DNA from: Streptomyces sp. B3I8
GTDB taxonomy: Bacteria; Actinomycetota; Actinomycetes; Streptomycetales; Streptomycetaceae
Direction of reading: 5' to 3'
DNA length: 64,000 nt
NCBI RefSeq assembly: GCF_030816915.1
Contig: NZ_JAUSYN010000002.1
Coordinates: 3,175,501-3,239,500, forward strand
Position 1 is the first letter of the stretch, and each line of letters begins with the position of its first letter. The notes under the pieces are model-generated. The model did no database searches. It was given only the letters and a program-made list of their open reading frames with translations, and was not told the DNA's origin. Below are positions 1 to 64,000 of this stretch, piece by piece. Position numbers and translations under genes: made by a program.

Positions 1-753
1 CTCGTCGACGAGATCGTGGTCGTCGACTCCGGCTCCACCGACCGCACCGCCGAGGTGGCCGCGGCGGCGGGCGCCCGGGTCGTGCACCGTGACGCGATCC
101 TGCCGCGCATCCCGGCCCTGCCCGGCAAGGGCGAGGTGCTGTGGCGCTCGCTGCTGGTCACGCGCGGCGACCTCGTCTGCTTCGTCGACGCCGATCTGCG
201 CGCGTTCTCCTCCGACTTCGTCACCGGCATCGTCGGCCCGCTGCTGACCGACCCCGACGTGCACCTGGTCAAGGCGATGTACGACCGCCCGCTCGCCGGA
301 GCCGCCGGACAGGGCGGCCGGGTCACCGAGCTGATGGCCCGGCCACTGCTCAACATGCACTGGCCGCTGCTGGCCGGCTTCGTCCAGCCGCTCGGCGGCG
401 AGTACGCGGCCCGCCGCTCGCTGCTCGAACGGCTCCCGTTCCCGGTCGGCTACGGCGTCGAGCTCGGCATGCTGGTCGACGCGTTGCACACCGTCGGCCT
501 CGACGCGCTCGCCCAGGTCGACGTCGGCGTACGCCACCACCGCCACCAGGACGGGCAGGCACTGGGCCGCATGGCCGCCGCGATCTACCGCACCGCCCAG
601 CTCCGTCTGGCCCGCGGCCACCTTCTGCGCCCCGCCCTCACCCAGTTCGAACGCGGCCCGCAGGGCTTCGAGCCGCGCACCCATCCGGTGGACACGGAGG
701 AGCGCCCGCCGATGACCGAGATCGCGGAGTACGCGGCGGGGAAGGTGGCGTAG
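1..753 (+). CDS. gpgS: Glucosyl-3-phosphoglycerate synthase, 3' part
   Basis: Only the last 250 codons are in the window; the frame is open from base 1. GpgS transfers glucose from a nucleotide sugar to 3-phosphoglycerate, the first step to glucosylglycerate, a cytosolic compatible solute (family knowledge). The fragment shows the GT-A nucleotide-binding stretch 'VVDSGSTDRT' (about residues 7-16), 'PGKGEVLWRSL' (about 40-50), the metal-binding 'DADL' (about 63-66), and 'GGRVTELMARPLL' further on, all as I recall them from mycobacterial GpgS. The trehalose gene otsA follows on the same strand after 123 bp, so two osmolyte pathways sit together. The start codon is outside the window. Confidence 0.85.
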   Translation, partial: LVDEIVVVDSGSTDRTAEVAAAAGARVVHRDAILPRIPALPGKGEVLWRSLLVTRGDLVCFVDADLRAFSSDFVTGIVGPLLTDPDVHLVKAMYDRPLAGAAGQGGRVTELMARPLLNMHWPLLAGFVQPLGGEYAARRSLLERLPFPVGYGVELGMLVDALHTVGLDALAQVDVGVRHHRHQDGQALGRMAAAIYRTAQLRLARGHLLRPALTQFERGPQGFEPRTHPVDTEERPPMTEIAEYAAGKVA

Positions 754-876
754 GGGGAGGGCGGGGCATGGGCCGGCCGCTTACACCCGTTGTATGCACA
801 GGTCGTGTGACGGAATCGGTGCGGTGAGGTGTCCGTGCACGTTTGAGGGTTCGGGGGCCGGGCTAGGTTGAGGCGT

Positions 877-2265
877 ATGGCTTCAAGGTTCGGTGCTGCT
901 CAGGTGCTGGTCGCCTCCAATCGGGGGCCCGTCTCGTACGCCGTGCGGGAGGACGGTTCGCTGCACGCCAGGCGGGGCGGTGGCGGGCTGGTCTCCGGGC
1001 TGTCGGCCATCGGGCCGGACGCGGGCGCGCTGTGGGTGTGCTCGGCGCTGGGCGACGGTGACCGCGAGGCGGTGCGGCGCGGGGTCGGCGAGGACGGCGT
1101 ACGGATGCTGGACGTGCCGGCCGACGTGCACGCGGACGCCTACAACGGCATCGCCAACTCCGTGCTCTGGTTCGTGCACCACATGCTGTACCAGACCCCG
1201 TTGGAACCCGTGTTCGATCGGGAGTTCCGGCGCCAGTGGGCCTCGTACGAGACCTACAACCGGGCCTTCGCCGAGGCGCTCGCCGAGGAGGCGGCCGAGG
1301 GCGCGGTCGTGATGGTCCAGGACTACCACCTGACCCTGGTCCCGGGAATGCTCCGGGAACTCCGCCCCGACCTGCGGATCGGGCACTTCTCGCACACCCC
1401 CTGGGCGCCCGTCGACTACTTCCGGATGCTCCCCGACGACATCGCCGAGCAGGTGCTGCGCGGCATGCTCGGCGCCGACCGGCTCGGCTTCCTCACCCAC
1501 CGCTGGGCGGACGCCTTCACCGCGTGCGCGGACGCGGTGGCCGGCGGGCTCGGCGACACCCGGATCGGGGTGCACGGGCTCGGCGCGGACGCCGACTTCC
1601 TGCGCGCCCGCTCGCACGAGGACGACGTGGCGGAGCGGATGACGGCGCTGCGCGAGGAGATCGGCCCGGACCGCAGGACGATCGTCCGGGTCGACCGGAC
1701 CGAACTGTCGAAGAACATCGTGCGCGGACTGCGCGCCTACGAGGAACTGCTCGCCTCGCGGCCCGAGTGGCGCGAGCGGGTGGTGCACGTGGCGTTCGCC
1801 TACCCCTCCCGGCAGGACCTCGCGGTGTACCGGGAGTACACCGACGAGGTGCGGCGGGTGGCCGAGTCGATCAACGCCCGGTACGGCACGGACGGCTGGA
1901 CACCGGTCCTGATGCATGTCGAGGACGACTTCGCACGGTCGCTCGCGGCCTACCGGCTGGCCGATGTGGCGCTGGTCAACCCCGTACGGGACGGGATGAA
2001 CCTGGTCGCCAAGGAGGTGCCGCTCGTCTCCGACGAGGGCTGCGCGCTGGTGCTGTCGAGGGAGGCGGGGGCGTACGAGGAACTGGGCGAGGACGCGATC
2101 GTGGTGAACCCGTACGACGTGGTCGCGACGGCGGAGGCGCTGCACGAGGCGTTGTCCATGCCGGCGGCCGAGCGAGTCGAACGGTCGAAGCGACTGGCGG
2201 CGGCGGGCACGGCGCTGCCGCCGTCGCGGTGGTTCCTGGACCAGTTGCACGCGTTGGAGGGCTGA
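877..2265 (+). CDS. otsA: Trehalose-6-phosphate synthase OtsA (GT20)
   Basis: Makes trehalose-6-phosphate from a nucleotide-glucose donor and glucose-6-phosphate in the cytosol; OtsB then dephosphorylates it. The 462-residue length fits the family. Visible GT20 motifs are 'VASNRGPVSY' near the N-terminus, 'VQDYHLTLVP', 'HFSHTPWAP' and 'NPVRDGMNLVAKE' in the donor-binding half. I chose the ATG at 877 over an in-frame TTG nine bases upstream. A -10-like TAGGTT (864-869) ends 7 nt before it and there is no Shine-Dalgarno sequence, so the mRNA may be leaderless. Its partner otsB lies near 12 kb, separated by about 9.7 kb of accessory genes. Confidence 0.92.
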   Translation: MASRFGAAQVLVASNRGPVSYAVREDGSLHARRGGGGLVSGLSAIGPDAGALWVCSALGDGDREAVRRGVGEDGVRMLDVPADVHADAYNGIANSVLWFVHHMLYQTPLEPVFDREFRRQWASYETYNRAFAEALAEEAAEGAVVMVQDYHLTLVPGMLRELRPDLRIGHFSHTPWAPVDYFRMLPDDIAEQVLRGMLGADRLGFLTHRWADAFTACADAVAGGLGDTRIGVHGLGADADFLRARSHEDDVAERMTALREEIGPDRRTIVRVDRTELSKNIVRGLRAYEELLASRPEWRERVVHVAFAYPSRQDLAVYREYTDEVRRVAESINARYGTDGWTPVLMHVEDDFARSLAAYRLADVALVNPVRDGMNLVAKEVPLVSDEGCALVLSREAGAYEELGEDAIVVNPYDVVATAEALHEALSMPAAERVERSKRLAAAGTALPPSRWFLDQLHALEG

Positions 2266-2327
2266 GCGGGGGCTGAGGACCGGGTCCGGGGCCCGGACAG
2301 GCCCCCAAGCGGCCTCGCTTGTTTTTC

Positions 2328-2364
2328 GCGACACCCTGTCGTAATTTTTACGACAGGGTGTCGC
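2328..2364. promoter_or_regulatory. Double palindromic operator upstream of the SnoaL/TetR pair
   Basis: Two 17-bp arms form a perfect inverted repeat around a TTT centre. Each arm itself contains a smaller perfect inverted repeat, CGACA-CCC-TGTCG, so the site offers two complete 13-bp dyads 20 bp apart. AT-rich promoter-like sequence lies in the centre. The layout suits two TetR dimers and a TetR gene lies just downstream (inference). An alternative is an otsA terminator, since the hairpin starts 63 bp after the otsA stop, but its only T-runs are before it and in the loop. Confidence 0.65.
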
Positions 2365-2414
2365 TTAGAGGCGTGGAACCACGTCGAGGCCGCCCGCCGG
2401 ACAGGGAGTCCCCC

Positions 2415-2930
2415 ATGAACGCGCTCAACGACCGCGGCGGACGCGGCGATCTCGCCGTCCTCACCGATCGCGCCGATCTCATCGAATTGCTCGGCCGCTA
2501 CGCCGACATCTCGGACCGGAAGGAGTACACCGAGCTGCCCGGCCTTGTCTTCACCGACCCGCTCACCCTCGACTTCGAGTCGGTGGCCGGCATGCCGCCG
2601 ATGACCGTGCCGCTCGATGACTACCTCGACAACCTCCGCACCGCCTTCGCGGCCTACACCGCGACCCACCACGCCATCACCGGCCACGTCGTCGACATCG
2701 ACGGCGACAGCGCGCGGATCCACGCGCACGTCCGTGCCGAGCACTGGCTGCCGGAGGAACTCGCCGGCGAGGGCCCCCACCGCTGGCTGGTGGTCGGCTT
2801 CTACGACAACGAGGCGATGCGCACGCCGGACGGCTGGCGCCTGAGCCGGGTGAGACTCACCGCGACGTACCAGGAGAACCCGCACCTGGCGGGCGTCGCC
2901 ATGGCCGCCGCGCAGGCGAAGGCGGGCTGA
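2415..2930 (+). CDS. SnoaL/NTF2-like protein
   Basis: A 171-residue cytosolic protein with the alternating helix and strand pattern of the SnoaL-like/NTF2 superfamily: the N-terminal helix 'LIELLGRYADISDRKEY' is followed by 'HHAITGHVVDIDGDSARIHAHVRA' -type strands (shortened here to 'HHAITGHVVDIDGDSA'). Such folds bind or isomerise small hydrophobic ligands; the substrate cannot be read from the sequence. The ATG at 2415 is preceded by AGGGAG at good spacing. The gene starts 50 bp after the double operator and is followed by a TetR regulator, so it is probably part of a TetR-controlled unit (inference). Confidence 0.7.
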   Translation: MNALNDRGGRGDLAVLTDRADLIELLGRYADISDRKEYTELPGLVFTDPLTLDFESVAGMPPMTVPLDDYLDNLRTAFAAYTATHHAITGHVVDIDGDSARIHAHVRAEHWLPEELAGEGPHRWLVVGFYDNEAMRTPDGWRLSRVRLTATYQENPHLAGVAMAAAQAKAG

Positions 2931-2973
2931 AGGGCGTGTCGCGGGTGCGGGATGCGGCCCGCGGGGGGACGGG

Positions 2974-3052
2974 CCGTGGGTACGGACCCGTGGGTACGGC
3001 CTGTAGGTACGGCCTGTAGGTACGGCCCGTGGGTACGGGCCCGGGGTACGGG
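2974..3052. repeat. Six tandem 13-bp repeats in front of tetR
   Basis: Units of the form CCGTGGGTACGGC start at 2974, 2988, 3001, 3014, 3027 and 3040, one base more than 13 separating the first two. They fill the gap between the SnoaL gene and the TetR start and contain no convincing gene. Unit length equals that of the array at 22310-22426, but the sequences differ. Confidence 0.85.
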
Positions 3053-3080
3053 GCTCGCCCCGGCGGGGGAGAATGGCCGG

Positions 3081-3698
3081 ATGCCGCGGATTCGGGGAAC
3101 CAGCATCGAGGAACACCACGAGCTGGTGTGGGCCGATCTCGCCGAGGCGATGCGGGAACTTCTGCTCGAACGCGACTACGAGTCGATCAACATGGGGCAC
3201 ATCGCGGCCCGGGCCGGACTCGCGCGCAACACGCTGTACAACTACGCGGGCGACAAGAGCGCGCTGGTCATTGCCCTGATCGAGCGCGCGGCCCGGCCCG
3301 CGGTCGCACGTGTGTCCGCGATCGCGGCGCGGTCCGCGGCACCGGCCGCCGAGCGGATGCGGGAGATCATCGAGGCGTTCCTGGAGGCGTCCGCGGATCA
3401 GGCCATGCAGCTGATGTTCCGGCCGGGCTCCGGGCCGCTGGTCGCCGAGGTGCCGAAGGGGCCGGACAACCCGTTCAACGCGATCGTGGTCGAGGTGGAG
3501 AACGTCGTCCGCGACGGCATCGCGCGCGGGGAGTTCCGCGACGTCGGCGACGTACGCCTCGCGGTGGAACTGCTGTCCGGCGTCATGCGCGCGGGCGCCG
3601 AACGCATCGGCCGCGACCCGGCCGCCTTCACGGACACGGTCGACGCGGCACGCGGCATCATCCTCGCGTCCCTGACCCACCACCCGGCGGAGCGATGA
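3081..3698 (+). CDS. TetR/AcrR-family transcriptional regulator
   Basis: A 205-residue regulator with the TetR N-terminal helix-turn-helix, seen as 'MGHIAARAGLARNTLYNYAG' at about residues 39-58, and an all-helical ligand-binding C-terminal half. I chose the ATG at 3081, preceded by GGGGGAGA, because upstream in-frame codons translate the 13-bp repeat array. The nearest candidate target is the double palindrome at 2328-2364 before the SnoaL gene. The ligand is unknown. Confidence 0.85.
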   Translation: MPRIRGTSIEEHHELVWADLAEAMRELLLERDYESINMGHIAARAGLARNTLYNYAGDKSALVIALIERAARPAVARVSAIAARSAAPAAERMREIIEAFLEASADQAMQLMFRPGSGPLVAEVPKGPDNPFNAIVVEVENVVRDGIARGEFRDVGDVRLAVELLSGVMRAGAERIGRDPAAFTDTVDAARGIILASLTHHPAER

Positions 3699-3762
3699 CG
3701 ACCGGGGCCTCCGCCGGCCCCGTCGGTCCCCGGCCCGGACGAGCCGGACGGTCCGGACGAGC

Positions 3763-4696
3763 TCACCGCGTCGCCCTCATGGCACGCAGGACGATCCGTG
3801 CCATCTCGCGTTGTCCACGCGCGTTGGGGTGCACCGGGGCCGCCGGACTACGGGGGATCATCGGCTCGATCCACCGTGTGTTCCCGGCCGAACAGGCGCC
3901 GTGCTCCCGGGATGCGGTGTAGGTGTCCACATAGGTGGCGTCGGCTGCCCGGGCCTGTCGCCGCAGCACGTCGTTGAGCTGGTGCTCCTTCTCCCGCAGG
4001 TAGGCGATGTCGCCCGGAGCGAGGGGGAGCGCGAGTCCGCAGCCGGTGTCGCCGGGCGGCAGGATCGCGGGGTAGCCGACGATGTACACGCGCGCCTCGG
4101 GCGCACGTCGCCCGATCTCTTCCAGCAGGCCGGACAGCCTCGTCCCGAGAGCGGCCATCCGTTGCCGCGTGCTGTCGGTGCCGTCCTTGACGTAGCGCTC
4201 TCGGCAGGGAGCGTCCTCCGACACGTCCTTGAGGCGAGCGACGACGCCGTACACCGTCCCCATGGTGAGGCAGCGGGTGAGCATCTCGCCGAAGCCGATG
4301 TCATTGCCTCCGATGCCGAGGGTGACGAGCCGGGTCCGGCCGGAAAGGGCGGACAGCTGCGCGGGGTTGAGGCCGTCGTCGGTGTGCTGGGGCGAGGCGA
4401 GGTTCGCCGTCGTCGCACCGCTGCAGCTCATGTCGCGGTACATGCGCGGCCCCAGTTCGAGTCCGGCGGCGAGCAGGGCCGGGTAATTGTGGTCGGAGCG
4501 GGCACAGCCGGCGGGGCCGGCCGCTCTGAACCGGTATGCGTGGACCGGAGGTGTAGGAGTCGCCGAGAGCGACATAGGGGCCACGCACGCCGCTGTCCCC
4601 CGCGGTGTCGCCGTCATGACGGGTCTCGGCGACGGTGACGGTCAGAGCCGCCACGGACAGGAGAATGCCGGTCAGGACGACGCGTAGGTGAGTCAT
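3763..4696 (-). pseudogene. Secreted SGNH/GDSL hydrolase, frameshifted
   Basis: The reading frame from ATG 4696 gives a signal peptide ('MTHLRVVLTGILLSVAALTV') and catalytic block I 'GDSYTSG'. It then runs out of frame, while the rest of the enzyme is in another frame: 'CARSDHNYPALLA', block III 'GIGGND' and the C-terminal block with 'HPNARGQ'. The frames meet at about 4513-4516, where removing one base from a four-base G/C run restores a continuous protein of about 310 residues. SGNH enzymes are secreted esterases or lipases in this genus. The one-base change in a homopolymer could be a sequencing error or a real inactivating mutation; all catalytic residues are otherwise present. Confidence 0.8.
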
Positions 4697-4877
4697 GATG
4701 CCGTGTGTCTCCCCGGGTGGTCATGGGCTTCCTCCGAGCGGTGCCGTGACGGCGGCTCGAGGAGGTGGGCAGGGTGCACGCCCCGAACGGGCCGCTCGTG
4801 GGGCTGTGTCCGTGAGCGGCCCGCTCGGCGTGCGGGCCGGGCGACTTCCGTCGCACGACCCGCACCGCACGCCCTCG

Positions 4878-7229
4878 TCAGACGACCCGCGCGGGGGCCG
4901 AGGTGTGCGCTTCGTCGCCGGACGGGTCACGCGGTGCGTGGGCCTGCTCGGTGAGGGCCTCGCCCTCGATGTCCACGCGGGGCAGCAGCCGGTCCAGCCA
5001 GGCCGGGAGCCACCACGCCCGCTTGCCGAGGAGCGCCAGGACCGCCGGCACGAACGCCATCCGGACGACGAACGCGTCGAAGAAGACCGCACTGGCCAGC
5101 CCGAAGCCGACCATCTTCACCATCGACTCGCCGCCCGTCATGAACCCGCCGAACACCGCCATCATGATCAGCGCAGCGGCCGCCACGACGTGGCCGCTGT
5201 GCCGGAAACCGGTGACGACGGCCTGCCCCGACTGCTCCCCGTGCAGGTGTGCCTCGCGGATCCGGGAGACCAGGAAGACCTGGTAGTCCATGGCGAGGCC
5301 GAAGACGATGCCCACCAGGAAGATGGGCATGGTGCTCATGATCGGCCCGGTCTCGTCCACGCCGAAGAATCCGGCTCCGTGGCCCTCCTGGAAGACCGTG
5401 ACGATCGCACCGAGCGCCGCGCCGACCGACAGCAGGAAGCCGAGCGCCGCCTTGAGCGGCACCAGGACCGACCGGAAGACCACCATCAGCAGCAGGAAGG
5501 CGAGACCCACGACGACCAGGAGGTACGGGACCAGGGCGTCCTGCATCTTCTGGCCCACGTCGATGTTCAGGGCGGTGGTGCCGGTGACCTTGATGTCGGC
5601 GCCGGTGGCCGACTCCACCGCGGCGCGCTCGTCGCGGATGGTGTGCACCAGGTCCTGCGTCTGCTCACTGGTGGGCGCGGTCGACGGGACCGCGGTGATC
5701 ACCGCCGTGTCCTTGGCCTGGTTGAACCGGGCCGGCGAGACGGAGACGACGCCCTTCGTGCCGGCGAGCTTGTCGGAGACGGTCGCCACGGCCCCTTCCG
5801 GGTCCCGCGCCTTGCCGGCGTCGACGACCACGGTCAGCGGGCCGTTGAAGCCCGGGCCGAAGCCCTTGGCGAGATCGTCGTAGGCACGGCGTTCCGTGGT
5901 CGACGTCGACTTGGCCTCGGCGCCGGGCATGCCCATCCGCAGGTCCAGCGACGGCACCGCGAGCGCCCCGAGGCCGACCACGGACAGGAGCAGCACCGGC
6001 ACCGGCCGGCGCACCACGAACCGGGCCCAGCGCACGCCCCGGGAGGCCTTCTCCGACGGGGTCGGGACCGGCACGCTCGTCGTCCAGGCCGCGGTCGGCA
6101 TGTCCGCCGCCCCGGCGCCGTTCAGCGTGCCCGCCGTCCGGTTCCCGCGGAGGCGGCCGAGGCGCGGGGTGGAGGTGCGGCGGGCAACCTTGCGGGCGGG
6201 GCGTTCGCCCTTGCGGTCGCGGCGGGCGAGCACCGCGTCGGGCCAGAAGCCCAGCAGCGCCGGCACCGCGGTGAGGGCGACCAGGACGCCGACCAGGACC
6301 GCGCCCGCCGAGCCGATGCCCATCTTGGTGAGCGTCGGGACGCCGACCACGGAGAGGCCCAGCAGGGCGATGACGACGGTGAGCCCGGCGAAGACGACCG
6401 CGCTGCCGGCCGTACCCACGGCCAGGGCGGCCGCCTCCTGCGGCCGGTGTCCCGCGGCCCGCTCCTCGCGGTAGCGGGAGACCACGAAGAGGGAGTAGTC
6501 GATGCCGACGGCGAGGCCGAGCATCATCGCCAGCTCCCCGACCGTCGAGGAGAACCCGAAGGCACTGCTGACGGCGGTGATCCCGGCCAGGCTGACGCAG
6601 ACGCCGGTGATGGCGGTGAGCAGCGGCAGACCGGCGGCGGCGAGCGAGCCGAAGGTGATCAGCAGCACCACCGCGGCGACGAGGACGCCGAGCACTTCGC
6701 CCAGGCCCTCCCCGGCCTCGGTCTCCAGCGCGGAGCCGCCGACCTCGACGGTCAGACCCGCGTCCCGGGCCTGCTCGACCGCCTTGGTCAGGTCCGTCTT
6801 GCCGGCGTCGGTGAGATCGTCGCTCGTGACCTTGTAGGTGACGGTGGCGTACGCAGTGGACCTGTCCTTGCTGACCGCGTGCGCGTCGAAGGGACTGCTC
6901 GCGTCGGCGACCTCGGACCCGTCGGCCACCGCGTCGACGAAGTGCCCGATGGCAGAGCGGTTGGCGGCATCGGTGACGTGCCCGCCGTGCTTCGCGACGA
7001 ACACGACGCGGGCCTCGGCCCCGTCCGCCTCCGCGCCCGGGAACCGCTTGTTGATCAGGTCGAACGCCTGCTGGGACTCGATGCCGGGCAGGGAGGCCGA
7101 ATCGTCCGGCGCCTCGGGGGCGTTCATCGCCCCGAGGAACACGGCGGCCAGCACCGCCAGCCAGGCCAGCACCACGATGCGGCGCCTTTGGAAGGCCCAG
7201 CGGCCCAGCCGATGCAGATAAGTGGCCAT
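4878..7229 (-). CDS. MMPL/RND-family membrane exporter
   Basis: A 783-residue inner-membrane transporter with two repeats, each a single membrane helix, a large extracytoplasmic domain and a block of membrane helices, as in MmpL and other RND-type exporters of lipids or hydrophobic compounds. Signature pieces include 'GLAVGIDYSLFVVSRYREE' in repeat one and 'FGLAMDYQVFLVSRIREAH' in repeat two, with the Asp-Tyr pairs of the proton relay. The linker around residues 345-400 is long and basic. It lies 146 bp downstream of a histidine kinase on the same strand, so it is the likely output of that two-component system (inference). Substrate unknown. Confidence 0.9.
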   Translation of the reverse strand: MATYLHRLGRWAFQRRRIVVLAWLAVLAAVFLGAMNAPEAPDDSASLPGIESQQAFDLINKRFPGAEADGAEARVVFVAKHGGHVTDAANRSAIGHFVDAVADGSEVADASSPFDAHAVSKDRSTAYATVTYKVTSDDLTDAGKTDLTKAVEQARDAGLTVEVGGSALETEAGEGLGEVLGVLVAAVVLLITFGSLAAAGLPLLTAITGVCVSLAGITAVSSAFGFSSTVGELAMMLGLAVGIDYSLFVVSRYREERAAGHRPQEAAALAVGTAGSAVVFAGLTVVIALLGLSVVGVPTLTKMGIGSAGAVLVGVLVALTAVPALLGFWPDAVLARRDRKGERPARKVARRTSTPRLGRLRGNRTAGTLNGAGAADMPTAAWTTSVPVPTPSEKASRGVRWARFVVRRPVPVLLLSVVGLGALAVPSLDLRMGMPGAEAKSTSTTERRAYDDLAKGFGPGFNGPLTVVVDAGKARDPEGAVATVSDKLAGTKGVVSVSPARFNQAKDTAVITAVPSTAPTSEQTQDLVHTIRDERAAVESATGADIKVTGTTALNIDVGQKMQDALVPYLLVVVGLAFLLLMVVFRSVLVPLKAALGFLLSVGAALGAIVTVFQEGHGAGFFGVDETGPIMSTMPIFLVGIVFGLAMDYQVFLVSRIREAHLHGEQSGQAVVTGFRHSGHVVAAAALIMMAVFGGFMTGGESMVKMVGFGLASAVFFDAFVVRMAFVPAVLALLGKRAWWLPAWLDRLLPRVDIEGEALTEQAHAPRDPSGDEAHTSAPARVV

Positions 7230-7375
7230 GCGAGAACATCTCCCTGTTCGGGGCTGTCGGGAACGACTCTCAGCCTTCCGGGAGGGCCTCTTCGTGTCGT
7301 CCGCCCCAGCGATGCCGCCGCGTACTCAAAAACAAGTAGGGCTCGGCGGGATGTCTCCTCTCCCACCGGTAGTCC

Positions 7376-8959
7376 TCAGTAATCGCCGTCGGAGCCGTCT
7401 GGACTGTCAGAGCTGTCGTGCTCAGAACTGTCGGGGCTGTCGAGGCTGTCGGAATACAACGGCAGCAGGACGCGGAATGTGGCGCCGTTTCCCGGCACGG
7501 AGTCGACGTCGACACGGCCGCGGTGCGCGGACACCAGGGAGCGGACGATGGACAGACCGAGGCCCGCGCCACCGGCCCTGGTGCGGCCCCGGGCGGTGTC
7601 GGCGCGGTAGAAGCGGTCGAAGATGTGAGCGGCCTGCTCGGCCGTGATCCCCGGCCCCTCGTCGCTCAGCTCCCAGACCGCCTGGTCCCCCAGCGTGCCC
7701 ACGCCGATGCGCACCGGCGTGCCCGGCGGGGTGTGGGCGAGGGCGTTGCCGACGAGGTTGGAGGTGACCTGCCGCAGCCGGGACTCGTCGCCCAGCACGG
7801 GGGCGCCGCCGGGCGGACCGCCGCCCGGGCCGGTGAGGGTGACGGGGCGTTCGGGGTCCAGGGCCCGCAGGTCGTGCAGGGCGTCGGCGGCCAGGGTGCG
7901 CAGATCCATGGGGGTGAGACGGAGGGTCGGATGTGCGTCGGCGGCGGCGTCCTCGTCGAGCCTGGCGAGCAGCAGCAGGTCCTCGACGATGCGGACGAGG
8001 CGGCCCGCCTCGCCCTCGATACGGCTCATGGCGGCATCGACGTCCCCGCGCTCGGGCATGCCGCCCATCCGGTACAGCTCGGTGAAGCCCTTGATCCCGA
8101 ACAGGGGGGTACGCAGTTCGTGGCTGGCGTCCGCGATGAAGGCGCGCATGCGGGCGTTGACGGCCGAGCGGGCGGCGTCACCGGCCTCGATACGGTCCAG
8201 CATGCCGTTGAGCGCGGCGGACAGCCGGCCCAGTTCGGTGCGGGTCGTGGCCGGCCGCGGTACCCGGCTCGACAGGTCTCCGCCCGCGATGGCCGCCGCC
8301 GTCGTCTCGATGCGCCGCAACGGCCGCAAGCCCGCGCGCACGGCGAACCAGGCGATGACGCCCAGGCAGACGAGCACCGCGGAGTCGATCACCAGCATCC
8401 ACACGCCCAGGCGCCGGATCGTCGTGTCGACCGGGGCCAGCGAACCGGCCACGACGACGCTCGCGACCTCGTCCGCCGTCCCGGTGCCGCCGTCGGGGGC
8501 CGCCGGGGCGACGACGACACGCCACTCGTCGTCGTCGCTACCGTCGTGGCCCTTGTCCGGGACCTGGAAGGGGTGCCGGCCGTGGGCCGCGACCGCCGCG
8601 GTGTCGAGGGACGGGAGCCGCGGGGCGCTTGGGACGGCCGGACGCGGAGTGCGCAGCAGACGCCCTTCGGCGTCCAGCTGGGCGACGTACACATCGCCCG
8701 CCAGGTCGCGCTCCAGCGCGTCGCGGGTCCGCGACGCCGTCCGGCCGGGCGCGTCCTCCCCGCCCGGCAGCAGCGCCGCCGTCTTCACGGCGACGCGCAG
8801 CCGGTCGTCGAGCTGCCGCACCAACTGCCGTTCCAGCAGCGTGACGAGGATGCCTTCGCTGGCCAGCAGGGCGGCGACGACCAGCAGCGACGTGAGGGCC
8901 ACCACCCGGCCGCGCAGCGACAGGCGGCTGATGGGGCCCCGCCCGGGAGCGGCACTCAT
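7376..8959 (-). CDS. Membrane sensor histidine kinase
   Basis: A 527-residue sensor kinase. In order: a membrane helix near residues 15-35, a periplasmic sensor region, a second helix near 190, HAMP, an H-box 'DASHELRTPLFG' carrying the phosphorylated His, an N-box 'LVGNALAHTP', and G-boxes 'DEGPGI' and 'GAGLGLSIV'. The last 25 residues are an Asp/Ser-rich tail encoded by short repeats. It overlaps the upstream response regulator by 4 nt, so the two are translationally coupled, and it precedes the MMPL exporter. The signal is unknown. Confidence 0.92.
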   Translation of the reverse strand: MSAAPGRGPISRLSLRGRVVALTSLLVVAALLASEGILVTLLERQLVRQLDDRLRVAVKTAALLPGGEDAPGRTASRTRDALERDLAGDVYVAQLDAEGRLLRTPRPAVPSAPRLPSLDTAAVAAHGRHPFQVPDKGHDGSDDDEWRVVVAPAAPDGGTGTADEVASVVVAGSLAPVDTTIRRLGVWMLVIDSAVLVCLGVIAWFAVRAGLRPLRRIETTAAAIAGGDLSSRVPRPATTRTELGRLSAALNGMLDRIEAGDAARSAVNARMRAFIADASHELRTPLFGIKGFTELYRMGGMPERGDVDAAMSRIEGEAGRLVRIVEDLLLLARLDEDAAADAHPTLRLTPMDLRTLAADALHDLRALDPERPVTLTGPGGGPPGGAPVLGDESRLRQVTSNLVGNALAHTPPGTPVRIGVGTLGDQAVWELSDEGPGITAEQAAHIFDRFYRADTARGRTRAGGAGLGLSIVRSLVSAHRGRVDVDSVPGNGATFRVLLPLYSDSLDSPDSSEHDSSDSPDGSDGDY

Positions 8960-9663
8960 ACGGGCGGCCTGCGCAGCACATAGCCGGTGCCGCGGACCGT
9001 GTGGATCAGCTTCGGTTCCCCGGCGTCGATCTTGCGGCGCAGATAGCTGATGTAGGAGGCGACGATGGAGTCGTCACCGTCGAAGTCGTAGTGCCACACC
9101 CTGTCCAGGAGTTGGCTCCTGGACAGGACCTGCCCGGCGTTCTCCATCAGCACGCGCAGCAGGCTGAACTCGGTCGGGGACAGCGGCACCGGCCGGCCGT
9201 CCCGGGTCACCTGGTGGCTGTCGGGGTCGAGTTCCAGGTCGTCGACGACGAGAAGCCCGTCGGGGCGGCGGCCGCTGGTGCGGCGCAGCACGGCCTGGAT
9301 GCGCAGGACGAGCTCCTCCAGGTTGAACGGCTTGGTGACGTAGTCGTCCCCGCCGGCCCGCAGACCGCTGATGCGGTCCTCGGCCGCGTCGCGGGCGGTC
9401 AGGAAGAGGATCGGCGGGTGCCCGTCGACGCCGGGTCCGGAGGGGAGTGCGCGCAGGCGGCGCGCGACCTCGAAGCCGTCGAAGTCGGGCAGCATGACGT
9501 CGAGGACGATCAGATCGGGACGCTCGTCGCGAACGGCCCGCAGGGCCTGGCCCCCTGCCTCGGCCGTCCGCACCTCGAAGCCGGCCAGCCGCAGGCTGGC
9601 GGACAGCAGTTCGCGCAGCGTGGGCTCGTCCTCCACCAGGAGCAGTCGTCGTGCCGCCGTCAT
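8956..9663 (-). CDS. OmpR/PhoB-family response regulator
   Basis: A 235-residue DNA-binding response regulator. The receiver domain (about residues 5-125) has the acidic pair 'VEDEP', the phospho-acceptor Asp in 'LIVLDVMLPD' and the conserved Lys in 'DDYVTKPF'. A winged-helix domain follows, with 'ELDPDSHQVTRDG' and 'YISYLRRKID'. It is first in the operon regulator-kinase-MMPL. The DNA upstream is occupied by an 18-bp tandem repeat and a MITE-like element, which may have altered its promoter. Confidence 0.93.
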   Translation of the reverse strand: MTAARRLLLVEDEPTLRELLSASLRLAGFEVRTAEAGGQALRAVRDERPDLIVLDVMLPDFDGFEVARRLRALPSGPGVDGHPPILFLTARDAAEDRISGLRAGGDDYVTKPFNLEELVLRIQAVLRRTSGRRPDGLLVVDDLELDPDSHQVTRDGRPVPLSPTEFSLLRVLMENAGQVLSRSQLLDRVWHYDFDGDDSIVASYISYLRRKIDAGEPKLIHTVRGTGYVLRRPPV

Positions 9664-9708
9664 CGCACCCGTCCCCGGCTGATGGTTCTCATGTCCTCAC
9701 GGTCCTCG

Positions 9709-9780
9709 CTGCCCTCACTGTGCTTACTGCCTTCGCTGTGCTTACTGCCTTCGCTGTGCTTGCTGCCTTCGCTGTGCTCA
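9709..9780. repeat. Four tandem 18-bp repeats upstream of the response regulator
   Basis: Units of CTGCCTTCGCTGTGCTTA type begin at 9709, 9727, 9745 and 9763 with one to three differences each. They lie 46-117 bp upstream of the response-regulator start, in its probable promoter or leader. A 66-codon frame on the minus strand translates them as repeated 'SEGSKH', but it runs through the MITE and I do not accept it as a gene. Confidence 0.9.
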
Positions 9781-9793
9781 CTGTCCGGCCCCG

Positions 9794-9900
9794 CTAGGGC
9801 CTGTTGCAAAAGTCCCGTCGTCCGCCCGGAGGGCGGGTCCTGCGGCGAGAGTGCGTGCATGGCGTCGCGGGGCAGGCGGGACTTTCGCGACAGGCCCTAG
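9794..9900. mobile_element. MITE-like element with CTAG target duplication
   Basis: A 99-bp segment (9798-9896) is flanked on both sides by CTAG. Its ends are inverted repeats: GGCCTGTTGCAAAAGTCCCG on the left against GGCCTGTCGCGAAAGTCCCG read inward from the right, 18 of 20 identical. A 4-bp YTAR duplication and GG(G/C)CCTGT-type ends are typical of IS5-group elements (family knowledge). There is no transposase, so this is a non-autonomous miniature element. The right CTAG overlaps the stop codon of the ABC permease, so insertion occurred exactly at that gene's end. Confidence 0.8.
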
Positions 9901-10733
9901 GCGTCGCGCTTGCGGAAGACGACGAACGCCGCCACCAGCAGAACCGTCACGCACCCTGCCATGACGCCCACTCCCGCCCAGGGACTCAAGCGAGCCGGGT
10001 CACGGTAGCTGGTGATGATCTGCCCTCCCGCGATCGGCGGCCAGTACTTCGACACCCAGTCACCAAGCCCTCCGGGCAGTGCCGGAGCGAAGGCCTGGAC
10101 GATCAGCATGACGCCGAACAGCGAGGTCACCGTCGCCGTGGTGGAGCGGATCACCGTGCCCAGCGCCAGTCCGAAGAGCGCGGCCAGCGCCAGATACACG
10201 CCGCCACCGAGGATGCCGCGTGCTGCCACGCCGTCGGAGAGTGCCAGGTGCGGAGCGTCCGCGCCGGACAGCGAGGCCTGCCCGACGAGGAACCCGGCCA
10301 GCGACACCGCGATCCCGGTCGGGAGCGCCACGCCCACCAGCACCACGGCCTTGGACGCCAGCACCCGCGCCCGGTGCGGGACGGCGATCAGGGTGGGGAC
10401 GACCGTGCGCGCGCCGTACTCCGAGGTGATGACCAGGCCGCCCAGCAGTCCGAGCGCGATCTGCGCGAGCAGGTAGCCGCGCAGGCTGGTGGCCAGCGGG
10501 TCGAACGAGGCCTGGTCCGCGGGGCTGAGGTCGGCGAACTCGCTGCCGGCGGACGAGCTGTTCAGCGCGGCGAGCCCGAGGCAGAACGCCAGGGTGCCCA
10601 GGATCACGTACGCCGTCGACCGCATCGTCCGTATCTTGATCCACTCGGCGTGCAGGCAGTGCCGGAAGGTCGCCTTCGCCGGTCCGGTGCGCAGGGGGGC
10701 GGTGGTTGCGGTGGTTGCGGTGGTACGCGTCAT
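9897..10733 (-). CDS. ABC-2 type transporter permease
   Basis: A 278-residue membrane protein with about six hydrophobic helices, starting in 'FRHCLHAEWIKIRTMRSTAY', the usual N-terminal pattern of ABC-2 permeases, and with 'ITSEYGARTV' between helices. The ATG at 10733 overlaps the ATPase stop codon (ATGA), so the two form one export unit. A short Thr/Ala stretch after the start is encoded by repeated GTGGTTGCG-type DNA on the plus strand. The stop codon coincides with the right target duplication of the MITE-like element. Substrate unknown. Confidence 0.88.
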   Translation of the reverse strand: MTRTTATTATTAPLRTGPAKATFRHCLHAEWIKIRTMRSTAYVILGTLAFCLGLAALNSSSAGSEFADLSPADQASFDPLATSLRGYLLAQIALGLLGGLVITSEYGARTVVPTLIAVPHRARVLASKAVVLVGVALPTGIAVSLAGFLVGQASLSGADAPHLALSDGVAARGILGGGVYLALAALFGLALGTVIRSTTATVTSLFGVMLIVQAFAPALPGGLGDWVSKYWPPIAGGQIITSYRDPARLSPWAGVGVMAGCVTVLLVAAFVVFRKRDA

Positions 10734-11731
10734 CGGCTCGTCCTCTTCTTCGCCAACTCGTCGGCCGGCCGGCCCGCCGACTGATCCGCCGACTGATCCG
10801 CCGGCCGATCCGCCGACCGGTTCCCCGGCTGGTCCGACGACTGGTACTCCACCGCATCGCGGGTCAGGTCCATGAACGCCTTCTCCAGCGAGACCTGGCG
10901 CGGAGTGAGCTCGTGCAGCTCCACCCCGCCGAGCGACGCCAGGGCTCCGATCTCGGCGGCCTCCAGGCCGGTCACCACCAAGGTGTCCGCGCCCTCGGTC
11001 CGTACCCGAACGGCCGCGGTGAGCATGTCGCGCAGCGCCTCGGCCTGCGGGGTGCGGACCAGGACCTCCCGCTCGGAGTGGGCCTCGATGAAGTCCTTCA
11101 TCGTCATGTCGGCGATCAGCTTTCCGCGGCCGATGACGAGGAGGTGGTCGGCGGTCAGCTCCATCTCGCTCATCAGATGGCTGGACATCAGGACCGCGCG
11201 TCCTTCGGCCGCCATCCTGCGCATCAGCGAGCGGATCCACACGATGCCCTCCGGGTCCAGCCCGTTGAGCGGCTCGTCGAAGACCAGTGTCGGGGGATCC
11301 CCCAGCAGGGCCGCGGCGATGCCGAGCCGCTGACGCATACCGAGGGAGAACGTCCCCGCGCGCCGGCGGGCCACCTTCTCCAGGCCGACCTCCGCCAGTA
11401 CCTCGCCCACCCGGCCGCGGGGGATCCCGTTGCCCGCCGCCAGGGCCAGCAGATGGTGATAGGCGGTGCGGCTGGGCAGCACCGCCCCAGGGTCGAGCAG
11501 CGCTCCGACCGCCTTCAGGGGCGCGGGCTGTGCCGAGTACGGCCGTCCGCCCACCGTCGCCGTCCCGGAACTGGCGGCGTCGAGGCCGAGGATCATGCGC
11601 ATCGTGGTCGACTTGCCGGCCCCGTTGGGCCCCAGGAACCCGGTCACCTCCCCGGGCCGGACGGCGAACGTCAGATCGTCCACGGCCAGGACCTCGCCGT
11701 AGCGTTTCGACAGGCCACGTACTTCGATCAT
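10730..11731 (-). CDS. ABC transporter ATP-binding protein
   Basis: A 333-residue ATPase of the drug/antibiotic-export (DrrA/CcmA) type. Walker A 'GPNGAGKST' (about residues 39-47), signature 'FSLGMRQR', Walker B 'PTLVFDEP' and the switch 'SSHLMSEME' are all intact. After the ABC domain there is a DrrA-like C-terminal region, then an unusual tail of repeated Ser-Ala-Asp-Arg-Pro-like units before 'KKRTSR'. I chose ATG 11731 because 'MIEVRGLSKRYG' is the normal family start. It forms an operon with the downstream permease. Confidence 0.92.
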   Translation of the reverse strand: MIEVRGLSKRYGEVLAVDDLTFAVRPGEVTGFLGPNGAGKSTTMRMILGLDAASSGTATVGGRPYSAQPAPLKAVGALLDPGAVLPSRTAYHHLLALAAGNGIPRGRVGEVLAEVGLEKVARRRAGTFSLGMRQRLGIAAALLGDPPTLVFDEPLNGLDPEGIVWIRSLMRRMAAEGRAVLMSSHLMSEMELTADHLLVIGRGKLIADMTMKDFIEAHSEREVLVRTPQAEALRDMLTAAVRVRTEGADTLVVTGLEAAEIGALASLGGVELHELTPRQVSLEKAFMDLTRDAVEYQSSDQPGNRSADRPADQSADQSAGRPADELAKKRTSR

Positions 11732-11963
11732 CGGGACTCCAGACCGGTGGTGGGGGTGCACGCGACCGTCGCGTGTCCCGCTCACTGTCGGCTGCCGACG
11801 TGCGCCGGATCTGGACGAACATGAGCGTTCCATGGGAGCGCCGAGGCTCCGACCAGGGGCGCGTCCCCTCGGCAGCGCCCGATGGCCCTCCGACTCACAT
11901 GGAACTCACATGAGGTCCCCCAGCCCTCGATCAGTCCTCGATGGTCGCTTCTGGACGTCCTTC

Positions 11964-12851
11964 TCAGGTGAGCCGTGCGGTCAGCGCGCGCAGCAACCGG
12001 ACGACGCCCGCCGGTCCGTCGACCACCACGTCCGCCCGGTTCGCCAGCTCCGCCACCTCCTCGCTGCCGCTGCACACCAGCAGCCCCGGCACCCCTGCCG
12101 ACCGCAGAGCCTCCACCGCCGCGAACGCCGGCAGGTCGCCCAGGTCGTCACCGGCGTACAGCACCGCCCCGGCGTCCACCTCCCGCACGTACTCCGACAG
12201 CGCGGCCCCCTTGTCCGTCCCCGGCGGCCGCAGCTCCAGCACCATGCGCCCCGGTTCGACGATCAGTCCGTGCCGTGCCGCGAGGTCGGCCAGCGGCACG
12301 CGCAGCGCCTCGAACGCGGCCTGCGGGTCGGCCGCCCGGCGGGTGTGGACCGCGACCGCGCGGCCGCCCTTCTCCTCCACCCAGGTCCCCTGCCACGCGC
12401 CGACCGCGTCGAGCACCCCCGGCAGCTCGGCCCGTACGGCGGCGACCCCGGGCGGCGGAGCGGGCGCGCTGACCGTCCCGGTCACCGCGTCCCACCGCTC
12501 GGCGCCGTAGTGCCCGAGCACCACCAGGTGTTCGAGCCCGGCGACCCCGGCGAACCCCCCGTGGGCCACGGCGACCCCCGCCGGGCGCCCGGTGACGACG
12601 GCCACCGAGGCCACCTTCGGCGCGAGTGCCGCGAGGGCCGGCACCGCGTCGGGGTGGGGCCTGGCCTGTTCGGGGTCGGCGACGATCGGGGCGAGCGTCC
12701 CGTCGAAGTCGAAGGCGAGAACGGCCCGCTCGGGACGGGTGAGGAGCGCCTCCAGCCCCTCGCGTCCGGCCGCGGTCGTGGGGGTCGGAACGGCGTCACC
12801 CGTGCGGTGCGGCGCGTCCCCGGGGTCCGTGGAGTCCGTGTGGCTGCCCAT
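11964..12851 (-). CDS. otsB: Trehalose-6-phosphate phosphatase OtsB
   Basis: Removes phosphate from trehalose-6-phosphate to give trehalose. This 295-residue HAD-superfamily enzyme shows the nucleophile motif 'FDFDGTLAP' (about residues 47-55), motif II 'VVTGRP', the Lys of motif III in 'GTDKGAAL', and 'YAGDDLGDLPAF' for Mg2+ binding. The start is ATG 12851; a -10-like TAGGGT (12859-12864 on this strand) ends 7 nt before it. It is on the opposite strand to otsA, about 9.7 kb away. Confidence 0.93.
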   Translation of the reverse strand: MGSHTDSTDPGDAPHRTGDAVPTPTTAAGREGLEALLTRPERAVLAFDFDGTLAPIVADPEQARPHPDAVPALAALAPKVASVAVVTGRPAGVAVAHGGFAGVAGLEHLVVLGHYGAERWDAVTGTVSAPAPPPGVAAVRAELPGVLDAVGAWQGTWVEEKGGRAVAVHTRRAADPQAAFEALRVPLADLAARHGLIVEPGRMVLELRPPGTDKGAALSEYVREVDAGAVLYAGDDLGDLPAFAAVEALRSAGVPGLLVCSGSEEVAELANRADVVVDGPAGVVRLLRALTARLT

Positions 12852-12899
12852 GTCCTCGACCCTATCCGCGCGGCCCCGCCCTCACGCCTGCCCGGCGGC

Positions 12900-13256
12900 C
12901 TACCGTTCCGCGCGGCGGGCCTCGCGCACGCGGCGGAGCCGGTTGACGGTCACCGGGTCGTGGGCGAGGGCACGGGGATCGTCGAGCAGGGCGTTGAGCA
13001 GCTGGTAGTAGCGGACGGGCGCGAGCCCGAGCCGCTCCCGTATCTCGCGCTCCTTCGCGCCGGGACCGGCGAAGCCGCGCCGCTCCATGGCCAGCACGGC
13101 CCGCTCACGGGCCTGGAGTTCCCGCACGTCCGACGAACCCGACGGCACGGACGAGCCCGACGAGGACGAGCCCGACTGGCCCGACGCGTCAGCCTGCCCG
13201 CCCGGCCCCGTCCCCTTCGGACCGACCGGCTCCCGCCGCTCCTCCGTCTGTTCCAT
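12900..13256 (-). CDS. DUF3263-type protein
   Basis: A 118-residue protein with a Ser/Gly-rich N-terminal third and a C-terminal domain beginning 'ARERAVLAMERRGFAG' followed by 'EREIRERLGLAPVRYYQLLN', which reads as a helix-turn-helix and matches the actinobacterial DUF3263 family as I recall it. A DNA-binding role is likely but unproven. The ATG at 13256 was preferred to a GTG ten codons upstream. It lies just upstream of otsB on the same strand (48 bp gap) and may share its transcript. Confidence 0.75.
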   Translation of the reverse strand: MEQTEERREPVGPKGTGPGGQADASGQSGSSSSGSSVPSGSSDVRELQARERAVLAMERRGFAGPGAKEREIRERLGLAPVRYYQLLNALLDDPRALAHDPVTVNRLRRVREARRAER

Positions 13257-13316
13257 GCCCTTCACAGTAGAACCCACCACTGACAATCCCCCGTGCCGGG
13301 AGCCGGCACCGGCCCC

Positions 13317-14642
13317 TCACCCCGTCGCGTCCTCCCGCATCGCCGTCCGCTGGAGCTGCCCCAGGACCCCCGCCGAGCTGCCCTCCTCCGACACCGCCGT
13401 CCCGATCTGCTTCTTGAGCTCCGCGCTCACCGTCGCCCACGACGTCTTGCCCACCGGATACAGCTCCGCCCCGGCGAGCTGCTCCAGGAACGGCGCGAGG
13501 TCGGCGTCCTTCGGGGAGGAGGCCATGTCCGCGGAGGCGGACGTCGTCGCCGGCAGCAGGTCGTACTCGCGCGAGAACGCCAGTACGTTCTTCTTGCTGT
13601 AGACGAAGTCGAGGAAGTCCCCGACCTGCTCGCGGTGGCCGGGCTGCCGGAAGGCCATCATCCAGTCGGCGACGCCCATCGACGGCCGGTCCCGGCCGTC
13701 CGCGCCCTCGTCGCCGTTCCCGCTCCCGCTCCCGCTCCCGCTGCCGTTCACGGGCATCGGCACCATGCCGAAGTCCAGGCCCTTGGCCCGTGCCGTCTTC
13801 ATCAGCGTGGGATGCCCGTTGAGCATCCCGACCTCGCCGCGCGCGAACGCGGCGAACGCGTCCGCGCGGTTCAGCTTCGCGGGCGGGACGGGTCCGGTGA
13901 GGCCCTTGCCGACGAGTTCGTCCTTCAACCAGGAGAACGTCGCGACGTTCTCCACCGAGTCCAGGTCGTAGTCGCCGATGCTGTCGGTGTAGTCGCCCCC
14001 GCCGCTGAGCAGCCACTGCAGGGTCTCGGCCTGCGCCTCCTCCGGTCCCAGCGGCAGCGCGTACGGCGTGCTGACCCCGGCCGTCCTCAACGCGTGCGCG
14101 TCGGCGGCCAGTTGGTTCCAGGTCTCGGGCGGCCGGCTGATCCCGGCCTTGGCGAACAGCTTCTTGTTGTAGAACAGCAGCCGGGTGGAGGCCGCGAACG
14201 GCATGCCGTACTGCACCCGGTCCACCTCGCCCGCCCTGCTCAGTTCCGGCACGAAGTCGGCCTGGACAGGAATGGAGAGCAGGTCGGAGACGCGGTAGAG
14301 CTTGCCGGCGGCCGCGTAGTCGGCGTAGGCGCCGATCTGCGCCAGGTCGGGGGCGTCGCCCCGGTCGACCATCTGCTTGACCTTGCTGTCCACGTCGTTC
14401 CACGAGTAGACGCTGACGTCGACCTTCACGCCGGGGTGCTCGTCCTCGTACGCGCCGGCCAGCTCGTCCCAGTACTTCTTCGACGAGTTGGCCGCCGAGT
14501 CGCCGTAGTCGGCGGCGACCAGTTTCAGGGTCACGTCCCCGGAGCCGCCCGGACCCCCGCAGCCGGCGAGGGTCGCCGTCATCCCCAGTGCGGTGATCGC
14601 CGCGCCCAGTACCGTCATTCTCCGCGCCCCGCGCCGCCGCAC
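13317..14642 (-). CDS. ABC sugar-binding lipoprotein
   Basis: A 441-residue extracellular solute-binding protein of the carbohydrate (family 1) type. A basic signal sequence ends in the lipobox 'LAGC' at about residues 24-27, so it is a membrane-anchored lipoprotein. The motif 'LLFYNKKLFAKAGI' is typical of sugar binders. An odd Gly-Ser run (about residues 300-310) inside the C-terminal lobe is encoded by a six-base repeat. No permease genes adjoin it. It is divergent from nagK across DasR-type operators, so amino-sugar uptake is a reasonable guess; MsiK could be its ATPase (inference). Confidence 0.9.
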   Translation of the reverse strand: MRRRGARRMTVLGAAITALGMTATLAGCGGPGGSGDVTLKLVAADYGDSAANSSKKYWDELAGAYEDEHPGVKVDVSVYSWNDVDSKVKQMVDRGDAPDLAQIGAYADYAAAGKLYRVSDLLSIPVQADFVPELSRAGEVDRVQYGMPFAASTRLLFYNKKLFAKAGISRPPETWNQLAADAHALRTAGVSTPYALPLGPEEAQAETLQWLLSGGGDYTDSIGDYDLDSVENVATFSWLKDELVGKGLTGPVPPAKLNRADAFAAFARGEVGMLNGHPTLMKTARAKGLDFGMVPMPVNGSGSGSGSGNGDEGADGRDRPSMGVADWMMAFRQPGHREQVGDFLDFVYSKKNVLAFSREYDLLPATTSASADMASSPKDADLAPFLEQLAGAELYPVGKTSWATVSAELKKQIGTAVSEEGSSAGVLGQLQRTAMREDATG

Positions 14643-14709
14643 CGATCCACTCCTGTTTTCGCTGGTTGTACGTGGTTACCGTCTCGTATACCGAAACGGC
14701 CCGGTCATA

Positions 14710-14741
14710 AGGTCTACACCACCACAGTGGACTAGACCTCT
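14710..14741. promoter_or_regulatory. Two DasR (dre)-like operators between the lipoprotein gene and nagK
   Basis: AGGTCTACACCA at 14710-14721 and TGGACTAGACCT at 14728-14739 each match the dre core TGGTCTAGACCA at 10 of 12 positions. Their starts are 18 bp apart. DasR is the GlcNAc-responsive GntR repressor of amino-sugar genes, and nagK-nagA is a known target in S. coelicolor (established knowledge). The sites sit in the divergent promoter, so they could control both the lipoprotein gene and nagKA. Confidence 0.75.
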
Positions 14742-14761
14742 CCGGGTCGGAGCGTCACACT

Positions 14762-14775
14762 GTTCCACGTGAAAC
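14762..14775 (-). other. parS: parS site (ParB binding), perfect match
   Basis: On the minus strand this reads GTTTCACGTGGAAC, the main Streptomyces parS sequence as I know it. ParB loads at such sites near oriC to organise chromosome segregation during sporulation. It overlaps the GTG start of nagK (14769-14771), so the first codons are constrained by the site. No other copy was noticed in the window. Confidence 0.85.
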
Positions 14776-15773
14776 ACGTCCTCGCCCTCGATGTGGGCGG
14801 CACCGGTATGAAGGCCGCCCTGGTAGGGGTGGAAGGCGAGTTGCTCCACCGCGCACGTCGGCCCACCGGCCGCGAACGGGGCCCCGAGGCGGTGACGGCG
14901 GCGGTCCTCGACTTCGCCGCCGAACTGCGCGCCCACGGCCTCGCCGAGTTCGGCGAACCGGCCGCCGCGGCCGGTGTCGCCGTCCCCGGCATCGTCGACG
15001 ACGACCGGGGCGTGGCCGTCTACTCGGCCAACCTGGGCTGGCGCGACGTACCGTTGCGCGCCCTCCTGAGCGAACGGCTCGGCGGCGCCCCCGTCGCCCT
15101 CGGCCACGACGTGCGCACCGGCGGCCTCGCCGAAGGCCGCATCGGCGCCGGCCGGGGTGCCGACCGCTTCCTGTTCGTGCCGCTGGGCACCGGCATCGCG
15201 GGCGCCATCGGCATCGACGGCCGGGTCGAGGCGGGCGCGCACGGTTTCGCCGGCGAGATCGGCCATGTCGTCGTACGCCCCGGCGGCGTCGACTGTCCCT
15301 GCGGGCAGCGCGGTTGTCTGGAGCGGTACGCCTCCGCCGCCGCCGTCGGCCAGGCCTGGGCCACCGCCTGCGGCGACCCGGAGGCGGACGCGGCGGACTG
15401 CGCCCGGGCCGTGGCCGCCGGGGACGCACGGGCGGCGGAGGTCTGGCAGGGGGCCGTCGACGCGCTCGCCGACGGTCTGGTCACCGCCTTCACCCTCCTC
15501 GACCCGCGCACCCTGATCATCGGTGGCGGGCTCGCGGAGGCCGGACCCACGCTGTTCGACCCGCTGCGCGAGGCGCTGCGCGCCCGGGTCACCTTCCAGA
15601 AGCTGCCGACCGTCGTGCCCGCCGGCCTCGGCGACAACGCCGGCTGTCTGGGCGCGGGCCTACTCGCCTGGGACCTGCACGCCACCGGCGCGCGTCCCCC
15701 CGCGGACCCCGGCCCCGCCCCCCTCGTTCCCCCCGTCCGCGACACCACTGACTCCTCGGAGGTAACCACCTGA
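14769..15773 (+). CDS. nagK: ROK-family N-acetylglucosamine kinase NagK
   Basis: Phosphorylates GlcNAc (possibly glucose) with ATP in the cytosol. This 334-residue ROK kinase shows the ATP-binding 'LDVGGTGMKAAL' at residues 6-17, 'GTGIAGAIGIDG' near 140 and the zinc motif CxCGxxGCxE as 'CPCGQRGCLE' near 178. The GTG start lies inside a perfect parS site and 28 bp after a dre-like operator. The TGA overlaps the nagA ATG by one base, so nagK and nagA are translationally coupled. A glucokinase role is the main alternative; the nagA neighbour and dre sites favour GlcNAc. Confidence 0.88.
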   Translation: MKHVLALDVGGTGMKAALVGVEGELLHRARRPTGRERGPEAVTAAVLDFAAELRAHGLAEFGEPAAAAGVAVPGIVDDDRGVAVYSANLGWRDVPLRALLSERLGGAPVALGHDVRTGGLAEGRIGAGRGADRFLFVPLGTGIAGAIGIDGRVEAGAHGFAGEIGHVVVRPGGVDCPCGQRGCLERYASAAAVGQAWATACGDPEADAADCARAVAAGDARAAEVWQGAVDALADGLVTAFTLLDPRTLIIGGGLAEAGPTLFDPLREALRARVTFQKLPTVVPAGLGDNAGCLGAGLLAWDLHATGARPPADPGPAPLVPPVRDTTDSSEVTT

Positions 15774-16951
15774 TGGCCCCAAGCAAGGTTCTCGTCGGTG
15801 CCCGGACGGTGCTCCCCACCGGGATCGTGGACGACGGCCGCGTGGTCGTCGAAGGCGCCCGCATCACAGCCGCCACCGGCGACGGAACCCGTTCCCCGCA
15901 CTCCCCCGCCGAGCCCGGCACAGACACCGTCGACCTCTCCGGTCACTGGCTGGTCCCCGGCTTCGTCGACCTGCACAACCACGGCGGCGGCGGAGCCTCC
16001 TTCACCTCCGGCTCCGTCGAGGACGTACTGACCGGCATCCGCACCCACCGGGAGCACGGCACCACCACCCTCGTCGCCTCTACCGTCACCGAGGAGACGG
16101 ACCAGCTCGTCCAGCGCGCCGGGCTGCTGTCCGAACTGGCCGAGCAGGGCGACCTGGCCGGCATCCACTTCGAGGGCCCCTTCATCTCCCCCTGCCGCAA
16201 GGGCGCGCACTCCGCCGCCCTGCTGCGCGACCCCGACCCGGCCGAGGTGCGCAAACTGGTCGACGCGGCCCGCGGGCAGGCCCGCATGGTCACCCTCGCC
16301 ACCGAACTCCCCGGCGGCCTGGACTCCGTGCGGCTGCTCGTCGAGCAGGGCGTGATCGCCGCGGTCGGCCACACGGACGCCACCTACGAGCAGACCGTCG
16401 CCGCCATCGACGCGGGCGCGACCGTGGCCACCCACCTCTTCAACGCGATGCCCACCCTCGGCCACCGCGCCCCCGGACCGGTCACCGCGCTGCTGGAGGA
16501 CGAGCGGGTCACCGTCGAGCTCATCAACGACGGCACCCATCTGCACCCTGCCGCCCTGAAGCTGGCGTTCCGGCACGCGGGCGCCGCCCGGGTCGCGTTC
16601 ATCACCGACGCCATGGACGCGGCCGGCTTCGGCGACGGCCGCTATCTGCTCGGCCCGCTGGAAGTCGAGGTCAGCGACGGCGTGGCCCGACTGGTGGAGG
16701 GCGGCTCGATCGCGGGGTCCACCCTCACCCTGGACCGGGCGTTCCAGCGGGCGGTCACGGTCGACGGGCTCCCGGTCGAGGACGTCGTCGCCGCCCTCTC
16801 GGCCAACCCCGCACGGCTGCTGGGCAAGGCCGACGAGGTGGGCTCACTGACCCCTGGCACCTATGCCGACCTGGTCGTTCTCGACGAGGAGTTCGCACTG
16901 AAGGGCGTGATGCGTCGGGGCGAGTGGGTGATCGATCCCCAACTGGGCTGA
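15773..16951 (+). CDS. nagA: N-acetylglucosamine-6-phosphate deacetylase NagA
   Basis: Deacetylates GlcNAc-6-phosphate to glucosamine-6-phosphate, the step after NagK. The 392-residue length is normal for this amidohydrolase. Visible motifs are 'DLHNHGGGG' (metal-binding HxH region near residue 64), 'HFEGPF', 'VGHTDATY', 'THLFNAM' and the catalytic Asp in 'FITDAMDAAG'. GGAGG precedes the ATG at good spacing within nagK. Confidence 0.95.
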   Translation: MAPSKVLVGARTVLPTGIVDDGRVVVEGARITAATGDGTRSPHSPAEPGTDTVDLSGHWLVPGFVDLHNHGGGGASFTSGSVEDVLTGIRTHREHGTTTLVASTVTEETDQLVQRAGLLSELAEQGDLAGIHFEGPFISPCRKGAHSAALLRDPDPAEVRKLVDAARGQARMVTLATELPGGLDSVRLLVEQGVIAAVGHTDATYEQTVAAIDAGATVATHLFNAMPTLGHRAPGPVTALLEDERVTVELINDGTHLHPAALKLAFRHAGAARVAFITDAMDAAGFGDGRYLLGPLEVEVSDGVARLVEGGSIAGSTLTLDRAFQRAVTVDGLPVEDVVAALSANPARLLGKADEVGSLTPGTYADLVVLDEEFALKGVMRRGEWVIDPQLG

Positions 16952-17171
16952 TCCGTCCCGGTCCTGACCGCCCCTCGGGCATCGACGGTGGGCCCGGGGG
17001 TCTGGGCCCACCACCGACTCGTTTGGCATGATCGAACCTCCGCAACCAGCACCGGCGCGCGCACTGTGGGAACAGCGCGGCGGGAACAGCACTGAGCAGC
17101 ACTGTGGGAGCGGCGCGCACGCCGGCCGTGCGCGCACGCGTCACCGCACGATCCGAGGGAGGTCGGCCCGG

Positions 17172-18104
17172 GTGATCCTCACGGTCACACTGAACACCGC
17201 TCTCGACATCACCTACCGCGTCCCCGCGCTGCGCCCGCACGCGTCGCACCGCGTGAGCGAGGTGACCGAAAGGCCCGGCGGCAAGGGGCTCAACGTGGCC
17301 CGGGTGCTCGCCGCGCTCGGCCACCGGGCGACCGTGACCGGCTTCGCGGGCGGCCGCACCGGCGACGCCCTGCGCGAGTCGCTCGCCGGCTGCTCCGACG
17401 TGGTGGACGCGCTGATACCGGTGGCCGGAGCGACCCGGCGGACCATAGCCGTGGTGGACGCCGCCACCGGCGACACCACCCAGCTCAACGAGCCGGGGCC
17501 GCTCATCGCCCCCGCCGAGTGGTCCGCCTTCCAGCGGACGTACGAGGAACTGCTGGGCTCGGCCGCCGCGGTCGCCCTCTGCGGGAGCCTGCCGCCGGGC
17601 GTCCCGGTGGGGGCGTACGCGGGACTGGTCCGCACCGCGCGGGCACACCGGGTGCCGGTGCTCCTCGACACCAGCGGCGAACCGCTGCGCCGCGGGGTGG
17701 CGGCCCGCCCCGACCTCGTCAAACCGAACGCGGAGGAGCTGGCGGAACTCACCGGCTCGCACGAGCCCGGACAGGCCACCCGGGACGCCCGGCGCCGGGG
17801 CGCGCACACGGTGGTCGCCTCGCTGGGCGCGAAGGGGCTGCTCGCGGTGAGCGCCGAGGGGCGCTGGCGGGCGGTGCCGCCGAGCGGGCTGCGCGGCAAT
17901 CCGACGGGCGCGGGCGACTCCGCGGTGGCGGGCCTGCTGTCGGCCCTGGTGGAACGCCTGCCCTGGCCGGAAAGACTGGCACGTGCCACCGCCCTGTCGG
18001 CGGCGACGGTCCTGTCGCCGGCGGCGGGCGAGTTCGACCGGGAGGTCTACGAGGACCTGCTCACCCGGGTCACGGTGACCCCGGAGGCGACGACGGCCGC
18101 GTGA
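17172..18104 (+). CDS. 1-phosphofructokinase-family sugar kinase (PfkB)
   Basis: A 310-residue PfkB-fold kinase that phosphorylates a hexose phosphate; fructose-1-phosphate or tagatose-6-phosphate are the usual substrates. It opens with 'TLNTALDITYRVP', has the Gly-rich 'RPGGKGLNVARVLAALG' (residues 35-51), 'VLLDTSGEPL', 'KPNAEELAEL' and the catalytic 'GNPTGAGDSAVAG' near residue 248. The GTG at 17172 follows GAGGGAGG. It lies 220 bp downstream of nagA on the same strand and probably serves the same sugar-use programme. Confidence 0.88.
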   Translation: MILTVTLNTALDITYRVPALRPHASHRVSEVTERPGGKGLNVARVLAALGHRATVTGFAGGRTGDALRESLAGCSDVVDALIPVAGATRRTIAVVDAATGDTTQLNEPGPLIAPAEWSAFQRTYEELLGSAAAVALCGSLPPGVPVGAYAGLVRTARAHRVPVLLDTSGEPLRRGVAARPDLVKPNAEELAELTGSHEPGQATRDARRRGAHTVVASLGAKGLLAVSAEGRWRAVPPSGLRGNPTGAGDSAVAGLLSALVERLPWPERLARATALSAATVLSPAAGEFDREVYEDLLTRVTVTPEATTAA

Positions 18105-18181
18105 GCGTGCCGACGCCGTGAACGTGTGCGCCTTGGTGGCGTGAGCCCGTCGGCGAGGTGGGCGTCGAGCGCCCCGCCCGG

Positions 18182-19165
18182 CTACTTCCAGCCGTCCAGC
18201 AGCCAGAGCTGGTCCAGATTGGCGTCGCAGGAATTGCCCTGCTCGCAGGAGATCTTGATGGTGTTCGTGCCCTTGTTGAGCTGGATGTTCGCCCAGGTCG
18301 ACGTCCAGCCCTTCTCGTAGTCGCCCGCGGGCGCCTTCGCGAAGTTCGACATGTTGATCGGCCGGGACTGCGCCTCGCCGTTGAGCGTGAGGGTGGCGTT
18401 GGCGTCCTTGCCGGGCACGCCGTAACCGACGTACAGCGTGTACTTGCCGGTCTTGGCGATGCCGTTCACCGTCCAGGTCACGGACGCGCCCGGGTTGTTG
18501 AAGCCGGTGACGTAGGCCCCGCCGTCCGCCTTCGCCCCCTTGACGTCGGACGCCGTGGTGGTGCCGCCGTCCAGCTTCAGCGTCTTGGCGTCCGTGGTGG
18601 GCAGTTTCCCGGAGTCGCCGGAGTCGTCCGCGCCCGAGTTGCTGGGCAAGGGGCTCTGGCGCGCCGACGGGGTGGTGTCCCCGCCCGCGCCGTCCTTCTT
18701 GTCGTCGTCACCGCCGAGCATCGCGATGCCGATGCCGATCACCACGGCGGCGACCACCGCTATCGCGCCGATCAGCAGGCCCTTGGTGTTCGGGCCCCGG
18801 CCGCGCCCGCCGCCGTTGCCGCCCGCCTGGCCCCGCCGGCCGGGCGGCGTCCCGCCGGGGACGGTCTCGGGGGCCGCGTAGTGCGGGTTCGGCTGCCCGG
18901 GAGGCCCGTAGGTGCCGTACGCCTGCTGCTGCGGGACCTGGCCGTAGGCCGCGGTCTGCCCCGGCGCCCCCGCCGACCCGTACTGACCAGTCTGCTGTCC
19001 GCCGCCGTACTGCCGCTGACCGACCGCCCGCACCCTGTTGACCGAGTTCGGGTAGCCGTAACCACCGCTCGGCGGCTGGGCTCCATTGGCCTGGCCGTCT
19101 TCGTAGAGGTAGCCGAACGGGTCGTCGTCCTCGGGCGTGCTCGCGCCGTTGTTGCCGGGCGTCAT
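18182..19165 (-). CDS. Membrane-anchored CBM35-like carbohydrate-binding protein
   Basis: A 327-residue protein: a Gly/Tyr/Gln-rich cytoplasmic N-terminus (residues 1-125), one membrane helix ('LLIGAIAVVAAVVIGIGIAM'), a disordered linker and an extracytoplasmic domain of about 140 residues. That domain has 'GASVTWTVNGIAKTGKYTLY' and 'GTNTIKISCEQGNSC', the jelly-roll pattern of CBM35-type modules, with two Cys that could form a disulfide. No catalytic domain is present, so a sugar-sensing or wall-binding role is likely (inference). Confidence 0.75.
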   Translation of the reverse strand: MTPGNNGASTPEDDDPFGYLYEDGQANGAQPPSGGYGYPNSVNRVRAVGQRQYGGGQQTGQYGSAGAPGQTAAYGQVPQQQAYGTYGPPGQPNPHYAAPETVPGGTPPGRRGQAGGNGGGRGRGPNTKGLLIGAIAVVAAVVIGIGIAMLGGDDDKKDGAGGDTTPSARQSPLPSNSGADDSGDSGKLPTTDAKTLKLDGGTTTASDVKGAKADGGAYVTGFNNPGASVTWTVNGIAKTGKYTLYVGYGVPGKDANATLTLNGEAQSRPINMSNFAKAPAGDYEKGWTSTWANIQLNKGTNTIKISCEQGNSCDANLDQLWLLDGWK

Positions 19166-19281
19166 CCCTTGGTGCTCCTAGCGGGTGGGGGTGCGGATGC
19201 GTGCTGGGCTGAACTGCGAGCGTACCCGCTTCCGACGACCCATATGGGTGTCTTCCCGCTCACCCCTGCGGTGAGCTGGGG

Positions 19282-21027
19282 CTATCCGGCCCGCCTGTGC
19301 TGTTTGGGACGGGATCGTTTCTCGACGTACATCCGTTCGTCAGCGGATTTCAACACCTCGTCCGCCGTCATGCCGCAGTGCGCCCAGCCGATGCCGAAAC
19401 TGGCGCCCACCCGCATCACCCGGCCGTCGACCCGGATCGGCTGGATGATCTCGTTGCGCAGCCGTACGGCGAGGTCCTGGGCGTCGGCGCGGCCGAGACC
19501 GTCGGCCAGCACCACGAACTCGTCGCCGCCGAGCCGGGCGACGGTGTCGCCGTCGCGCACGCCCCGGGTCAGCCGGCCCGCCACCTCGACGAGGACGGCG
19601 TCACCGGCGTTGTGCCCGAACCGGTCGTTGATCGACTTGAAGCCGTCGAGGTCGCAGAAGAGGACCGCGAGCCCCTTGGTGCCGTCGTCCGTCCCGTCGG
19701 CCGGGGCGACGGTGTGCACATGATGGTCGAAGCCGTCGTACGGCCCCCGGGCCGAATGGCTGCCGAAGCCGTGCCCGCCGGTGTCGTACACCGCGGGGTG
19801 GCCGCCCGGGGGCGTGTCCGTGAGGCCCGCCTCCCCGAAGACGCCGAACGCCGCGTGCTCGCCGAACCCGGCGGACTCGCCGTACTGCCCGTGCGCCGCG
19901 TCCACCGACTCGGCCGCGTCGGCGGCCGCCGCGTACGGGCGCTGACAGAGCCGGGCGGAGAGCCGGGAACGCAGTTCGGCGGAGTTGGGCAGTCCGGTGA
20001 GCGCGTCGTGGGAGGCCCGGTGGGCGAGCTGGAGCTCGCGCCGCTTGCGCTCCTCTATGTCCTCCACGTGCGTGAGCAGGAAGCGGGGCCCGTCGGCGGC
20101 GTCCGCGACGACGGAGTTGCGCAGCGACACCCAGACGTACGTGCCGTCCCGGCGGCCCAGGCGCAGCTCGGCGCGGCCGCCCTCGGCGGAGGTACGCAGG
20201 AGGGTGCTGATGTCCTCGGGGTGGACCAGGTCGGAGAAGGAGTAGCGGCGCATGGAGGCGGCGGGCCGACCGAGCAGCCGGCACAGCGCGTCGTTGCAGC
20301 GCAGGATGCGGCCGTGCTGGTCGCCGCCCATCTCGGCGATGGCCATGCCGGAGGGGGCGTACTCGAACGCCTGCCGGAAGGACTCCTCGCTGGCGCGCAG
20401 CGCCTGCTGGTCCCGTTCCAGCCGCACCAGCGCGCGCTGCATGTTGGCGCGCAGCCGGGCGTTGCTGATCGCGGTGGCCGCCTGGAAGGCGTACATCTGG
20501 AGCGCCTCGCGGCCCCAGGCGCCGGGCCGGCGGCCGTTGCGCGGCCGGTCCACGGAGATCACGCCGATCAGCTCACCCGAGGAGTCGCTCCCGCCCGGCC
20601 CGTACAGAGGGGCGAACAGGCGGTCGGCGGGGTGCCACTCGTCCTCGAAGCGTGGCTCGGGGCCGTCGGCGCGCCACTGCGGCACGTCGTCCCCGTCGAG
20701 GACCCAGCCCTCGGTGTGGGATATGAAACGCAGGTCGCCCCAGGCCTCGCCCATGTTCAGCCGGCGGTTCCAGGCCGAGCGCGAGCCGACCCGGCCCGCC
20801 ATCATCGCCTCGACGGTGGCGTCCCCGGCGAGGGCCGCGACGACGAGGTGGCCGTCGGGGCGCACGAGGTTGACGGCGGCCAGCTCGTACCCGAGGCCGT
20901 TGACCACGCCGTCGGCGACCGTCTGCAGCGTGTCCGCCAGGCTGCGGGCGGTGTGGATGTCCGCCATGACCTCGTGGAGCTTCCGCAGAGTCGCAAGACG
21001 GACGTACGGCTCCGAGTCGGTCTCCAT
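19282..21027 (-). CDS. cdgB: GAF-PAS-GGDEF diguanylate cyclase, CdgB type
   Basis: Makes the second messenger c-di-GMP from two GTP. The 581 residues contain a GAF domain (about 20-190), PAS/PAC (about 215-335) and a C-terminal GGDEF domain with an intact 'RLGGDEFVVL' near residue 495. The inhibitory I-site RxxD is present as 'RDGD' five residues before GGDEF. No EAL domain follows. Domain order and neighbours match S. coelicolor CdgB (SCO4281), a developmental c-di-GMP synthase controlled by BldD (established knowledge). A Gly/His/Phe-rich segment splits the start of the GGDEF region. A Crp-type palindrome lies upstream. Confidence 0.9.
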   Translation of the reverse strand: METDSEPYVRLATLRKLHEVMADIHTARSLADTLQTVADGVVNGLGYELAAVNLVRPDGHLVVAALAGDATVEAMMAGRVGSRSAWNRRLNMGEAWGDLRFISHTEGWVLDGDDVPQWRADGPEPRFEDEWHPADRLFAPLYGPGGSDSSGELIGVISVDRPRNGRRPGAWGREALQMYAFQAATAISNARLRANMQRALVRLERDQQALRASEESFRQAFEYAPSGMAIAEMGGDQHGRILRCNDALCRLLGRPAASMRRYSFSDLVHPEDISTLLRTSAEGGRAELRLGRRDGTYVWVSLRNSVVADAADGPRFLLTHVEDIEERKRRELQLAHRASHDALTGLPNSAELRSRLSARLCQRPYAAAADAAESVDAAHGQYGESAGFGEHAAFGVFGEAGLTDTPPGGHPAVYDTGGHGFGSHSARGPYDGFDHHVHTVAPADGTDDGTKGLAVLFCDLDGFKSINDRFGHNAGDAVLVEVAGRLTRGVRDGDTVARLGGDEFVVLADGLGRADAQDLAVRLRNEIIQPIRVDGRVMRVGASFGIGWAHCGMTADEVLKSADERMYVEKRSRPKQHRRAG

Positions 21028-21662
21028 GCGCCCTCCCCTCGAGATCTCGCGGTAACTCCGTAACCCCAGGGTTGTCTTCGGCGTACGCCCTGCATCCTCA
21101 CCGCTACTGAATCACAGCGCGCTGCCCACTCGGCACGCAGGGTCAACAAAATACGCATCTTGTGACTCAAGTCACAACAAAAGATGAGCATTTGAGAGGG
21201 GTTTCTGCGTTTTTCCCGAACGCCCACCCGTGCCTTCACTTGCCTTTCACGTGTTCTCACGTGCTTTCACGCGCATTGACTGTGCGATTGCGGAACACAT
21301 TGCAATGCCCTGTGAAACCCCCGGTGAACGCCTGTGAGCATACGACGCCGGAAGCGGGCGCGTGGGCGGTTGCCGATCACCGGGCGTCGCCGGGACATCG
21401 CGCACGGACGGGCACGGGCACGGCAACCCGTGGGCACGCACGGGCGCCGGGACCCGTGGGGCCGTTCACCGTGGGCGCAGGACTGCGGCCCCGGTCCTAG
21501 GTCTCGTCTGGACCCCTGGCCCGATGCGCCGTCGCGAACACGGCAACTACCGTCGTGATCGTGCTCGAAACCTCGCAGATCCCCTCGTCCGTACCGTCGC
21601 GGTCCCTCCCCTCCACCCGGCTCCACGGCCCCGGCCTCCCTGCCTCCGGGCATGCTGAAGGG
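21028..21662. other. Long divergent intergenic region, cdgB to flavin reductase
   Basis: 635 bp without a convincing gene. The part nearest cdgB (about 21110-21215) is notably AT-rich for this genome and holds the palindrome listed separately. The remainder is ordinary GC-rich DNA with several GTGGGCAC-like motifs. An in-frame GTG at 21555 could extend the flavin reductase. Confidence 0.6.
21160..21177. promoter_or_regulatory. Crp-type palindrome upstream of cdgB
   Basis: TTGTGACTCAAGTCACAA is an 18-bp palindrome except for its two central bases. It fits TGTGA-N6-TCACA and the GTG-N6-GNCAC form reported for Streptomyces Crp. It lies 133-150 bp upstream of the cdgB start, far enough for an activator. 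The half-site spacing is one base short of the BldD consensus. Confidence 0.55.
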
Positions 21663-22172
21663 GTGAGCAACGACGAGTTCCGTGCCGCCATGTCCCGCCT
21701 GGCCGCGGGCGTGGTCCTGGTGACCGCGCACGAACCGGCATTGGATCCCGAGGGCCCGCGCGGCGAGGACGTGGGCATGACGGCCACCGCCTTCCTGTCG
21801 GTCTCCCTCGACCCGCCCCTGGTCCTGGTCAGCCTGCGCGAGGGCTCCCGCATGGACGACCTGCTCGACGAACAGCCGCTGTGGGCGGTCTCGGTGCTCA
21901 CCGAGAGCCAGCGGCACATCGCGGGACGGTTCGCGATGAAGGGCCGCATCAGCGACCGGCTGCTGTTCGAGGACATCGCGTACGTACGGGGGGAGGCCTC
22001 CGGGGCGCCCCTTGTGGGCGGGGCGCTGGCGACCGTGGAGTGCCGCACCGAGCAGCGGGTCACGTCCGGCGACCACACCCTCGTCATCGGCCGCGTCCTG
22101 ACCGCCACCGCGCCCGACGCGGGCGCCGGGCCCCTGACGTACTTCCGCGGCCGCTACCGGACGCTCGGGTGA
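21663..22172 (+). CDS. Flavin reductase-like protein
   Basis: A 169-residue protein of the flavin reductase-like (split-barrel FMN-binding) family, which reduces flavin with NAD(P)H for partner monooxygenases. Typical elements are 'DEFRAAMSRLAAGVVLVTA' at the N-terminus, 'GMTATAFLSVSLDPPLVLVS' and 'FAMKGRISDRLLFED'. I placed the start at GTG 21663 because it directly precedes the domain, but its Shine-Dalgarno is too close; GTG 21555 is the in-frame alternative. Confidence 0.8.
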   Translation: MSNDEFRAAMSRLAAGVVLVTAHEPALDPEGPRGEDVGMTATAFLSVSLDPPLVLVSLREGSRMDDLLDEQPLWAVSVLTESQRHIAGRFAMKGRISDRLLFEDIAYVRGEASGAPLVGGALATVECRTEQRVTSGDHTLVIGRVLTATAPDAGAGPLTYFRGRYRTLG

Positions 22173-22580
22173 GGGCGGCCCTCGGACAGCCGGTCGGACA
22201 CGCGGTCGGACGAGCCGACGACGGGTCGGCGAAGTGGGGCGACCCGGCCGATCGGTCGGCCGACCGGACGTAATCGGTCGGTCGGTCCGTGCGGTCGTGA
22301 AGGCGGTCAATGAGCCCCGTCATCGAGCCCCGTCATCGAGCCCCGTCATCGAGTCCGGTCATCGAGTCCGGTCATCGAGTCCGGTCATCGAGTCCGGTCA
22401 TCGAGTCCGGTCATTGAGTCCGGTCATTGAGCGGTCCATGGGCCCGGCCGCAGGCGGCCGATTCGCCGCACCGCTCGGGCCGGCGTTGCATTCGCATCCA
22501 TTCGCAGCATGCGATCGCATCCACTCGCATGCGGTCGAATGACGAGCACGGCGTGGCACGGCGCGGCGCGGCGCGGGAAT
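22173..22580. other. Repeat-filled intergenic region before arfB
   Basis: 408 bp between convergent flavin reductase and arfB genes. The first part has CGGTCGG/CCGACCG-type short inverted and direct repeats (about 22185-22295). The middle holds the 13-bp tandem array listed separately. The last 150 bp have CATTCGCA/GCATGCG-like motifs and GCGGC runs. I see no gene. Confidence 0.65.
22310..22426. repeat. Nine tandem 13-bp repeats
   Basis: Units of TCGAGTCCGGTCA begin at 22310, 22323, 22336 and then every 13 bp to 22414. The first three carry CCCC in place of TCCG and the last has TTGAG, so two sequence classes can be followed along the array, consistent with stepwise duplication. It lies between two convergent genes. 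Confidence 0.95.
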
Positions 22581-23009
22581 TCACTGCCAGCCGCGGCCGG
22601 AACGCCCTCGCTTGGTATCGGAACGCTGTTTCTTCTCCCGCAGGCGCCGTTCGTTGATTCCCCGCGGGATCCGCGTCGGCCGGCGCGGCTTGGGCGGCGG
22701 CGCGGTCGCCTCGGCGAGCAGCGCGGCGAGACGCACGGCCGCCGCCTCGCGGTTACGCCATTGCGAACGGTGCTCGGAGGCCCGCACCATGAGCACGCCG
22801 TCGACCAGCCGCCCGTTCAACCGCTCCAGGGCACGCCGCTTCCACACCTCGGGCAGCGCCTCGGTCCGGGCCACGTCGAACCGCACCTCGACCTGGGTGT
22901 CGGTGGTGTTCACATGCTGCCCACCGGGCCCCGAGGAGCGCGAGAACTTCCACACGAGCTCGGCCTCGGGCAACGAGACGGAACCACGCACGACATACGG
23001 ACCGGACAT
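22581..23009 (-). CDS. arfB: Alternative ribosome-rescue factor ArfB (YaeJ)
   Basis: Releases peptides from ribosomes stalled without a stop codon. The 142-residue protein has the peptidyl-tRNA hydrolase loop GGQ in 'SSGPGGQHVNTTDTQVEVRF' (about residues 26-45) and a basic C-terminal tail 'RREKKQRSDTKRGR'-like that enters the mRNA channel, and lacks the codon-reading domain of release factors. Starts at 23009, 23018 or 23033 are all in frame; GGGAGG lies very close to the 23009 ATG, so the choice is uncertain. Confidence 0.9.
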   Translation of the reverse strand: MSGPYVVRGSVSLPEAELVWKFSRSSGPGGQHVNTTDTQVEVRFDVARTEALPEVWKRRALERLNGRLVDGVLMVRASEHRSQWRNREAAAVRLAALLAEATAPPPKPRRPTRIPRGINERRLREKKQRSDTKRGRSGRGWQ

Positions 23010-23222
23010 GCCTCCCATGTTCCCGGTCGACACCGGCCCACGTCACCAGGTTTTCGGGGATGCTGGGCGGGGATCGCCCCCGAGGGCACGGCAAGGTAAA
23101 AAAGGTAAAGACCCCGGAACCATCCGGGGGCCCCACCGCGTTCAAGGGGATAGCTGTCGCTTCGTCCCTCGAGGCGCCCACACGTACGCACGCGAACGAA
23201 TCAAGGGAAGGGACTCCCAACA

Positions 23223-23798
23223 ATGGCTGTAAGCCTGTCCAAGGGTGGCAACGTCTCGCTCACCAAGGAGGCTCCGGGCCTGACCGCCGTCACCGTGGGC
23301 CTCGGCTGGGACGTCCGCACCACCACCGGAACGGACTTCGACCTCGACGCCTCCGCCATCGCGGTCAACCCCCAGGGCAAGGTCTACTCCGACCAGCACT
23401 TCGTCTTCTTCAACAACAAGCAGACCCCGGACCAGACCATCGTCCACACCGGCGACAACCGCACCGGCGAGGGCGCGGGCGACGACGAGGCGATCAACGT
23501 CAACCTGGCCGCCCTCCCGGCGGACATCGACAAGATCGTCTTCCCGGTCTCCATCTACGACGCCGAGTCCCGCTCGCAGAACTTCGGGCAGGTCCGCAAC
23601 GCGTACATCCGCATCGTCAACCAGGCCGGCGGCGCCGAGATCGCCCGCTACGACCTGTCGGAGGACGCGGCCACGGAGACGGCCATGGTCTTCGGCGAGC
23701 TGTACCGCAACGGCGCCGAGTGGAAGTTCCGCGCGGTCGGCCAGGGCTACGCCTCGGGTCTGACGGGCATCGCCCAGGACTTCGGCGTCAACGTCTGA
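23223..23798 (+). CDS. terD: TerD-family protein
   Basis: A 191-residue TerD/TerE-type protein, linked by homology to tellurite resistance and calcium-dependent stress responses; the biochemical role is unsettled. It shows '[20 protein letters not shown]' at the N-terminus, the acidic calcium-binding '[12 protein letters not shown]' near residue 40, and '[13 protein letters not shown]'. GGGAAGGGACT precedes the ATG. An AT-rich stretch and a GGCCCC hairpin lie about 80-130 bp upstream and may contain the promoter. Confidence 0.93.
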
Positions 23799-23898
23799 GT
23801 TCCGCCGCCGTCCGGGGCCCCCGCCACGCCGGGGACCCCGGACCCGCCCGGCGGCGGCCGGCGCCGGCCCGCCCCGTCCGCCGTGACACCATCAGCCC

Positions 23899-24399
23899 GT
23901 GCTCGACATCGGCTACGCCCTCTCCACCCGCTTCCCCGATCCCCCGCAGACGGACTACCGCCGTGCCGACGTCCACGCCCTGCGGCACGATCTGTTCTGC
24001 GGCGACGTCTACCTCGCCGACACCCGCGCGGACCGGGAAGTGTCCACAGCCTGGGGATGGGTGCCCGTGCTCGACTTCGCCTGGGCCCTGTGCGACATCG
24101 TCGAACACCTGGACCGCGACCCCCTCGGCAGCCGGTCCGCCCGCCGGCAGCGAGCCGAGATCGACTTCACCGAGTCCACCGACCGCATGCTCTTCGAGCG
24201 CCGCTTCGGCTGGGTGGACATCGAGGCCGACTGGATGCCTGGTGACGAGGACCCGCTCACCTTCCAGTTCGCCGAACTGCGCCGCGAGGCCCGCGACTTC
24301 CTGCACGATCTGCTCGCCGACCTGACGGACCTGCACGAGTCGCTCCGCGACAACCCGGCGATCTGGACACTGGAGGCCCGCTTCCCCCGCGTCGTCTGA
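23899..24399 (+). CDS. Conserved hypothetical protein, DUF7878-like
   Basis: A 166-residue acidic cytosolic protein opening 'MLDIGYALSTRFPDPP', with 'AWALCDIVEHLDRDPLGSR' in the middle. No catalytic motif, membrane segment or Cys pair is obvious. I recall similar proteins encoded next to terD in Streptomyces, but I cannot assign a function. The start is GTG 23899, about 100 bp after terD on the same strand. Confidence 0.65.
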   Translation: MLDIGYALSTRFPDPPQTDYRRADVHALRHDLFCGDVYLADTRADREVSTAWGWVPVLDFAWALCDIVEHLDRDPLGSRSARRQRAEIDFTESTDRMLFERRFGWVDIEADWMPGDEDPLTFQFAELRREARDFLHDLLADLTDLHESLRDNPAIWTLEARFPRVV

Positions 24400-24563
24400 C
24401 GGCCGCCGACCCGACGTCCCCACGGGCCACCGGGGTGCCCGTCGCCGCCTCCGCCCGGCGTACACGCCCCCGCGGCCCCCTCAGCCCGCCTCAACCCGTC
24501 CGCGTCCCCCTCAAGTTTTCCTTCCTCTCCCCTCCTCCACCTCTCCCGGCCCTTCTCCCCGCC

Positions 24564-25343
24564 TCAGTCCTCCTCCCCCGCCACCCTCACCCCCAGTTCC
24601 GCCGCGAGTACCGGCGCCAGATCCATGAGCTGGGCCGGACTGATCACCGCCCCCGCCAGCCGCTCCGCCCCTCGGGCGATGCCCAGCTCGGCCGCCCGGC
24701 GCAGATCGACGTCCTTCATCAGGGCCGCGCCGAAGTCCGCCTCCTTCAGCACGCAGTCCACGAACTCGACCCGTTCGAGCCGCGCCCCCGCGAAGTCCGG
24801 CTCGACCAGGACGCACCCCTCGAAGACGACGTCCCGGAGCCGAGCGGCCCGCAAGTTCAGGTAGTCGATCTTGCCGCCGCGCACCAGCACCCGCTCCAGC
24901 ACCGCCCCGTGCAACTGCGTCCCGCCCAGCCGCGCGTCCACCAGCTCCACGTCGCGCAGGGTGGCGTCGGCCAGGTTCGTCCCCACCCCGCGTATGCCGG
25001 TCAGCCGGCTGTCGTACACCCGGGCGTGCGCCAGGCGCGTCTCGTCCAGCGCGCAGCCCGTCAGCGCGCAGTCCATGAACCGGGAGCCCGTGCCGTCCTG
25101 CGCGGCCAGGTCGGTGCCCCCGAACTCCAGTCCGTCGTAGTCCCCCTCCGGCTCCAGCTGCCCGCCCCCGTACGGCTCGAGCGGAGGCAGCCGTACCCCC
25201 GGTCGACGCGCCGCCGCGACCACACGCGCCCGCTTCACCCGTCCCCGCCTCCCCTCATCCACACCCGCACCCGCACCGGCCCCGTCACCCACACCCGCAC
25301 TGCACCCGCCGCTCTCCCGCGCCTTCGTCCGCCACGCCCTCAT
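24564..25343 (-). CDS. Pentapeptide-repeat protein
   Basis: A 259-residue protein whose centre (about residues 85-215) is a run of pentapeptide repeats of A(D/N)LxX form, such as 'TNLADATLRDVELVDARLGG', predicting a right-handed quadrilateral beta-helix. Some such proteins mimic DNA and protect gyrase; most have no known role. The N-terminal 60 residues are basic and Gly/Ala-rich. I chose ATG 25343, divergent from the DHA2 exporter start 94 bp away. Confidence 0.85.
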   Translation of the reverse strand: MRAWRTKARESGGCSAGVGDGAGAGAGVDEGRRGRVKRARVVAAARRPGVRLPPLEPYGGGQLEPEGDYDGLEFGGTDLAAQDGTGSRFMDCALTGCALDETRLAHARVYDSRLTGIRGVGTNLADATLRDVELVDARLGGTQLHGAVLERVLVRGGKIDYLNLRAARLRDVVFEGCVLVEPDFAGARLERVEFVDCVLKEADFGAALMKDVDLRRAAELGIARGAERLAGAVISPAQLMDLAPVLAAELGVRVAGEED

Positions 25344-25437
25344 AGTGCGCCGCCCCACTGACAATGCCCCGCCGCCCGACGCATCCGCCTCACTACTGGA
25401 GATGCGACATATCCATATTCGTGATGTTCTGAACCCC

Positions 25438-26949
25438 ATGAGCGCCACCCGAACGGGCGAATCGACGGGGGCCGACCCTCGCCGTTGGTGGAGCCTGGTG
25501 ATCATTGCCCTGGCCCAGCTGATGGTGGTCCTGGACGCGACGATCGTGAACATCGCCCTGCCCTCCGCCCAGCACGCCCTGCACATGTCCGACGCCAACC
25601 GACAGTGGGTGATCACCGCCTACACCCTGGCCTTCGGAGGTCTGCTGCTGCTCGGCGGGCGGATCGCCGACCTCATCGGCCGCAAGCGCGCCTTCCTCAT
25701 CGGACTGGTCGGCTTCGCCGTCGCCTCGGCGCTCGGCGGTGCCGCGAGCGGTTCCGGCATGCTGTTCGGCGCCCGTGCCCTGCAGGGCGCCTTCGCCGCC
25801 GTCCTCGCCCCGTCCGCGCTGAGCCTGCTCACCACCACGTTCACCGATCCCAAGGAGCGCGGAAAGGCCTTCGGCATCTACGGCGCCCTGGCCGGCAGCG
25901 GCTCGGCGATCGGCTTCATCGCGGGCGGGCTGCTCACCGAGTACCTGAACTGGCGCTGGTGCCTGTACGTCAACATCCCCATCGCCGCCGTCGCCGTCCT
26001 CGGCGGACTCGCCCTCCTCCACGACCACCCGCGCCACGGCGACGCCCGCCTCGACGTGCCCGGCGTCCTGTTGGGCTGCGGCGGCCTCGTCGCCCTCGTC
26101 TACGGCTTCAGCGAGGCCCAGCCCCGCGGCTGGACCGACCCGTTCGTGCTCGCCCTGTTCGCGGTGGCCGCCGTGCTGCTCGCCGCGTTCGTGTGGTGGC
26201 AGACCAGGGCCCCCGACCCGCTGCTGCCGCTGCACATCCTCCGCGACCGCGACCGGGCCGGCTGCTTCCTGACCATGGGCCTGGCGGTCATCGGCATGTT
26301 CGGCATGTTCCTGTTCATGACCTACTACCTGCAGGTCATCCTCGGCTACTCGCCGGTCCGCGCGGGCCTGGCCTTCCTGCCGCTCACCGTGGCGATCATC
26401 GTGGGCTCGACCCAGATCTCCGCCCGACTCCTGCACCACGTACCGCCGCGCACCCTCATGGTGCCGGGCATGCTGCTCTCGGCGATCGCCATGGTCATCC
26501 TCACCCGGATGACCGTGCACTCGTCGTACACCAGCGAGCTCCTCCCCCCGCTGCTGCTGATGGGCCTCGGCATGGGGCTGACCTTCATGCCGGTCTTCGC
26601 CACCGCGACCTCCGGAGTCGCCCCCCGCGACTCGGGCGTCACCTCGGCGACCGTCAACACTTCGCAGCAGGTGGGCGGCTCCATCGGCACGGCCCTGCTC
26701 AACACGATCGCGACGAGCAGCGCGACCGCCTTCATCGCCGCGCACCTGACCGACCCGTCCCACCGGAACCTGGTCGTCCGCGAGGGCGTCGTGCACGGCT
26801 ACACGACCGCCCTGTGGTGGGCGGCAGCCGTGTTCCTGCTGGCCGCCGTGGTCGCCGGAACCATGGTGACCGCCCGGGCGCCCAAGCACGCCACGCCGAC
26901 CGAGGCCCCGGTCCCCGAGTCAGTCCACCGATCCGGCGCCCGTCCCTGA
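25438..26949 (+). CDS. DHA2-family (14-TM) drug efflux MFS transporter
   Basis: A 503-residue proton-driven exporter of the EmrB/QacA (DHA2) type with about 14 membrane helices. It shows 'LDATIVNIALPSAQHAL' in helix 1, motif A as 'GRIADLIGRKRAFL' and motif C-like 'GSGSAIGFIAGGLLT'. ATG 25438 was chosen; an upstream in-frame ATG at 25402 would add 12 residues. AT-rich sequence around 25405-25435 may be its promoter. The 3' end overlaps the convergent acetyltransferase gene by 30 bp. Confidence 0.92.
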   Translation: MSATRTGESTGADPRRWWSLVIIALAQLMVVLDATIVNIALPSAQHALHMSDANRQWVITAYTLAFGGLLLLGGRIADLIGRKRAFLIGLVGFAVASALGGAASGSGMLFGARALQGAFAAVLAPSALSLLTTTFTDPKERGKAFGIYGALAGSGSAIGFIAGGLLTEYLNWRWCLYVNIPIAAVAVLGGLALLHDHPRHGDARLDVPGVLLGCGGLVALVYGFSEAQPRGWTDPFVLALFAVAAVLLAAFVWWQTRAPDPLLPLHILRDRDRAGCFLTMGLAVIGMFGMFLFMTYYLQVILGYSPVRAGLAFLPLTVAIIVGSTQISARLLHHVPPRTLMVPGMLLSAIAMVILTRMTVHSSYTSELLPPLLLMGLGMGLTFMPVFATATSGVAPRDSGVTSATVNTSQQVGGSIGTALLNTIATSSATAFIAAHLTDPSHRNLVVREGVVHGYTTALWWAAAVFLLAAVVAGTMVTARAPKHATPTEAPVPESVHRSGARP

Positions 26950-27438
26950 TCCGGCGCCCGTCCCACCGTCAATGGCTCCGAGCTCCGCCAGGGCCCCGTC
27001 CGTCAGCCGGTACGTCGTCCACTCGTCGTGCGGGCGGGCGCCCAGCGCCTCGTAGAACGCGATCGAGGGGGCGTTCCAGTTCAGTACCGCCCACTCCAGG
27101 CGCCCGTAGCCGCGCGCCACGCAGATGCGGGCCAGCTCGGTCAGCAGCGCCCGACCGTGACCGCCGCCGCGCGCGCTCGGACGAACGTAGAGGTCCTCCA
27201 GGTGGATGCCGTGGACGCCGCGCCAGGTGGAGAAGTTCAGGAACCACAGCGCGAACCCGACCGGCTCCCCGTCCGCCTCGGCGAGGTGCGCGAAGGCCGC
27301 CGGGCGCTCCCCGAAGAGCGCCTCGCGCAACTGTGTCTCCGTCGCCCGCGCCTGATCGGCCTCCTTCTCGTACTCCGCCAGCTCGCGGATCATCGCGTGG
27401 AGCACGGGGACGTCGTCGGGGGTCGCGGTACGGATCAT
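26920..27438 (-). CDS. GNAT-family N-acetyltransferase
   Basis: A 172-residue GNAT enzyme that moves an acetyl group from acetyl-CoA to an amine. It resembles diamine (spermidine) acetyltransferases: 'ATPDDVPVLHAMIRELAEYE', 'HLEDLYVRPSARGGGHGRAL' (the acetyl-CoA loop) and 'LEWAVLNWNAPSIAFYEALG'. The ATG at 27438 fits. The last residues are a Gly/Thr/Ser repeat that overlaps the 3' end of the DHA2 transporter gene tail to tail. Confidence 0.9.
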   Translation of the reverse strand: MIRTATPDDVPVLHAMIRELAEYEKEADQARATETQLREALFGERPAAFAHLAEADGEPVGFALWFLNFSTWRGVHGIHLEDLYVRPSARGGGHGRALLTELARICVARGYGRLEWAVLNWNAPSIAFYEALGARPHDEWTTYRLTDGALAELGAIDGGTGAGSGTGAGSVD

Positions 27439-27510
27439 GCGGGCAGTGTCACACACGACCGACGGACGGGACCGCTGCGGGATCACGGCGCCCCTGCCAC
27501 CCTTGACCTC

Positions 27511-28185
27511 ATGGCTGAGCGTGCGACGACGGCCACGCGCCGGTGGCGCGCGGGCCACCTCTGGACCTACGTACGACGCGCCCCCGGCACCTACCTCTGG
27601 TTGCTCGCCCTCTTCGGGACCACCGTCGCGCTGCACCGCATGTCCCCCGAGTTCGCACGCGAGTTCCTGCGGCACCGGTCCACCAACATCCACGAGCTGT
27701 CCGAGCACCCCGTGCGCGTCCTGCTCTCCAGCGCCCTGTGGACGGACGACGGCCACTGGCTCCCGTACGCCGCCCTCTACACCCTCTTCCACGCCCGCGC
27801 CGAACACTGGCTCGGCACCGCCCGCTGGCTCACCGTCTGCGCCGCCGCACACGTACTGGCCACCCTTGTCAGCGAGGGCGCCCTGCTCTGGGCCATACAC
27901 CTCGGCAGGGCACCGCACTCCGCCGTCGACACCCTCGACACGGGCGTCAGCTACGCGCTCGCCGGAGTCATGGGCGTCCTGACGTACCGCGTCCCGCCCC
28001 CCTGGCGGTACGCCTACGCCGCCGTCCTGCTCACGGCGTTCACCGTCCCCCTGCTCACCGGCCGCACGGTCACCGACCTGGGCCACCTCGTCTCAGTCCT
28101 GATCGGCCTCGCCTGCCATCCCCTGACCCGCCCCCACCCGCACCCCCGCGCCCGCTCGGCCACGCGAAAGGCCCGGATCGACTGA
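27511..28185 (+). CDS. Rhomboid-like membrane protein
   Basis: A 224-residue protein with about six membrane helices in the rhomboid arrangement. The rhomboid serine motif GxSG appears as 'TGVSYALAGVMG' (Gly-Val-Ser-Tyr), and a conserved His is in 'DLGHLVSVLIG'. The Ser and His of the dyad are therefore present, but the motif is atypical, as in the actinobacterial rhomboid-like families whose protease activity is unproven. The ATG at 27511 is 72 bp from the divergent acetyltransferase start. Confidence 0.75.
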   Translation: MAERATTATRRWRAGHLWTYVRRAPGTYLWLLALFGTTVALHRMSPEFAREFLRHRSTNIHELSEHPVRVLLSSALWTDDGHWLPYAALYTLFHARAEHWLGTARWLTVCAAAHVLATLVSEGALLWAIHLGRAPHSAVDTLDTGVSYALAGVMGVLTYRVPPPWRYAYAAVLLTAFTVPLLTGRTVTDLGHLVSVLIGLACHPLTRPHPHPRARSATRKARID

Positions 28186-28218
28186 CCCGGGCCTTCGCCG
28201 TACCGCTGTCCCCCTCGG

Positions 28219-28293
28219 AGCCCCCTGTCGGATTCGAACCGACGACCTACGCATTACAAGTGCGTTGCTCTGGCCGGACTGAGCTAAGGAGGC
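28219..28293 (-). tRNA. tRNA-Thr (anticodon UGU)
   Basis: Read on the minus strand it folds into a standard cloverleaf: acceptor GCCTCCT with AGGGGGC (one G-U pair), D-arm GCTCAG, anticodon stem ACGCA/TGCGT with loop CTTGTAA, and T-arm with GGTTCGAATCC. Anticodon TGT reads ACA, a rare Thr codon in this GC-rich genome. CCA is not encoded. Confidence 0.95.
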
Positions 28294-28533
28294 GTACACG
28301 CCCGGCGCGCGGGCGTGCGTGTGCAGTGTACCCATCGGCCGCGGGGGCCCCGTCAGGATCGGTACGAAGTTCACGGGTCCGGAACTACTGACAGATCAGG
28401 TGAACACCAGGTAGCGTCCTGTGCCAGTTCACTCCTGTGGACCACACCACAACGGAATCAGCCGTAGTGGCGCACCACCTTCCACAACGGATCGTCCGGC
28501 ACGTTCCTGCCGGTAGAAGGGGGCCCATTCACC

Positions 28534-29670
<1,137 letters not shown>

Positions 29671-29994
29671 GACGGGCCGACTCGGGCCGACACGGCCGAC
29701 CGTGGCCGCGAGCGCCCGCGGCGTCGTGGAACCGGCGCCGTGGAACCGGCGTTCGTGGAACCGGCGTTCGTGACGCTTCTCCCGGGACGACGATTCACCC
29801 GAGATGACGAAAGAGGGCCCCGCAGGCTGCTGCGGGGCCCTCTTCGCTGCTCTCACGCGCCACGGAAAGACCCCGGCAGACCGGACGTTTCGAGCCGTGT
29901 GCGTCAACCCCGTACCCAGAAAACCCGGGTTCGACATCCCCCGAACCGGTGACGGAATGTTCCCACGCCATCACCGCACGCTACGCTCACTCGC
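29671..29994. other. msiK 3' intergenic region
   Basis: 324 bp with no gene. It holds three near-identical 15-bp copies of GTGGAACCGGCGTTC type (29726-29771), the msiK terminator, and just before the next gene a TACGCT hexamer at 29982-29987. Confidence 0.7.
29811..29844 (+). terminator. msiK terminator hairpin
   Basis: A perfect 15-bp stem (AAGAGGGCCCCGCAG and its complement) closes a GCTG loop; the stem ends in CTCTT and there is no longer T-run, as is common in Streptomyces. Confidence 0.9.
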
Positions 29995-30450
29995 GTGAAG
30001 CACTCCACTACCCCGCGGACACGGCGCGGTCCGGGCCCCGCCCGCCGGATCGGCCGTTCCCTCGCCCTCGTCCTGCCCGTCGTCATGGTGCTCTCCGGAA
30101 CACTCGCGGTCACCCGGGTCAACTGGTCCGGCGGTTCCACCGACTCGGTGCTGGCCGCGTCCGACGCCGAGGTGTCGGGCCCCGCCGGTCATGCCAGGAC
30201 CCGCGCGCCACAGGATGCGCTGCGCGACAGACTCCTGCTCGAAATGCAGGAGAAGGACCCGGCCGTCGCGCTGACCCACCTTCAGCAGGCGGTCGACGAA
30301 CGCCCGTCGCTTGCCAGGCACTGCGCGTCCATCGCCCGTGCCCTGGGCCGCGCCGCGGTGCGTGTCTACGGTCCTATCCGGGCCCAGTCATACGCCCGCC
30401 CGGTCTGCGACACGTCGTTCGCCACGGGGGTGGCGGCGTTCCAGGGCTGA
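29995..30450 (+). CDS. Hypothetical membrane-anchored or secreted protein
   Basis: 151 residues with a basic N-terminus and one hydrophobic segment ('LALVLPVVMVLSGTLAV', about residues 23-39) that acts as a signal peptide or anchor, followed by a small helical domain with two Cys (about 108 and 136) that could form a disulfide. I do not recognise the family. The GTG start has no Shine-Dalgarno, and TACGCT ends 7 nt before it, suggesting a leaderless transcript. Confidence 0.6.
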   Translation: MKHSTTPRTRRGPGPARRIGRSLALVLPVVMVLSGTLAVTRVNWSGGSTDSVLAASDAEVSGPAGHARTRAPQDALRDRLLLEMQEKDPAVALTHLQQAVDERPSLARHCASIARALGRAAVRVYGPIRAQSYARPVCDTSFATGVAAFQG

Positions 30451-30525
30451 GCGGAGTCGCACAGAGGCGCAGGATCGACACCGCGCCCCGCGAGGGGCGC
30501 GGAACTGCCCGCCTAACCTAGGGGC

Positions 30526-31257
30526 ATGACCGATCCGACCACCGCCTCCCGCCCTCGCCAAGCCGTCATCCTGGCCGGCGGCCAGGGCAGCCGGCTGCGC
30601 CCGTACACCGACGACCGTCCCAAACCGATGGTCGAGATCCCCGGCACGGGCACGCCGATCATCGGCCACCAGCTCACCTGGCTCGCCGAGGCGGGCGTGA
30701 GCGATGTCGTCGTCTCCTGCGGGCACCTTGCCGAGGTTCTCCAGGAGTGGCTGGACTCCACCGACCTGCCCGTCGCCGTCACCACCGTCGTCGAGACGGA
30801 GCCGCTCGGCCGAGGCGGCGGCCTCAAGTACGCCGCCGCGCACCTTCCCCACCCCGACCGGTCCTGGTACGCCACCAACGGCGACATCTGGACCCGTTTC
30901 CCGCTGCGCGACATGGCGGACTTCCACACCGAGCGGGACGCCGTGGCGACCCTCGCGCTGGCCCGCCCTCGCATCCCCTGGGGCGCCGTGCAGACGGACG
31001 GCTTCGGCCACATCACGGACTTCATCGAGGCGCCACCGTCCCCGTTCGAGGTCAACGCCGGCGTCTACGTCTTCTCCCCCGCGTTCGCCGCGCTGCTGCC
31101 GGAACGGGGCGACCACGAGCGCACCACGTTCCCCCGGCTGGCCCGGGAGCGGCGCCTGTCCGGCTTCCCGCTGCCGCAGGGCGCGTACTGGCGTGCCATC
31201 GACACGGCGAAGGACCTGCGGGAAGCCGCGAAGGAACTGGCGAGCCTCCCCCACTGA
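30526..31257 (+). CDS. Sugar-phosphate nucleotidyltransferase
   Basis: A 243-residue NTP-transferase of the RmlA/ManC-like fold, which couples a sugar-1-phosphate to a nucleotide. The signature 'AVILAGGQGSRLRPYTDDRP' with 'KPMVEI' is at residues 13-39, and 'NGDIW' near 122 supplies the metal-binding Asp. It lacks the C-terminal hexapeptide domain of bifunctional relatives. Mannose-1-phosphate guanylyltransferase is the nearest guess; the substrate is not proven. It ends before a strong bidirectional terminator. Confidence 0.85.
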   Translation: MTDPTTASRPRQAVILAGGQGSRLRPYTDDRPKPMVEIPGTGTPIIGHQLTWLAEAGVSDVVVSCGHLAEVLQEWLDSTDLPVAVTTVVETEPLGRGGGLKYAAAHLPHPDRSWYATNGDIWTRFPLRDMADFHTERDAVATLALARPRIPWGAVQTDGFGHITDFIEAPPSPFEVNAGVYVFSPAFAALLPERGDHERTTFPRLARERRLSGFPLPQGAYWRAIDTAKDLREAAKELASLPH

Positions 31258-31352
31258 ACGCGCCCTCCCCCACTGAACACCCTCCCCCGCGCCGCCCCCT
31301 GCCGCGCGCCCTCCTCGCGGAAACAGGCGCGGGCGGAGGCATACGGGGACGC

Positions 31353-31395
31353 ACGACGAGAGCCCCGCGCAGGCGATGCGCGGGGCTCTCGTCGT
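31353..31395. terminator. Bidirectional terminator between convergent genes
   Basis: A perfect 19-bp stem with arms at 31353-31371 and 31377-31395 around a GGCGA loop. It serves the nucleotidyltransferase on the plus strand and the DoxX gene on the minus strand. Confidence 0.92.
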
Positions 31396-31427
31396 ATGCG
31401 TGAGGGTCGGCGGACGGCGTATGGGCC

Positions 31428-33179
31428 CTACCCCAGCAGCCCGCCCACCAGCCGGTCCGAGCCACCCGAGCCGCCGGAACCGCTGCCTCCGGCGCCCCCG
31501 GTGCTGCCGGTCCCGCCGCTCGTGGCGCCGCCGGCGGCACCCGTACCGCCCGCCGTCGACGGGCCGGCGCTGGTGCTCGGCGCCCGCTGGGCCGGTGCCC
31601 GGTCCTGCGGCGGCGCCTGCCCGGCCGTGCCCTGGGTCTGGCTGGGCTGCCCGCCGGTGACCGCGCCCGTCGTCCGGCTCGCACCGGGCGCCGTGGCGGA
31701 CCGCGACGGCGAGGACGTGGCGCCCTGCGTCGGCGCCCCGGCGGAAGCCGACGGGCTGACCTTCCGGTGTCGCTCGCCGGGCGCCTTCGGCAGCGGGGAG
31801 CCGGGCTGCTCGTTGTGCGGCGCCTCGCCGGGCCCCGGCACGACGACCCGGTCGGCGTCCCGCACGGCACCGCCGAGCAGCGAGCCGATCAGCAGCGTCA
31901 ACCCGGTGACCACGGCGGTGAGCAGGGCGCCACGACGCAGCACGTACCGGCGCAGGTCCCAGATGTCGGAGCGCGGGCCGAGCCGACGCCAGGCCCCGGC
32001 GGCGAGGCGGCCGTCGATCGAGTAGACGGGCGCCCCGGCGATGATCAGCGGGGACCAGGCGGCGAGGTAGATGATGTCGGGCGTGTCGTAGACCGGGACG
32101 GTCTTCCAGCTCACGGTGACGATGAGGGCCGCCGAGAGACCGGCGCCGACGACCGCGGCGACCCGCTGCCACAGCCCCAGCACGGTCAGGACGCCCACGA
32201 GCACCTGCAGGAACGCGATGACGAGCCCGGCGCCGACCGGGTGTTGGAGCGCGAACTGCCGCAGCGGTTCGGCCGCCTCCCAGGGGTGCAGGGAGTTGAG
32301 CCACTTGACCATGGAGCCGCGCTCGCCGCCGTCGAAGTAGACGGGGTCGCACAGCTTGCCCATGCCGGCGTAGACGGAGATGAAGCCGAGGAAGACCCGC
32401 AGCGGCAGCAGCACCACGCCGAGGTTCATGCGACGGCCGGGGTAGTAGGCATGGCGCACGTCGGCCTGCGTGGCGCCGGCGTGCCGGCCGGTGCGGTCGG
32501 CCGCCTCGTCCTCGGTGCCCTCGGCGGTCCCGTCGCCGTGGTCGCCGCCGTCATAGCCGTCGGCGCGGTAGCCGTCGCCGTCCGGTGTGTCGTACCCGGA
32601 ATTCCCGTACGTCTCGTCGCCGTACGCCCGGTCCCCGTACGCCTCTTCGTCGTACGTGCTCTCGACGCGCCGCATCTGCGGCAGCAGGCGGGTGCCGACG
32701 GCGGGGTCGGGGACGCGCGGGCCGCCGACGAACGGGGTGCGCGTGGTCGAGGCGCCGGTGTCGCCGTCCCCGGAGAAGGCGTCGACGCGGGGGATGACCT
32801 GTGTCGACCCGGCGTCGCCCGCCGGTTCCTCGCCGTGGCGTACTCCGCCCGCCCGCACGGCCTGCAGCAGCCGGTGGGCGCCCGTGTCGTCGGGTGCCGA
32901 ACGGCCGCTCCAGACGACGGGGCGACGCCGGGCATCGCCGGGCCGGCCCGCGGGGCGCACGGCGCCCTGCATGGCGCTCACGTGCCGTGCGACGGCGGCC
33001 GAACGGGCGCGCCGGGTCGACGCGCCCAGTTCCACGCGGAAACTCGCGTGGTTGACGACGACCTGCGCCGGATCGCTCGGCACCTTCACCATGCTCAGCG
33101 CGGGAGTGTCGTCCGGGGCCGGTGTACCGAAGCCCGACGCTCGGTCCCCCGAGGGTGTGCGGGGTGTTCTGGTGTCCAC
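31428..33179 (-). CDS. DoxX-family membrane protein with long disordered tails
   Basis: 583 residues. Residues 1-250 are disordered and charged, with repeated Tyr-Gly-Asp segments. Then comes a four-helix DoxX domain ('LPLRVFLGFISVYAGMGKL' to 'YLAAWSPLIIAGAPVYSIDG'), a further membrane helix ('LLTAVVTGLTLLIGSLLGG') and a Pro/Ser/Gly-rich extracytoplasmic tail. DoxX proteins are membrane redox-associated proteins of unclear role. The start is GTG 33179. The tail is encoded by short repeats such as GGCGGCGGATCC-like runs. Confidence 0.82.
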   Translation of the reverse strand: MDTRTPRTPSGDRASGFGTPAPDDTPALSMVKVPSDPAQVVVNHASFRVELGASTRRARSAAVARHVSAMQGAVRPAGRPGDARRRPVVWSGRSAPDDTGAHRLLQAVRAGGVRHGEEPAGDAGSTQVIPRVDAFSGDGDTGASTTRTPFVGGPRVPDPAVGTRLLPQMRRVESTYDEEAYGDRAYGDETYGNSGYDTPDGDGYRADGYDGGDHGDGTAEGTEDEAADRTGRHAGATQADVRHAYYPGRRMNLGVVLLPLRVFLGFISVYAGMGKLCDPVYFDGGERGSMVKWLNSLHPWEAAEPLRQFALQHPVGAGLVIAFLQVLVGVLTVLGLWQRVAAVVGAGLSAALIVTVSWKTVPVYDTPDIIYLAAWSPLIIAGAPVYSIDGRLAAGAWRRLGPRSDIWDLRRYVLRRGALLTAVVTGLTLLIGSLLGGAVRDADRVVVPGPGEAPHNEQPGSPLPKAPGERHRKVSPSASAGAPTQGATSSPSRSATAPGASRTTGAVTGGQPSQTQGTAGQAPPQDRAPAQRAPSTSAGPSTAGGTGAAGGATSGGTGSTGGAGGSGSGGSGGSDRLVGGLLG

Positions 33180-33311
33180 ACTGATCTAACCGAGTGACGT
33201 GTCGTTAGGACACTGCTTTGGCCCCGTCGATCTGTCCGGACCGCGTCAAGGTGGGCCACCCCGCCCGCTTCGACCGGATCAGGTGACCGGTCGTGCGGGC
33301 GTTCGGGGCGC

Positions 33312-34253
33312 TCAGGCCCGGCGGCGCGCCGCCTCGTACAGCACGATCCCGGCCGCGACACCGGCGTTGAGTGACTCGGCACCACCGGGCATCGGAATCC
33401 GTACCCGCACGTCACAGGTCTCGCCGACCAGCCGCGACAGGCCCTTGCCCTCGCTGCCGACGACGATCACGACCGGCCCGTCGAGTGCCTTCAGGTCGCC
33501 GAGCACGGCCTCCCCGTCGGCGGCCAGCCCCACGACCGCGATCCCGGCCTTCTTGTACGCCTCCAGGGCGCGCGTCAGGTTGGTGGCGCGCGCGACCGGC
33601 GTACGGGCGGCCGTACCGGCGGACGTCTTCCAGGCGCCCGCCGTCATGCCCGCCGCGCGCCGCTCGGGCACGACCACGCCGTGCCCGCCGAACGCGGAGA
33701 CCGAACGGACCACGGCGCCCAGGTTGCGCGGGTCGGTGACGCCGTCGAGCGCCACGATCAGCGGGTCCTCGCCCGCGTCGTGGGCGGCCCCGACCAGGTC
33801 CTCGGGGTGCGCGTACTCGTAGGGCGGCACCTGGAGGACGAGGCCCTGGTGGTTGAGGCCGTTCGTCATCCGGTCGAGCTCGGGGCGGGGCGCCTCCATG
33901 AGGTTGATGCCGCCGCGCTCGGCCGCGAGCTGGAGCGCCTCGCGCACCCGCTCGTCGTTGTCGATGAACTGCTGGACGTACAGCGTGTTCGCGGGCACGC
34001 CCTCGCGCAGCGCCTCGACGACCGGGTTGCGGCCGACGACCAGCTCGGAGGTGGACCTGCCGCCGCGCCCCCGGGGTGCGGGGCGGCGCGCGGCCTGCTT
34101 GGCCCTGGTGGTGGCGATGCGGTTCTTCTTGTGGCCCTTGCGCGCCTCGGCGGGCGGGGTCGGGCCCTTGCCCTCCAGGCCCTTGCGCCGCTGGCCGCCA
34201 CTGCCGACCTGCGCGCCCTTCTTGCCGGACATGCGGCGGTTGTTGGCTGCCAT
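33312..34253 (-). CDS. rlmB: 23S rRNA (guanosine-2'-O)-methyltransferase RlmB (TrmH family)
   Basis: Methylates the ribose of G2251 (E. coli numbering) in 23S rRNA. The 313-residue protein has a very basic N-terminal extension (1-80), an L30e-like substrate-binding domain starting '[14 protein letters not shown]', and a SPOUT knot with '[16 protein letters not shown]', '[10 protein letters not shown]' and '[18 protein letters not shown]'. The ATG at 34253 is the family-typical start. It follows cysS on the same strand after 219 bp, the usual actinobacterial pairing. Confidence 0.93.
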
Positions 34254-34472
34254 GACCTGCCCTGTCTCTCGTGAGCCGGTGCGATGAGGTTCGCACGCGA
34301 TGAAGTTCGTACGTCTGTGCAGTGTGCCGCCCGGAGGCCCGGACGGCACAATCGATCTTGCGAGGCGCGTGCGCGGGAGCACGCCCGGCACGAAGCGCCG
34401 CCGACGGGGAGCGCCCGCGAAGCGGAGCACGCCCCGACGCGGAGCCCGCGCCGGCGCCGGGCGAGTCCGCGC

Positions 34473-35873
34473 CTAGCGCGGGCCGAGGCTCCAGCGCGGC
34501 CCCTGCGGGCCGTCCTCGACGACCAGCCCGGACTGGCCGAGCTGGTCACGGATGGCGTCCGCGGTGGTCCAGTCCTTGCGGGCGCGGGCGGCCTCCCGCT
34601 GGTCGAGGACCATACGGACGAGAGTGTCGACGACGCCGTGCAGATCGTCGCCCCGGTCGTCCGCGGCGGCCCACTGCTCGTCCAACGGGTCGAGCCCGAG
34701 CACGCCGAGCATGGCCCGCACCTCGGCGAGGCGGGCGACGGCGGCCTCCTTGTCGTCGGCGGCCAGCGCGCTGTTGCCCTGCCGGACCGTGGTGTGCACG
34801 ACGGCGAGCGCCTGCGGAACGCCCAGGTCGTCGTCCATCGCCTCGGCGAACGCCGGCGGCACCTCGGCGGACGGCTCGACGACGCCCCCCGCCAGCTCCA
34901 CCACGCGCTGCGCGAAGCCCTCGATCCGCCCGAACGCCGACTCGGCCTCGCGCAGCGACTCCTCGCTGTACTCGATCATCGAACGGTAGTGCGGGGTGCC
35001 GAGGTAGTAGCGGAGCACGATCGGACGCCAGCGCTTGACCATCTCGGAGACGAGCACCGAGTTGCCGAGCGACTTGGACATCTTCTCGCCGCTCATCGTC
35101 ACCCAGGCGTTGTGCAGCCAGTACCGGGCGAACTCGTCGCCGTAGGCCTTGGCCTGCGCGATCTCGTTCTCATGGTGCGGGAAGATCAGGTCGAGCCCGC
35201 CGCCGTGGATGTCGAACGCGGAGCCGAGGTACTTGTGCGCCATCGCCGAGCACTCCAGGTGCCAGCCGGGGCGGCCGGGGCCCCACGGGGTCTCCCAGGT
35301 CGGCTCGCCGGGCTTGGCCGCCTTCCACAGCGCGAAGTCGCGCGGGTCCCGCTTGCCGGTCTCGCCGCTCCCCGAGGGCTGCTGGAGGTTGTCCAGTTCC
35401 TGGTTGGACAGCTCCAGATAGCCGGGGAAGGAGCGCACGTCGAAGTAGACGTTGCCGTCGGCCTCGTAGGCGTGCCCGCGCTCGATGAGCGTGCGCATCA
35501 TCTCGACCATCTCGGTGACGTGGCCGGTCGCGCGCGGTTCGTACGTGGGCGGCAGGCAGCCGAGGGCGGTGTAGCCGTCGTCGAAGGCGCGCTCGTTCTC
35601 GTAGCCGATGGCCCACCAGGGACGGCCCTGGTCGGAGGACTTGGCGATGATCTTGTCGTCGATGTCCGTGACGTTGCGGACGAACGTCACGTCGTACCCG
35701 CGGTACGCGAACCACCGGCGCAGGATGTCGAAGTTGAGCCCGGAGCGGATGTGCCCGATGTGCGGGGCCGCCTGCACGGTGGCACCGCACAGGTAGATCG
35801 AGACACAACCCGGTGTGAGCGGGACGAAGTCACGGATCTGCCGGGCGCTGGTGTCGTACAGACGAATGGTCAC
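34473..35873 (-). CDS. cysS: Cysteinyl-tRNA synthetase
   Basis: Charges tRNA-Cys. The 466-residue class I synthetase has the HIGH motif in '[13 protein letters not shown]' (about 37-49), zinc ligands including Cys29 in 'YLCGAT' and '[14 protein letters not shown]', the 'HHENEIAQ' element and KMSKS in '[10 protein letters not shown]' near 267. It sits between ispF and rlmB, so it is the tRNA synthetase and not the MshC ligase paralogue. Confidence 0.96.
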
Positions 35874-36038
35874 CCCACCAGGGTAGTGGGCCGTGGGGAG
35901 TGCCCCACGCCCATTCTGCCCAAGCTGTGCGTTTTCGTGAACGGGCGGCGGCGATCCCGTCCGCGGGGGCCTTCGGGCCTCTGGGCGCGCGCCCAGGGCT
36001 GGGGCGCACGCCCCGGGCTCAGCCTGCCGGGCGCGCGC

Positions 36039-36566
36039 TCACACCACGCGCGCCACCAACGCCGTCGCCACCGCCATCAGCCCCTCCCCGCGTCCGGGGA
36101 ACCCGAGGCCGTCCGTCGTCGCGCCGGAGACGCTGACCGGCGCCCCCACCACCTCGCCCAGCACCCGCTGGGCCTCCTCGCGCCGCTTGCCCACCTTCGG
36201 CCGCTCCCCCACGACCTGCACCGCCACGTTGCCGATCACGAACCCCTCGGCCCGCACGATCCGTGCCGCCTCGGCCAGCAGCGTCACCCCGGAGGCCCCG
36301 GCCCACTCGGGCCGCCCCGTGCCGAAGTGCTGTCCGAGGTCGCCGAGCCCCGCCGCGGAGAACAGCGCGTTGCACGCGGCGTGCGCGACGACGTCCGCGT
36401 CGGAGTGACCGGCCAGCCCGGGCCCCGCCCCCTCCCACTTCAGACCGGCGCACCACAGCTCGCGGCCCTCCTCGAAGGCGTGAATGTCGGTCCCGATGCC
36501 GACCCGCGGCAGTACGACCTGTTGTGCGTCGCGCACGTCCGGTGTCCCTCCCGTCTCAGAAACCAT
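36039..36566 (-). CDS. ispF: 2-C-methyl-D-erythritol 2,4-cyclodiphosphate synthase
   Basis: Cyclises CDP-methylerythritol phosphate in the MEP isoprenoid pathway. The 175-residue protein has the metal-binding '[14 protein letters not shown]' near the start and '[11 protein letters not shown]' near residue 54, and ends with '[17 protein letters not shown]'. Its ATG overlaps the 3' end of ispD by 11 bp, so they are co-translated. Confidence 0.95.
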
Positions 36567-37395
36567 CGTTGAGCCTCCTGCGGGCGAGGACGGCCTCGGC
36601 GAGGACGAGGTCCAGCGGCCGCGTCACCTTGAACGCCTCCTCGTGCCCGGGCACGACCACGACCGTGAGCCCGAGTCGCTCGACCATGCTCGCGTCGTCG
36701 GTCACCTCGCCGGTCACCGTCTCGTGCGCGCGCACCAGCGTGGCGCGGTCGAAGCCCTGCGGCGTCTGCACCGCGCGCAGCCGGGACCGCTCGGGCGTGG
36801 CGACCACGGGCTCGGGCGCCCCCGGTCCGCTCGCCGGCGCCACCTCCTTGACGGTGTCGGCGAGCGGCAGCGCCGGTACGACGGCCGGTGCGCCGTCCCG
36901 TACGGCCTCGATGACGGCGTCCACCGTGTCCACGGGCACCAGCGGCCGGGCCGCGTCGTGCACCAGGACGATGTCGTGGCCGGGCGGCAGCGCGTCCAGG
37001 CCCCGCCGCACCGATTCCTGGCGGCTCTCCCCACCGGGGACGACGACGAAGTCGGTGCGCTCGGGCAGGGCGTGCGCGTCGAGCAGGGCCTTGACCTCGG
37101 CGGCACCGTCGGGCGGGGCGACCACGACGACGAGCTGGACGGCACGGGAGGCGGCCATCGCCCTTACGGCGTGGATGAGCATGGGTGTGCCGCTCAGCGC
37201 ACGGAGCGCCTTGGGGGCGCCCGGACCGAGCCGTACACCTCGGCCGGCGGCCGGGATCACCGCTGCCACGCGGGGTGCGGGACGGCTCGACCCCGGCGTC
37301 CGCGCGGCCGAATCGGCCGAATCGGCCGTCTGCCGGGCGGGATCGGCGGCGTACGGGGAGGCGTCTGAGGACGAGGGGCGCGATTCGTCGGACAT
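36556..37395 (-). CDS. ispD: 2-C-methyl-D-erythritol 4-phosphate cytidylyltransferase
   Basis: Transfers CMP to methylerythritol phosphate, third step of the MEP pathway. The 279 residues begin with about 40 disordered Ser/Ala-rich residues, then the nucleotidyltransferase core '[20 protein letters not shown]', 'HDAARPLVP' and '[10 protein letters not shown]' with '[11 protein letters not shown]'. It lies upstream of ispF in one operon. Confidence 0.95.
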
Positions 37396-37996
37396 CGGTT
37401 CCTGTCAGGTTTGTGTGCTCCACCGGGGTGGGTATGGCCCTGGGGGTACCCCCTGCCCGAGCAGCGCCGAAGGCTGGGGGAGTGCCGGGTGCGCGCCTCG
37501 ACCGGACCCTTCCGTGACATCCGGTCGAGCGGGCTGCCCGCTCGGCACGCTCAGTATCGGGGGGAAGCCGCCTCTCCCGAAACACCGGGGTCCGGGACCA
37601 CCCCTGACGGCGTACGACAGCCGCCCCGCGCCCCACCCACGGCACGCCGGCCGGGCGAAGCGCTGCCCGCGTCAGCTTCTGCGTCCGTGTCCGGGACGGC
37701 TCCCGCTCCGCCCGAGCGGATCCGTACGGGCAGGTCGGCATGGGTTCGCGGCGCGTTGGTACGCACAGGGCAACGGCGGCGCAGGGAGCAAGCAGGCAAG
37801 GAGTGTGGGTCAGGTTACGAACATGCCGCAGCGCCCGGCGACAGCTGTTGCGTCATCGGGCACCGCGGCATCTCACATGTACGGTCCGCCGGGCCGTTCG
37901 TCCCGCCTGGAGGGCGGCACGGATGTGCGTTGTTGCGTCAGGACGCGGCCGGCGTCGGGACGCGAGGACCGTGCGTCAGGACGCGAGGACCGTGCG
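37396..37996. other. Intergenic region between ispD and carD
   Basis: 601 bp with no convincing gene. It contains a known type of Streptomyces dispersed repeat (listed separately), an inverted-repeat-rich stretch around 37500-37560 (CGACCGGA/TCCGGTCG), and a short tandem repeat at the carD 3' end. Confidence 0.65.
37439..37485. repeat. Dispersed Streptomyces intergenic repeat
   Basis: The segment begins CTGGGGGTACCCCCTGCC, carries CCGAAGGCTGGGGGAG and can fold back on itself. I recall this GGGGGTACCCCC/GGCTGGGGGA element as common between genes in many Streptomyces genomes. No transposase or target duplication is visible. Confidence 0.6.
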
Positions 37997-38011
37997 TCAG
38001 GACGCGAGGAC
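37958..38011. repeat. Tandem 21-bp repeat over the carD stop codon
   Basis: GGACGCGAGGACCGTGCGTCA occurs at 37958-37978 and 37979-37999, with 12 bp of a third copy at 38000-38011 inside the gene. The second copy contains the carD stop codon; because 21 is a multiple of three, the next copy supplies another in-frame stop. Confidence 0.88.
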
Positions 38012-38479
38012 CTCGTCGAGCAGGGCTTCGGCCTTGTCCTCGTTGGTGTTCTCCGCGAGGGCGAGCTCACTGACCAGGATCTGCCGGGCCTTGGCGAGCA
38101 TGCGCTTCTCACCTGCGGAGAGTCCGCGCTCACGCTCACGGCGCCACAGGTCGCGCACCACTTCGGCGACCTTGATGACGTCGCCGGACGCGAGCTTCTC
38201 CAGATTTGCCTTGTAACGACGCGACCAGTTCGTGGGCTCCTCGGCGTACGGCGCGCGCAGCACCTCGAAGACCCGGTCCAGTCCGTCCTGACCGACCACA
38301 TCACGCACGCCGACGAACTCCGCATTGTCCGCTGGCACACGCACCGTCAGGTCGCCCTGGGCGACCTTGAGCACCAAGTAGGTCTTGTCCACGCCTTTGA
38401 TCTGGCGAGTTTCGATAGCCTCGATCAGCGCGGCCCCGTGATGGGGATAGACCACGGTGTCGCCAACCTTGAACGTCAT
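37997..38479 (-). CDS. carD: CarD-family RNA polymerase-binding regulator
   Basis: Binds the RNA polymerase beta subunit and stabilises open promoter complexes, notably at rRNA promoters in mycobacteria. The 160 residues show the N-terminal Tudor-like domain '[20 protein letters not shown]' and '[19 protein letters not shown]', then a helical DNA-binding half with '[11 protein letters not shown]' containing the conserved minor-groove Trp. TGGCTATCCAGGG lies upstream and GGAAGGGGTACC precedes the ATG. The 3' end carries a 21-bp tandem repeat. Confidence 0.96.
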
Positions 38480-39239
38480 GTGACAGGTACCCCTTCCGTG
38501 GCTATCCAGGGTAACACGGAAACGACGTCTTCTGAATGGCGTTTTCGCAGGTCAGGGCACATCTCAGGGCTTGACAAGCGCAACCGGAACGTGCTGCGGG
38601 TGGCGAACGGGGCCAGGTATTCGCAGGTCGGAGCGGCTGTGCGGGTGGGACGAAACACGCCCGTCACACCACCCGGAAGCCGGTGACCAGGGGCGGAACA
38701 TCCATATATGTCCGTCTCCAGATGATCGACAATCGCTACTCCGTTCGGTGATGTGCACCCGGATACAAGACGAATCAGGAATTGATCAAGACAGGCCGAA
38801 CGGGTGATGGCGGTGCGATCAAGTAGCACTCAAGGAGTACGGCGCGGAGTACGGAGTCAAGGACGACAGGAGTCACCGGCCGCGTTACGGAATTGGCGCG
38901 GGGTATAGCGGCGGTTAACCGTGACGGGAGTGGTTCTCGTGATTTCACGAATGCCCGCCGAGCACGGAACGGCCGGCCGTGGAGACGGAACGATCGACCG
39001 TGCAACAACTTCCGCACGCCGGCCCCCCGCACCGGTCCGCCGGAGCGGCCGGAAGCGCGTGTCGAGCCGCCGGGAGCGGGCGCCGGAGCGGCCGGAAGCA
39101 GGTGGCGGGCCCGGAGGGGCGGGTCGGGTGCGGCGGGTCGGGAGGCCCTCGGTAACCTAAGGCCCGCTGACAGATGCTTAGGACGGCTTTATTCAGGCAG
39201 CCGTCCTGTTCCGCCCACGTTCAAGGAGTTGCCGCCGCC
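38480..39239. other. Long intergenic region between carD and the lipoprotein gene
   Basis: 760 bp between divergent genes with no convincing CDS. The stretch 38500-38900 is less GC-rich than the surroundings, with ATCCATATATG at about 38699-38709 and GAATCAGGAATTGATCAAG near 38773; it could hold long leaders or a small RNA. From 38930 to 39150 the DNA is GC-rich with CGGAGCGGCCGGAAGC repeated. A stem-loop lies just before the lipoprotein gene. Confidence 0.6.
39180..39207 (+). other. Stem-loop in the lipoprotein gene leader
   Basis: AGGACGGCT at 39180-39188 pairs perfectly with AGCCGTCCT at 39199-39207 around a 10-nt loop, 33 bp before the GTG start. It may be a 5'-UTR regulatory hairpin or an operator; there is no T-run. 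Confidence 0.4.
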
Positions 39240-39914
39240 GTGAGCAGCAGCCTTCGACGCGGCGCCTTCGCCGCCGCCGCCATCGCGTTCTCGATCGCCT
39301 CGCTCGCCGCGTGCGGTGCCGGCAACAACGCCCAGACGCTGGAGGTCAAGCCGGACAACGCGGCGATCAGCGTCGGTCCCATCAAGGTGCAGAACGCGCT
39401 GGTCATCACCCAGCCCGACCCGAAGGACACCGGCCCGGCCGCCATCTCGGCGACCGTGTTCAACGGGAGCGACACCCCCCAGACGCTGGACTCCGTCGCG
39501 CTCGACGGTGGCGGGGCCGCCGCCCTCTCGCCCGCCAAGGGCAAGGGCAAGGTCACCGTTCCGGCCCACGGTTCGCTCGTCCTCGGTGGTCAGGGGAACG
39601 CCGCGGCGGTGCTGAACAGCGGCCGCGAGGCGGTACGGGACGGCGACGCGCAGAAGCTCACCTTCACGTTCAGCGAGACCGGGGCCGTAAGCCTCAAGGC
39701 GTTCGTCGTGCCGGCCGAGAGCTACTTCAGCAAGTGGGGGCCGAGCAGCGTCCCCGTGCCGCCGGGCGGCGGTACGGCATCGGCGTCCACGTCGGCCTCT
39801 TCCTCGGCGTCGGCCGAGGGCGCCTCCGGGTCCACGCCGAAGAAGCCCAAGACGTCTTCCTCGGCTTCGTCCTCGGCGTCCTCCTCCGCGTCGTCGAGCG
39901 CGTCGGCCCAGTAG
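39240..39914 (+). CDS. Putative lipoprotein (copper-chaperone-like fold)
   Basis: 224 residues with a lipoprotein signal ending 'SIASLAACGAG' (Cys at about residue 25). The middle has 'SVGPIKVQNALVITQP' and 'GPAAISATVFNGSDTPQTL', the beta-sandwich pattern of the DUF461/PCuAC-like lipoproteins, but no Met/His copper ligands stand out. The last 45 residues are Ser/Ala-rich, from repeated TCC/GCG codons. AAGGAG precedes the GTG start at slightly long spacing. The stop codon is inside a 20-bp tandem duplication. Anchored outside the membrane; function unknown. Confidence 0.8.
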   Translation: MSSSLRRGAFAAAAIAFSIASLAACGAGNNAQTLEVKPDNAAISVGPIKVQNALVITQPDPKDTGPAAISATVFNGSDTPQTLDSVALDGGGAAALSPAKGKGKVTVPAHGSLVLGGQGNAAAVLNSGREAVRDGDAQKLTFTFSETGAVSLKAFVVPAESYFSKWGPSSVPVPPGGGTASASTSASSSASAEGASGSTPKKPKTSSSASSSASSSASSSASAQ

Positions 39915-39940
39915 CCGGAGCGTCGGCCCAGTAGCCGGAG
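39901..39940. repeat. Tandem 20-bp duplication over the lipoprotein stop codon
   Basis: CGTCGGCCCAGTAGCCGGAG is present twice back to back (39901-39920 and 39921-39940), then partly again. The first copy includes the TAG stop. Twenty is not a multiple of three, so the second TAG is out of frame. Confidence 0.92.
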
Positions 39941-40043
39941 CGTCGGCTCGGTGCGCCGGGCAGGGGGCCTCCGCCGTCCCCCACCGCTTGCACCGAGTCC
40001 GGCGAAACCCGCGAGTTCCGCGAGGCCCGCAAGACCCGCAGAA

Positions 40044-40094
40044 CGCACGAGTTCCCCGCGCCCCTTTCTTCCCGGGGCGCGGGGAACTCGTGCG
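40044..40094. terminator. Bidirectional terminator between the lipoprotein gene and phoP
   Basis: A 21-bp perfect inverted repeat (arms 40044-40064 and 40074-40094) around a TTTCTTCCC loop lies between convergent genes. Confidence 0.92.
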
Positions 40095-40140
40095 ACAGGC
40101 CGCGGTCGACGGACCGCGGCGGGGCAGGCCTCGGTGCGGC

Positions 40141-40821
40141 CTACGGCTCGAACTTGTAGCCGAGGCCCCGGACCGTCACCAGGTATCTCGGGGCGCCCGG
40201 GTCCGGCTCGATCTTGGCGCGCAACCGCTTCACGTGGACGTCGAGCGTCTTCGTGTCTCCGACGTAGTCCGCTCCCCACACCCGGTCGATGAGCTGCATC
40301 CGCGTGAGCACGCGCCCCGCGTTGCGCAGCAGCATCTCCAGCAGGTCGAACTCCTTCAGCGGCAGGTCGACCTTGGCTCCGGAGACCGTGACCACGTGCC
40401 GGTCGACGTCCATGCGCACCGGCCCGGCCTCCAGCGCCACCGGAGCGACCTCTTCCGGCTCCCCGCGGCGCCGCAGCACCGCGCGGATGCGCGCGACCAG
40501 CTCGCGCGAGGAGAACGGCTTGGTGACGTAGTCGTCGGCGCCTATCTCCAGGCCGACCACCTTGTCGATCTCGCTGTCCTTGGCGGTCACCATGATCACG
40601 GGGACGTTGGAGCGCCCGCGCAACTGACGGCAGACCTCGGTGCCGGGAAGTCCCGGCAGCATCAGGTCGAGCAGGACGAGATCGGCGCCGTTGCGCTCGA
40701 ACTCGTCCAGGCCGTCGGGCCCGGTGGCCGCGACGGCGACCTCGAAGCCCTCCTTGCGGAGCATGTAGGACAGGGCGTCGGAGAAGGACTCCTCGTCCTC
40801 GACGACGAGCACTCGGGTCAC
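40141..40821 (-). CDS. phoP: Phosphate response regulator PhoP
   Basis: OmpR-family regulator of phosphate starvation and antibiotic production in Streptomyces (established knowledge). The 226 residues have the receiver with 'VEDEESF', phospho-acceptor Asp in 'LVLLDLMLPGLPG' and Lys in 'DDYVTKPF', then the winged helix with 'VWGADYVGDTKTLDVHVKRL' for DNA binding. It overlaps phoR by 4 nt, and it is the distal gene of the phoR-phoP operon. Confidence 0.97.
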   Translation of the reverse strand: MTRVLVVEDEESFSDALSYMLRKEGFEVAVAATGPDGLDEFERNGADLVLLDLMLPGLPGTEVCRQLRGRSNVPVIMVTAKDSEIDKVVGLEIGADDYVTKPFSSRELVARIRAVLRRRGEPEEVAPVALEAGPVRMDVDRHVVTVSGAKVDLPLKEFDLLEMLLRNAGRVLTRMQLIDRVWGADYVGDTKTLDVHVKRLRAKIEPDPGAPRYLVTVRGLGYKFEP

Positions 40822-42314
40822 GGAAGGACCTCCGGGGCGGTGAGCGGTGCGTATGGGGATGGTGCGATGGACCGTCGGGCCTCTCCATCGAGGCCGCGGA
40901 GGTCGTCGAGACGATCGTGGGGGACGGGAGGGCCGGCGTCGACGCTGTCGCCGGTCCCGTCGGTGCCTTCGGTGCCGTCGGGTTCGTAGGTTCCGTCGGT
41001 GGCCTTGTGGGTCCCGACGGTCCCGTCAATCCTGTCGGCCCCGTCGGTCCTGTTCGAACGCCCGACGGCGGTGTCGTCGCCGGCGGCGTCCTCGTAGGTG
41101 GCCGTGACGGGCGGATGACCGGCCCGCTCGGGCTTTCGGGGCGGCCCCTGCGCGCGGTCGCGGGTCGCACCCGCCCGCGGGAGCCGGAGGGTGAAGGTGG
41201 AGCCCTGTCCCTCCGAGCTCCACACCGTGACCTCCCCGCCGTGCGAGGCGGCCACGTGCTTGACGATCGCGAGACCCAGACCGGTGCCTCCGGTGGCCCG
41301 CGAGCGGGCCGGGTCGACACGGTAGAAGCGCTCGAACACGCGCTCCTTGTCCTTCTCGGATATGCCGATGCCCTGGTCGGTGACGGCGATCTCGATGAAA
41401 TCGCCGCCGGGCGCGTTCACCCGGCGCGCGGCGATGCCGACGCGCGTACGGGCGGGTGAGTAGTTGACGGCGTTCTCGACGAGGTTGCCGAGGGCGGCGG
41501 CGAGCTGGCCCCGGTGCCCCCAGACATAAAGGTCGGCGGTGCCTCCCGCGGCCATGGTGATCTGTTTCGTCCCGGCGGCGTGCCGGCAGCGGTCCATCGC
41601 CTCGGCGACGAGTTCGTCCACGCGGACCGGCTCGGCGTCCTCCAGCGGGTCGTCGTTCTGCACGCGGGAGAGGTCGATGAGTTCCTGGACCAGGTTGGTC
41701 AACCGGGTGGCCTCGACCTGCATGCGGCCGGCGAACCGCTCCACCGCCTCCGGGTCGTCCCGGGCGTCCAGGACGGCCTCGGAGAGGAGGGAGAGCGCGC
41801 CCACGGGGGTCTTGAGCTCATGGCTGACGTTGGCGACGAAGTCGCGCCGCACCGCCTCGATGCGCCGGGCCTCGGTGAGGTCCTCGACCAGGAGCAGCAC
41901 CAGCCGCGAGCCGAGGGGCGCCACGCGCGCGGAGACGGCGAGGGCCTCGCCGCGTCCGCCACCACGCTGGGCGAGGTCCAGTTCGACCTGTCGTATCTCA
42001 CCGTCCCGCCGGGTGTCGCGGGCCATCTGAAGCATCGGCTCCACGGCCAGCTCGCCGCCCCGGACCAGCCCGAGGGCGTACGCGGCGGAGCTGGCCTTGA
42101 CGACGGCGTCGGCCTCGTCGAGGACGACCGCCGACGAGCGGAGCACGGACAGTACGGTGTCCACGCCGGGCGGCAGGACGGTGTCGGTGTGCAGGGAGGA
42201 GCGGGTGGGGCGCGCCTGGTCGCGTTCGCTCCAGCGGAACGCCAGCATGGCGATGACACCGGTGAGCACTCCGGCGATCGCTGCCGCTGCGGCGACCGCC
42301 GCGTTCACGTCCAT
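40818..42314 (-). CDS. phoR: Phosphate sensor kinase PhoR
   Basis: Membrane histidine kinase partner of PhoP. 498 residues: one N-terminal membrane helix, a PAS-like region, H-box 'FVANVSHELKTPVGALSLLS' (about 163-182), N-box 'LGNLVENAVNYSP', and G-boxes 'DQGIGI' and 'GGTGLGLAIVKH'. The core ends near residue 385; the remaining 110 residues are a Thr/Asp/Gly-rich tail from repeats like TDGTYEPDGTEG. As I recall, S. lividans PhoR is about 426 residues, so this tail is expanded. It is transcribed away from a PHO box shared with phoU. Confidence 0.95.
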   Translation of the reverse strand: MDVNAAVAAAAAIAGVLTGVIAMLAFRWSERDQARPTRSSLHTDTVLPPGVDTVLSVLRSSAVVLDEADAVVKASSAAYALGLVRGGELAVEPMLQMARDTRRDGEIRQVELDLAQRGGGRGEALAVSARVAPLGSRLVLLLVEDLTEARRIEAVRRDFVANVSHELKTPVGALSLLSEAVLDARDDPEAVERFAGRMQVEATRLTNLVQELIDLSRVQNDDPLEDAEPVRVDELVAEAMDRCRHAAGTKQITMAAGGTADLYVWGHRGQLAAALGNLVENAVNYSPARTRVGIAARRVNAPGGDFIEIAVTDQGIGISEKDKERVFERFYRVDPARSRATGGTGLGLAIVKHVAASHGGEVTVWSSEGQGSTFTLRLPRAGATRDRAQGPPRKPERAGHPPVTATYEDAAGDDTAVGRSNRTDGADRIDGTVGTHKATDGTYEPDGTEGTDGTGDSVDAGPPVPHDRLDDLRGLDGEARRSIAPSPYAPLTAPEVLP

Positions 42315-42387
42315 GCGACCAGGTTAGGCACGGATTCGGCCCCGGCCACAGCCGTCCGGGTGCGACCTCGAACACTCGTCGCCCAGA

Positions 42388-42420
42388 GTTCACCTTGGGG
42401 CCAGGGATGGTTCATCTGGG
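42388..42420. promoter_or_regulatory. PHO box (PhoP binding) between phoR and phoU
   Basis: Three consecutive 11-nt units: GTTCACCTTGG (42388-42398), a divergent unit, and GTTCATCTGGG (42410-42420). PhoP binds direct repeats of GTTCACC-type 11-mers, and phoRP-phoU is a known autoregulated promoter in Streptomyces. It lies 74 bp upstream of phoR and 93 bp upstream of phoU. Confidence 0.85.
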
Positions 42421-42512
42421 ATGCCGGAAACGGACGCGTACGGCCCGGAACGTGGGAGCGTGGGGTTCACCGGGCTCCGGCACCCCGTCGGCCGAAGTGA
42501 GAGGAAGACCTG

Positions 42513-43202
42513 ATGCGGGACGCGTACCACGAGGAACTGGACTCGATCGGCGAGGGCCTGGTCGACATGGCCCGGCTCGTCGGGTCGGCGATCGGGCGCG
42601 CCACGACGGCGATCCTCGACTCCGACCTGAAGCTGGCCGAGAGCGTGATCGAGGCCGACAAGAAGGTCGACGACCTCCAGCACGAGCTGGAGGCGCGGGC
42701 GATCACGCTGCTGGCCCGGCAGCAGCCGGTGGCGACCGATCTGCGGATCGTCGTGACCTCCCTGCGGATGTCGGCGGACCTGGAGCGCTCCGGCGACCTC
42801 GCCCAACACGTAGCGAAGCTGGCGCGGCTGCGCTTCCCCGAGCGCGCGGTCCCGCACGACCTGCACGCGACGATCCTGGAGATGGGCCAGCTCGCGCAGC
42901 GCCTGATGGCGAAGGCGGCGGAGGTCATCATCACCAAGGACGTCGATCTGGCGATGCAGCTGGAGCAGGACGACGATGACATGGACCTGCTGCACCGCAC
43001 GCTCTTCCAGCACCTGATGGACGACCGCTGGAAGCACGGCATCGAGACGGCGGTCGACGTCACCCTGCTGGGCCGCTACTACGAGCGGTTCGCGGACCAC
43101 GCGGTGTCGGTCGCGAAGCGGGTGGTGTACCTGGTGACGGGTGAGCACGCGGACGAGATCCAGGCGGACATCCAGCCGGTGACGGGGGTCGACGGGGCCT
43201 GA
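42513..43202 (+). CDS. phoU: Phosphate-signalling modulator PhoU
   Basis: Negative modulator of PhoR/PhoP signalling and of the Pst phosphate importer. The 229-residue protein is two three-helix bundles with the repeated metal-binding signature, 'DLRIVVTSLRMSADLERSGD' in the first and 'GRYYERFADHAVSVAKRVVY' in the second. GAGAGGAAG precedes the ATG. It is divergent from phoR across the PHO box. Confidence 0.96.
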   Translation: MRDAYHEELDSIGEGLVDMARLVGSAIGRATTAILDSDLKLAESVIEADKKVDDLQHELEARAITLLARQQPVATDLRIVVTSLRMSADLERSGDLAQHVAKLARLRFPERAVPHDLHATILEMGQLAQRLMAKAAEVIITKDVDLAMQLEQDDDDMDLLHRTLFQHLMDDRWKHGIETAVDVTLLGRYYERFADHAVSVAKRVVYLVTGEHADEIQADIQPVTGVDGA

Positions 43203-43468
43203 GGACCGCCCTGTACCGAGGGCTGAGGCCTCCCGCGCCAACGGCCGAGGTTTCCCGCACCGCACCGACGACGCGAGCCACGGGCGCCCATCTCCACGCG
43301 ATGGGCGTGAACCTCCACGCGGGGGGCGCGCGACGGTCGCGTAGGTGTGCGAACGCCTCCGTGCGCCGTTGATGCGCCCGACGGACCGGGCATGCACTGG
43401 GCAGCAGCGCGGGCACCGGCCCGTCGCGGCGACCGCGCCACCGCGGCAACGAGGAGGGACCGAGACCC

Positions 43469-43621
43469 ATGCCCGAATCCCCCAGCACGCCCGACCCCAC
43501 CCAGGAACGCGAGACCCGGACGCAGGCCGAGGTCATCGGCCTTCCCCTGATAGCCGCCTGCGGCTGCGGCAGCGGGTGCGGCTGCGGCTGCCAGTCCGGC
43601 GCACCCTGCCAGTGCGGTTGA
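43469..43621 (+). CDS. 50-residue Cys-rich peptide
   Basis: A small gene preceded by GAGGAGGGA at good spacing. Its product has an acidic, Cys-free N-terminal 30 residues ending 'EVIGLPLIAA', then a 20-residue tail with seven Cys: CGCGSGCGCGC, a short break, and CQCG. Metal binding (metallothionein-like, zinc or copper) is the simplest reading. A leader-plus-core layout, as in ribosomally made modified peptides, is the alternative, but no modification enzyme adjoins it. It lies between phoU and an MFS transporter. Family unrecognised; confidence is in the gene, not the role. Confidence 0.7.
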   Translation: MPESPSTPDPTQERETRTQAEVIGLPLIAACGCGSGCGCGCQSGAPCQCG

Positions 43622-43712
43622 GGGCACCGGACCGGCACCGCGCACGGGGGTGAGGGGCGCACCGCACCACCTTGCGCCCGCACCACCGACTCCAGTCGCT
43701 GGGCCGACCGCG

Positions 43713-45041
43713 TCACTCCACCGGTTGCCCCAGCGGCCCCGCCGGCTTCGATTGCCCCACCGGCCCCGTCTGCTCCACCGGCTCCGTCTGCTCCACCGAC
43801 TCCACCAGCTCCACTCCGGTGACCGTGACCGTCGGCTCCTCCTCGGGGAGGCGTCGCATCAGGGCGCCGTAGCCGAGGGCCGCGACGGTGCCCACCGCCG
43901 CGCACAGGCCCCACAGCCACCGCGCGCCGAGGTGGTCGATGACGAACCCGGCCATCAGGGGGGCGACGAGCGCGGCCACGGACCAGGACAGGCTGTAGAC
44001 GCCCTGGTACCGCCCGCGCCCGTGGATCGGTGACAGCCGGACGACGAGGCCGGTCTGGGTGGGCGCGTTGATCATCTCGCCGACCGTCCAGACGCACACG
44101 GTGAGCGCGAAGACACCCACCGACCCGGCGAAGGCGGTGAGCCCGAACCCGTACCCGGCGAGGAGAGAGGAGACGACGAGCAGCCTGCCGGCGTCCCGGT
44201 GGACGATGAAGCGGGTCAGGGGTATCTGCAGGGCGACGATGAGCACGCCGTTGACGGCGATCGCGAGACCGTAGTCGGCGGGCGTGAACCCGGCCGCACC
44301 CATGGCCACGGGCAGCCCGACGGCGCCCTGTTGAAAGACGAGGGCGACCAGGAAGGACAGTGTGACGACGCCCATGTACCGCCGGTCGCGCAGCACGGTC
44401 CCGAGCCGGACGGCATCGCCCTTGGCCGTTGCTCCGTCGGCCGGTGCGGGCCGTGACTCGGGCAGCTTGAGGAAGACGACGACCGCGCAGGCCAAGGTCA
44501 TCGTCGCCTCGATCAGGAACCCGGCGAGGTAACTGACCTCGGCGATGAATCCGGCGCCGGCGGAGGAGACGGCGAACCCGAGGTTGATCGCCCAGTAGTT
44601 CAGGGAGAACGCCCTGACGCGGTCCTCGGGCCGCACGATGTCGGCCATCATCGCCTGCACGGCGGGCCGGGAGGCGTTGCTCGCCATGCCGACCAGGAAG
44701 GCGACGGCGGCGATGGCGACGGGGTCGCGCATGAAGCCGAGCAGGGCGACGGACAACGCGGTGGAGGACTGGGCGATGAGCAGCGTGGGCCGCCGTCCGA
44801 GACGGTCGGTCATCACTCCGGCGCCGATCGAGGAGACGACGCCGCCGAACCCGTAGAGGGAGGCGACGAGTCCGGCGTACGAGGCGGAGTAGCCACGGTC
44901 GACGGTGAGGTACAGCGCCATGAACGTGGCGACGAAGGCTCCGAGCCGGTTGACCAGCGTGCTGGTCCACAGCCACCAGAAGGCGCGCGGCATACCGGAG
45001 ACGGCCTCGCGCGCGGCGCGACTCAGACCGGCGACTGACAT
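43713..45041 (-). CDS. MFS transporter, 12-TM
   Basis: A 442-residue MFS protein with about 12 membrane helices. Motif A is '[16 protein letters not shown]' after helix 2 and '[20 protein letters not shown]' lies in helix 10-11 region, resembling MdtH/YfcJ-like drug exporters. I chose ATG 45041 ('[12 protein letters not shown]'). The last 40 residues are a Pro/Glu/Thr/Val tail from repeats like TCTGCTCCACCGGCTCCG on the plus strand. Substrate unknown. Confidence 0.9.
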
Positions 45042-45238
45042 GGACTCCCCCACGAACGTACGGACGGACGACGGTGCGGGCGTCGACAGCCGAGGTAAGT
45101 GTCGAACTCCGCCAGCACACCTTACGCGCACCGGCCCCGCCGGGCCACCGAAATAAAAACCCGCCCGCAGACCACCCCGGCGTCCACCTGCCGACCACCG
45201 CACGCACCCCTCCAAGGGCGTCCATTACGCTCAAAGGC

Positions 45239-46000
45239 ATGGCCGACGCACCGTACAAGCTGATCCTCCTCCGCCACGGCGAGAGCGAGTGGAACGCGAA
45301 GAACCTGTTCACCGGCTGGGTGGACGTCAACCTCAACGAGAAGGGCGAGAAGGAGGCGGTCCGCGGCGGTGAGCTGCTCAAGGACGCCGGCCTGCTGCCC
45401 GACGTGGTCCACACGTCCGTCCAGAAGCGCGCGATCCGCACGGCGCAGCTCGCCCTGGAGGCGGCCGACCGCCACTGGATCCCGGTGCACCGCTCCTGGC
45501 GCCTGAACGAGCGTCACTACGGCGCCCTGCAGGGCAAGGACAAGGCGCAGACGCTCGCGGAGTTCGGCGAGGAGCAGTTCATGCTCTGGCGCCGCTCCTA
45601 CGACACCCCGCCGCCCCCGCTCGACCGCGACGCCGAGTTCTCCCAGTTCTCCGACCCCCGCTACGCCACGCTCCCGCCGGAGCTGCGTCCGCGCACGGAG
45701 TGCCTGAAGGACGTCGTCGCACGCATGCTCCCGTACTGGTTCGACTCGGTCGTCCCCGACCTCCTCACCGGCCGCACGGTCCTGATCGCCGCCCACGGCA
45801 ACAGCCTCCGCGCCCTGGTCAAGCACCTGGACGGCATCTCGGACGCCGACATCGCAGGCCTGAACATCCCGACGGGCATCCCCCTGTCCTACGACCTGAA
45901 CGCCGAGTTCAAGCCCCTCAACCCCGGCGGCACCTACCTCGACCCCGAGGCAGCGGCAGCAGCCATCGAGGCGGTCAAGAACCAGGGCAAGAAGAAGTAA
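45239..46000 (+). CDS. gpmA: 2,3-bisphosphoglycerate-dependent phosphoglycerate mutase
   Basis: Interconverts 3- and 2-phosphoglycerate in glycolysis. The 253 residues have the phospho-His motif '[20 protein letters not shown]' (about 9-28), '[15 protein letters not shown]' and the second catalytic His in '[11 protein letters not shown]' near 184. The ATG at 45239 has TACGCT (45226-45231) ending 7 nt before it, suggesting leaderless transcription. The 3' end ('NQGKKK', stop and terminator) is duplicated near 51.7 kb, marking it as the attachment site of the adjacent integrated element. Confidence 0.97.
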
Positions 46001-46026
46001 CGCGCCACCAGCAAGCCCCCGACCTG
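45982..46026. other. Candidate attL: gpm 3' end repeat, left copy
   Basis: The 19 bp CCAGGGCAAGAAGAAGTAA here (45982-46000) are identical to 51733-51751. The following 27 bp match the right copy with about four differences and one shifted base. The copies bracket a region with a broken integrase, as expected for attL and attR of an element using the gpm 3' end (inference). Confidence 0.7.
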
Positions 46027-46054
46027 CGGTTTCTTCGCGGGGCGGGGGCTTTTT
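46013..46054 (+). terminator. gpm terminator
   Basis: AAGCCCCCG pairs with CGGGGGCTT, the right arm running into TTTTT. It is the classical intrinsic form, unusual in this GC-rich window. Confidence 0.85.
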
Positions 46055-46059
46055 GGCGG

Positions 46060-46082
46060 GGCTGGGCCGTCTCTGGGCCGTC
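46060..46082. repeat. 23-bp direct repeat, left copy
   Basis: Identical to 51603-51625. On the minus strand it reads Thr-Ala-Gln-Arg-Arg-Pro-Ser in one frame, resembling the C-terminal tail of some Streptomyces integrases, so it may be a remnant of an integrase 3' end (inference). Confidence 0.8.
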
Positions 46083-46085
46083 AGG

Positions 46086-46274
46086 CTAGATGAGTCGGAT
46101 GATCACTCGGATGGACACCAGGAACGCCAGCGGCAGCACAACGGCAGAGTGGGTCCCGGACCACAGACTGAACCCTGCCCCGCAACCGCCGATGAGGCCG
46201 AACGGAAGTTCCCGGGGGGTGAGGTCGATGCGAAGGCGGCGCCGTGGCACCATTGACTTCTCCATGCGGTTCAT
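46086..46274 (-). CDS. Small membrane protein of the integrated element
   Basis: 62 residues: a basic N-terminus, then 'LRIDLTPRELPFGLIGGCGA' leading into two hydrophobic segments ('FSLWSGTHSAVVLPLAFLV' and the end). GGAG lies 5 nt before the ATG. I recall similar short proteins encoded in actinomycete integrative plasmids, without a known role. The gene ends just inside the left att-like repeat. Confidence 0.5.
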   Translation of the reverse strand: MNRMEKSMVPRRRLRIDLTPRELPFGLIGGCGAGFSLWSGTHSAVVLPLAFLVSIRVIIRLI

Positions 46275-46762
46275 AAGTTCTCCAATGCGGTGAGTAATGA
46301 GTGTGCCGATGGAAAGGAGGGGTCACCCCTGGCCGGGCGGCCCCTCCGCCATATCGGTGGCAGACATTACTCGCCTGTTCCGCGAGATTCCAATCCGCGC
46401 GAGGAGGGGAACACTCAAAGACGTTTCCCGTGAGCTAGCAACAGGACGTTATGGGGAACAGGGGCGGACCTCCCTTGGCCCGCCACCCCCGCTCCCCAGC
46501 GCTTCGAACGGGCCTACGGAGGCCTCTGTTCGCAACTGATCCACGCGACACCGCAGGCACCAAGGCATCCAGGGCGCCACCTAACGAACACCCAACCAAG
46601 CTCTACTGAGCACTAATAATGCCGCGCCTAACACTTATCCAGCACCAATATTCCCATAATTAGCTACCCAGCCAGCACTAATAGTTCCGCTGCAAAATCT
46701 GCAGCGAGCACTTATAGTGCCGCATTAAACGCTGCAGCAGAATATTACTGCCAATGTAGCGT
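46275..46762. other. AT-rich non-coding stretch of the integrated element
   Basis: 488 bp without a convincing gene. From about 46590 to 46760 the DNA is strikingly AT-rich for this genome, and it contains the repeat array listed separately. An 80-codon plus-strand frame at 46297-46539 has no recognisable features. Confidence 0.65.
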
Positions 46763-46768
46763 CTACCG
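46609..46768. repeat. Degenerate array of about 33-bp repeats beside the integrase remnant
   Basis: Five copies of an AGCACTAATAnTnCCGC-type motif start at 46609, 46641, 46674, 46707 and 46736, spaced 32, 33, 33 and 29 bp. The matching parts are the first 17 bases; the rest diverge. The array abuts the integrase stop codon. Iterons of a replication origin or recombinase arm-binding sites would look like this; it is not a CRISPR array because the conserved part is short and degenerate. Confidence 0.7.
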
Positions 46769-47236
46769 AGCCTGGAAGATGGCAGCTACGGCCTTACGGG
46801 TGCGCTCCTGACTGGAGGGCATGAGGTGTGCGTACACCCGGAGCGTCAGGCCCGGGTCCGAGTGGCCGAGGTACTCGGCGAGGGCCTTGATGTTCTCGCC
46901 CGCGTCCAGGAGCACCGAGGCGTAGAAGTGGCGGAGCGCGTGCATGCCGTTCTCGCGTGACTCGGCGTACGACCCGCCCGGCTCTCGCTCCGGGATCACA
47001 CCGGCCGAGGCGAGCGCCCGCTTCCACACCTCCTCGTTGAGCGACGTCCGCCAGACGTGCCCACCGCGCGGCCCGGTGAAGAGGAGTCGCTTGATGACCG
47101 CGGGCCCGTCGGCCACCTTCCACGGCAAGGTGATCTCGACCGGCGGGAACTCCCTCATGTGCGCCCGAAGCGCATCGGCGACCGGGCCCGGAAGTGGCAC
47201 GTCCCGGAGCTTGCCGCCCTTGGGCGGGGCGAACAC
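46763..47236 (-). pseudogene. int: Tyrosine integrase, 3' fragment
   Basis: The C-terminal 157 residues of a phage-type or plasmid-type tyrosine recombinase. Present are the beta-sheet 'PPKGGKLRDVPLP', the HxxR box in 'HALRHFYASVLLDAGENIKA', 'LGHSDPGLTLRVYAHLM' with the third catalytic His and the nucleophile Tyr. The N-terminal core-binding domain and the first catalytic Arg are missing. The frame is closed by TAA about 15 codons upstream of the first usable start, directly after a DUF1326 fragment. It should be inactive. Confidence 0.85.
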
Positions 47237-47256
47237 CGCCTTACTGCGGCTCAGTT

Positions 47257-47427
47257 TCAGTCGTTAAGGTCGTCCAGCCGGACGTCTCCGTAGTTGCCCT
47301 CGCGTATGTGCCAGACCAGGACGCCGTCGCAGTCACCGTACGTCGGTGGCTGGGCGAACGAGCACGGACACGGGATGTTGCACTTGCACACGTCGAACCA
47401 GTCGCCTGCGACATGCCACGCAGGGAC
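47257..47427 (-). pseudogene. DUF1326 protein, 5' fragment
   Basis: In the minus frame a 56-residue piece matches the N-terminus of DUF1326 proteins: 'AWHVAGDWFDVCKCNIPCPC', then 'PPTYGDCDGVLVWHIREGNY', ending at a TGA after 'RLDDLND'. The four Cys of CxCxxxCxC type are typical of the family. No start codon with the right sequence lies upstream and the C-terminal two-thirds are missing. It runs straight into the integrase fragment on the same strand, consistent with a deletion joining two genes. Confidence 0.75.
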
Positions 47428-47641
47428 CCGTCGGCGCCGCTGTCTCTGCCATTGCTCTCACTCCTCACGGCCCGGCCCGGTGGGTCCCGGATCCCCCTGT
47501 GTGCCCGGCGACCGGACCGGACCGGGCATCCTCCCTCCTTTCCATCCTGTGCTCCTGACCGAAGCATGCCCAGCGGCGCCTGCCCGGGTTTTGCGGTGCC
47601 GGGATCCGTGGTGTCCTGGAAGGGTCCGGTAGGAGAGCACC

Positions 47642-48466
47642 ATGCGAACCATTCAGCGCTCCGTCACCAACGACCATCCGTTGCGGCCTGGGGTGCTGCT
47701 GCCAGCGCGGGATCTCGCCGTCGCGTGGTCGCTGATCGTCGTGATCGCCGCCCTAGCCTGGGTGCTCACCGTGGGCCAGGCGCTGGACATGGGGATCGAG
47801 CCGGGCACGATGGGGATGGCGCTGCCGCTGTTCCTGCTGCTGTGGGTCGCCATGATGGCGGCCATGATGCTGCCGTCCGTCGCTCCCGTCGCGGTGACCT
47901 GGGCGAAGGGCATCACGCGGCAGTCCGGCGGCCTCACCCGTGCCGTGCGCACCACGGAGTTCCTCGGCGGTTATCTGCTCGTCTGGACGGCCTTCGGGCT
48001 GCTCGCGTACGGCGGACTGGCGCTCACCGGCGACCTGGTCGACCGGCATCCGGAGGCCGGGAAGTGGATCGGCGCAGCCGCCTTCGCGCTCGCCGGGCTG
48101 TACCAGCTGGGCCCGCTCAAGAACATCTGTCTGCGGCACTGCCGCAGCCCGATAGCCCAGCTGATGCGTTACGCCTCCTACCGCCCGGCGGTCCGGGACC
48201 TGCGGGTGGGACTGCACCACGGCGCGTACTGCCTGGGCTGCTGCTGGGCGCTGATGGTGGTGCTGATCCCGCTCGGAGTCATGAACATCGCGGCGATGGC
48301 CGGGCTCGCGGCGCTGATCTTCCTGGAGAAGCTCTGGTACCGGGGCCCGCAGTTGGCCCGTGTCATGGGCGTGGCGTTCCTGGTGCTGGCGGTGCTCGCG
48401 CCCTTCCAGGACTGGCTGCTGCTGGGGCTGCAGCCCTCCGGCGGAGCGATGATGCCGTCGATGTGA
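47642..48466 (+). CDS. DUF2182 integral membrane protein
   Basis: 274 residues with about seven membrane helices, matching the DUF2182 'predicted metal-binding' family. Characteristic features are the Met-rich 'WVAMMAAMMLPSVAPV' (about residues 72-87) and 'NICLRHCRSP' with 'LHHGAYCLGCCWALM', which could bind a soft metal. Family members are usually encoded beside DUF1326 proteins, as here. GGAGAG precedes the ATG. Role unknown; a membrane metal-handling pair is plausible (inference). Confidence 0.85.
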   Translation: MRTIQRSVTNDHPLRPGVLLPARDLAVAWSLIVVIAALAWVLTVGQALDMGIEPGTMGMALPLFLLLWVAMMAAMMLPSVAPVAVTWAKGITRQSGGLTRAVRTTEFLGGYLLVWTAFGLLAYGGLALTGDLVDRHPEAGKWIGAAAFALAGLYQLGPLKNICLRHCRSPIAQLMRYASYRPAVRDLRVGLHHGAYCLGCCWALMVVLIPLGVMNIAAMAGLAALIFLEKLWYRGPQLARVMGVAFLVLAVLAPFQDWLLLGLQPSGGAMMPSM

Positions 48467-48467
48467 G

Positions 48468-48767
48468 TCAGCGGCGGTGCTGCTCGCGCCACATGGCGCG
48501 CCGACTGCCGAAGAAGCCGGCACTGGAGACGCAGAACGGCACGAGGTAGTTGACCAGCACCCGCATCCAGGTCACGGCCGTGGCCGAACCGGCGAACAGC
48601 ACCGAACCCTGGTTGACCAGCGACAGCAGCGTGCCGACGACCACTGCGATCGGCACGCACTTGGCCAGCGAGGCTGCGGAGAACACCGTCTCCAGCAGCC
48701 TCGGACGCTCGTCGCCGGTCCGCGGGGAGCTCGTCGGATCCCCCCGCGTTACTCGTGAGCCGATCAC
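48468..48767 (-). CDS. nrtS: NrtS-like small membrane protein
   Basis: 99 residues with two hydrophobic helices ('VPIAVVVGTLLSLVNQGSV' and 'VLVNYLVPFCVSSAGFFG'). 'LVNQGS' and 'NYLVPFCVSS' match the NrtS family, small proteins linked to nitrate/nitrite uptake in cyanobacteria. The ATG overlaps the DUF1326 stop (ATGA). It ends 1 bp from the convergent DUF2182 gene. Confidence 0.75.
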   Translation of the reverse strand: MIGSRVTRGDPTSSPRTGDERPRLLETVFSAASLAKCVPIAVVVGTLLSLVNQGSVLFAGSATAVTWMRVLVNYLVPFCVSSAGFFGSRRAMWREQHRR

Positions 48768-49387
48768 GCCCTTGCCATGGGTGCTCCGGCCTCCTGCTCG
48801 CTGGCGAAGACGAAGTCGGCCTCCTCTCCGTAGCTCGGCTCGTAGCTCAGGCCGAAGGCGTCCGAGCTGCCGGTGGCCTTGCCGATCCCGTACTCGGGGG
48901 CGAATCCGAACATCGCGTTCGTCACGGTGGTCGGCGTGCCGTCGGCGCCACGCAGCGGCTCGTACGTCAACTGAGTGTGCCCCTCGACGCTCAGGCCCCG
49001 CTGCTCGCCGCCGGAGAGCGAGACCGCACCGCGCTCGGTACCGAGGAACTCGCCGATGAACTGTGCGAGCTCGCCGAACGGGCCGCCCTCCTGACCGGAG
49101 AGGATCCGCCCGACGGCATCGGCCTGCGCATCGCTGGCAGCGGTGTCGATCACGACGCCGACCTTCCAGTCACCGGCCGTCAGATTCGACGGGAAGAGGT
49201 TGTAGAACGCGAAGTCGACCCCTGAGAGATCGACCTCGTCCAACCTCCCGTCGGCGATGTGGAACACCGCGGTGCCACGGCACTCGGTGCCGCCCCGCGC
49301 GTCCCTGGGCTGCGCGTCCACAGGGCACCCGCATATCACGGCGCATGAACAGCCCGCGATATAGTGCCCGGAGATGCTGTACGTCAT
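48764..49387 (-). CDS. DUF1326 protein
   Basis: 207 residues, cytosolic, full length. The N-terminus carries the family Cys motif ('GCSCAVICGCPVD', about residues 12-24), then 'GVDFAFYNLFPSNLTAGDWK' and 'TAASDAQADAVGRILSGQEG'. DUF1326 proteins have a steroid-carrier-like fold by annotation but no proven function. GAGGAG precedes the ATG; a promoter lies at 49565-49594. Together with NrtS it forms an operon opposite DUF2182. Confidence 0.85.
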   Translation of the reverse strand: MTYSISGHYIAGCSCAVICGCPVDAQPRDARGGTECRGTAVFHIADGRLDEVDLSGVDFAFYNLFPSNLTAGDWKVGVVIDTAASDAQADAVGRILSGQEGGPFGELAQFIGEFLGTERGAVSLSGGEQRGLSVEGHTQLTYEPLRGADGTPTTVTNAMFGFAPEYGIGKATGSSDAFGLSYEPSYGEEADFVFASEQEAGAPMARA

Positions 49388-49714
49388 TTGGTACTCCTCT
49401 GCCCCCTGGTGAGTCCGATGGAATCGGGCCGACCGGAGGGGAGCGCGCGCAGAGCCGTCCGCGATCCCCCGGCCGACCCGTCAGGGACGATCGGGTGGGC
49501 AACGCGGATGAACGGATCATGGGCACTCCGCTCCAAGCGGTGAGCCGAGGAGCACTGGACTTCCACGCTAGACACGCTGCGCCCCGGCTGTAAACCGCAG
49601 CGGGATGCGGTGTGCCCCGGGGCGGGAAGGCGACGCCTTTGCGCCGTTCCCCGGGTCGGCGGCGATCAACGGCGCGGGGACGGCGGATGCTGGTCGAGCG
49701 TCCGCGAGGGGCGG
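49388..49714. other. Intergenic region upstream of the DUF1326-nrtS operon
   Basis: 327 bp between DUF1326 and the TusA-like gene, both on the minus strand. It holds the promoter at 49565-49594; otherwise GC-rich with no gene seen. Confidence 0.65.
49565..49594 (-). promoter_or_regulatory. Candidate sigma-70-type promoter of DUF1326-nrtS
   Basis: On the minus strand TTTACA (49594-49589) and TAGCGT (49570-49565) are separated by 18 bp, about 180 bp upstream of the DUF1326 start. Confidence 0.45.
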
Positions 49715-50014
49715 TCAGCTCGGTGCTCGGTGCCAGGGTGCGCCAGAGCGGGTAGGTGCGGCGTCTGCGGCGATCCGCAGGGCGTAAACCGTCTGGTCGG
49801 TGCGATGGCGTGGGAGAAGGCCGAGGTAGCTGTGGCCGGTCAGGTGGCACCAGGCGGGCAGGTCGAGCGGAGCAGCCGGATCGGTGACGATGACGTGCAC
49901 GATCGTGTCCGGCGCGGCGTCCCGGATGCGCTCGCGCAGGTGTAACAGGAGGGTGACGCAGAGCATGCCGGTGCCGTCGACCAGCAGTCGTCCGGTCTCG
50001 GGTGCGGTGGTCAC
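49715..50014 (-). CDS. TusA-like sulfur-carrier protein
   Basis: 99 residues resembling sulfurtransferase TusA: 'LLVDGTGMLCVTLLLHLRER' with a single Cys at the TusA active-site position, then 'VHVIVTDPAAPLDLPAWCHL' and 'GHSYLGLLPR'. In canonical TusA the motif is CPxP; here it is Cys-Val-Thr, seen in relatives encoded with rhodaneses. The GTG start overlaps the stop of a rhodanese fragment. A persulfide-carrier role is likely but the altered motif makes it uncertain. Confidence 0.75.
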   Translation of the reverse strand: MTTAPETGRLLVDGTGMLCVTLLLHLRERIRDAAPDTIVHVIVTDPAAPLDLPAWCHLTGHSYLGLLPRHRTDQTVYALRIAADAAPTRSGAPWHRAPS

Positions 50015-50142
50015 GCGGCGCAGGTCTCGACGGGAAGCTCGGCCAGGCGCCATTCGAGCATGCCGTCGGCCAGCCGCTGCGCGCGGCGGCCTCGGGCGGC
50101 GAGCAGGCGGACCGCGTCGTGGGCGAGGACGCAATTGGCGGG
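50011..50142 (-). pseudogene. Rhodanese domain, 3' fragment
   Basis: 43 codons ending in TGA match the C-terminal part of rhodanese domains found in ArsR-rhodanese proteins: 'CVLAHDAVRLLAARGRRAQR' and 'LADGMLEWRLAELPV'. The Cys here is the one after the usual active-site Cys; the rest of the rhodanese and any ArsR domain are gone. Upstream codons in this frame look unrelated. It overlaps the TusA-like gene start (GTGA), so the original operon was rhodanese then TusA. Confidence 0.7.
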
Positions 50143-50549
50143 CGTCAGCAGGCGGTGAACCCATGCACTCACTCCGTTGGTCTGACCGCGCCGTCGACAA
50201 CAGGTCCGAGCCCGCGTCAGCCGCCACCAGCGGCCAAGGCGCCCAACAACCATGAGGATCACGATCTACAGCTGGAGTACTAAGGTCGGCGGGGGTGCAG
50301 CGAGGCATACGCGCACCTGATCGGCCGGCGCCGTCGTGGCTGGCTGTCGTCGGCTGAGGTTCGTGCCACTGCCGTGCCAGAAGTGGGGGTCAGCCGCGGT
50401 CAACGAGAATGCCTAGCGGTCGAGTTGGTGGGTGGCTCACCAGTCATCGAAGCCCCAGGTCACCGGCCCTACGCCCCAGCCTCTCTCCTAAAGTGGTGCT
50501 CCTGAAAACACCAGCGCCTTCTGAAGGTGCAGTCGCTAGGCTCAGGCTC
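50143..50549. other. Intergenic region with a diverged repeat
   Basis: 407 bp with no convincing gene. It contains 50297-50362, a diverged copy of 51171-51242, and a -10-like TAGGCT at 50537-50542 before the next gene. Confidence 0.6.
50297..50362. repeat. Diverged intergenic repeat, first copy
   Basis: The run GCAGCGAGGCATACGCGCAC to GGCTGTCGTCGGCTGAGG aligns by eye with 51171-51242 at most positions, with a few small gaps. Each copy precedes a small plus-strand gene. Confidence 0.6.
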
Positions 50550-50945
50550 GTGAGCGCAGAAGCCCAAGTCATGGCGAATCACCGCGTCCACGTCGTACCT
50601 GTGGTCTTGGCTTTGGCCAATCCACCGTGGCAGCGGGACGTGTGGCTCGACCCTTCGAAGTTCGAGAACATCGACCACGCCTTCCACACGCTCTTCGATG
50701 ACTTCTGTGACGCCGATGAGCCTGAGCGGTTTCTCGGCATCAGCTTGAGAACGGAGGAAGAGGTAGCCCTCATGCGGGCACTCGGCGTCGCGCTCAACGC
50801 TGCCGCCGCGGAGGCACCCCACGACACCGACGCTGAGTACCTTCAGGCATCAGCCTGGCCCGAAGTCGTGGCCATCGCCGGACGCCTCGCTCAGGTAATG
50901 GTCTCGAACGACCTGCGTTTGCTGAGCGGTGGGCAGCATGCGTGA
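50550..50945 (+). CDS. Hypothetical protein in the integrated element
   Basis: 131 residues, cytosolic, acidic in the middle ('FHTLFDDFCDADEPERFLG'), preceded by 'NPPWQRDVWLDPSKFENIDH'. I do not recognise a domain. The GTG at 50550 has no Shine-Dalgarno but TAGGCT ends 7 nt before it; the ATG at 50571 is an alternative. It lies among element-borne genes, so an accessory role is likely (inference). Confidence 0.6.
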   Translation: MSAEAQVMANHRVHVVPVVLALANPPWQRDVWLDPSKFENIDHAFHTLFDDFCDADEPERFLGISLRTEEEVALMRALGVALNAAAAEAPHDTDAEYLQASAWPEVVAIAGRLAQVMVSNDLRLLSGGQHA

Positions 50946-51312
50946 GTGTCTAACTGCGTGACAACGCCGACGAACAACGGCGGACGAGCGCGGACTTCAG
51001 CGGACCATCAGTGCAGGTGAGAAGCGCACCAGCCCAAGGCGCCGCCCTCACCCAAGTTGCTTCGGGACGAAGCAGTCCTCTCCCCAAGGTCTCGGCCCCG
51101 CGCGTCCGCCGGCGCGGCTTGCTCTGGTCGACGGGCAAACTCAGCAGCGTGGCCGAGGCCAGTGTGGGTTCAGCGAGACACACGCGCGCCTGGTCGGTCG
51201 GCCCACCCACCGTCGTAGCTGACTGTCGGTGGCTGAGGCTCAGACGGACCGCATGTAAGACAAACGTCGTCACTCGGGGACAGGTCTCCCTCGCCTCTGC
51301 CACACTCCGCGC
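50946..51312. other. Intergenic region with a diverged repeat
   Basis: 367 bp without a convincing gene. It starts with short AGCGCGGACTTCAGCGGAC-type repeats and contains the second diverged repeat at 51171-51242. Confidence 0.6.
51171..51242. repeat. Diverged intergenic repeat, second copy
   Basis: Runs from CAGCGAGACACACGCGCGCC to GACTGTCGGTGGCTGAGG; partner of 50297-50362. It lies about 70 bp before the small CxxH protein gene. Confidence 0.6.
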
Positions 51313-51585
51313 ATGGGGCGCTGTGCTGGAGTAACACGACGAGGGCAAGCATGCCGGAACAGGGCAGGGCGGAACGGGTTCTGCCATCTGCATGGGGGCG
51401 GGCGGCGTGGCCGAGCACCCAGACTCCGTGCCCCGTCCCCACGTCTCACACGCTCACATCCACAGCCCAGTCCTGTACGACGGCCACGCCGAAGAGGTCG
51501 GTTGTGGCGACTGTGGTGGTTCCTCGTGAGCTGGTTCGAGTGGCTGCGCGGCGGCGGCCGACGCCGGCGGAGTCCTGAAGGATGA
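51313..51585 (+). CDS. Small zinc-motif protein (DUF5763-like)
   Basis: 90 residues. The N-terminus reads 'CAGVTRRGQACRNRAGRNGF' followed by CHLH, matching the CxGxTxxGxxC...CxxH metal-binding pattern of small phage and plasmid proteins (DUF5763-like, from memory). The rest is Arg-rich with a short Trp-rich hydrophobic stretch near residue 70. No Shine-Dalgarno is obvious. A DNA- or RNA-binding role is possible. Confidence 0.5.
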   Translation: MGRCAGVTRRGQACRNRAGRNGFCHLHGGGRRGRAPRLRAPSPRLTRSHPQPSPVRRPRRRGRLWRLWWFLVSWFEWLRGGGRRRRSPEG

Positions 51586-51602
51586 CGCCTACCCATCAGG
51601 TT

Positions 51603-51625
51603 GGCTGGGCCGTCTCTGGGCCGTC
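51603..51625. repeat. 23-bp direct repeat, right copy
   Basis: Identical to 46060-46082. On the minus strand it lies in a frame reading 'LAIIERPRTAQRRPSQPDG' and stop, which looks like an integrase C-terminus without the rest of the gene. Confidence 0.8.
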
Positions 51626-51732
51626 CGAGGCCGCTCAATGATGGCCAATGACGACCAACGACGACCACCAGGCGCACGAGCCCACCGCCCCCGACCTGCA
51701 AAAACCCAGCTCACCAAGATCCCCGGAAAGAC

Positions 51733-51778
51733 CCAGGGCAAGAAGAAGTAAGCGCACACCAGTAAGCCCCCGACCTGC
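51733..51778. other. Candidate attR: gpm 3' end repeat, right copy
   Basis: Carries the same 19 bp as the gpm end, including codons for Gln-Gly-Lys-Lys-Lys and the TAA, and most of the following 27 bp. Upstream in frame is Lys-Ile-Pro-Gly-Lys-Thr, not the gpm sequence, so only the gene's tail is duplicated. Confidence 0.7.
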
Positions 51779-51807
51779 TGCTTCCTGGCGGATCGGGGGC
51801 TTACTGG
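51759..51807. terminator. Terminator in the duplicated gpm end
   Basis: A perfect 15-bp stem: CCAGTAAGCCCCCGA (51759-51773) with its complement at 51793-51807. It corresponds in position to the gpm terminator at 46013-46054. Confidence 0.9.
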
Positions 51808-51874
51808 TGGGGCTGGGCCGGCGTCGCACTCGGGCAGGGTGGGGCAGCCTGGGCCGGGTGGGCATTCTGGGACC

Positions 51875-52360
51875 ATGCCGAACAGCCAGGGGTCTCACGT
51901 GAAGGTGCACTTTCGGCTTGAGATCGAGGACGACTGGCCCCCGGTGTCGGTGGAGAGTCTGTGGGCGGTCGATCAGGGGGACGGGACCGCGCGGCTCGAC
52001 AATGTTCCTTGGTTCGTCCGTGGCATCGCCTGTGGGGACATCGTGGCCACCGACGCCGATGAGGAGGGTGTGCGATGGGCCGGCACGGTGGTGCGGGGTT
52101 CGGAGAACTGCACCATCCGTCTCATCGTGTTCCGTGACGGCGGTTCCGGAGCCGCACGGCAGAGTGTGATCGACGCCTTCCACGCGCTGGGGGTGTACGG
52201 GGAGGGCGTCGAGCGGTTCCGCATGGTCGCTCTGGATGTTCCGCCCGCCGCTGATATCGCCAAGGTGCGGCGGCTGCTCGACCGCGGTGTGGCGCGGGAG
52301 TGGTGGGCCGTGGAAGAGGGATGCGTCACCGAGTGGTGGCGGGCCGCCGCCCAAGGATGA
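51875..52360 (+). CDS. DUF4265 protein
   Basis: 161 residues, cytosolic, with 'VESLWAVDQGDGTARLDNVP' and 'VVRGSENCTIRLIVF', the pattern of the DUF4265 family, whose members are sometimes annotated near polymorphic toxins as possible immunity proteins. No toxin gene adjoins it, so that role is not supported here. ATG 51875 was chosen; in-frame codons upstream lie in the terminator region. Confidence 0.7.
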   Translation: MPNSQGSHVKVHFRLEIEDDWPPVSVESLWAVDQGDGTARLDNVPWFVRGIACGDIVATDADEEGVRWAGTVVRGSENCTIRLIVFRDGGSGAARQSVIDAFHALGVYGEGVERFRMVALDVPPAADIAKVRRLLDRGVAREWWAVEEGCVTEWWRAAAQG

Positions 52361-52373
52361 GGCGGCGGGCCTG

Positions 52374-52808
52374 TCAGACGGGTTCGGCGAAGAAGCGGTT
52401 GCGGACCTCGTCCGGTGGGTGCGATTCGATCACGTAGTCGCCGCCCTTCTGGTCGTTGGAGAGGAACAGGAAGCCCTGCGCGTCGGCGCTCCAGAACGTC
52501 CAGCTGCCCTCCGACTGCTGGTTGGGGAACAGGCTGTTCCGGGGCTCGTGCTCGAAGGGGTGCGCCTCCACCACCCGGTCGCCCGCGCGCACGTCGTTGG
52601 ATACGAAGACGTAGCAGTCCGTTGCCGGGTTGAAGAGGCGGACGCCGCCGTTGCCGTCGGGGTGGGCCTCGAACTGGTCGCGGAACTCGTCGGGGAAGGG
52701 GTGACCTTCCAGAACATGGTCGGGGCCTTCCATGTCGTTCGAGACGAAGAGCCACTGACCGTTGTGCTGATAACTGCGCAGTCTGAATCTTCCGTTCGGG
52801 AGAGGCAT
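52374..52808 (-). CDS. Threefold-repeat (beta-trefoil-like) protein
   Basis: 144 residues built from three copies of a unit: 'WLFVSNDMEGPDHVLEGHPF' (19-38), 'YVFVSNDVRAGDRVVEAHPF' (66-85) and 'FLFLSNDQKGGDYVIESHPP' (113-132), each about 47 residues apart. Each has aromatic-x-F/L-x-S-N-D, then V-hydrophobic-E-x-H-P. Three such units suggest a beta-trefoil, as in lectins and actin-binding fascin-like domains. There is no signal peptide. I do not recognise a named family. Confidence 0.7.
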   Translation of the reverse strand: MPLPNGRFRLRSYQHNGQWLFVSNDMEGPDHVLEGHPFPDEFRDQFEAHPDGNGGVRLFNPATDCYVFVSNDVRAGDRVVEAHPFEHEPRNSLFPNQQSEGSWTFWSADAQGFLFLSNDQKGGDYVIESHPPDEVRNRFFAEPV

Positions 52809-52972
52809 GATTCAGCCCCTTCTATCGAGATCACATTGTATGTACTATTTTTCCACTTTTCGGTAGTGGTGGCGAGGTGAGGCAACTCGGACCGGTGAGT
52901 GCGGCGTTGGCTCAGTGGCTGCTGCCGGGGCCCTCTCCCCCTCCTCCCGCGATCCGGTCCGCACGGCCTGCC

Positions 52973-53350
52973 CTAGTCGGCCATGTCCACGTTGTCCAAG
53001 TAGAAGCGGACCGAGGCGATCCGGTCGTTCTCGAGGGTCAGGATGGTGACGCCGCACGACAGGTAGCGCGTGTTCTCCACTGTGGTGCCGCCGATCTCCC
53101 ACTCGGCCCACACCTGGTCGCCGTCCACGACGGACCGCCGGACGGCCGCCACCAGGTCGGGGACGTGGGCGAACAGGCCGCCCCAGTTCTCCCGCATCTT
53201 CGCGTGGTCGATGACGCCCCGCTGCGGGTGCAGCGGCTGGTAGGAGCGGAGGTTCTCGGCGAAGCAGTCGGCGAAGGCATCCAGGTCATGGGCGTTCATG
53301 GCCTTTTGCATGCGGCTCAGGATGGTCTGGGACGTCGTCTTCTCGTTCAT
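52973..53350 (-). CDS. SnoaL/NTF2-like protein
   Basis: 125 residues with the NTF2-like fold: 'MQKAMNAHDLDAFADCFAEN' at the start, then 'WAEWEIGGT' and 'LENDRIASVRFYLDNVDMAD' at the end. Such proteins are ligand-binding or isomerase-like; the substrate is unknown. It lies 30 bp beyond the downstream end of an MmyB-type regulator on the same strand and may be its target. Confidence 0.75.
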   Translation of the reverse strand: MNEKTTSQTILSRMQKAMNAHDLDAFADCFAENLRSYQPLHPQRGVIDHAKMRENWGGLFAHVPDLVAAVRRSVVDGDQVWAEWEIGGTTVENTRYLSCGVTILTLENDRIASVRFYLDNVDMAD

Positions 53351-53379
53351 GCCCGTGACGATGCCAGCCGGGAAGCCGG

Positions 53380-54231
53380 TCAGCCTGGGCCTGTCTGGCC
53401 CCCGACGGCGTCGGCGGCGCGGTCACCGACCAGCTCGTGCAGCCGCCCCGCGCCCACGGAGCCCGGCGGTGCAGTGAAGATCATCGCGACGGCGTCGCCG
53501 TCCGGGACGGCGAGCAGGTCGCAGTCGAGCGTGATGTCACCGACGTCCGGATGACTCAGTACGGAACGGTCCTCCTGCGCGCCGGTGGTCCGCGCGGTGC
53601 GCCACAGGCCGTCGAACGACGCGCTGGTGCCGCGCAGTTCGTCGACGAGCGCGGCGAGGGAGTCGTCCGCCGGATAGCGCAGGAAAGCGGTGCGGAGCCG
53701 CCCGGTGAGCAGCGCCTCGAAGCCGGTCGCGTACTCGGCGGTGCGGTGGACCCTGCTGGGGGCGTCGCCGAAGATCCGCCACGCCAGGTTGTGGTCCCAG
53801 GGGCTCGCGGTCGGCTCCCCGCACTGCAGTGCGGCCCACGCGTCGTTCCAGCCGACCACGTTCCACGCCGCGTCGCACAGGCACATCGGGGTGTTCCCCA
53901 GCCGTTCGAGCAGGCGCATGGCGCCCGCCCCGGTCACGTGCGGTACCTGTCCGTCGGCCGCGGCGTGTCCGGCCAGCGCGCAGAGCCGCTCGTACTCCGC
54001 CTCGCTCAGCCGCAGTGCGCGGGCCAGGGCGGTCACGACGGTGGGAGACGGGCGGCGACGCCCCTGCTCCAGGCGTCTGAGGTAGTCCGCGGAGACGTCG
54101 GCCAGCTCGGCGAGTTCCTCCCGGCGCAGGCCTCGGGCCCGCCGGCGTCCGCCGGACGGCAGTCCGACCGCGGAGGGGGTGGTGCGGTCACGGAACTCCC
54201 GCAGCGCCGCCCCGAGTTCGTGTGCCCCCAT
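53380..54231 (-). CDS. MmyB-type helix-turn-helix regulator
   Basis: 283 residues. The N-terminal XRE helix-turn-helix has 'GLRREELAELADVSADYLRR' and 'LEQGRRRPSPTVVTALARAL', followed by the MmyB-like ligand-binding domain with 'NTPMCLCDAAWNVVGWNDAW'. Such regulators control neighbouring redox enzymes in Streptomyces and may bind fatty acids. The start at 54231 ('MGAHELGAALREF') was chosen over one six codons upstream. Confidence 0.88.
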   Translation of the reverse strand: MGAHELGAALREFRDRTTPSAVGLPSGGRRRARGLRREELAELADVSADYLRRLEQGRRRPSPTVVTALARALRLSEAEYERLCALAGHAAADGQVPHVTGAGAMRLLERLGNTPMCLCDAAWNVVGWNDAWAALQCGEPTASPWDHNLAWRIFGDAPSRVHRTAEYATGFEALLTGRLRTAFLRYPADDSLAALVDELRGTSASFDGLWRTARTTGAQEDRSVLSHPDVGDITLDCDLLAVPDGDAVAMIFTAPPGSVGAGRLHELVGDRAADAVGGQTGPG

Positions 54232-54411
54232 GGATCCAGTCTGCCGCACCGCGACGACGGGATGGCCGCGACGTGGCCGCCGCGTGGTGACCGAGCGCGA
54301 CGACGTGGCCGCCGGGCCGTCGCACGGAAGCTCCCTGCCCGCGGCACCTCCGCGGGCAGGGAGCTTCGTTCGTCACTCGTTCCTCACGTCTGCCGGATCC
54401 CGGCCGTCGCG

Positions 54412-54894
54412 TCAGTGGCGGCGGCCGCGCCCCCAGGAGACGCTGTCGACGCGGTGACCGCGGTCGTTGCGCAGGGTCGCCGTGTCGCGCTCGTCCCAGA
54501 CCTCGTGCCGACGGTCCTGGTACACGTCATGGCGGGTGTCGTAACCCCGTCCGGTGTGGACGCGCACCGTCGAGCGGCCCTCCAGACGGTAGTGACGGAA
54601 GGTGTAGGTGCGGCCGCTCTCGTCGGACAGCGTCCAGCCGTTCAGGTTGACCCCGTGGCGACCGCTGTTGGAGATCTCCACCCACTCCTTGTTGAGGGTG
54701 CGGTTGTCGCCGTCGTCCCGGCCCGGGGCGTCGAACCTCACGTGGGTGATCTGAACCTGCTGGCGCTGCGGGAACGCGTGGTCGGCGGCGGACGCCGGCA
54801 GCGCCGCCACTCCGAGCAGTGCCCCCGCCGCGAGCGCGGCGGCGACGAGACGACGGGGGGCGAAGGAAGCGGAAGCGGGAGCGGAATTGGACAC
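54412..54894 (-). CDS. Secreted lamin-tail-domain protein
   Basis: 160 residues: an Ala-rich signal peptide ending 'ALPASAADHA', then a lamin-tail domain (about residues 47-160) with 'KEWVEISNSGRHGVNLNGWT' and 'LSDESGRTYTFRHYRL', an immunoglobulin-like beta fold found in extracellular proteins. GGGGGA precedes GTG 54894 at ideal spacing, so I prefer it to the ATG five codons upstream. Role outside the cell unknown. Confidence 0.8.
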   Translation of the reverse strand: MSNSAPASASFAPRRLVAAALAAGALLGVAALPASAADHAFPQRQQVQITHVRFDAPGRDDGDNRTLNKEWVEISNSGRHGVNLNGWTLSDESGRTYTFRHYRLEGRSTVRVHTGRGYDTRHDVYQDRRHEVWDERDTATLRNDRGHRVDSVSWGRGRRH

Positions 54895-55229
54895 AGGTTC
54901 CCCCTGCATGGTGCGGGCACGCCTCGCCCACGGCCTCGGGCCGCAGACGGGAACGGTGCGATGTGCGAGTGCGACCGGCCGGCCGCACGTCCCCACAGTG
55001 CTCTCGAAGGGCACCGCATGAACCCGACATGGACGTTGTGTTACACCTTGTCCATATTTTCGTGACCCTCGCCTGCAACGTCCATCTATGAGATGACGGC
55101 GTCAGGTTGACGTCGCACCGACCGTTTCGCCGCCGACTACACAGGCCCGTCGGGGCCTCACGCCAGATCGCGCCACCCCGGCAGACCTTCGCATCGTCAC
55201 CCGAAAGTGGGTAACGAGCGGAGCTGTGT
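54895..55229. other. Intergenic region upstream of the lamin-tail gene
   Basis: 335 bp without a gene. An AT-rich stretch at about 55030-55090 (TGTGTTACACCTTG, TATTTTCGTGACC) is a likely promoter zone for the minus-strand lamin-tail gene. Confidence 0.55.
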
Positions 55230-55808
55230 TCACGGGTGCATGCGCGCGCCCTTGAAGGTCTTGTCGACCGCGTTGCGGGGGCCGTGGACCGCGAGGCCGA
55301 CGAGGTCCAGATCCGTGGTCGGCACGGCCCGCACCGCCGCCCGGTTGTCGTGGTCGTTGCCCGTGGCGAACAGGTCCCGGGTGAACAGGGCGCGGGGCAG
55401 CGCGCGGGACAGCGCGCGGGTGTGGGCGGCCTTCAGGATCTCCTTCGTGCCCTCGAAGATCAGCACCGGTTGGCGGAACATCGGCAGATACGCCACTCCG
55501 TCCGCGTCCGCGTAGGGCTCCCCGACCACCTCGGGCACCTGCGTGCCCAGGCCGCTGACCAGGAACGCGGTCACGTTCAGGCGTTGCCACGTCTCCAGGT
55601 CGTCACGGAGCAGAACGGCGATCTTCGTGTCGAAGCGGGTGACGGGGGCGGCCGCGCCGCGCACGGAGGCTTCGACGATTCCGGCGGGCCCGGCGGCCCC
55701 GGCGGCCCCGGCAGTTCCGGTGACCCCGGCGGTCTCAGCGGTTCCGGCAGTTCCAGCGGTTCCGGTGCTTCCAGCGGTTCCGGTGCTCTCGGCGTTCTCG
55801 GTGCTCAT
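55230..55808 (-). CDS. DUF2000 protein
   Basis: 192 residues. Residues 5-50 are a Thr/Ala/Gly repeat region from repeated GGT/TCC-like nine-base DNA units; the domain follows: 'FDTKIAVLLRDDLETWQRLN' and 'RDLFATGNDHDNRAAVRAVP', as in DUF2000 proteins, thought to be small hydrolase-like proteins. The start at 55808 ('MSTENAESTG') leaves 49 bp to a divergent AraC regulator, which probably controls it; this pairing is common in actinobacteria as I recall. Confidence 0.8.
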   Translation of the reverse strand: MSTENAESTGTAGSTGTAGTAGTAETAGVTGTAGAAGAAGPAGIVEASVRGAAAPVTRFDTKIAVLLRDDLETWQRLNVTAFLVSGLGTQVPEVVGEPYADADGVAYLPMFRQPVLIFEGTKEILKAAHTRALSRALPRALFTRDLFATGNDHDNRAAVRAVPTTDLDLVGLAVHGPRNAVDKTFKGARMHP

Positions 55809-55857
55809 GGAGTGAGACTGCCGGTACACGCGTGGCCCGGTCTTGTACGTTTTTTGC

Positions 55858-56673
55858 ATGGTCGCTCAGCGCGAGGTCTCCGCCTGGCGCCCGCGCGTAC
55901 CGGGCGTCGTGGAGGTCTTCCACGCCCACTACACCGAGTACGCCTACCCGATGCACGTCCACGACGCCTGGACGCTGCTGATCGTGGACGACGGCGCCGT
56001 GCGGTACGACCTGGACCGGCACGAGCACGGCACCCCGCACGACACCGTCTCCCTGCTGCCGCCGCACGTCCCGCACAACGGGTCACCGGTGACCGAGCGC
56101 GGTTTCCGCAAGCGGGTGCTCTACCTCGATCTCTCGGTGCTCGACGCGGGGCTGGTGGGCGCCGCCGTCGACGGCCCCGACCTGCGCGATCCGCTGCTGC
56201 GTGCCCGGATCGGACAGTTGCACACCGCGCTCGGCCGGCCCGGCGACGAGTTCGAGGCGGAGAGCCGGCTGACCCTCGTCACCGAACGGCTGTACGGGCA
56301 TCTGCGGTCCCGGCAGCGCCTTCAGGTGCCGCCCCCGGACCGCGGCGTCGCCCACCGGCTGCGCGAACTGCTCGACGCGCGGCTCGTGGAGGGGGTCGCG
56401 CTGGAGGAGGCGGCGCGGCTGGTGCACGCGCATCCGGCACACCTCGTACGGGCGTTCAGTCGCTGTTTCGGGATCGCGCCGCACCAGTACCTGATGTCGC
56501 GCCGGGTCGAGCGCGTCCGTCGGCTGCTGCTGCGGGGGATGCGGCCGGCCGATGCCGCGGTCGCCGGCGGATTCTACGACCAGGCCCACTTGACCCGGCA
56601 CTTCCGGCGGCTGGTGGGGGTCACACCGGGCCAGTACGCGCGTACGGGCGCGGCCGCGGGCCGCACGGGCTGA
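55858..56673 (+). CDS. AraC-family transcriptional regulator
   Basis: 271 residues. The N-terminal cupin-like ligand domain has 'YAYPMHVHDAWTLLIVDDGA' and 'TVSLLPPHVPHNG'; the C-terminal pair of helix-turn-helices has 'VALEEAARLVHAHPAHLVRA' and 'GFYDQAHLTRHFRRLVGVTP'. It is divergent from the DUF2000 gene, 49 bp apart, and likely regulates it and itself. Confidence 0.92.
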   Translation: MVAQREVSAWRPRVPGVVEVFHAHYTEYAYPMHVHDAWTLLIVDDGAVRYDLDRHEHGTPHDTVSLLPPHVPHNGSPVTERGFRKRVLYLDLSVLDAGLVGAAVDGPDLRDPLLRARIGQLHTALGRPGDEFEAESRLTLVTERLYGHLRSRQRLQVPPPDRGVAHRLRELLDARLVEGVALEEAARLVHAHPAHLVRAFSRCFGIAPHQYLMSRRVERVRRLLLRGMRPADAAVAGGFYDQAHLTRHFRRLVGVTPGQYARTGAAAGRTG

Positions 56674-56684
56674 AACGGCGGCGC

Positions 56685-57203
56685 TCAGCCCTCGTCGTCC
56701 ACGTCCCGGGTGAGGCGGGTGAACGCCTCCAGGTTGCGCGTCGACTCGCCGCGCGAGACCCGCCACGCGTACTCCTTGCGGATCGCGGAGGCGAAACCGA
56801 GTTCGAGGAGGGTGTTGAAATCGCCGTCCGCCGCCTCCAGGACGGAGCCGAGGAGACGGTCGAGCTCCTCGGAGGTGACGGCCGCCAGCGGCACCTTGCC
56901 CGCCAGGTAGATGTCACCGAGGCGGTCGACGGCGTAGGCGACGCCGTACAGCTTGAGGTTGCGCTCCAGGAGCCAGCGGTGGACGCCGGCCTCGTTCTCG
57001 TCGGGGTGGCGGACGACGAACGCGTTCAGGGAGAGCGCGTGCCGGCCGATGCGCAAGGAGAGCGTGGTCGACAGCTTCCGGGTGCCGGGGAGCTTGACGA
57101 CGTACGCGCCGGGCTCGGGGCTCTCCCACTCCAGGTCGGCGTCCTTCAGGGCGGCCTCGACGACCTCGCCCGCACGTGTCACCCGCTGCTCCGCCTCAGC
57201 CAT
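56685..57203 (-). CDS. YbjN-domain protein
   Basis: 172 residues with the YbjN/type III chaperone-like fold: '[20 protein letters not shown]' and '[20 protein letters not shown]', then '[20 protein letters not shown]'. The function is unknown; chaperone-like. TACGCT ends 6 nt before the ATG. Its first codons overlap the end of mshA by 8 bp, a conserved pairing in Streptomyces. Confidence 0.9.
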
Positions 57204-58566
57204 GGTGGGAGCGTACGCGACGGGCCTCGGCGGCGGCCGCGCGCAGACGGCGCCGGTGTTCGTGGACGGCTCCGGTGTACACCTCGGCGGTGGCGGCGGC
57301 CGCCGCGTCCCAGCCGAAGGAGCGGGCGTGCCGGGCGGCGGCGTCGCCCATGGTGTCCGTGAGCGTCGGCGTGTCGGCGAAGTCCTCCAGCACGCGCGCA
57401 TAGGCGGCGGGATCGTGCCCGTCGATCAGGAAGCCCGTACATCGGTCCCGCACGGCGACCGGCAGCCCGCCGACGGCGGCGGCGAGCACCGGCGTGCCGG
57501 CCGCCTGTGCCTCTATGGCGACGAGGCCGAACGACTCGCTGTAGGAGGGCATGACCAGGACGGAGGCGGCCCGGAACCAGTCGGCGAGCTGCTCCTGTCC
57601 GACGGGCGGCCGGAACCGTACGACGTCGGCGATGCCGAGCCGGGCGGCGAGTTTCTGCAGCCCCTCTGGCTTGGCCAGGCCGCTGCCGCTGGGGCCGCCC
57701 ACGACGGGGACGACGATGCGGGAGCGCAGGTCGGGGCGCTGGTCGAGGAGGACGGCGACCGCGCGCAGGAGTATGTCAGGGGCCTTGAGGGGCTGGATGC
57801 GGCCCGCGAAGAGGGGGACGAGCGCGTCCTGGGGCAGGCCGAGGCGGGCGCGGGCGGCGGCGCGGCCGTCCGCGGGACGGAAGCGGTCCAGGTTGACGCC
57901 GGGGTGGACGACGGCGACCTGCGCGGGGTCGGCGTCGTAATGGCGCACGAGTTCGCCGGCCTCCTCGTCGGTGTTGGCGATGAGGCGGTCGGCGGCCCGT
58001 ACGACCTGGGTCTCGCCGATGACGCGGGCGGCCGGCTCGGGGGTGTCGCCGGCGGCGAGGCTGGCGTTCTTGACCTTGGCCATGGTGTGCATGGCGTGCA
58101 CGAGGGGGACGCCCCAGCGCTGGGCGGCGAGCCAGCCGACGTGGCCGGAGAGCCAGTAGTGCGAGTGGACGAGGTCGTAGTGGCCGGGGCGGTGGCCGGC
58201 CCACGCCTGCATCACGCCGTGCGTGAAGGCGCAGAGCTGGGCGGGCAGGTCCTCCTTGGCGAGACCCTCGTAGGGGCCGGCGTCGATGTGCCGGACGAGG
58301 ACGCCGGGGCACAGTTGGACGGTGGGGTCCATGGCGGCGCTGGTGGAGCGGGTGAAGATCTCGACCTGGATGTTGAGGGCGGCCAGACGCTGGGCCAGCT
58401 CCACGATGTAGACGTTCATGCCGCCCGCGTCGCCCGTGCCGGGCTGGTGCAGGGGGGAGGTGTGCACGGACAGCATCGCGACGCGGCGGGGGCGGCGGGA
58501 GAGGCGCAGGCGGGGGGAGGAGGTGGCTGCCGATCGACGCCCGAGCCTGTTGATGTACTGGCTCAC
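57196..58566 (-). CDS. mshA: D-inositol-3-phosphate glycosyltransferase MshA
   Basis: Transfers GlcNAc from UDP-GlcNAc to inositol-3-phosphate, the first step to mycothiol, the main thiol of actinobacteria. The 456-residue GT4 enzyme shows '[20 protein letters not shown]' (with the Gly-rich donor loop) near residue 35, '[12 protein letters not shown]' and the donor-binding '[20 protein letters not shown]' near 345. GTG 58566 follows AAGGAGG. It overlaps the ybjN-type gene by 8 bp. Confidence 0.95.
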
Positions 58567-58960
58567 GGTGGCGTTCCTCCTTGCAGCGGGCGGACGAGGG
58601 CGTGTGGGGCGCGGGGCGGGTGTGTCGGAGCGCGGGGCGGGCGTGGGTGCCCCTCCGACTAGGGCGAACGCCGGAGCGTTCCGCTCCATTTCCGGCGGGC
58701 GGATCTTTGCCGAGTTATTACCGGAGTTCGCTCAACCGTTCGAGGGTGGAGGCGGGTACCTCGTGCGGGGGCGGGGTTCTTCGGTCGGGTACCCGGCGGG
58801 GGCGTCGGGTGCACGTGGCCGGTGGCCGGGTAGCCGGGTAGTCGGGTGGCTGAGCGGCTGAGCGGCTGAGGGCGGTAACCGGTACCCGGTGGCGCCGGGG
58901 TGCGGGGGAGTTATCCACAGGCCCGCACGGCATGTGCCGCTCCCGCCTAATCTCGTACGC
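58567..58960. other. Divergent intergenic region, mshA to methyltransferase
   Basis: 394 bp with no gene. Nearest mshA it has GGGCGGG-type runs; at 58835-58870 there are three GGCTGAGC repeats. TTATCCACAG at 58911-58920 resembles a DnaA box (TTGTCCACA) with one change, and TAATCT at 58948-58953 may be the methyltransferase -10. Confidence 0.6.
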
Positions 58961-59824
58961 ATGACAACCCGCGCAGCGTCCCGCCCCGTGGGTACGGCGA
59001 CTCGCGGGACCACCAACCCCAACCGGCTCCGCCGCATGGACCGCTGGATCGCGGCGGCCCACGGCTCCGAGCTCCGCCGCTCACCCGTCCCCCTCGCCGT
59101 AGACCTCGGTTATGGCGCGGCTCCCTGGACCGCCGTCGAACTGCTTCGCCGGCTCCGCTCCGCCGCCCCCCGCACCCGCGTCGTCGGCATCGAGATAGAC
59201 CCCGCCCGCGTCGCCGCCGCTCAGCCCTACGCACGTGACGGGCTCGACTTCCGGCACGGTGGCTTCGAGGTGCCGGTCCCCGGCCGGCCCGCGCTGATCC
59301 GCGCCGCGAACGTGCTGAGGCAGTACGACGAGGAGGAGGTCGTCGCGGTCTGGCGGCGGCTGTGCGCCCGGCTGGCCCCGGCCGACCCGGCGGCCGGCTC
59401 CCGCGGCGGACTGCTCGTCGAGGGCACGTGCGACGAGATCGGCCGACGGCACGTCTGGGTCGCCCTCGGCCCCGAGGGTCCCCGCACCGTGACCTTCGCG
59501 ACCCGGCTCGGCTCCCTGGAGCGCCCCTCCGATCTCGCGGAACGGCTTCCGAAGGCGCTCATCCACCGCAATGTCGCTGGCGAGCCGGTGCACGCGTTCC
59601 TGCGCGACTTCGACCGCGCCTGGGCCGCGGCCGCGCCCTACGCCTCGTACGGCGCCCGCCAGCGGTGGATACGCACGGTCCGCGCGCTGGCCGGCGACTG
59701 GCCGGTGACGGACGGCGCCGGACGCTGGCGCCAGGGAGAAGTCACCGTGGCCTGGGCCGCGTTGGCCCCCCGCGGCTGGACGGCCGCGCCGGTGTCCACA
59801 GCGCAGGGAGCGCGGGGCATATAG
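58961..59824 (+). CDS. Class I SAM-dependent methyltransferase
   Basis: 287 residues. The SAM-binding motif is 'PLAVDLGYGAAPWTAVELLR' with 'VVGIEIDPARVAAAQ' for the ribose. The acceptor cannot be read from sequence. Downstream the protein has 'RLPKALIHRNVAGEPVHAFL', conserved in the Streptomyces family next to mshA as I recall. TAATCT ends 7 nt before the ATG and no Shine-Dalgarno is visible, so the transcript may be leaderless. Confidence 0.85.
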   Translation: MTTRAASRPVGTATRGTTNPNRLRRMDRWIAAAHGSELRRSPVPLAVDLGYGAAPWTAVELLRRLRSAAPRTRVVGIEIDPARVAAAQPYARDGLDFRHGGFEVPVPGRPALIRAANVLRQYDEEEVVAVWRRLCARLAPADPAAGSRGGLLVEGTCDEIGRRHVWVALGPEGPRTVTFATRLGSLERPSDLAERLPKALIHRNVAGEPVHAFLRDFDRAWAAAAPYASYGARQRWIRTVRALAGDWPVTDGAGRWRQGEVTVAWAALAPRGWTAAPVSTAQGARGI

Positions 59825-60143
59825 GTCGCGCAAGTAGGTCACGCAAGGCGCACAGGGCCCGCATGGGGGGCGTGCGGCCGACGCCGCGGCGGACGTCGTG
59901 ACGCCTCCGCGGCTGACGTTGCGGCGCCTCCGCGGCAGACGTCCACAGCGGTCCGTACCGGACGCGGGGGAACGATCTCCACTCCTCGTTCGTCACAGTC
60001 GCCAGGAGATCGTCGTCGCGGACACGGCGAGGGGGAGGCAGCTCCCGGTACGACGCACCCTGTCGTTCCGGGCGGCTACGTGGCACGATCCCCCAGGCGT
60101 CCGGAAGTTACTGACGGGAAACTCAGGTGTTGGGGGACGGAGT
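59825..60143. other. Leader region of the NlpC/P60 gene
   Basis: 319 bp with no convincing gene. It has GACGCCTCCGCGGC-type repeats at 59880-59940 and GGGGGA before the next start. I looked for a c-di-AMP riboswitch, which controls some cell-wall hydrolases in Streptomyces, and did not see its conserved core. Confidence 0.5.
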
Positions 60144-61322
60144 ATGGGATCCGGAAAGCGGAGCCTGACCACGGCGGCCATCGCCCTGGTCTGCGCGGTC
60201 ACCATGCTGGGCGCACCGGGCACGGCCTTCGCGAGCGCTTCGGCGCCGAAGCCCCCGCCGGCACCGTCCTCCGACGGCCCGGGGAGCGGGAGTTCGACGG
60301 CGGACGCCAAGAACTCCGCCGACGGCGGCTCGACGGACGGCAGTTCGGCCGGCCTCCCGCCGACCTCGGCCGACGACACTGCGACCGACGCCAGACTCGA
60401 GACCGTCCGCGAGAAGCTGGACAAGCTGTACCACGAGGCCGCGGTCGCCACGGACGCCTACAACGCGGCGGAGGAGAAGGCCGAGAGCCAGTCCGCCCGC
60501 ATCGCCGAGCTGAACCGCCAGATCGACGCGGCCAAGGCGAAACTGGGCGAATTGCAGGACCGGGCGGGGGCCGCGGCCCGCGCCCAGTACCGCGGCGGGA
60601 CGCTCTCGCCGGAGCTGCAGCTCTGGTTGAGCGAGAACCCGCAGAAGTTCCTCGACGGTGCCCAACTCGCCCGGCAGGGCCAGCAGGCGACCATGGGCCT
60701 GATCGACGAGTTGAAGCAGACCAGAACCGAACTGGGGAAGCTGTCCCGCGACGCCTCCGCCCGTTACAAGAAGCTGGAGGCCAACCGCAAGGACAAGGCC
60801 TCGGCGAAGAAGCGCGTGAAGAAGCGGATCGCCGCCGCCGAGACGCTTCAGGACCAGTTGGAGGAGAAGGAGAAGGAGCGGCTGGCCACGCTGGAGGAGG
60901 AGGCCGCCCGACAGGCACAGACCGCCTGGCTCGATTCCGGCGTCCTGAGAGACCTCGACACCAAGGCGTCCGCGGCGGGCCGCAAGGCGGTGACCTTCGC
61001 GACGGACCAGATCGGCAGGCCCTATGTGTGGGGCGCCGAGGGCCCGAAGTCGTACGACTGCTCGGGGCTGACGTCCCAGGCCTGGCTCGCCGCCGGGCAC
61101 GCGATCCCGCGGACCTCGCAGGAGCAGTGGAAGCAGCTCACGCACGTCGCCCTCGCCGACATGCGCCCCGGTGACCTGATCATCTACTTCGACGACGCCA
61201 GCCATGTGGCGATGTATCTCGGCGACGGCAAGATCGTCCACGCCCCGCGTCCCGGCCGCACGGTGACGATCGCCGGCGCGGGCACGATGCCGATACTCGG
61301 GGTGGTGCGCCCGGACGCGTGA
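60144..61322 (+). CDS. Secreted NlpC/P60 peptidoglycan hydrolase
   Basis: 392 residues: signal peptide ending 'PGTAFASASA' (about residue 33), a disordered Ser/Gly region, a long coiled coil (about 80-270; 'ARLETVREKLDKLYHEAAVA' onward), then the NlpC/P60 domain with catalytic Cys306 in 'YDCSGLTSQAW' and His354 in 'DASHVAMYL'. It cleaves D-Glu-diaminopimelate bonds in peptidoglycan, and resembles RipA/SwlA-type wall hydrolases of development. The ATG follows GGGGGACGGAG. Confidence 0.92.
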   Translation: MGSGKRSLTTAAIALVCAVTMLGAPGTAFASASAPKPPPAPSSDGPGSGSSTADAKNSADGGSTDGSSAGLPPTSADDTATDARLETVREKLDKLYHEAAVATDAYNAAEEKAESQSARIAELNRQIDAAKAKLGELQDRAGAAARAQYRGGTLSPELQLWLSENPQKFLDGAQLARQGQQATMGLIDELKQTRTELGKLSRDASARYKKLEANRKDKASAKKRVKKRIAAAETLQDQLEEKEKERLATLEEEAARQAQTAWLDSGVLRDLDTKASAAGRKAVTFATDQIGRPYVWGAEGPKSYDCSGLTSQAWLAAGHAIPRTSQEQWKQLTHVALADMRPGDLIIYFDDASHVAMYLGDGKIVHAPRPGRTVTIAGAGTMPILGVVRPDA

Positions 61323-61648
61323 GGCGTACCGCGCACGCCCCACGACACCGGGTGACATCCGCGGTGTGTCCATGTGCGGCATCCGCGTGACGCACCCCAC
61401 CGTCCGGCCCTCGGCGAGCCCTTCTCGGCCCGTCGGCGAGTGGGCCGCGCACGTGACGTTCGTCATTCAGCGTGCGGCCCCCGGGTGTCCAAGTGCGCCG
61501 CGTATCACGGCATATGACGGTGGCGACCTGCCCTGCGTGCTCCGGAACACCATTCCGCCGCGGGCGCGGCTACCGCTATGGTCCCCGTCGGTGGGCGAGG
61601 TCCTTCGCCCCCACCACGCCCTCGGGGGGAGGGAAGGAAACCAAGACG
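61323..61648. other. Intergenic region before the PP2C phosphatase
   Basis: 326 bp with no convincing gene; ordinary GC-rich DNA with CGTATCACGGCATATGACGG near 61500, whose inverted half-sites could be an operator. Confidence 0.5.
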
Positions 61649-63064
61649 ATGCCCGTACCCGTACCGCGGCAGAGAGCGATCCCGGCCGCGGAGAATGGTC
61701 AGGCTCCGGCCGCACCCCGGTCCGGCGGCCCGTCCACGGAGGCAGGCCGCGAGCCGCCCACCGACGGCGTCCGCGGTCCGGCCCCGGACGCGTCGGCCGA
61801 CGGCACCACCGTGCCCGACGGCATCGCCGCGCCCGGTGTGCCCGGTGTGCCCGGTGTGCCGGTCCCCGGCGACGTCGCGCCCGCCAACCTCACCCTGCTC
61901 GTGATCGAGGACGACCCGGCGGGCTCGCCGGTCGTGCCGGAGATGCTCGACTCGGCCGGCCGTCCCATCCGGCTGCGCACCGCCCGCAACCTCACGGAAG
62001 CCGGTCGGCTGCTCACCGACGACGTCCACTGCATCCTGCTCGACCTCGCGCTGCCCGCCCCCGGCCGAGCCGCCGGCAGCGGCGGCGGCGAGGACGAGCT
62101 GGCCGTGCTGCGCCACGTGCTGGAGCTCGCGCCCCGGCACGCCGTCCTGGCGCTCACCGCCTCCGGTGACGCCGAGCGCGGCGCAGAGGCGGTGCGCGTC
62201 GGCGCGCAGGACTACCTGCTGCGCGACGAGCTGGACGGCAGGCTGCTGAGCCGGGCGATCCGGTACGCGGTGGAACGCAAGCGCTCGGACACCGCCGAGC
62301 GGCGGCTGACCGAGTCGAAGCTGCGCGCGCAGGAGAACGCCCGGCTGGAGCGCGGACTGCTTCCGACGCCGCTGCTGGAGGGCTCCTCCCTGCGCTTCGC
62401 CGCCCGCTACCGCCCCGGTCGCTCGCGCGCGCTGCTCGGCGGGGACTTCTACGACACCGTCCGCACCCCGGACGGCACCGTGCACGTGATGATCGGCGAC
62501 GTGTGCGGGCACGGCCCCGACGAGGCGGCGCTCGGCGTGGAGCTGCGCATCGCCTGGCGGGCGCTGACGCTGGCGGGGCTCTGCGGGGACCGGTTGCTCT
62601 CCACCCTCCAGGAGGTACTGGAGCACGAGCGCGACAACGACGAGATCTTCGCGACGCTGTGCACGGTGGACATCGCGCCGGACGGCCGTCGCGCGGGCCT
62701 GTGCCTGGCCGGTCACCCGGCTCCGCTGGTCGCCCGCCCGGGCCGGCCGGCGGAACTGCTGCCGTACGACAACAACGGCCCCGCGCTGGGCCTGCTGCCG
62801 CGGGCCCGCTGGCCGCGGACGCAGGTGGAGCTGGGTGCCGAGTGGAGCCTGATGCTCTACACCGACGGCCTCATAGAGGGCCACGTCGGCGACACGGGGG
62901 AACGCCTCGGCCAGGAGGGGATGCTGGCGCTGGTGCGCCACCGGCTGGAGCAGGGTCTGAGCGGTGAGAGGCTGCTGACCACCACGGTCGACGAGGTCCG
63001 CGACCTCAACGGTGGTGAACTGACGGACGACGTGGCCGTCGTCCTGCTGGACCGCAGGTCCTGA
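61649..63064 (+). CDS. Receiver-PP2C (RsbU/SpoIIE-type) phosphatase
   Basis: 471 residues: a disordered N-terminus (1-80), a receiver domain (about 85-215) with 'LLVIEDDP', phospho-acceptor Asp in 'CILLDLALP' but an Arg where the conserved Lys is expected ('YLLRDEL'), a linking helix, then the PP2C phosphatase with 'LLGGDFYDTV', 'IGDVCGHGPDEAAL', 'LYTDGLIEG' and 'ELTDDVAVVLLD' supplying the metal-binding Asp residues. Such proteins dephosphorylate anti-sigma-factor antagonists. The receiver loop after the Asp carries a Gly-rich insert. AAGGA precedes the ATG. No partner kinase is nearby. Confidence 0.93.
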   Translation: MPVPVPRQRAIPAAENGQAPAAPRSGGPSTEAGREPPTDGVRGPAPDASADGTTVPDGIAAPGVPGVPGVPVPGDVAPANLTLLVIEDDPAGSPVVPEMLDSAGRPIRLRTARNLTEAGRLLTDDVHCILLDLALPAPGRAAGSGGGEDELAVLRHVLELAPRHAVLALTASGDAERGAEAVRVGAQDYLLRDELDGRLLSRAIRYAVERKRSDTAERRLTESKLRAQENARLERGLLPTPLLEGSSLRFAARYRPGRSRALLGGDFYDTVRTPDGTVHVMIGDVCGHGPDEAALGVELRIAWRALTLAGLCGDRLLSTLQEVLEHERDNDEIFATLCTVDIAPDGRRAGLCLAGHPAPLVARPGRPAELLPYDNNGPALGLLPRARWPRTQVELGAEWSLMLYTDGLIEGHVGDTGERLGQEGMLALVRHRLEQGLSGERLLTTTVDEVRDLNGGELTDDVAVVLLDRRS

Positions 63065-63123
63065 CGCCGCCGACGCGACCGCGTCAGGGGTCGGGGCCGG
63101 GGCCTCCTCGGTCGACCAGGGTC

Positions 63124-63480
63124 CTAGCGGCCGCCGTTCCAGGGTCCGTAGGGGCCGTCACTGCTGCTGCCGCCGCCGCGTCCGCGGCCGAAGCCGCCGC
63201 CCGAGACCCCGCGCAGGGCGGGACGGACGTCCACGAAGAAGACGATCGTGGCGACGAGGCCGGCGAGCTGCAGGAACAGCATGGGGATCAGCAGGTTCAC
63301 CGCGACCGTGACGCCCAGGATGATCAGCCAGAAATTCTTGGTCTTCTTGTCGGCGGCCCGGTAGGCGTCGTCGCGGAAGAGCACGGCCATGACCAGCGCC
63401 ACCACGGCGAGCACCAGCATGGCGGTGTAGAGCAGCCACATCAGGCCGCCGAATGCCGTCATCAGCATGTTGCCCACCAT
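63124..63480 (-). CDS. DUF2516 membrane protein
   Basis: 118 residues with three membrane helices ('MLVLAVVALVMAVLF', 'FWLIILGVTVAVNLLIPMLF' and 'LVATIVFFVDV') and a Gly-rich, Arg-rich C-terminal tail, matching DUF2516 of actinobacteria. Role unknown. ATG 63480 and 63468 are both possible; GGTGGG fits 63468 better. Confidence 0.8.
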   Translation of the reverse strand: MVGNMLMTAFGGLMWLLYTAMLVLAVVALVMAVLFRDDAYRAADKKTKNFWLIILGVTVAVNLLIPMLFLQLAGLVATIVFFVDVRPALRGVSGGGFGRGRGGGSSSDGPYGPWNGGR

Positions 63481-63592
63481 CCGAATCGAGTCGTCCGTCG
63501 GCCGACCGTGCGCCGGTACGGCCACCGTACCCGGAGAACGGACCGGGCATTCCGGAAGTGCCCGGAGCGCCCGGTCCGTTCCCGCGCCGCGA

Positions 63593-64000
63593 TCACTTGG
63601 CCGGCGGCGTCGTCTTCCTGGCCGGGGCCGTCTTGCGCGCCGGGCCCTTCTTCGCCGGGTTCGCGGAGGCCGCCGAGTTCGCCGGGGTCGCCGGCTTGCG
63701 GGCGGCGGGCTTCGGCGCGGTCGCGGACGGCTTGTCGTCCTCGACCCGGACCGGCTCCGCGGGCTTCACCACGGGCTTGACGGACTGCACCGGCCGGGGC
63801 TTGTCCTGACTCTTCGGCGCGGGCTCCGGCTCGACGGCGATCGCGAGGTCCTCGATCTCCTCGGCGGCGTCGCCACGCCAGGTGCGCACGGCCTGCTCGC
63901 CCTGCTCGGCCACCTTCTCGTAGGCCTCGCGGGCCCGGACGGCGTACTCGGCGGCGACGCCCACCCCGCGCAGCGCGAGGTCCTGGGCGGACTCACCGAG
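63593..64000 (-). CDS. HBHA-like or histone-like protein, 3' part
   Basis: The frame is open to the window edge, so the 5' end is outside. The visible 135 residues are a helical, coiled-coil-prone segment ('EYAVRAREAYEKVAEQGEQA') and then a Lys/Ala/Pro-rich tail with repeated 'PAKKGPARKT'-like units, as in heparin-binding haemagglutinin-like and histone-like proteins of actinobacteria. DNA or cell-surface binding is possible; the fragment cannot decide. Confidence 0.65.
   Translation of the reverse strand, partial: LGESAQDLALRGVGVAAEYAVRAREAYEKVAEQGEQAVRTWRGDAAEEIEDLAIAVEPEPAPKSQDKPRPVQSVKPVVKPAEPVRVEDDKPSATAPKPAARKPATPANSAASANPAKKGPARKTAPARKTTPPAK

Follow-up and report, generated by a model that had tools for sequence, protein, structure and literature searches.

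The window, 64,000 nucleotides of the Streptomyces sp. B3I8 genome (C2:3,175,501-3,239,500 of a 7.98 Mb assembly in two contigs), contains a predicted amino-sugar operon whose start region carries a candidate ParB-binding site. The first gene, nagK (14769..15773, plus strand), encodes a 334-residue ROK-family kinase (Pfam ROK, 3.8e-59, from residue 5) and its stop codon overlaps the ATG of nagA by one base (TGATG). The product of nagA (15773..16951, plus strand) is an N-acetylglucosamine-6-phosphate deacetylase, with a TIGR00221 score of 265.7 bits against a cut-off of 225.65. None of the NCBIfam kinase models passed its cut-off on the nagK product, so the name of the kinase rests on its operon with nagA and on the DasR boxes. 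The divergent gene (13317..14642, minus strand) encodes a sugar-binding ABC-transporter protein (Pfam SBP_bac_1, 8.5e-34). Two DasR boxes (dre) precede nagK: AGTGGACTAGACCTCT (14726..14741, plus strand), the reverse complement of agaggtctagtccact, and TAAGGTCTACACCACC (14708..14723, plus strand), the reverse complement of ggtggtgtagacctta. Both agaggtctagtccact and ggtggtgtagacctta are listed as dre of S. coelicolor nagKA in PMC4398421; going by that listing, the boxes of the two operons are identical and the parS described below is added on their downstream side. In the relative S. coelicoflavus (L016) nagK carries no parS. The distances given for the S. coelicolor boxes, -83 and -101 (PMC4398421), would place the annotated start in that species near an in-frame ATG at codon 14 (14808 here). 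The GTG at 14769 is the likelier nagK start, since initiation at this ATG would remove the N-terminal DVGGT of the ROK kinase.

The 14-mer and the predicted nagK promoter

The candidate site is a 16-mer, TGTTCCACGTGAAACA in plus-strand letters (14761..14776), around a 14-mer core (14762-14775) that reads GTTTCACGTGGAAC on the minus strand from 14775 to 14762. The GTG start of nagK (14769-14771) lies inside the 14-mer, as the preliminary description had proposed: the open frame that fits the kinase begins at this codon and the ROK match starts at residue 5. The same description had called the site a perfect parS. Its coordinates and letters are exact, but the 16-mer is one base off the standard palindrome of this genome and genus, GTTTCACGTGAAAC; measured as a 16-bp palindrome close to TGTTTCACGTGAAACA, it likewise shows one mismatch. 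The variant is nevertheless a credible parS, because all three one-mismatch sites of the genome share the same change and two of them sit in the oriC-side cluster, the third being nagK, and because the 16-mer equals the B. subtilis consensus parS (PMC7614844). It is also identical to the site within the B. subtilis parB gene (PMC4333373), although these sites belong to another phylum and occupy another position. Leaving nagK aside, the same single change recurs in 7 of 10 one-mismatch sites in four genomes (G000, G171, G380 and G223). By its letters, then, we regard the nagK 14-mer as a parS of good quality. The exact string GTTTCACGTGGAAC also occurs in a paper on an archaeal protein (PMC11381335).

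The site lies across what is probably the transcription start of a leaderless promoter. A putative -10 element, CACACT (14756..14761, plus strand), directly precedes the 14-mer, and 17 nt upstream of it a putative -35, TAGACC (14733..14738, plus strand), was placed by spacing and falls inside the DasR box. A simple sigma-70 scan of 14600-14850 returned no promoter match, so we infer the leaderless promoter rather than recognize it, together with the overlap of parS with its predicted -7 to +7. Conservation of spacing suggests that the nagK transcript begins at the GTG. In 125 of 130 nagK loci the triplet ACT precedes the homologous GTG by 6 or 7 nt, and the other five (9, 10 or 16 nt) have an extra upstream GTG at 6-7 nt from ACT; counting either GTG, the 6-7 nt spacing holds in all 130 loci, even in loci with an extended N-terminus. 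Seventeen of the 130 have another in-frame ATG or GTG near the stretch from the -10 to the GTG or upstream of it, mostly beyond the putative -10. Very short leaders are reported for 264 mRNAs of S. coelicolor (<10 nt; PMC4681348). Some clades show inverted-repeat arms at this place (GTCTC/GAGAC, GTTTC/GAAAC); a conserved repeat bound by another protein was set aside because the 6-nt spacing present in 37 of 130 loci breaks the symmetry.

Place among the parS sites of the genome

Where does the nagK site stand among the parS sites of this genome? Allowing one mismatch to GTTTCACGTGAAAC, we found 24 sites genome-wide, 21 of them perfect and three with an identical single change, against none for the reversed pattern used as a control in the same genome; with up to two mismatches the figures are 26 and 2. 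All 24 sites span a single 437-kb stretch around dnaA (C2:3,190,262-3,627,312), and outside this stretch no further site at one mismatch or fewer is present in the genome. The nagK site is the outermost of the 24, the next one being 156 kb nearer dnaA; the DnaA domain match (C2:3,542,036) is about 352 kb away from nagK. The parAB side of dnaA, on which nagK is located, holds 22 of the 24 sites, in line with the side bias reported across 20 closed genomes, for which a mean of 22.8 parS sites is given (PMC8743542). In S. coelicolor 23 central parS sites and one near a chromosome end have been described (PMC4852455). ParA and ParB are encoded a few kb from dnaA (L156), the ParB with N-terminal, HTH and C-terminal domains. 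An outlying parS was one of the readings offered at the outset, with the distance to oriC as a check, and the position and letters of the site agree with it: by sequence, the nagK site is an outlying parS. It resembles the ParB-bound chromosomal parS sites of S. coelicolor and S. venezuelae in sequence, and outliers are known there, as is clustering at oriC with a side bias like that of the present set. The difference is its position on a predicted promoter and a start codon, 156 kb outside the rest.

A similar arrangement is found in two other genomes, G171 and G380, where no parS-like site lies farther out than the one at nagK and the next is 130 and 163 kb off, respectively. In contrast to the nagK site, whose position few relatives share, the gaps between the dnaA-nearest sites are alike (355, 2826 and 2273 bp in G000, the genome of the window; 285, 2867 and 2213 bp in G171). 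In a frame-by-frame look some other parS sites seem to lie inside coding frames. A perfect-palindrome parS at G000:C2:3,597,378 lies over the putative opening codons of a predicted TrkA-N ion-channel gene (3597376-3598485, L158); the idea that nagK is the sole gene start under a parS was rejected on this account.

Distribution and history of the site in Streptomyces

We compared the homologous place in the 80 closest relatives of NagK that named genomes encode. The exact 14-mer was present in one (L024, Streptomyces sp. SM1) and one other (L051) was within one mismatch of the palindrome, while 57 of the 80 were four or five mismatches from parS; GTTCCCCGTGAAAC is the version of relatives at this place. 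A scan of 392 genomes of the genus by a pattern running from the DasR box to the start gave 356 readable loci, all matching GTG-NRN-CAY-GTC-NTC-GC behind the DasR box, and 36 unreadable ones, in which additional copies may be hidden. The 14-mer occupies nagK in eight of the 392, all exactly GTTCCACGTGAAAC (G000, G223, G142, G160, G334, G380, G147 and G171), and is missing from the 348 other readable genomes. All eight copies share GTTCCAC, and GTTTCAC occurs in none. These counts required the core CACGTG and so leave out seven genomes with GTTTCCCGTGAAAC, a word one mismatch from the palindrome whose core is broken; a looser count that accepts every 14-mer differing from the palindrome by at most one letter adds these seven and reaches 15 of 392. 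Since the parS clusters of G171 and of G380 each contain one copy of GTTTCCCGTGAAAC, ParB may bind weakly at nagK starts that carry it. The perfect palindrome GTTTCACGTGAAAC stands at none of the readable nagK starts. An A two bases before the GTG is present in 21 of the 392 genomes: eight with GTTCCACGTGAAAC, seven with GTTCCATGTGAAAC and six others without parS.

The site is therefore not conserved across the genus but lineage-specific, and its distribution gives no sign of a function kept for long throughout the genus. The proposal that the 14-mer reflects a constraint on nagK translation gains no support from these counts (8 of 392 genomes) or from the spacing, which suggests a leaderless mRNA and hence places the upstream half of parS outside the RNA. 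For the same reason a conserved RNA element was rejected: the predicted mRNA begins at the GTG, and the upstream half varies between loci, both in its letters and, by a single base, in how long it is. Two features of the start itself may be mentioned here. AGA, a rare arginine codon in Streptomyces, is the second nagK codon in most rows among the matches listed and is strongly conserved at the DNA level. GTGAAACAY begins nagK in 69 of the 392 genomes, and in about 25 of these rows (G039, G046, G071 and others) the start is duplicated as GTGAAACCCGTGAAAC or nearly so, which adds three codons and keeps the 6-7 nt from ACT to the first GTG.

How did the site come to be so scattered? In a FastTree phylogeny of nagKA from 130 loci, computed with the first 15 bases left out, the nine parS rows are dispersed and imply at least seven changes; an IQ-TREE of 44 rows again gives at least seven. 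An AU test on these 44 rows, in which the group was defined by the 14-mer and the remaining 35 rows were chosen with knowledge of the first tree, rejects a single parS clade (p-AU 1.9e-5), and with it the possibility of one ancestral parS kept in one clade. Because the nagK start context of the genus is already near parS, the right null is drift from that context, and we simulated it along the tree, one column at a time, for those 68 of 109 loci that have 7-nt spacing. The 109 comprise the 80 named relatives and the 29 best-scoring relatives (47 of the 392 genomes being unscored), exclude the window's own genome and 20 additionally fetched loci, and include a few rows that are identical between the two collections and that swell the tip count rather than the count of changes. 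Five parS tips were observed against 0.36 expected by drift (P 0.0015), and the four observed changes were reached by drift with P 0.0031; a further run of the simulation on this set gave similar values. Without the sister genome the figures are four tips against 0.30 (P 0.0034) and, for changes, P 0.0083; the whole collection of 130 loci, a biased set with 88 loci at 7-nt spacing, gives 0.006 and 0.009. Among 11 haplotypes seen at least twice only parS falls below 0.01 on both tips and changes, and the control haplotype GTCCCTCGTGGAAC reaches P 0.0074 on tips and 0.06 on changes. The signal is modest: parS at nagK is commoner than independent drift predicts. It appears to have arisen several times, apparently separately, from a start context already close to parS. 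The preliminary description had named a 14-mer not conserved beyond coding constraint as grounds for refutation. As far as vertical conservation goes the data agree with that condition, and the excess of apparently separate gains stands against it.

Comparison of neighbouring rows adds some detail. Four of the 14 letters separate L101 from its sister row L103, and four separate L129 from L034, with a presumed direction of change. Two sister pairs keep all letters, for which drift has a probability of 0.07 and 0.09 (0.03 and 0.05 if the estimate omits the parS tips, 0.13 and 0.16 if it draws on all 130 loci), and a third pair (L130, L131) encloses a row that lacks the site; retention of the 14-mer in sister pairs is suggestive at best. 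L132, inside the G171 group, is without the core though 93 of the 95 surrounding nucleotides equal those of L130. Between L130 and L132 (G171 and G116) the two differing letters in 95 nt make or break the parS core.

Possible roles of ParB at nagKA

What are the implications of a parS at this position? Our preferred reading, to which we give a fair balance of probability in its favour, is that the 14-mer serves as an outlying site for ParB loading and sits where the nagKA promoter starts transcription. The confinement of the word to the dnaA region, with no control sites, was counted for this reading; the absence of the site from most readable relatives (8 of 356 have it), the empty sigma-70 scan and the additional in-frame ATG or GTG of 17 loci were counted against it. 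ParB most likely binds the nagK site and can hinder RNA polymerase at nagKA. ParB would load at this parS in vivo and slide outward for a few kb, covering the promoter of nagKA together with its two DasR boxes. In S. venezuelae ParB is reported to spread as far as 2.5-3 kb from parS (PMC12511625), a range which would include the nagKA promoter if ParB loads at nagK. The ParB dimer on parS would cover about -7 to +7 and compete with RNA polymerase for the DNA, because the promoter appears to be leaderless and its -10 lies immediately before the site, whereas DasR would act on the -35. The simplest effect would be a direct collision of ParB with RNA polymerase where transcription begins. With abundant ParB, for example in sporogenic hyphae, nagKA would be expressed less. 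There is a partial precedent: in P. aeruginosa ParB at parS3 and parS4 is reported to repress the adjacent promoters (PMC5521831; PMC7022226). On the other side, according to a review, the loss of ParB in several bacteria alters few genes near parS (PMC7022226). As described, parS3 and parS4 lie next to promoters (those of PA0011 and PA0013), as the nagK site would if its predicted promoter is real; they are near oriC and intergenic, whereas the nagK site covers a predicted transcription start.

An alternative, to which we allot roughly one chance in a few, is coincidence: the start context drifts near parS genus-wide and sometimes matches it, so that ParB may touch the DNA while nothing depends on it. 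The four or five mismatches that separate most named relatives from parS, the sporadic occurrence of the site and the absence of the core from L132 beside an almost identical L130 speak for this explanation, and the absence of GTTTCACGTGAAAC from every readable nagK start, though only one base away from GTTTCCCGTGAAAC, would be odd if affinity for ParB were selected. Against it stands the excess of parS tips and changes over drift, which persists without the sister genome. Moreover, at 7-nt spacing all 15 rows with A at -2, roughly seven origins by lineage, also have GTT and AAA. A second alternative, that some lineages recruited ParB to shut nagKA during sporogenic segregation and so tied amino-sugar metabolism, and with it DasR signalling, to chromosome segregation, draws on this same over-representation, on the seven or more changes found in both trees, on the rejection of one clade, on the four-letter differences of L101 and L129 from their sister rows and on the two pairs that keep every letter. 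We nonetheless hold it to be doubtful, less probable than coincidence: the P values are modest and come from a simple per-column model and from data that overlap in part, a row lacking the site falls within the third pair, and a control haplotype also scores on tips.

Two further explanations appear improbable. Selection may have acted on the promoter or the leaderless start, that is, on the initial transcribed letters and the second codon, and happened to spell parS. The strong conservation of the start letters in the 356 readable genomes and of the ACT-GTG spacing speaks for such selection, which leaves unexplained, however, why A at -2 is accompanied by the distant ParB-site letters T3 and A12; we think it has a small chance of being right. 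Slightly smaller still is the chance that one allele spread between species by homologous recombination. The uniform GTTCCAC of all eight genus copies would fit a common source, but the spacers just upstream follow the recipient's own lineage (L101/L103; L130/L132), so that the tracts would have to be very short, about 25 nt.

Set against these alternatives, an outlying ParB-loading site on a predicted promoter start, present in a minority of lineages, agrees best with the sequence data, and there are hints of selection that fall short of proof. Selection may have tied amino-sugar metabolism to segregation, though this is unproven. Among the openly licensed papers searched none combines parS, nagK and Streptomyces, and among the matches listed there for ParB, parS and N-acetylglucosamine no title or abstract start concerns Streptomyces. 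Where natural parS sites lie away from the origin cluster, and on promoters, they reveal how ParB affects expression apart from segregation, and the nagK locus offers a natural comparison of close Streptomyces relatives with and without the 14-mer. As L130 and L132 differ by two letters in 95, the effect of a single parS on a metabolic operon is directly testable. It is conceivable, though we rate it as improbable, that ParB is a recurrently recruited repressor of nagKA and that several lineages independently made a leaderless start into a parS. If this were true, ParB engaged in sporogenic segregation would block the GlcNAc kinase and the deacetylase and would thereby feed back on DasR signalling.
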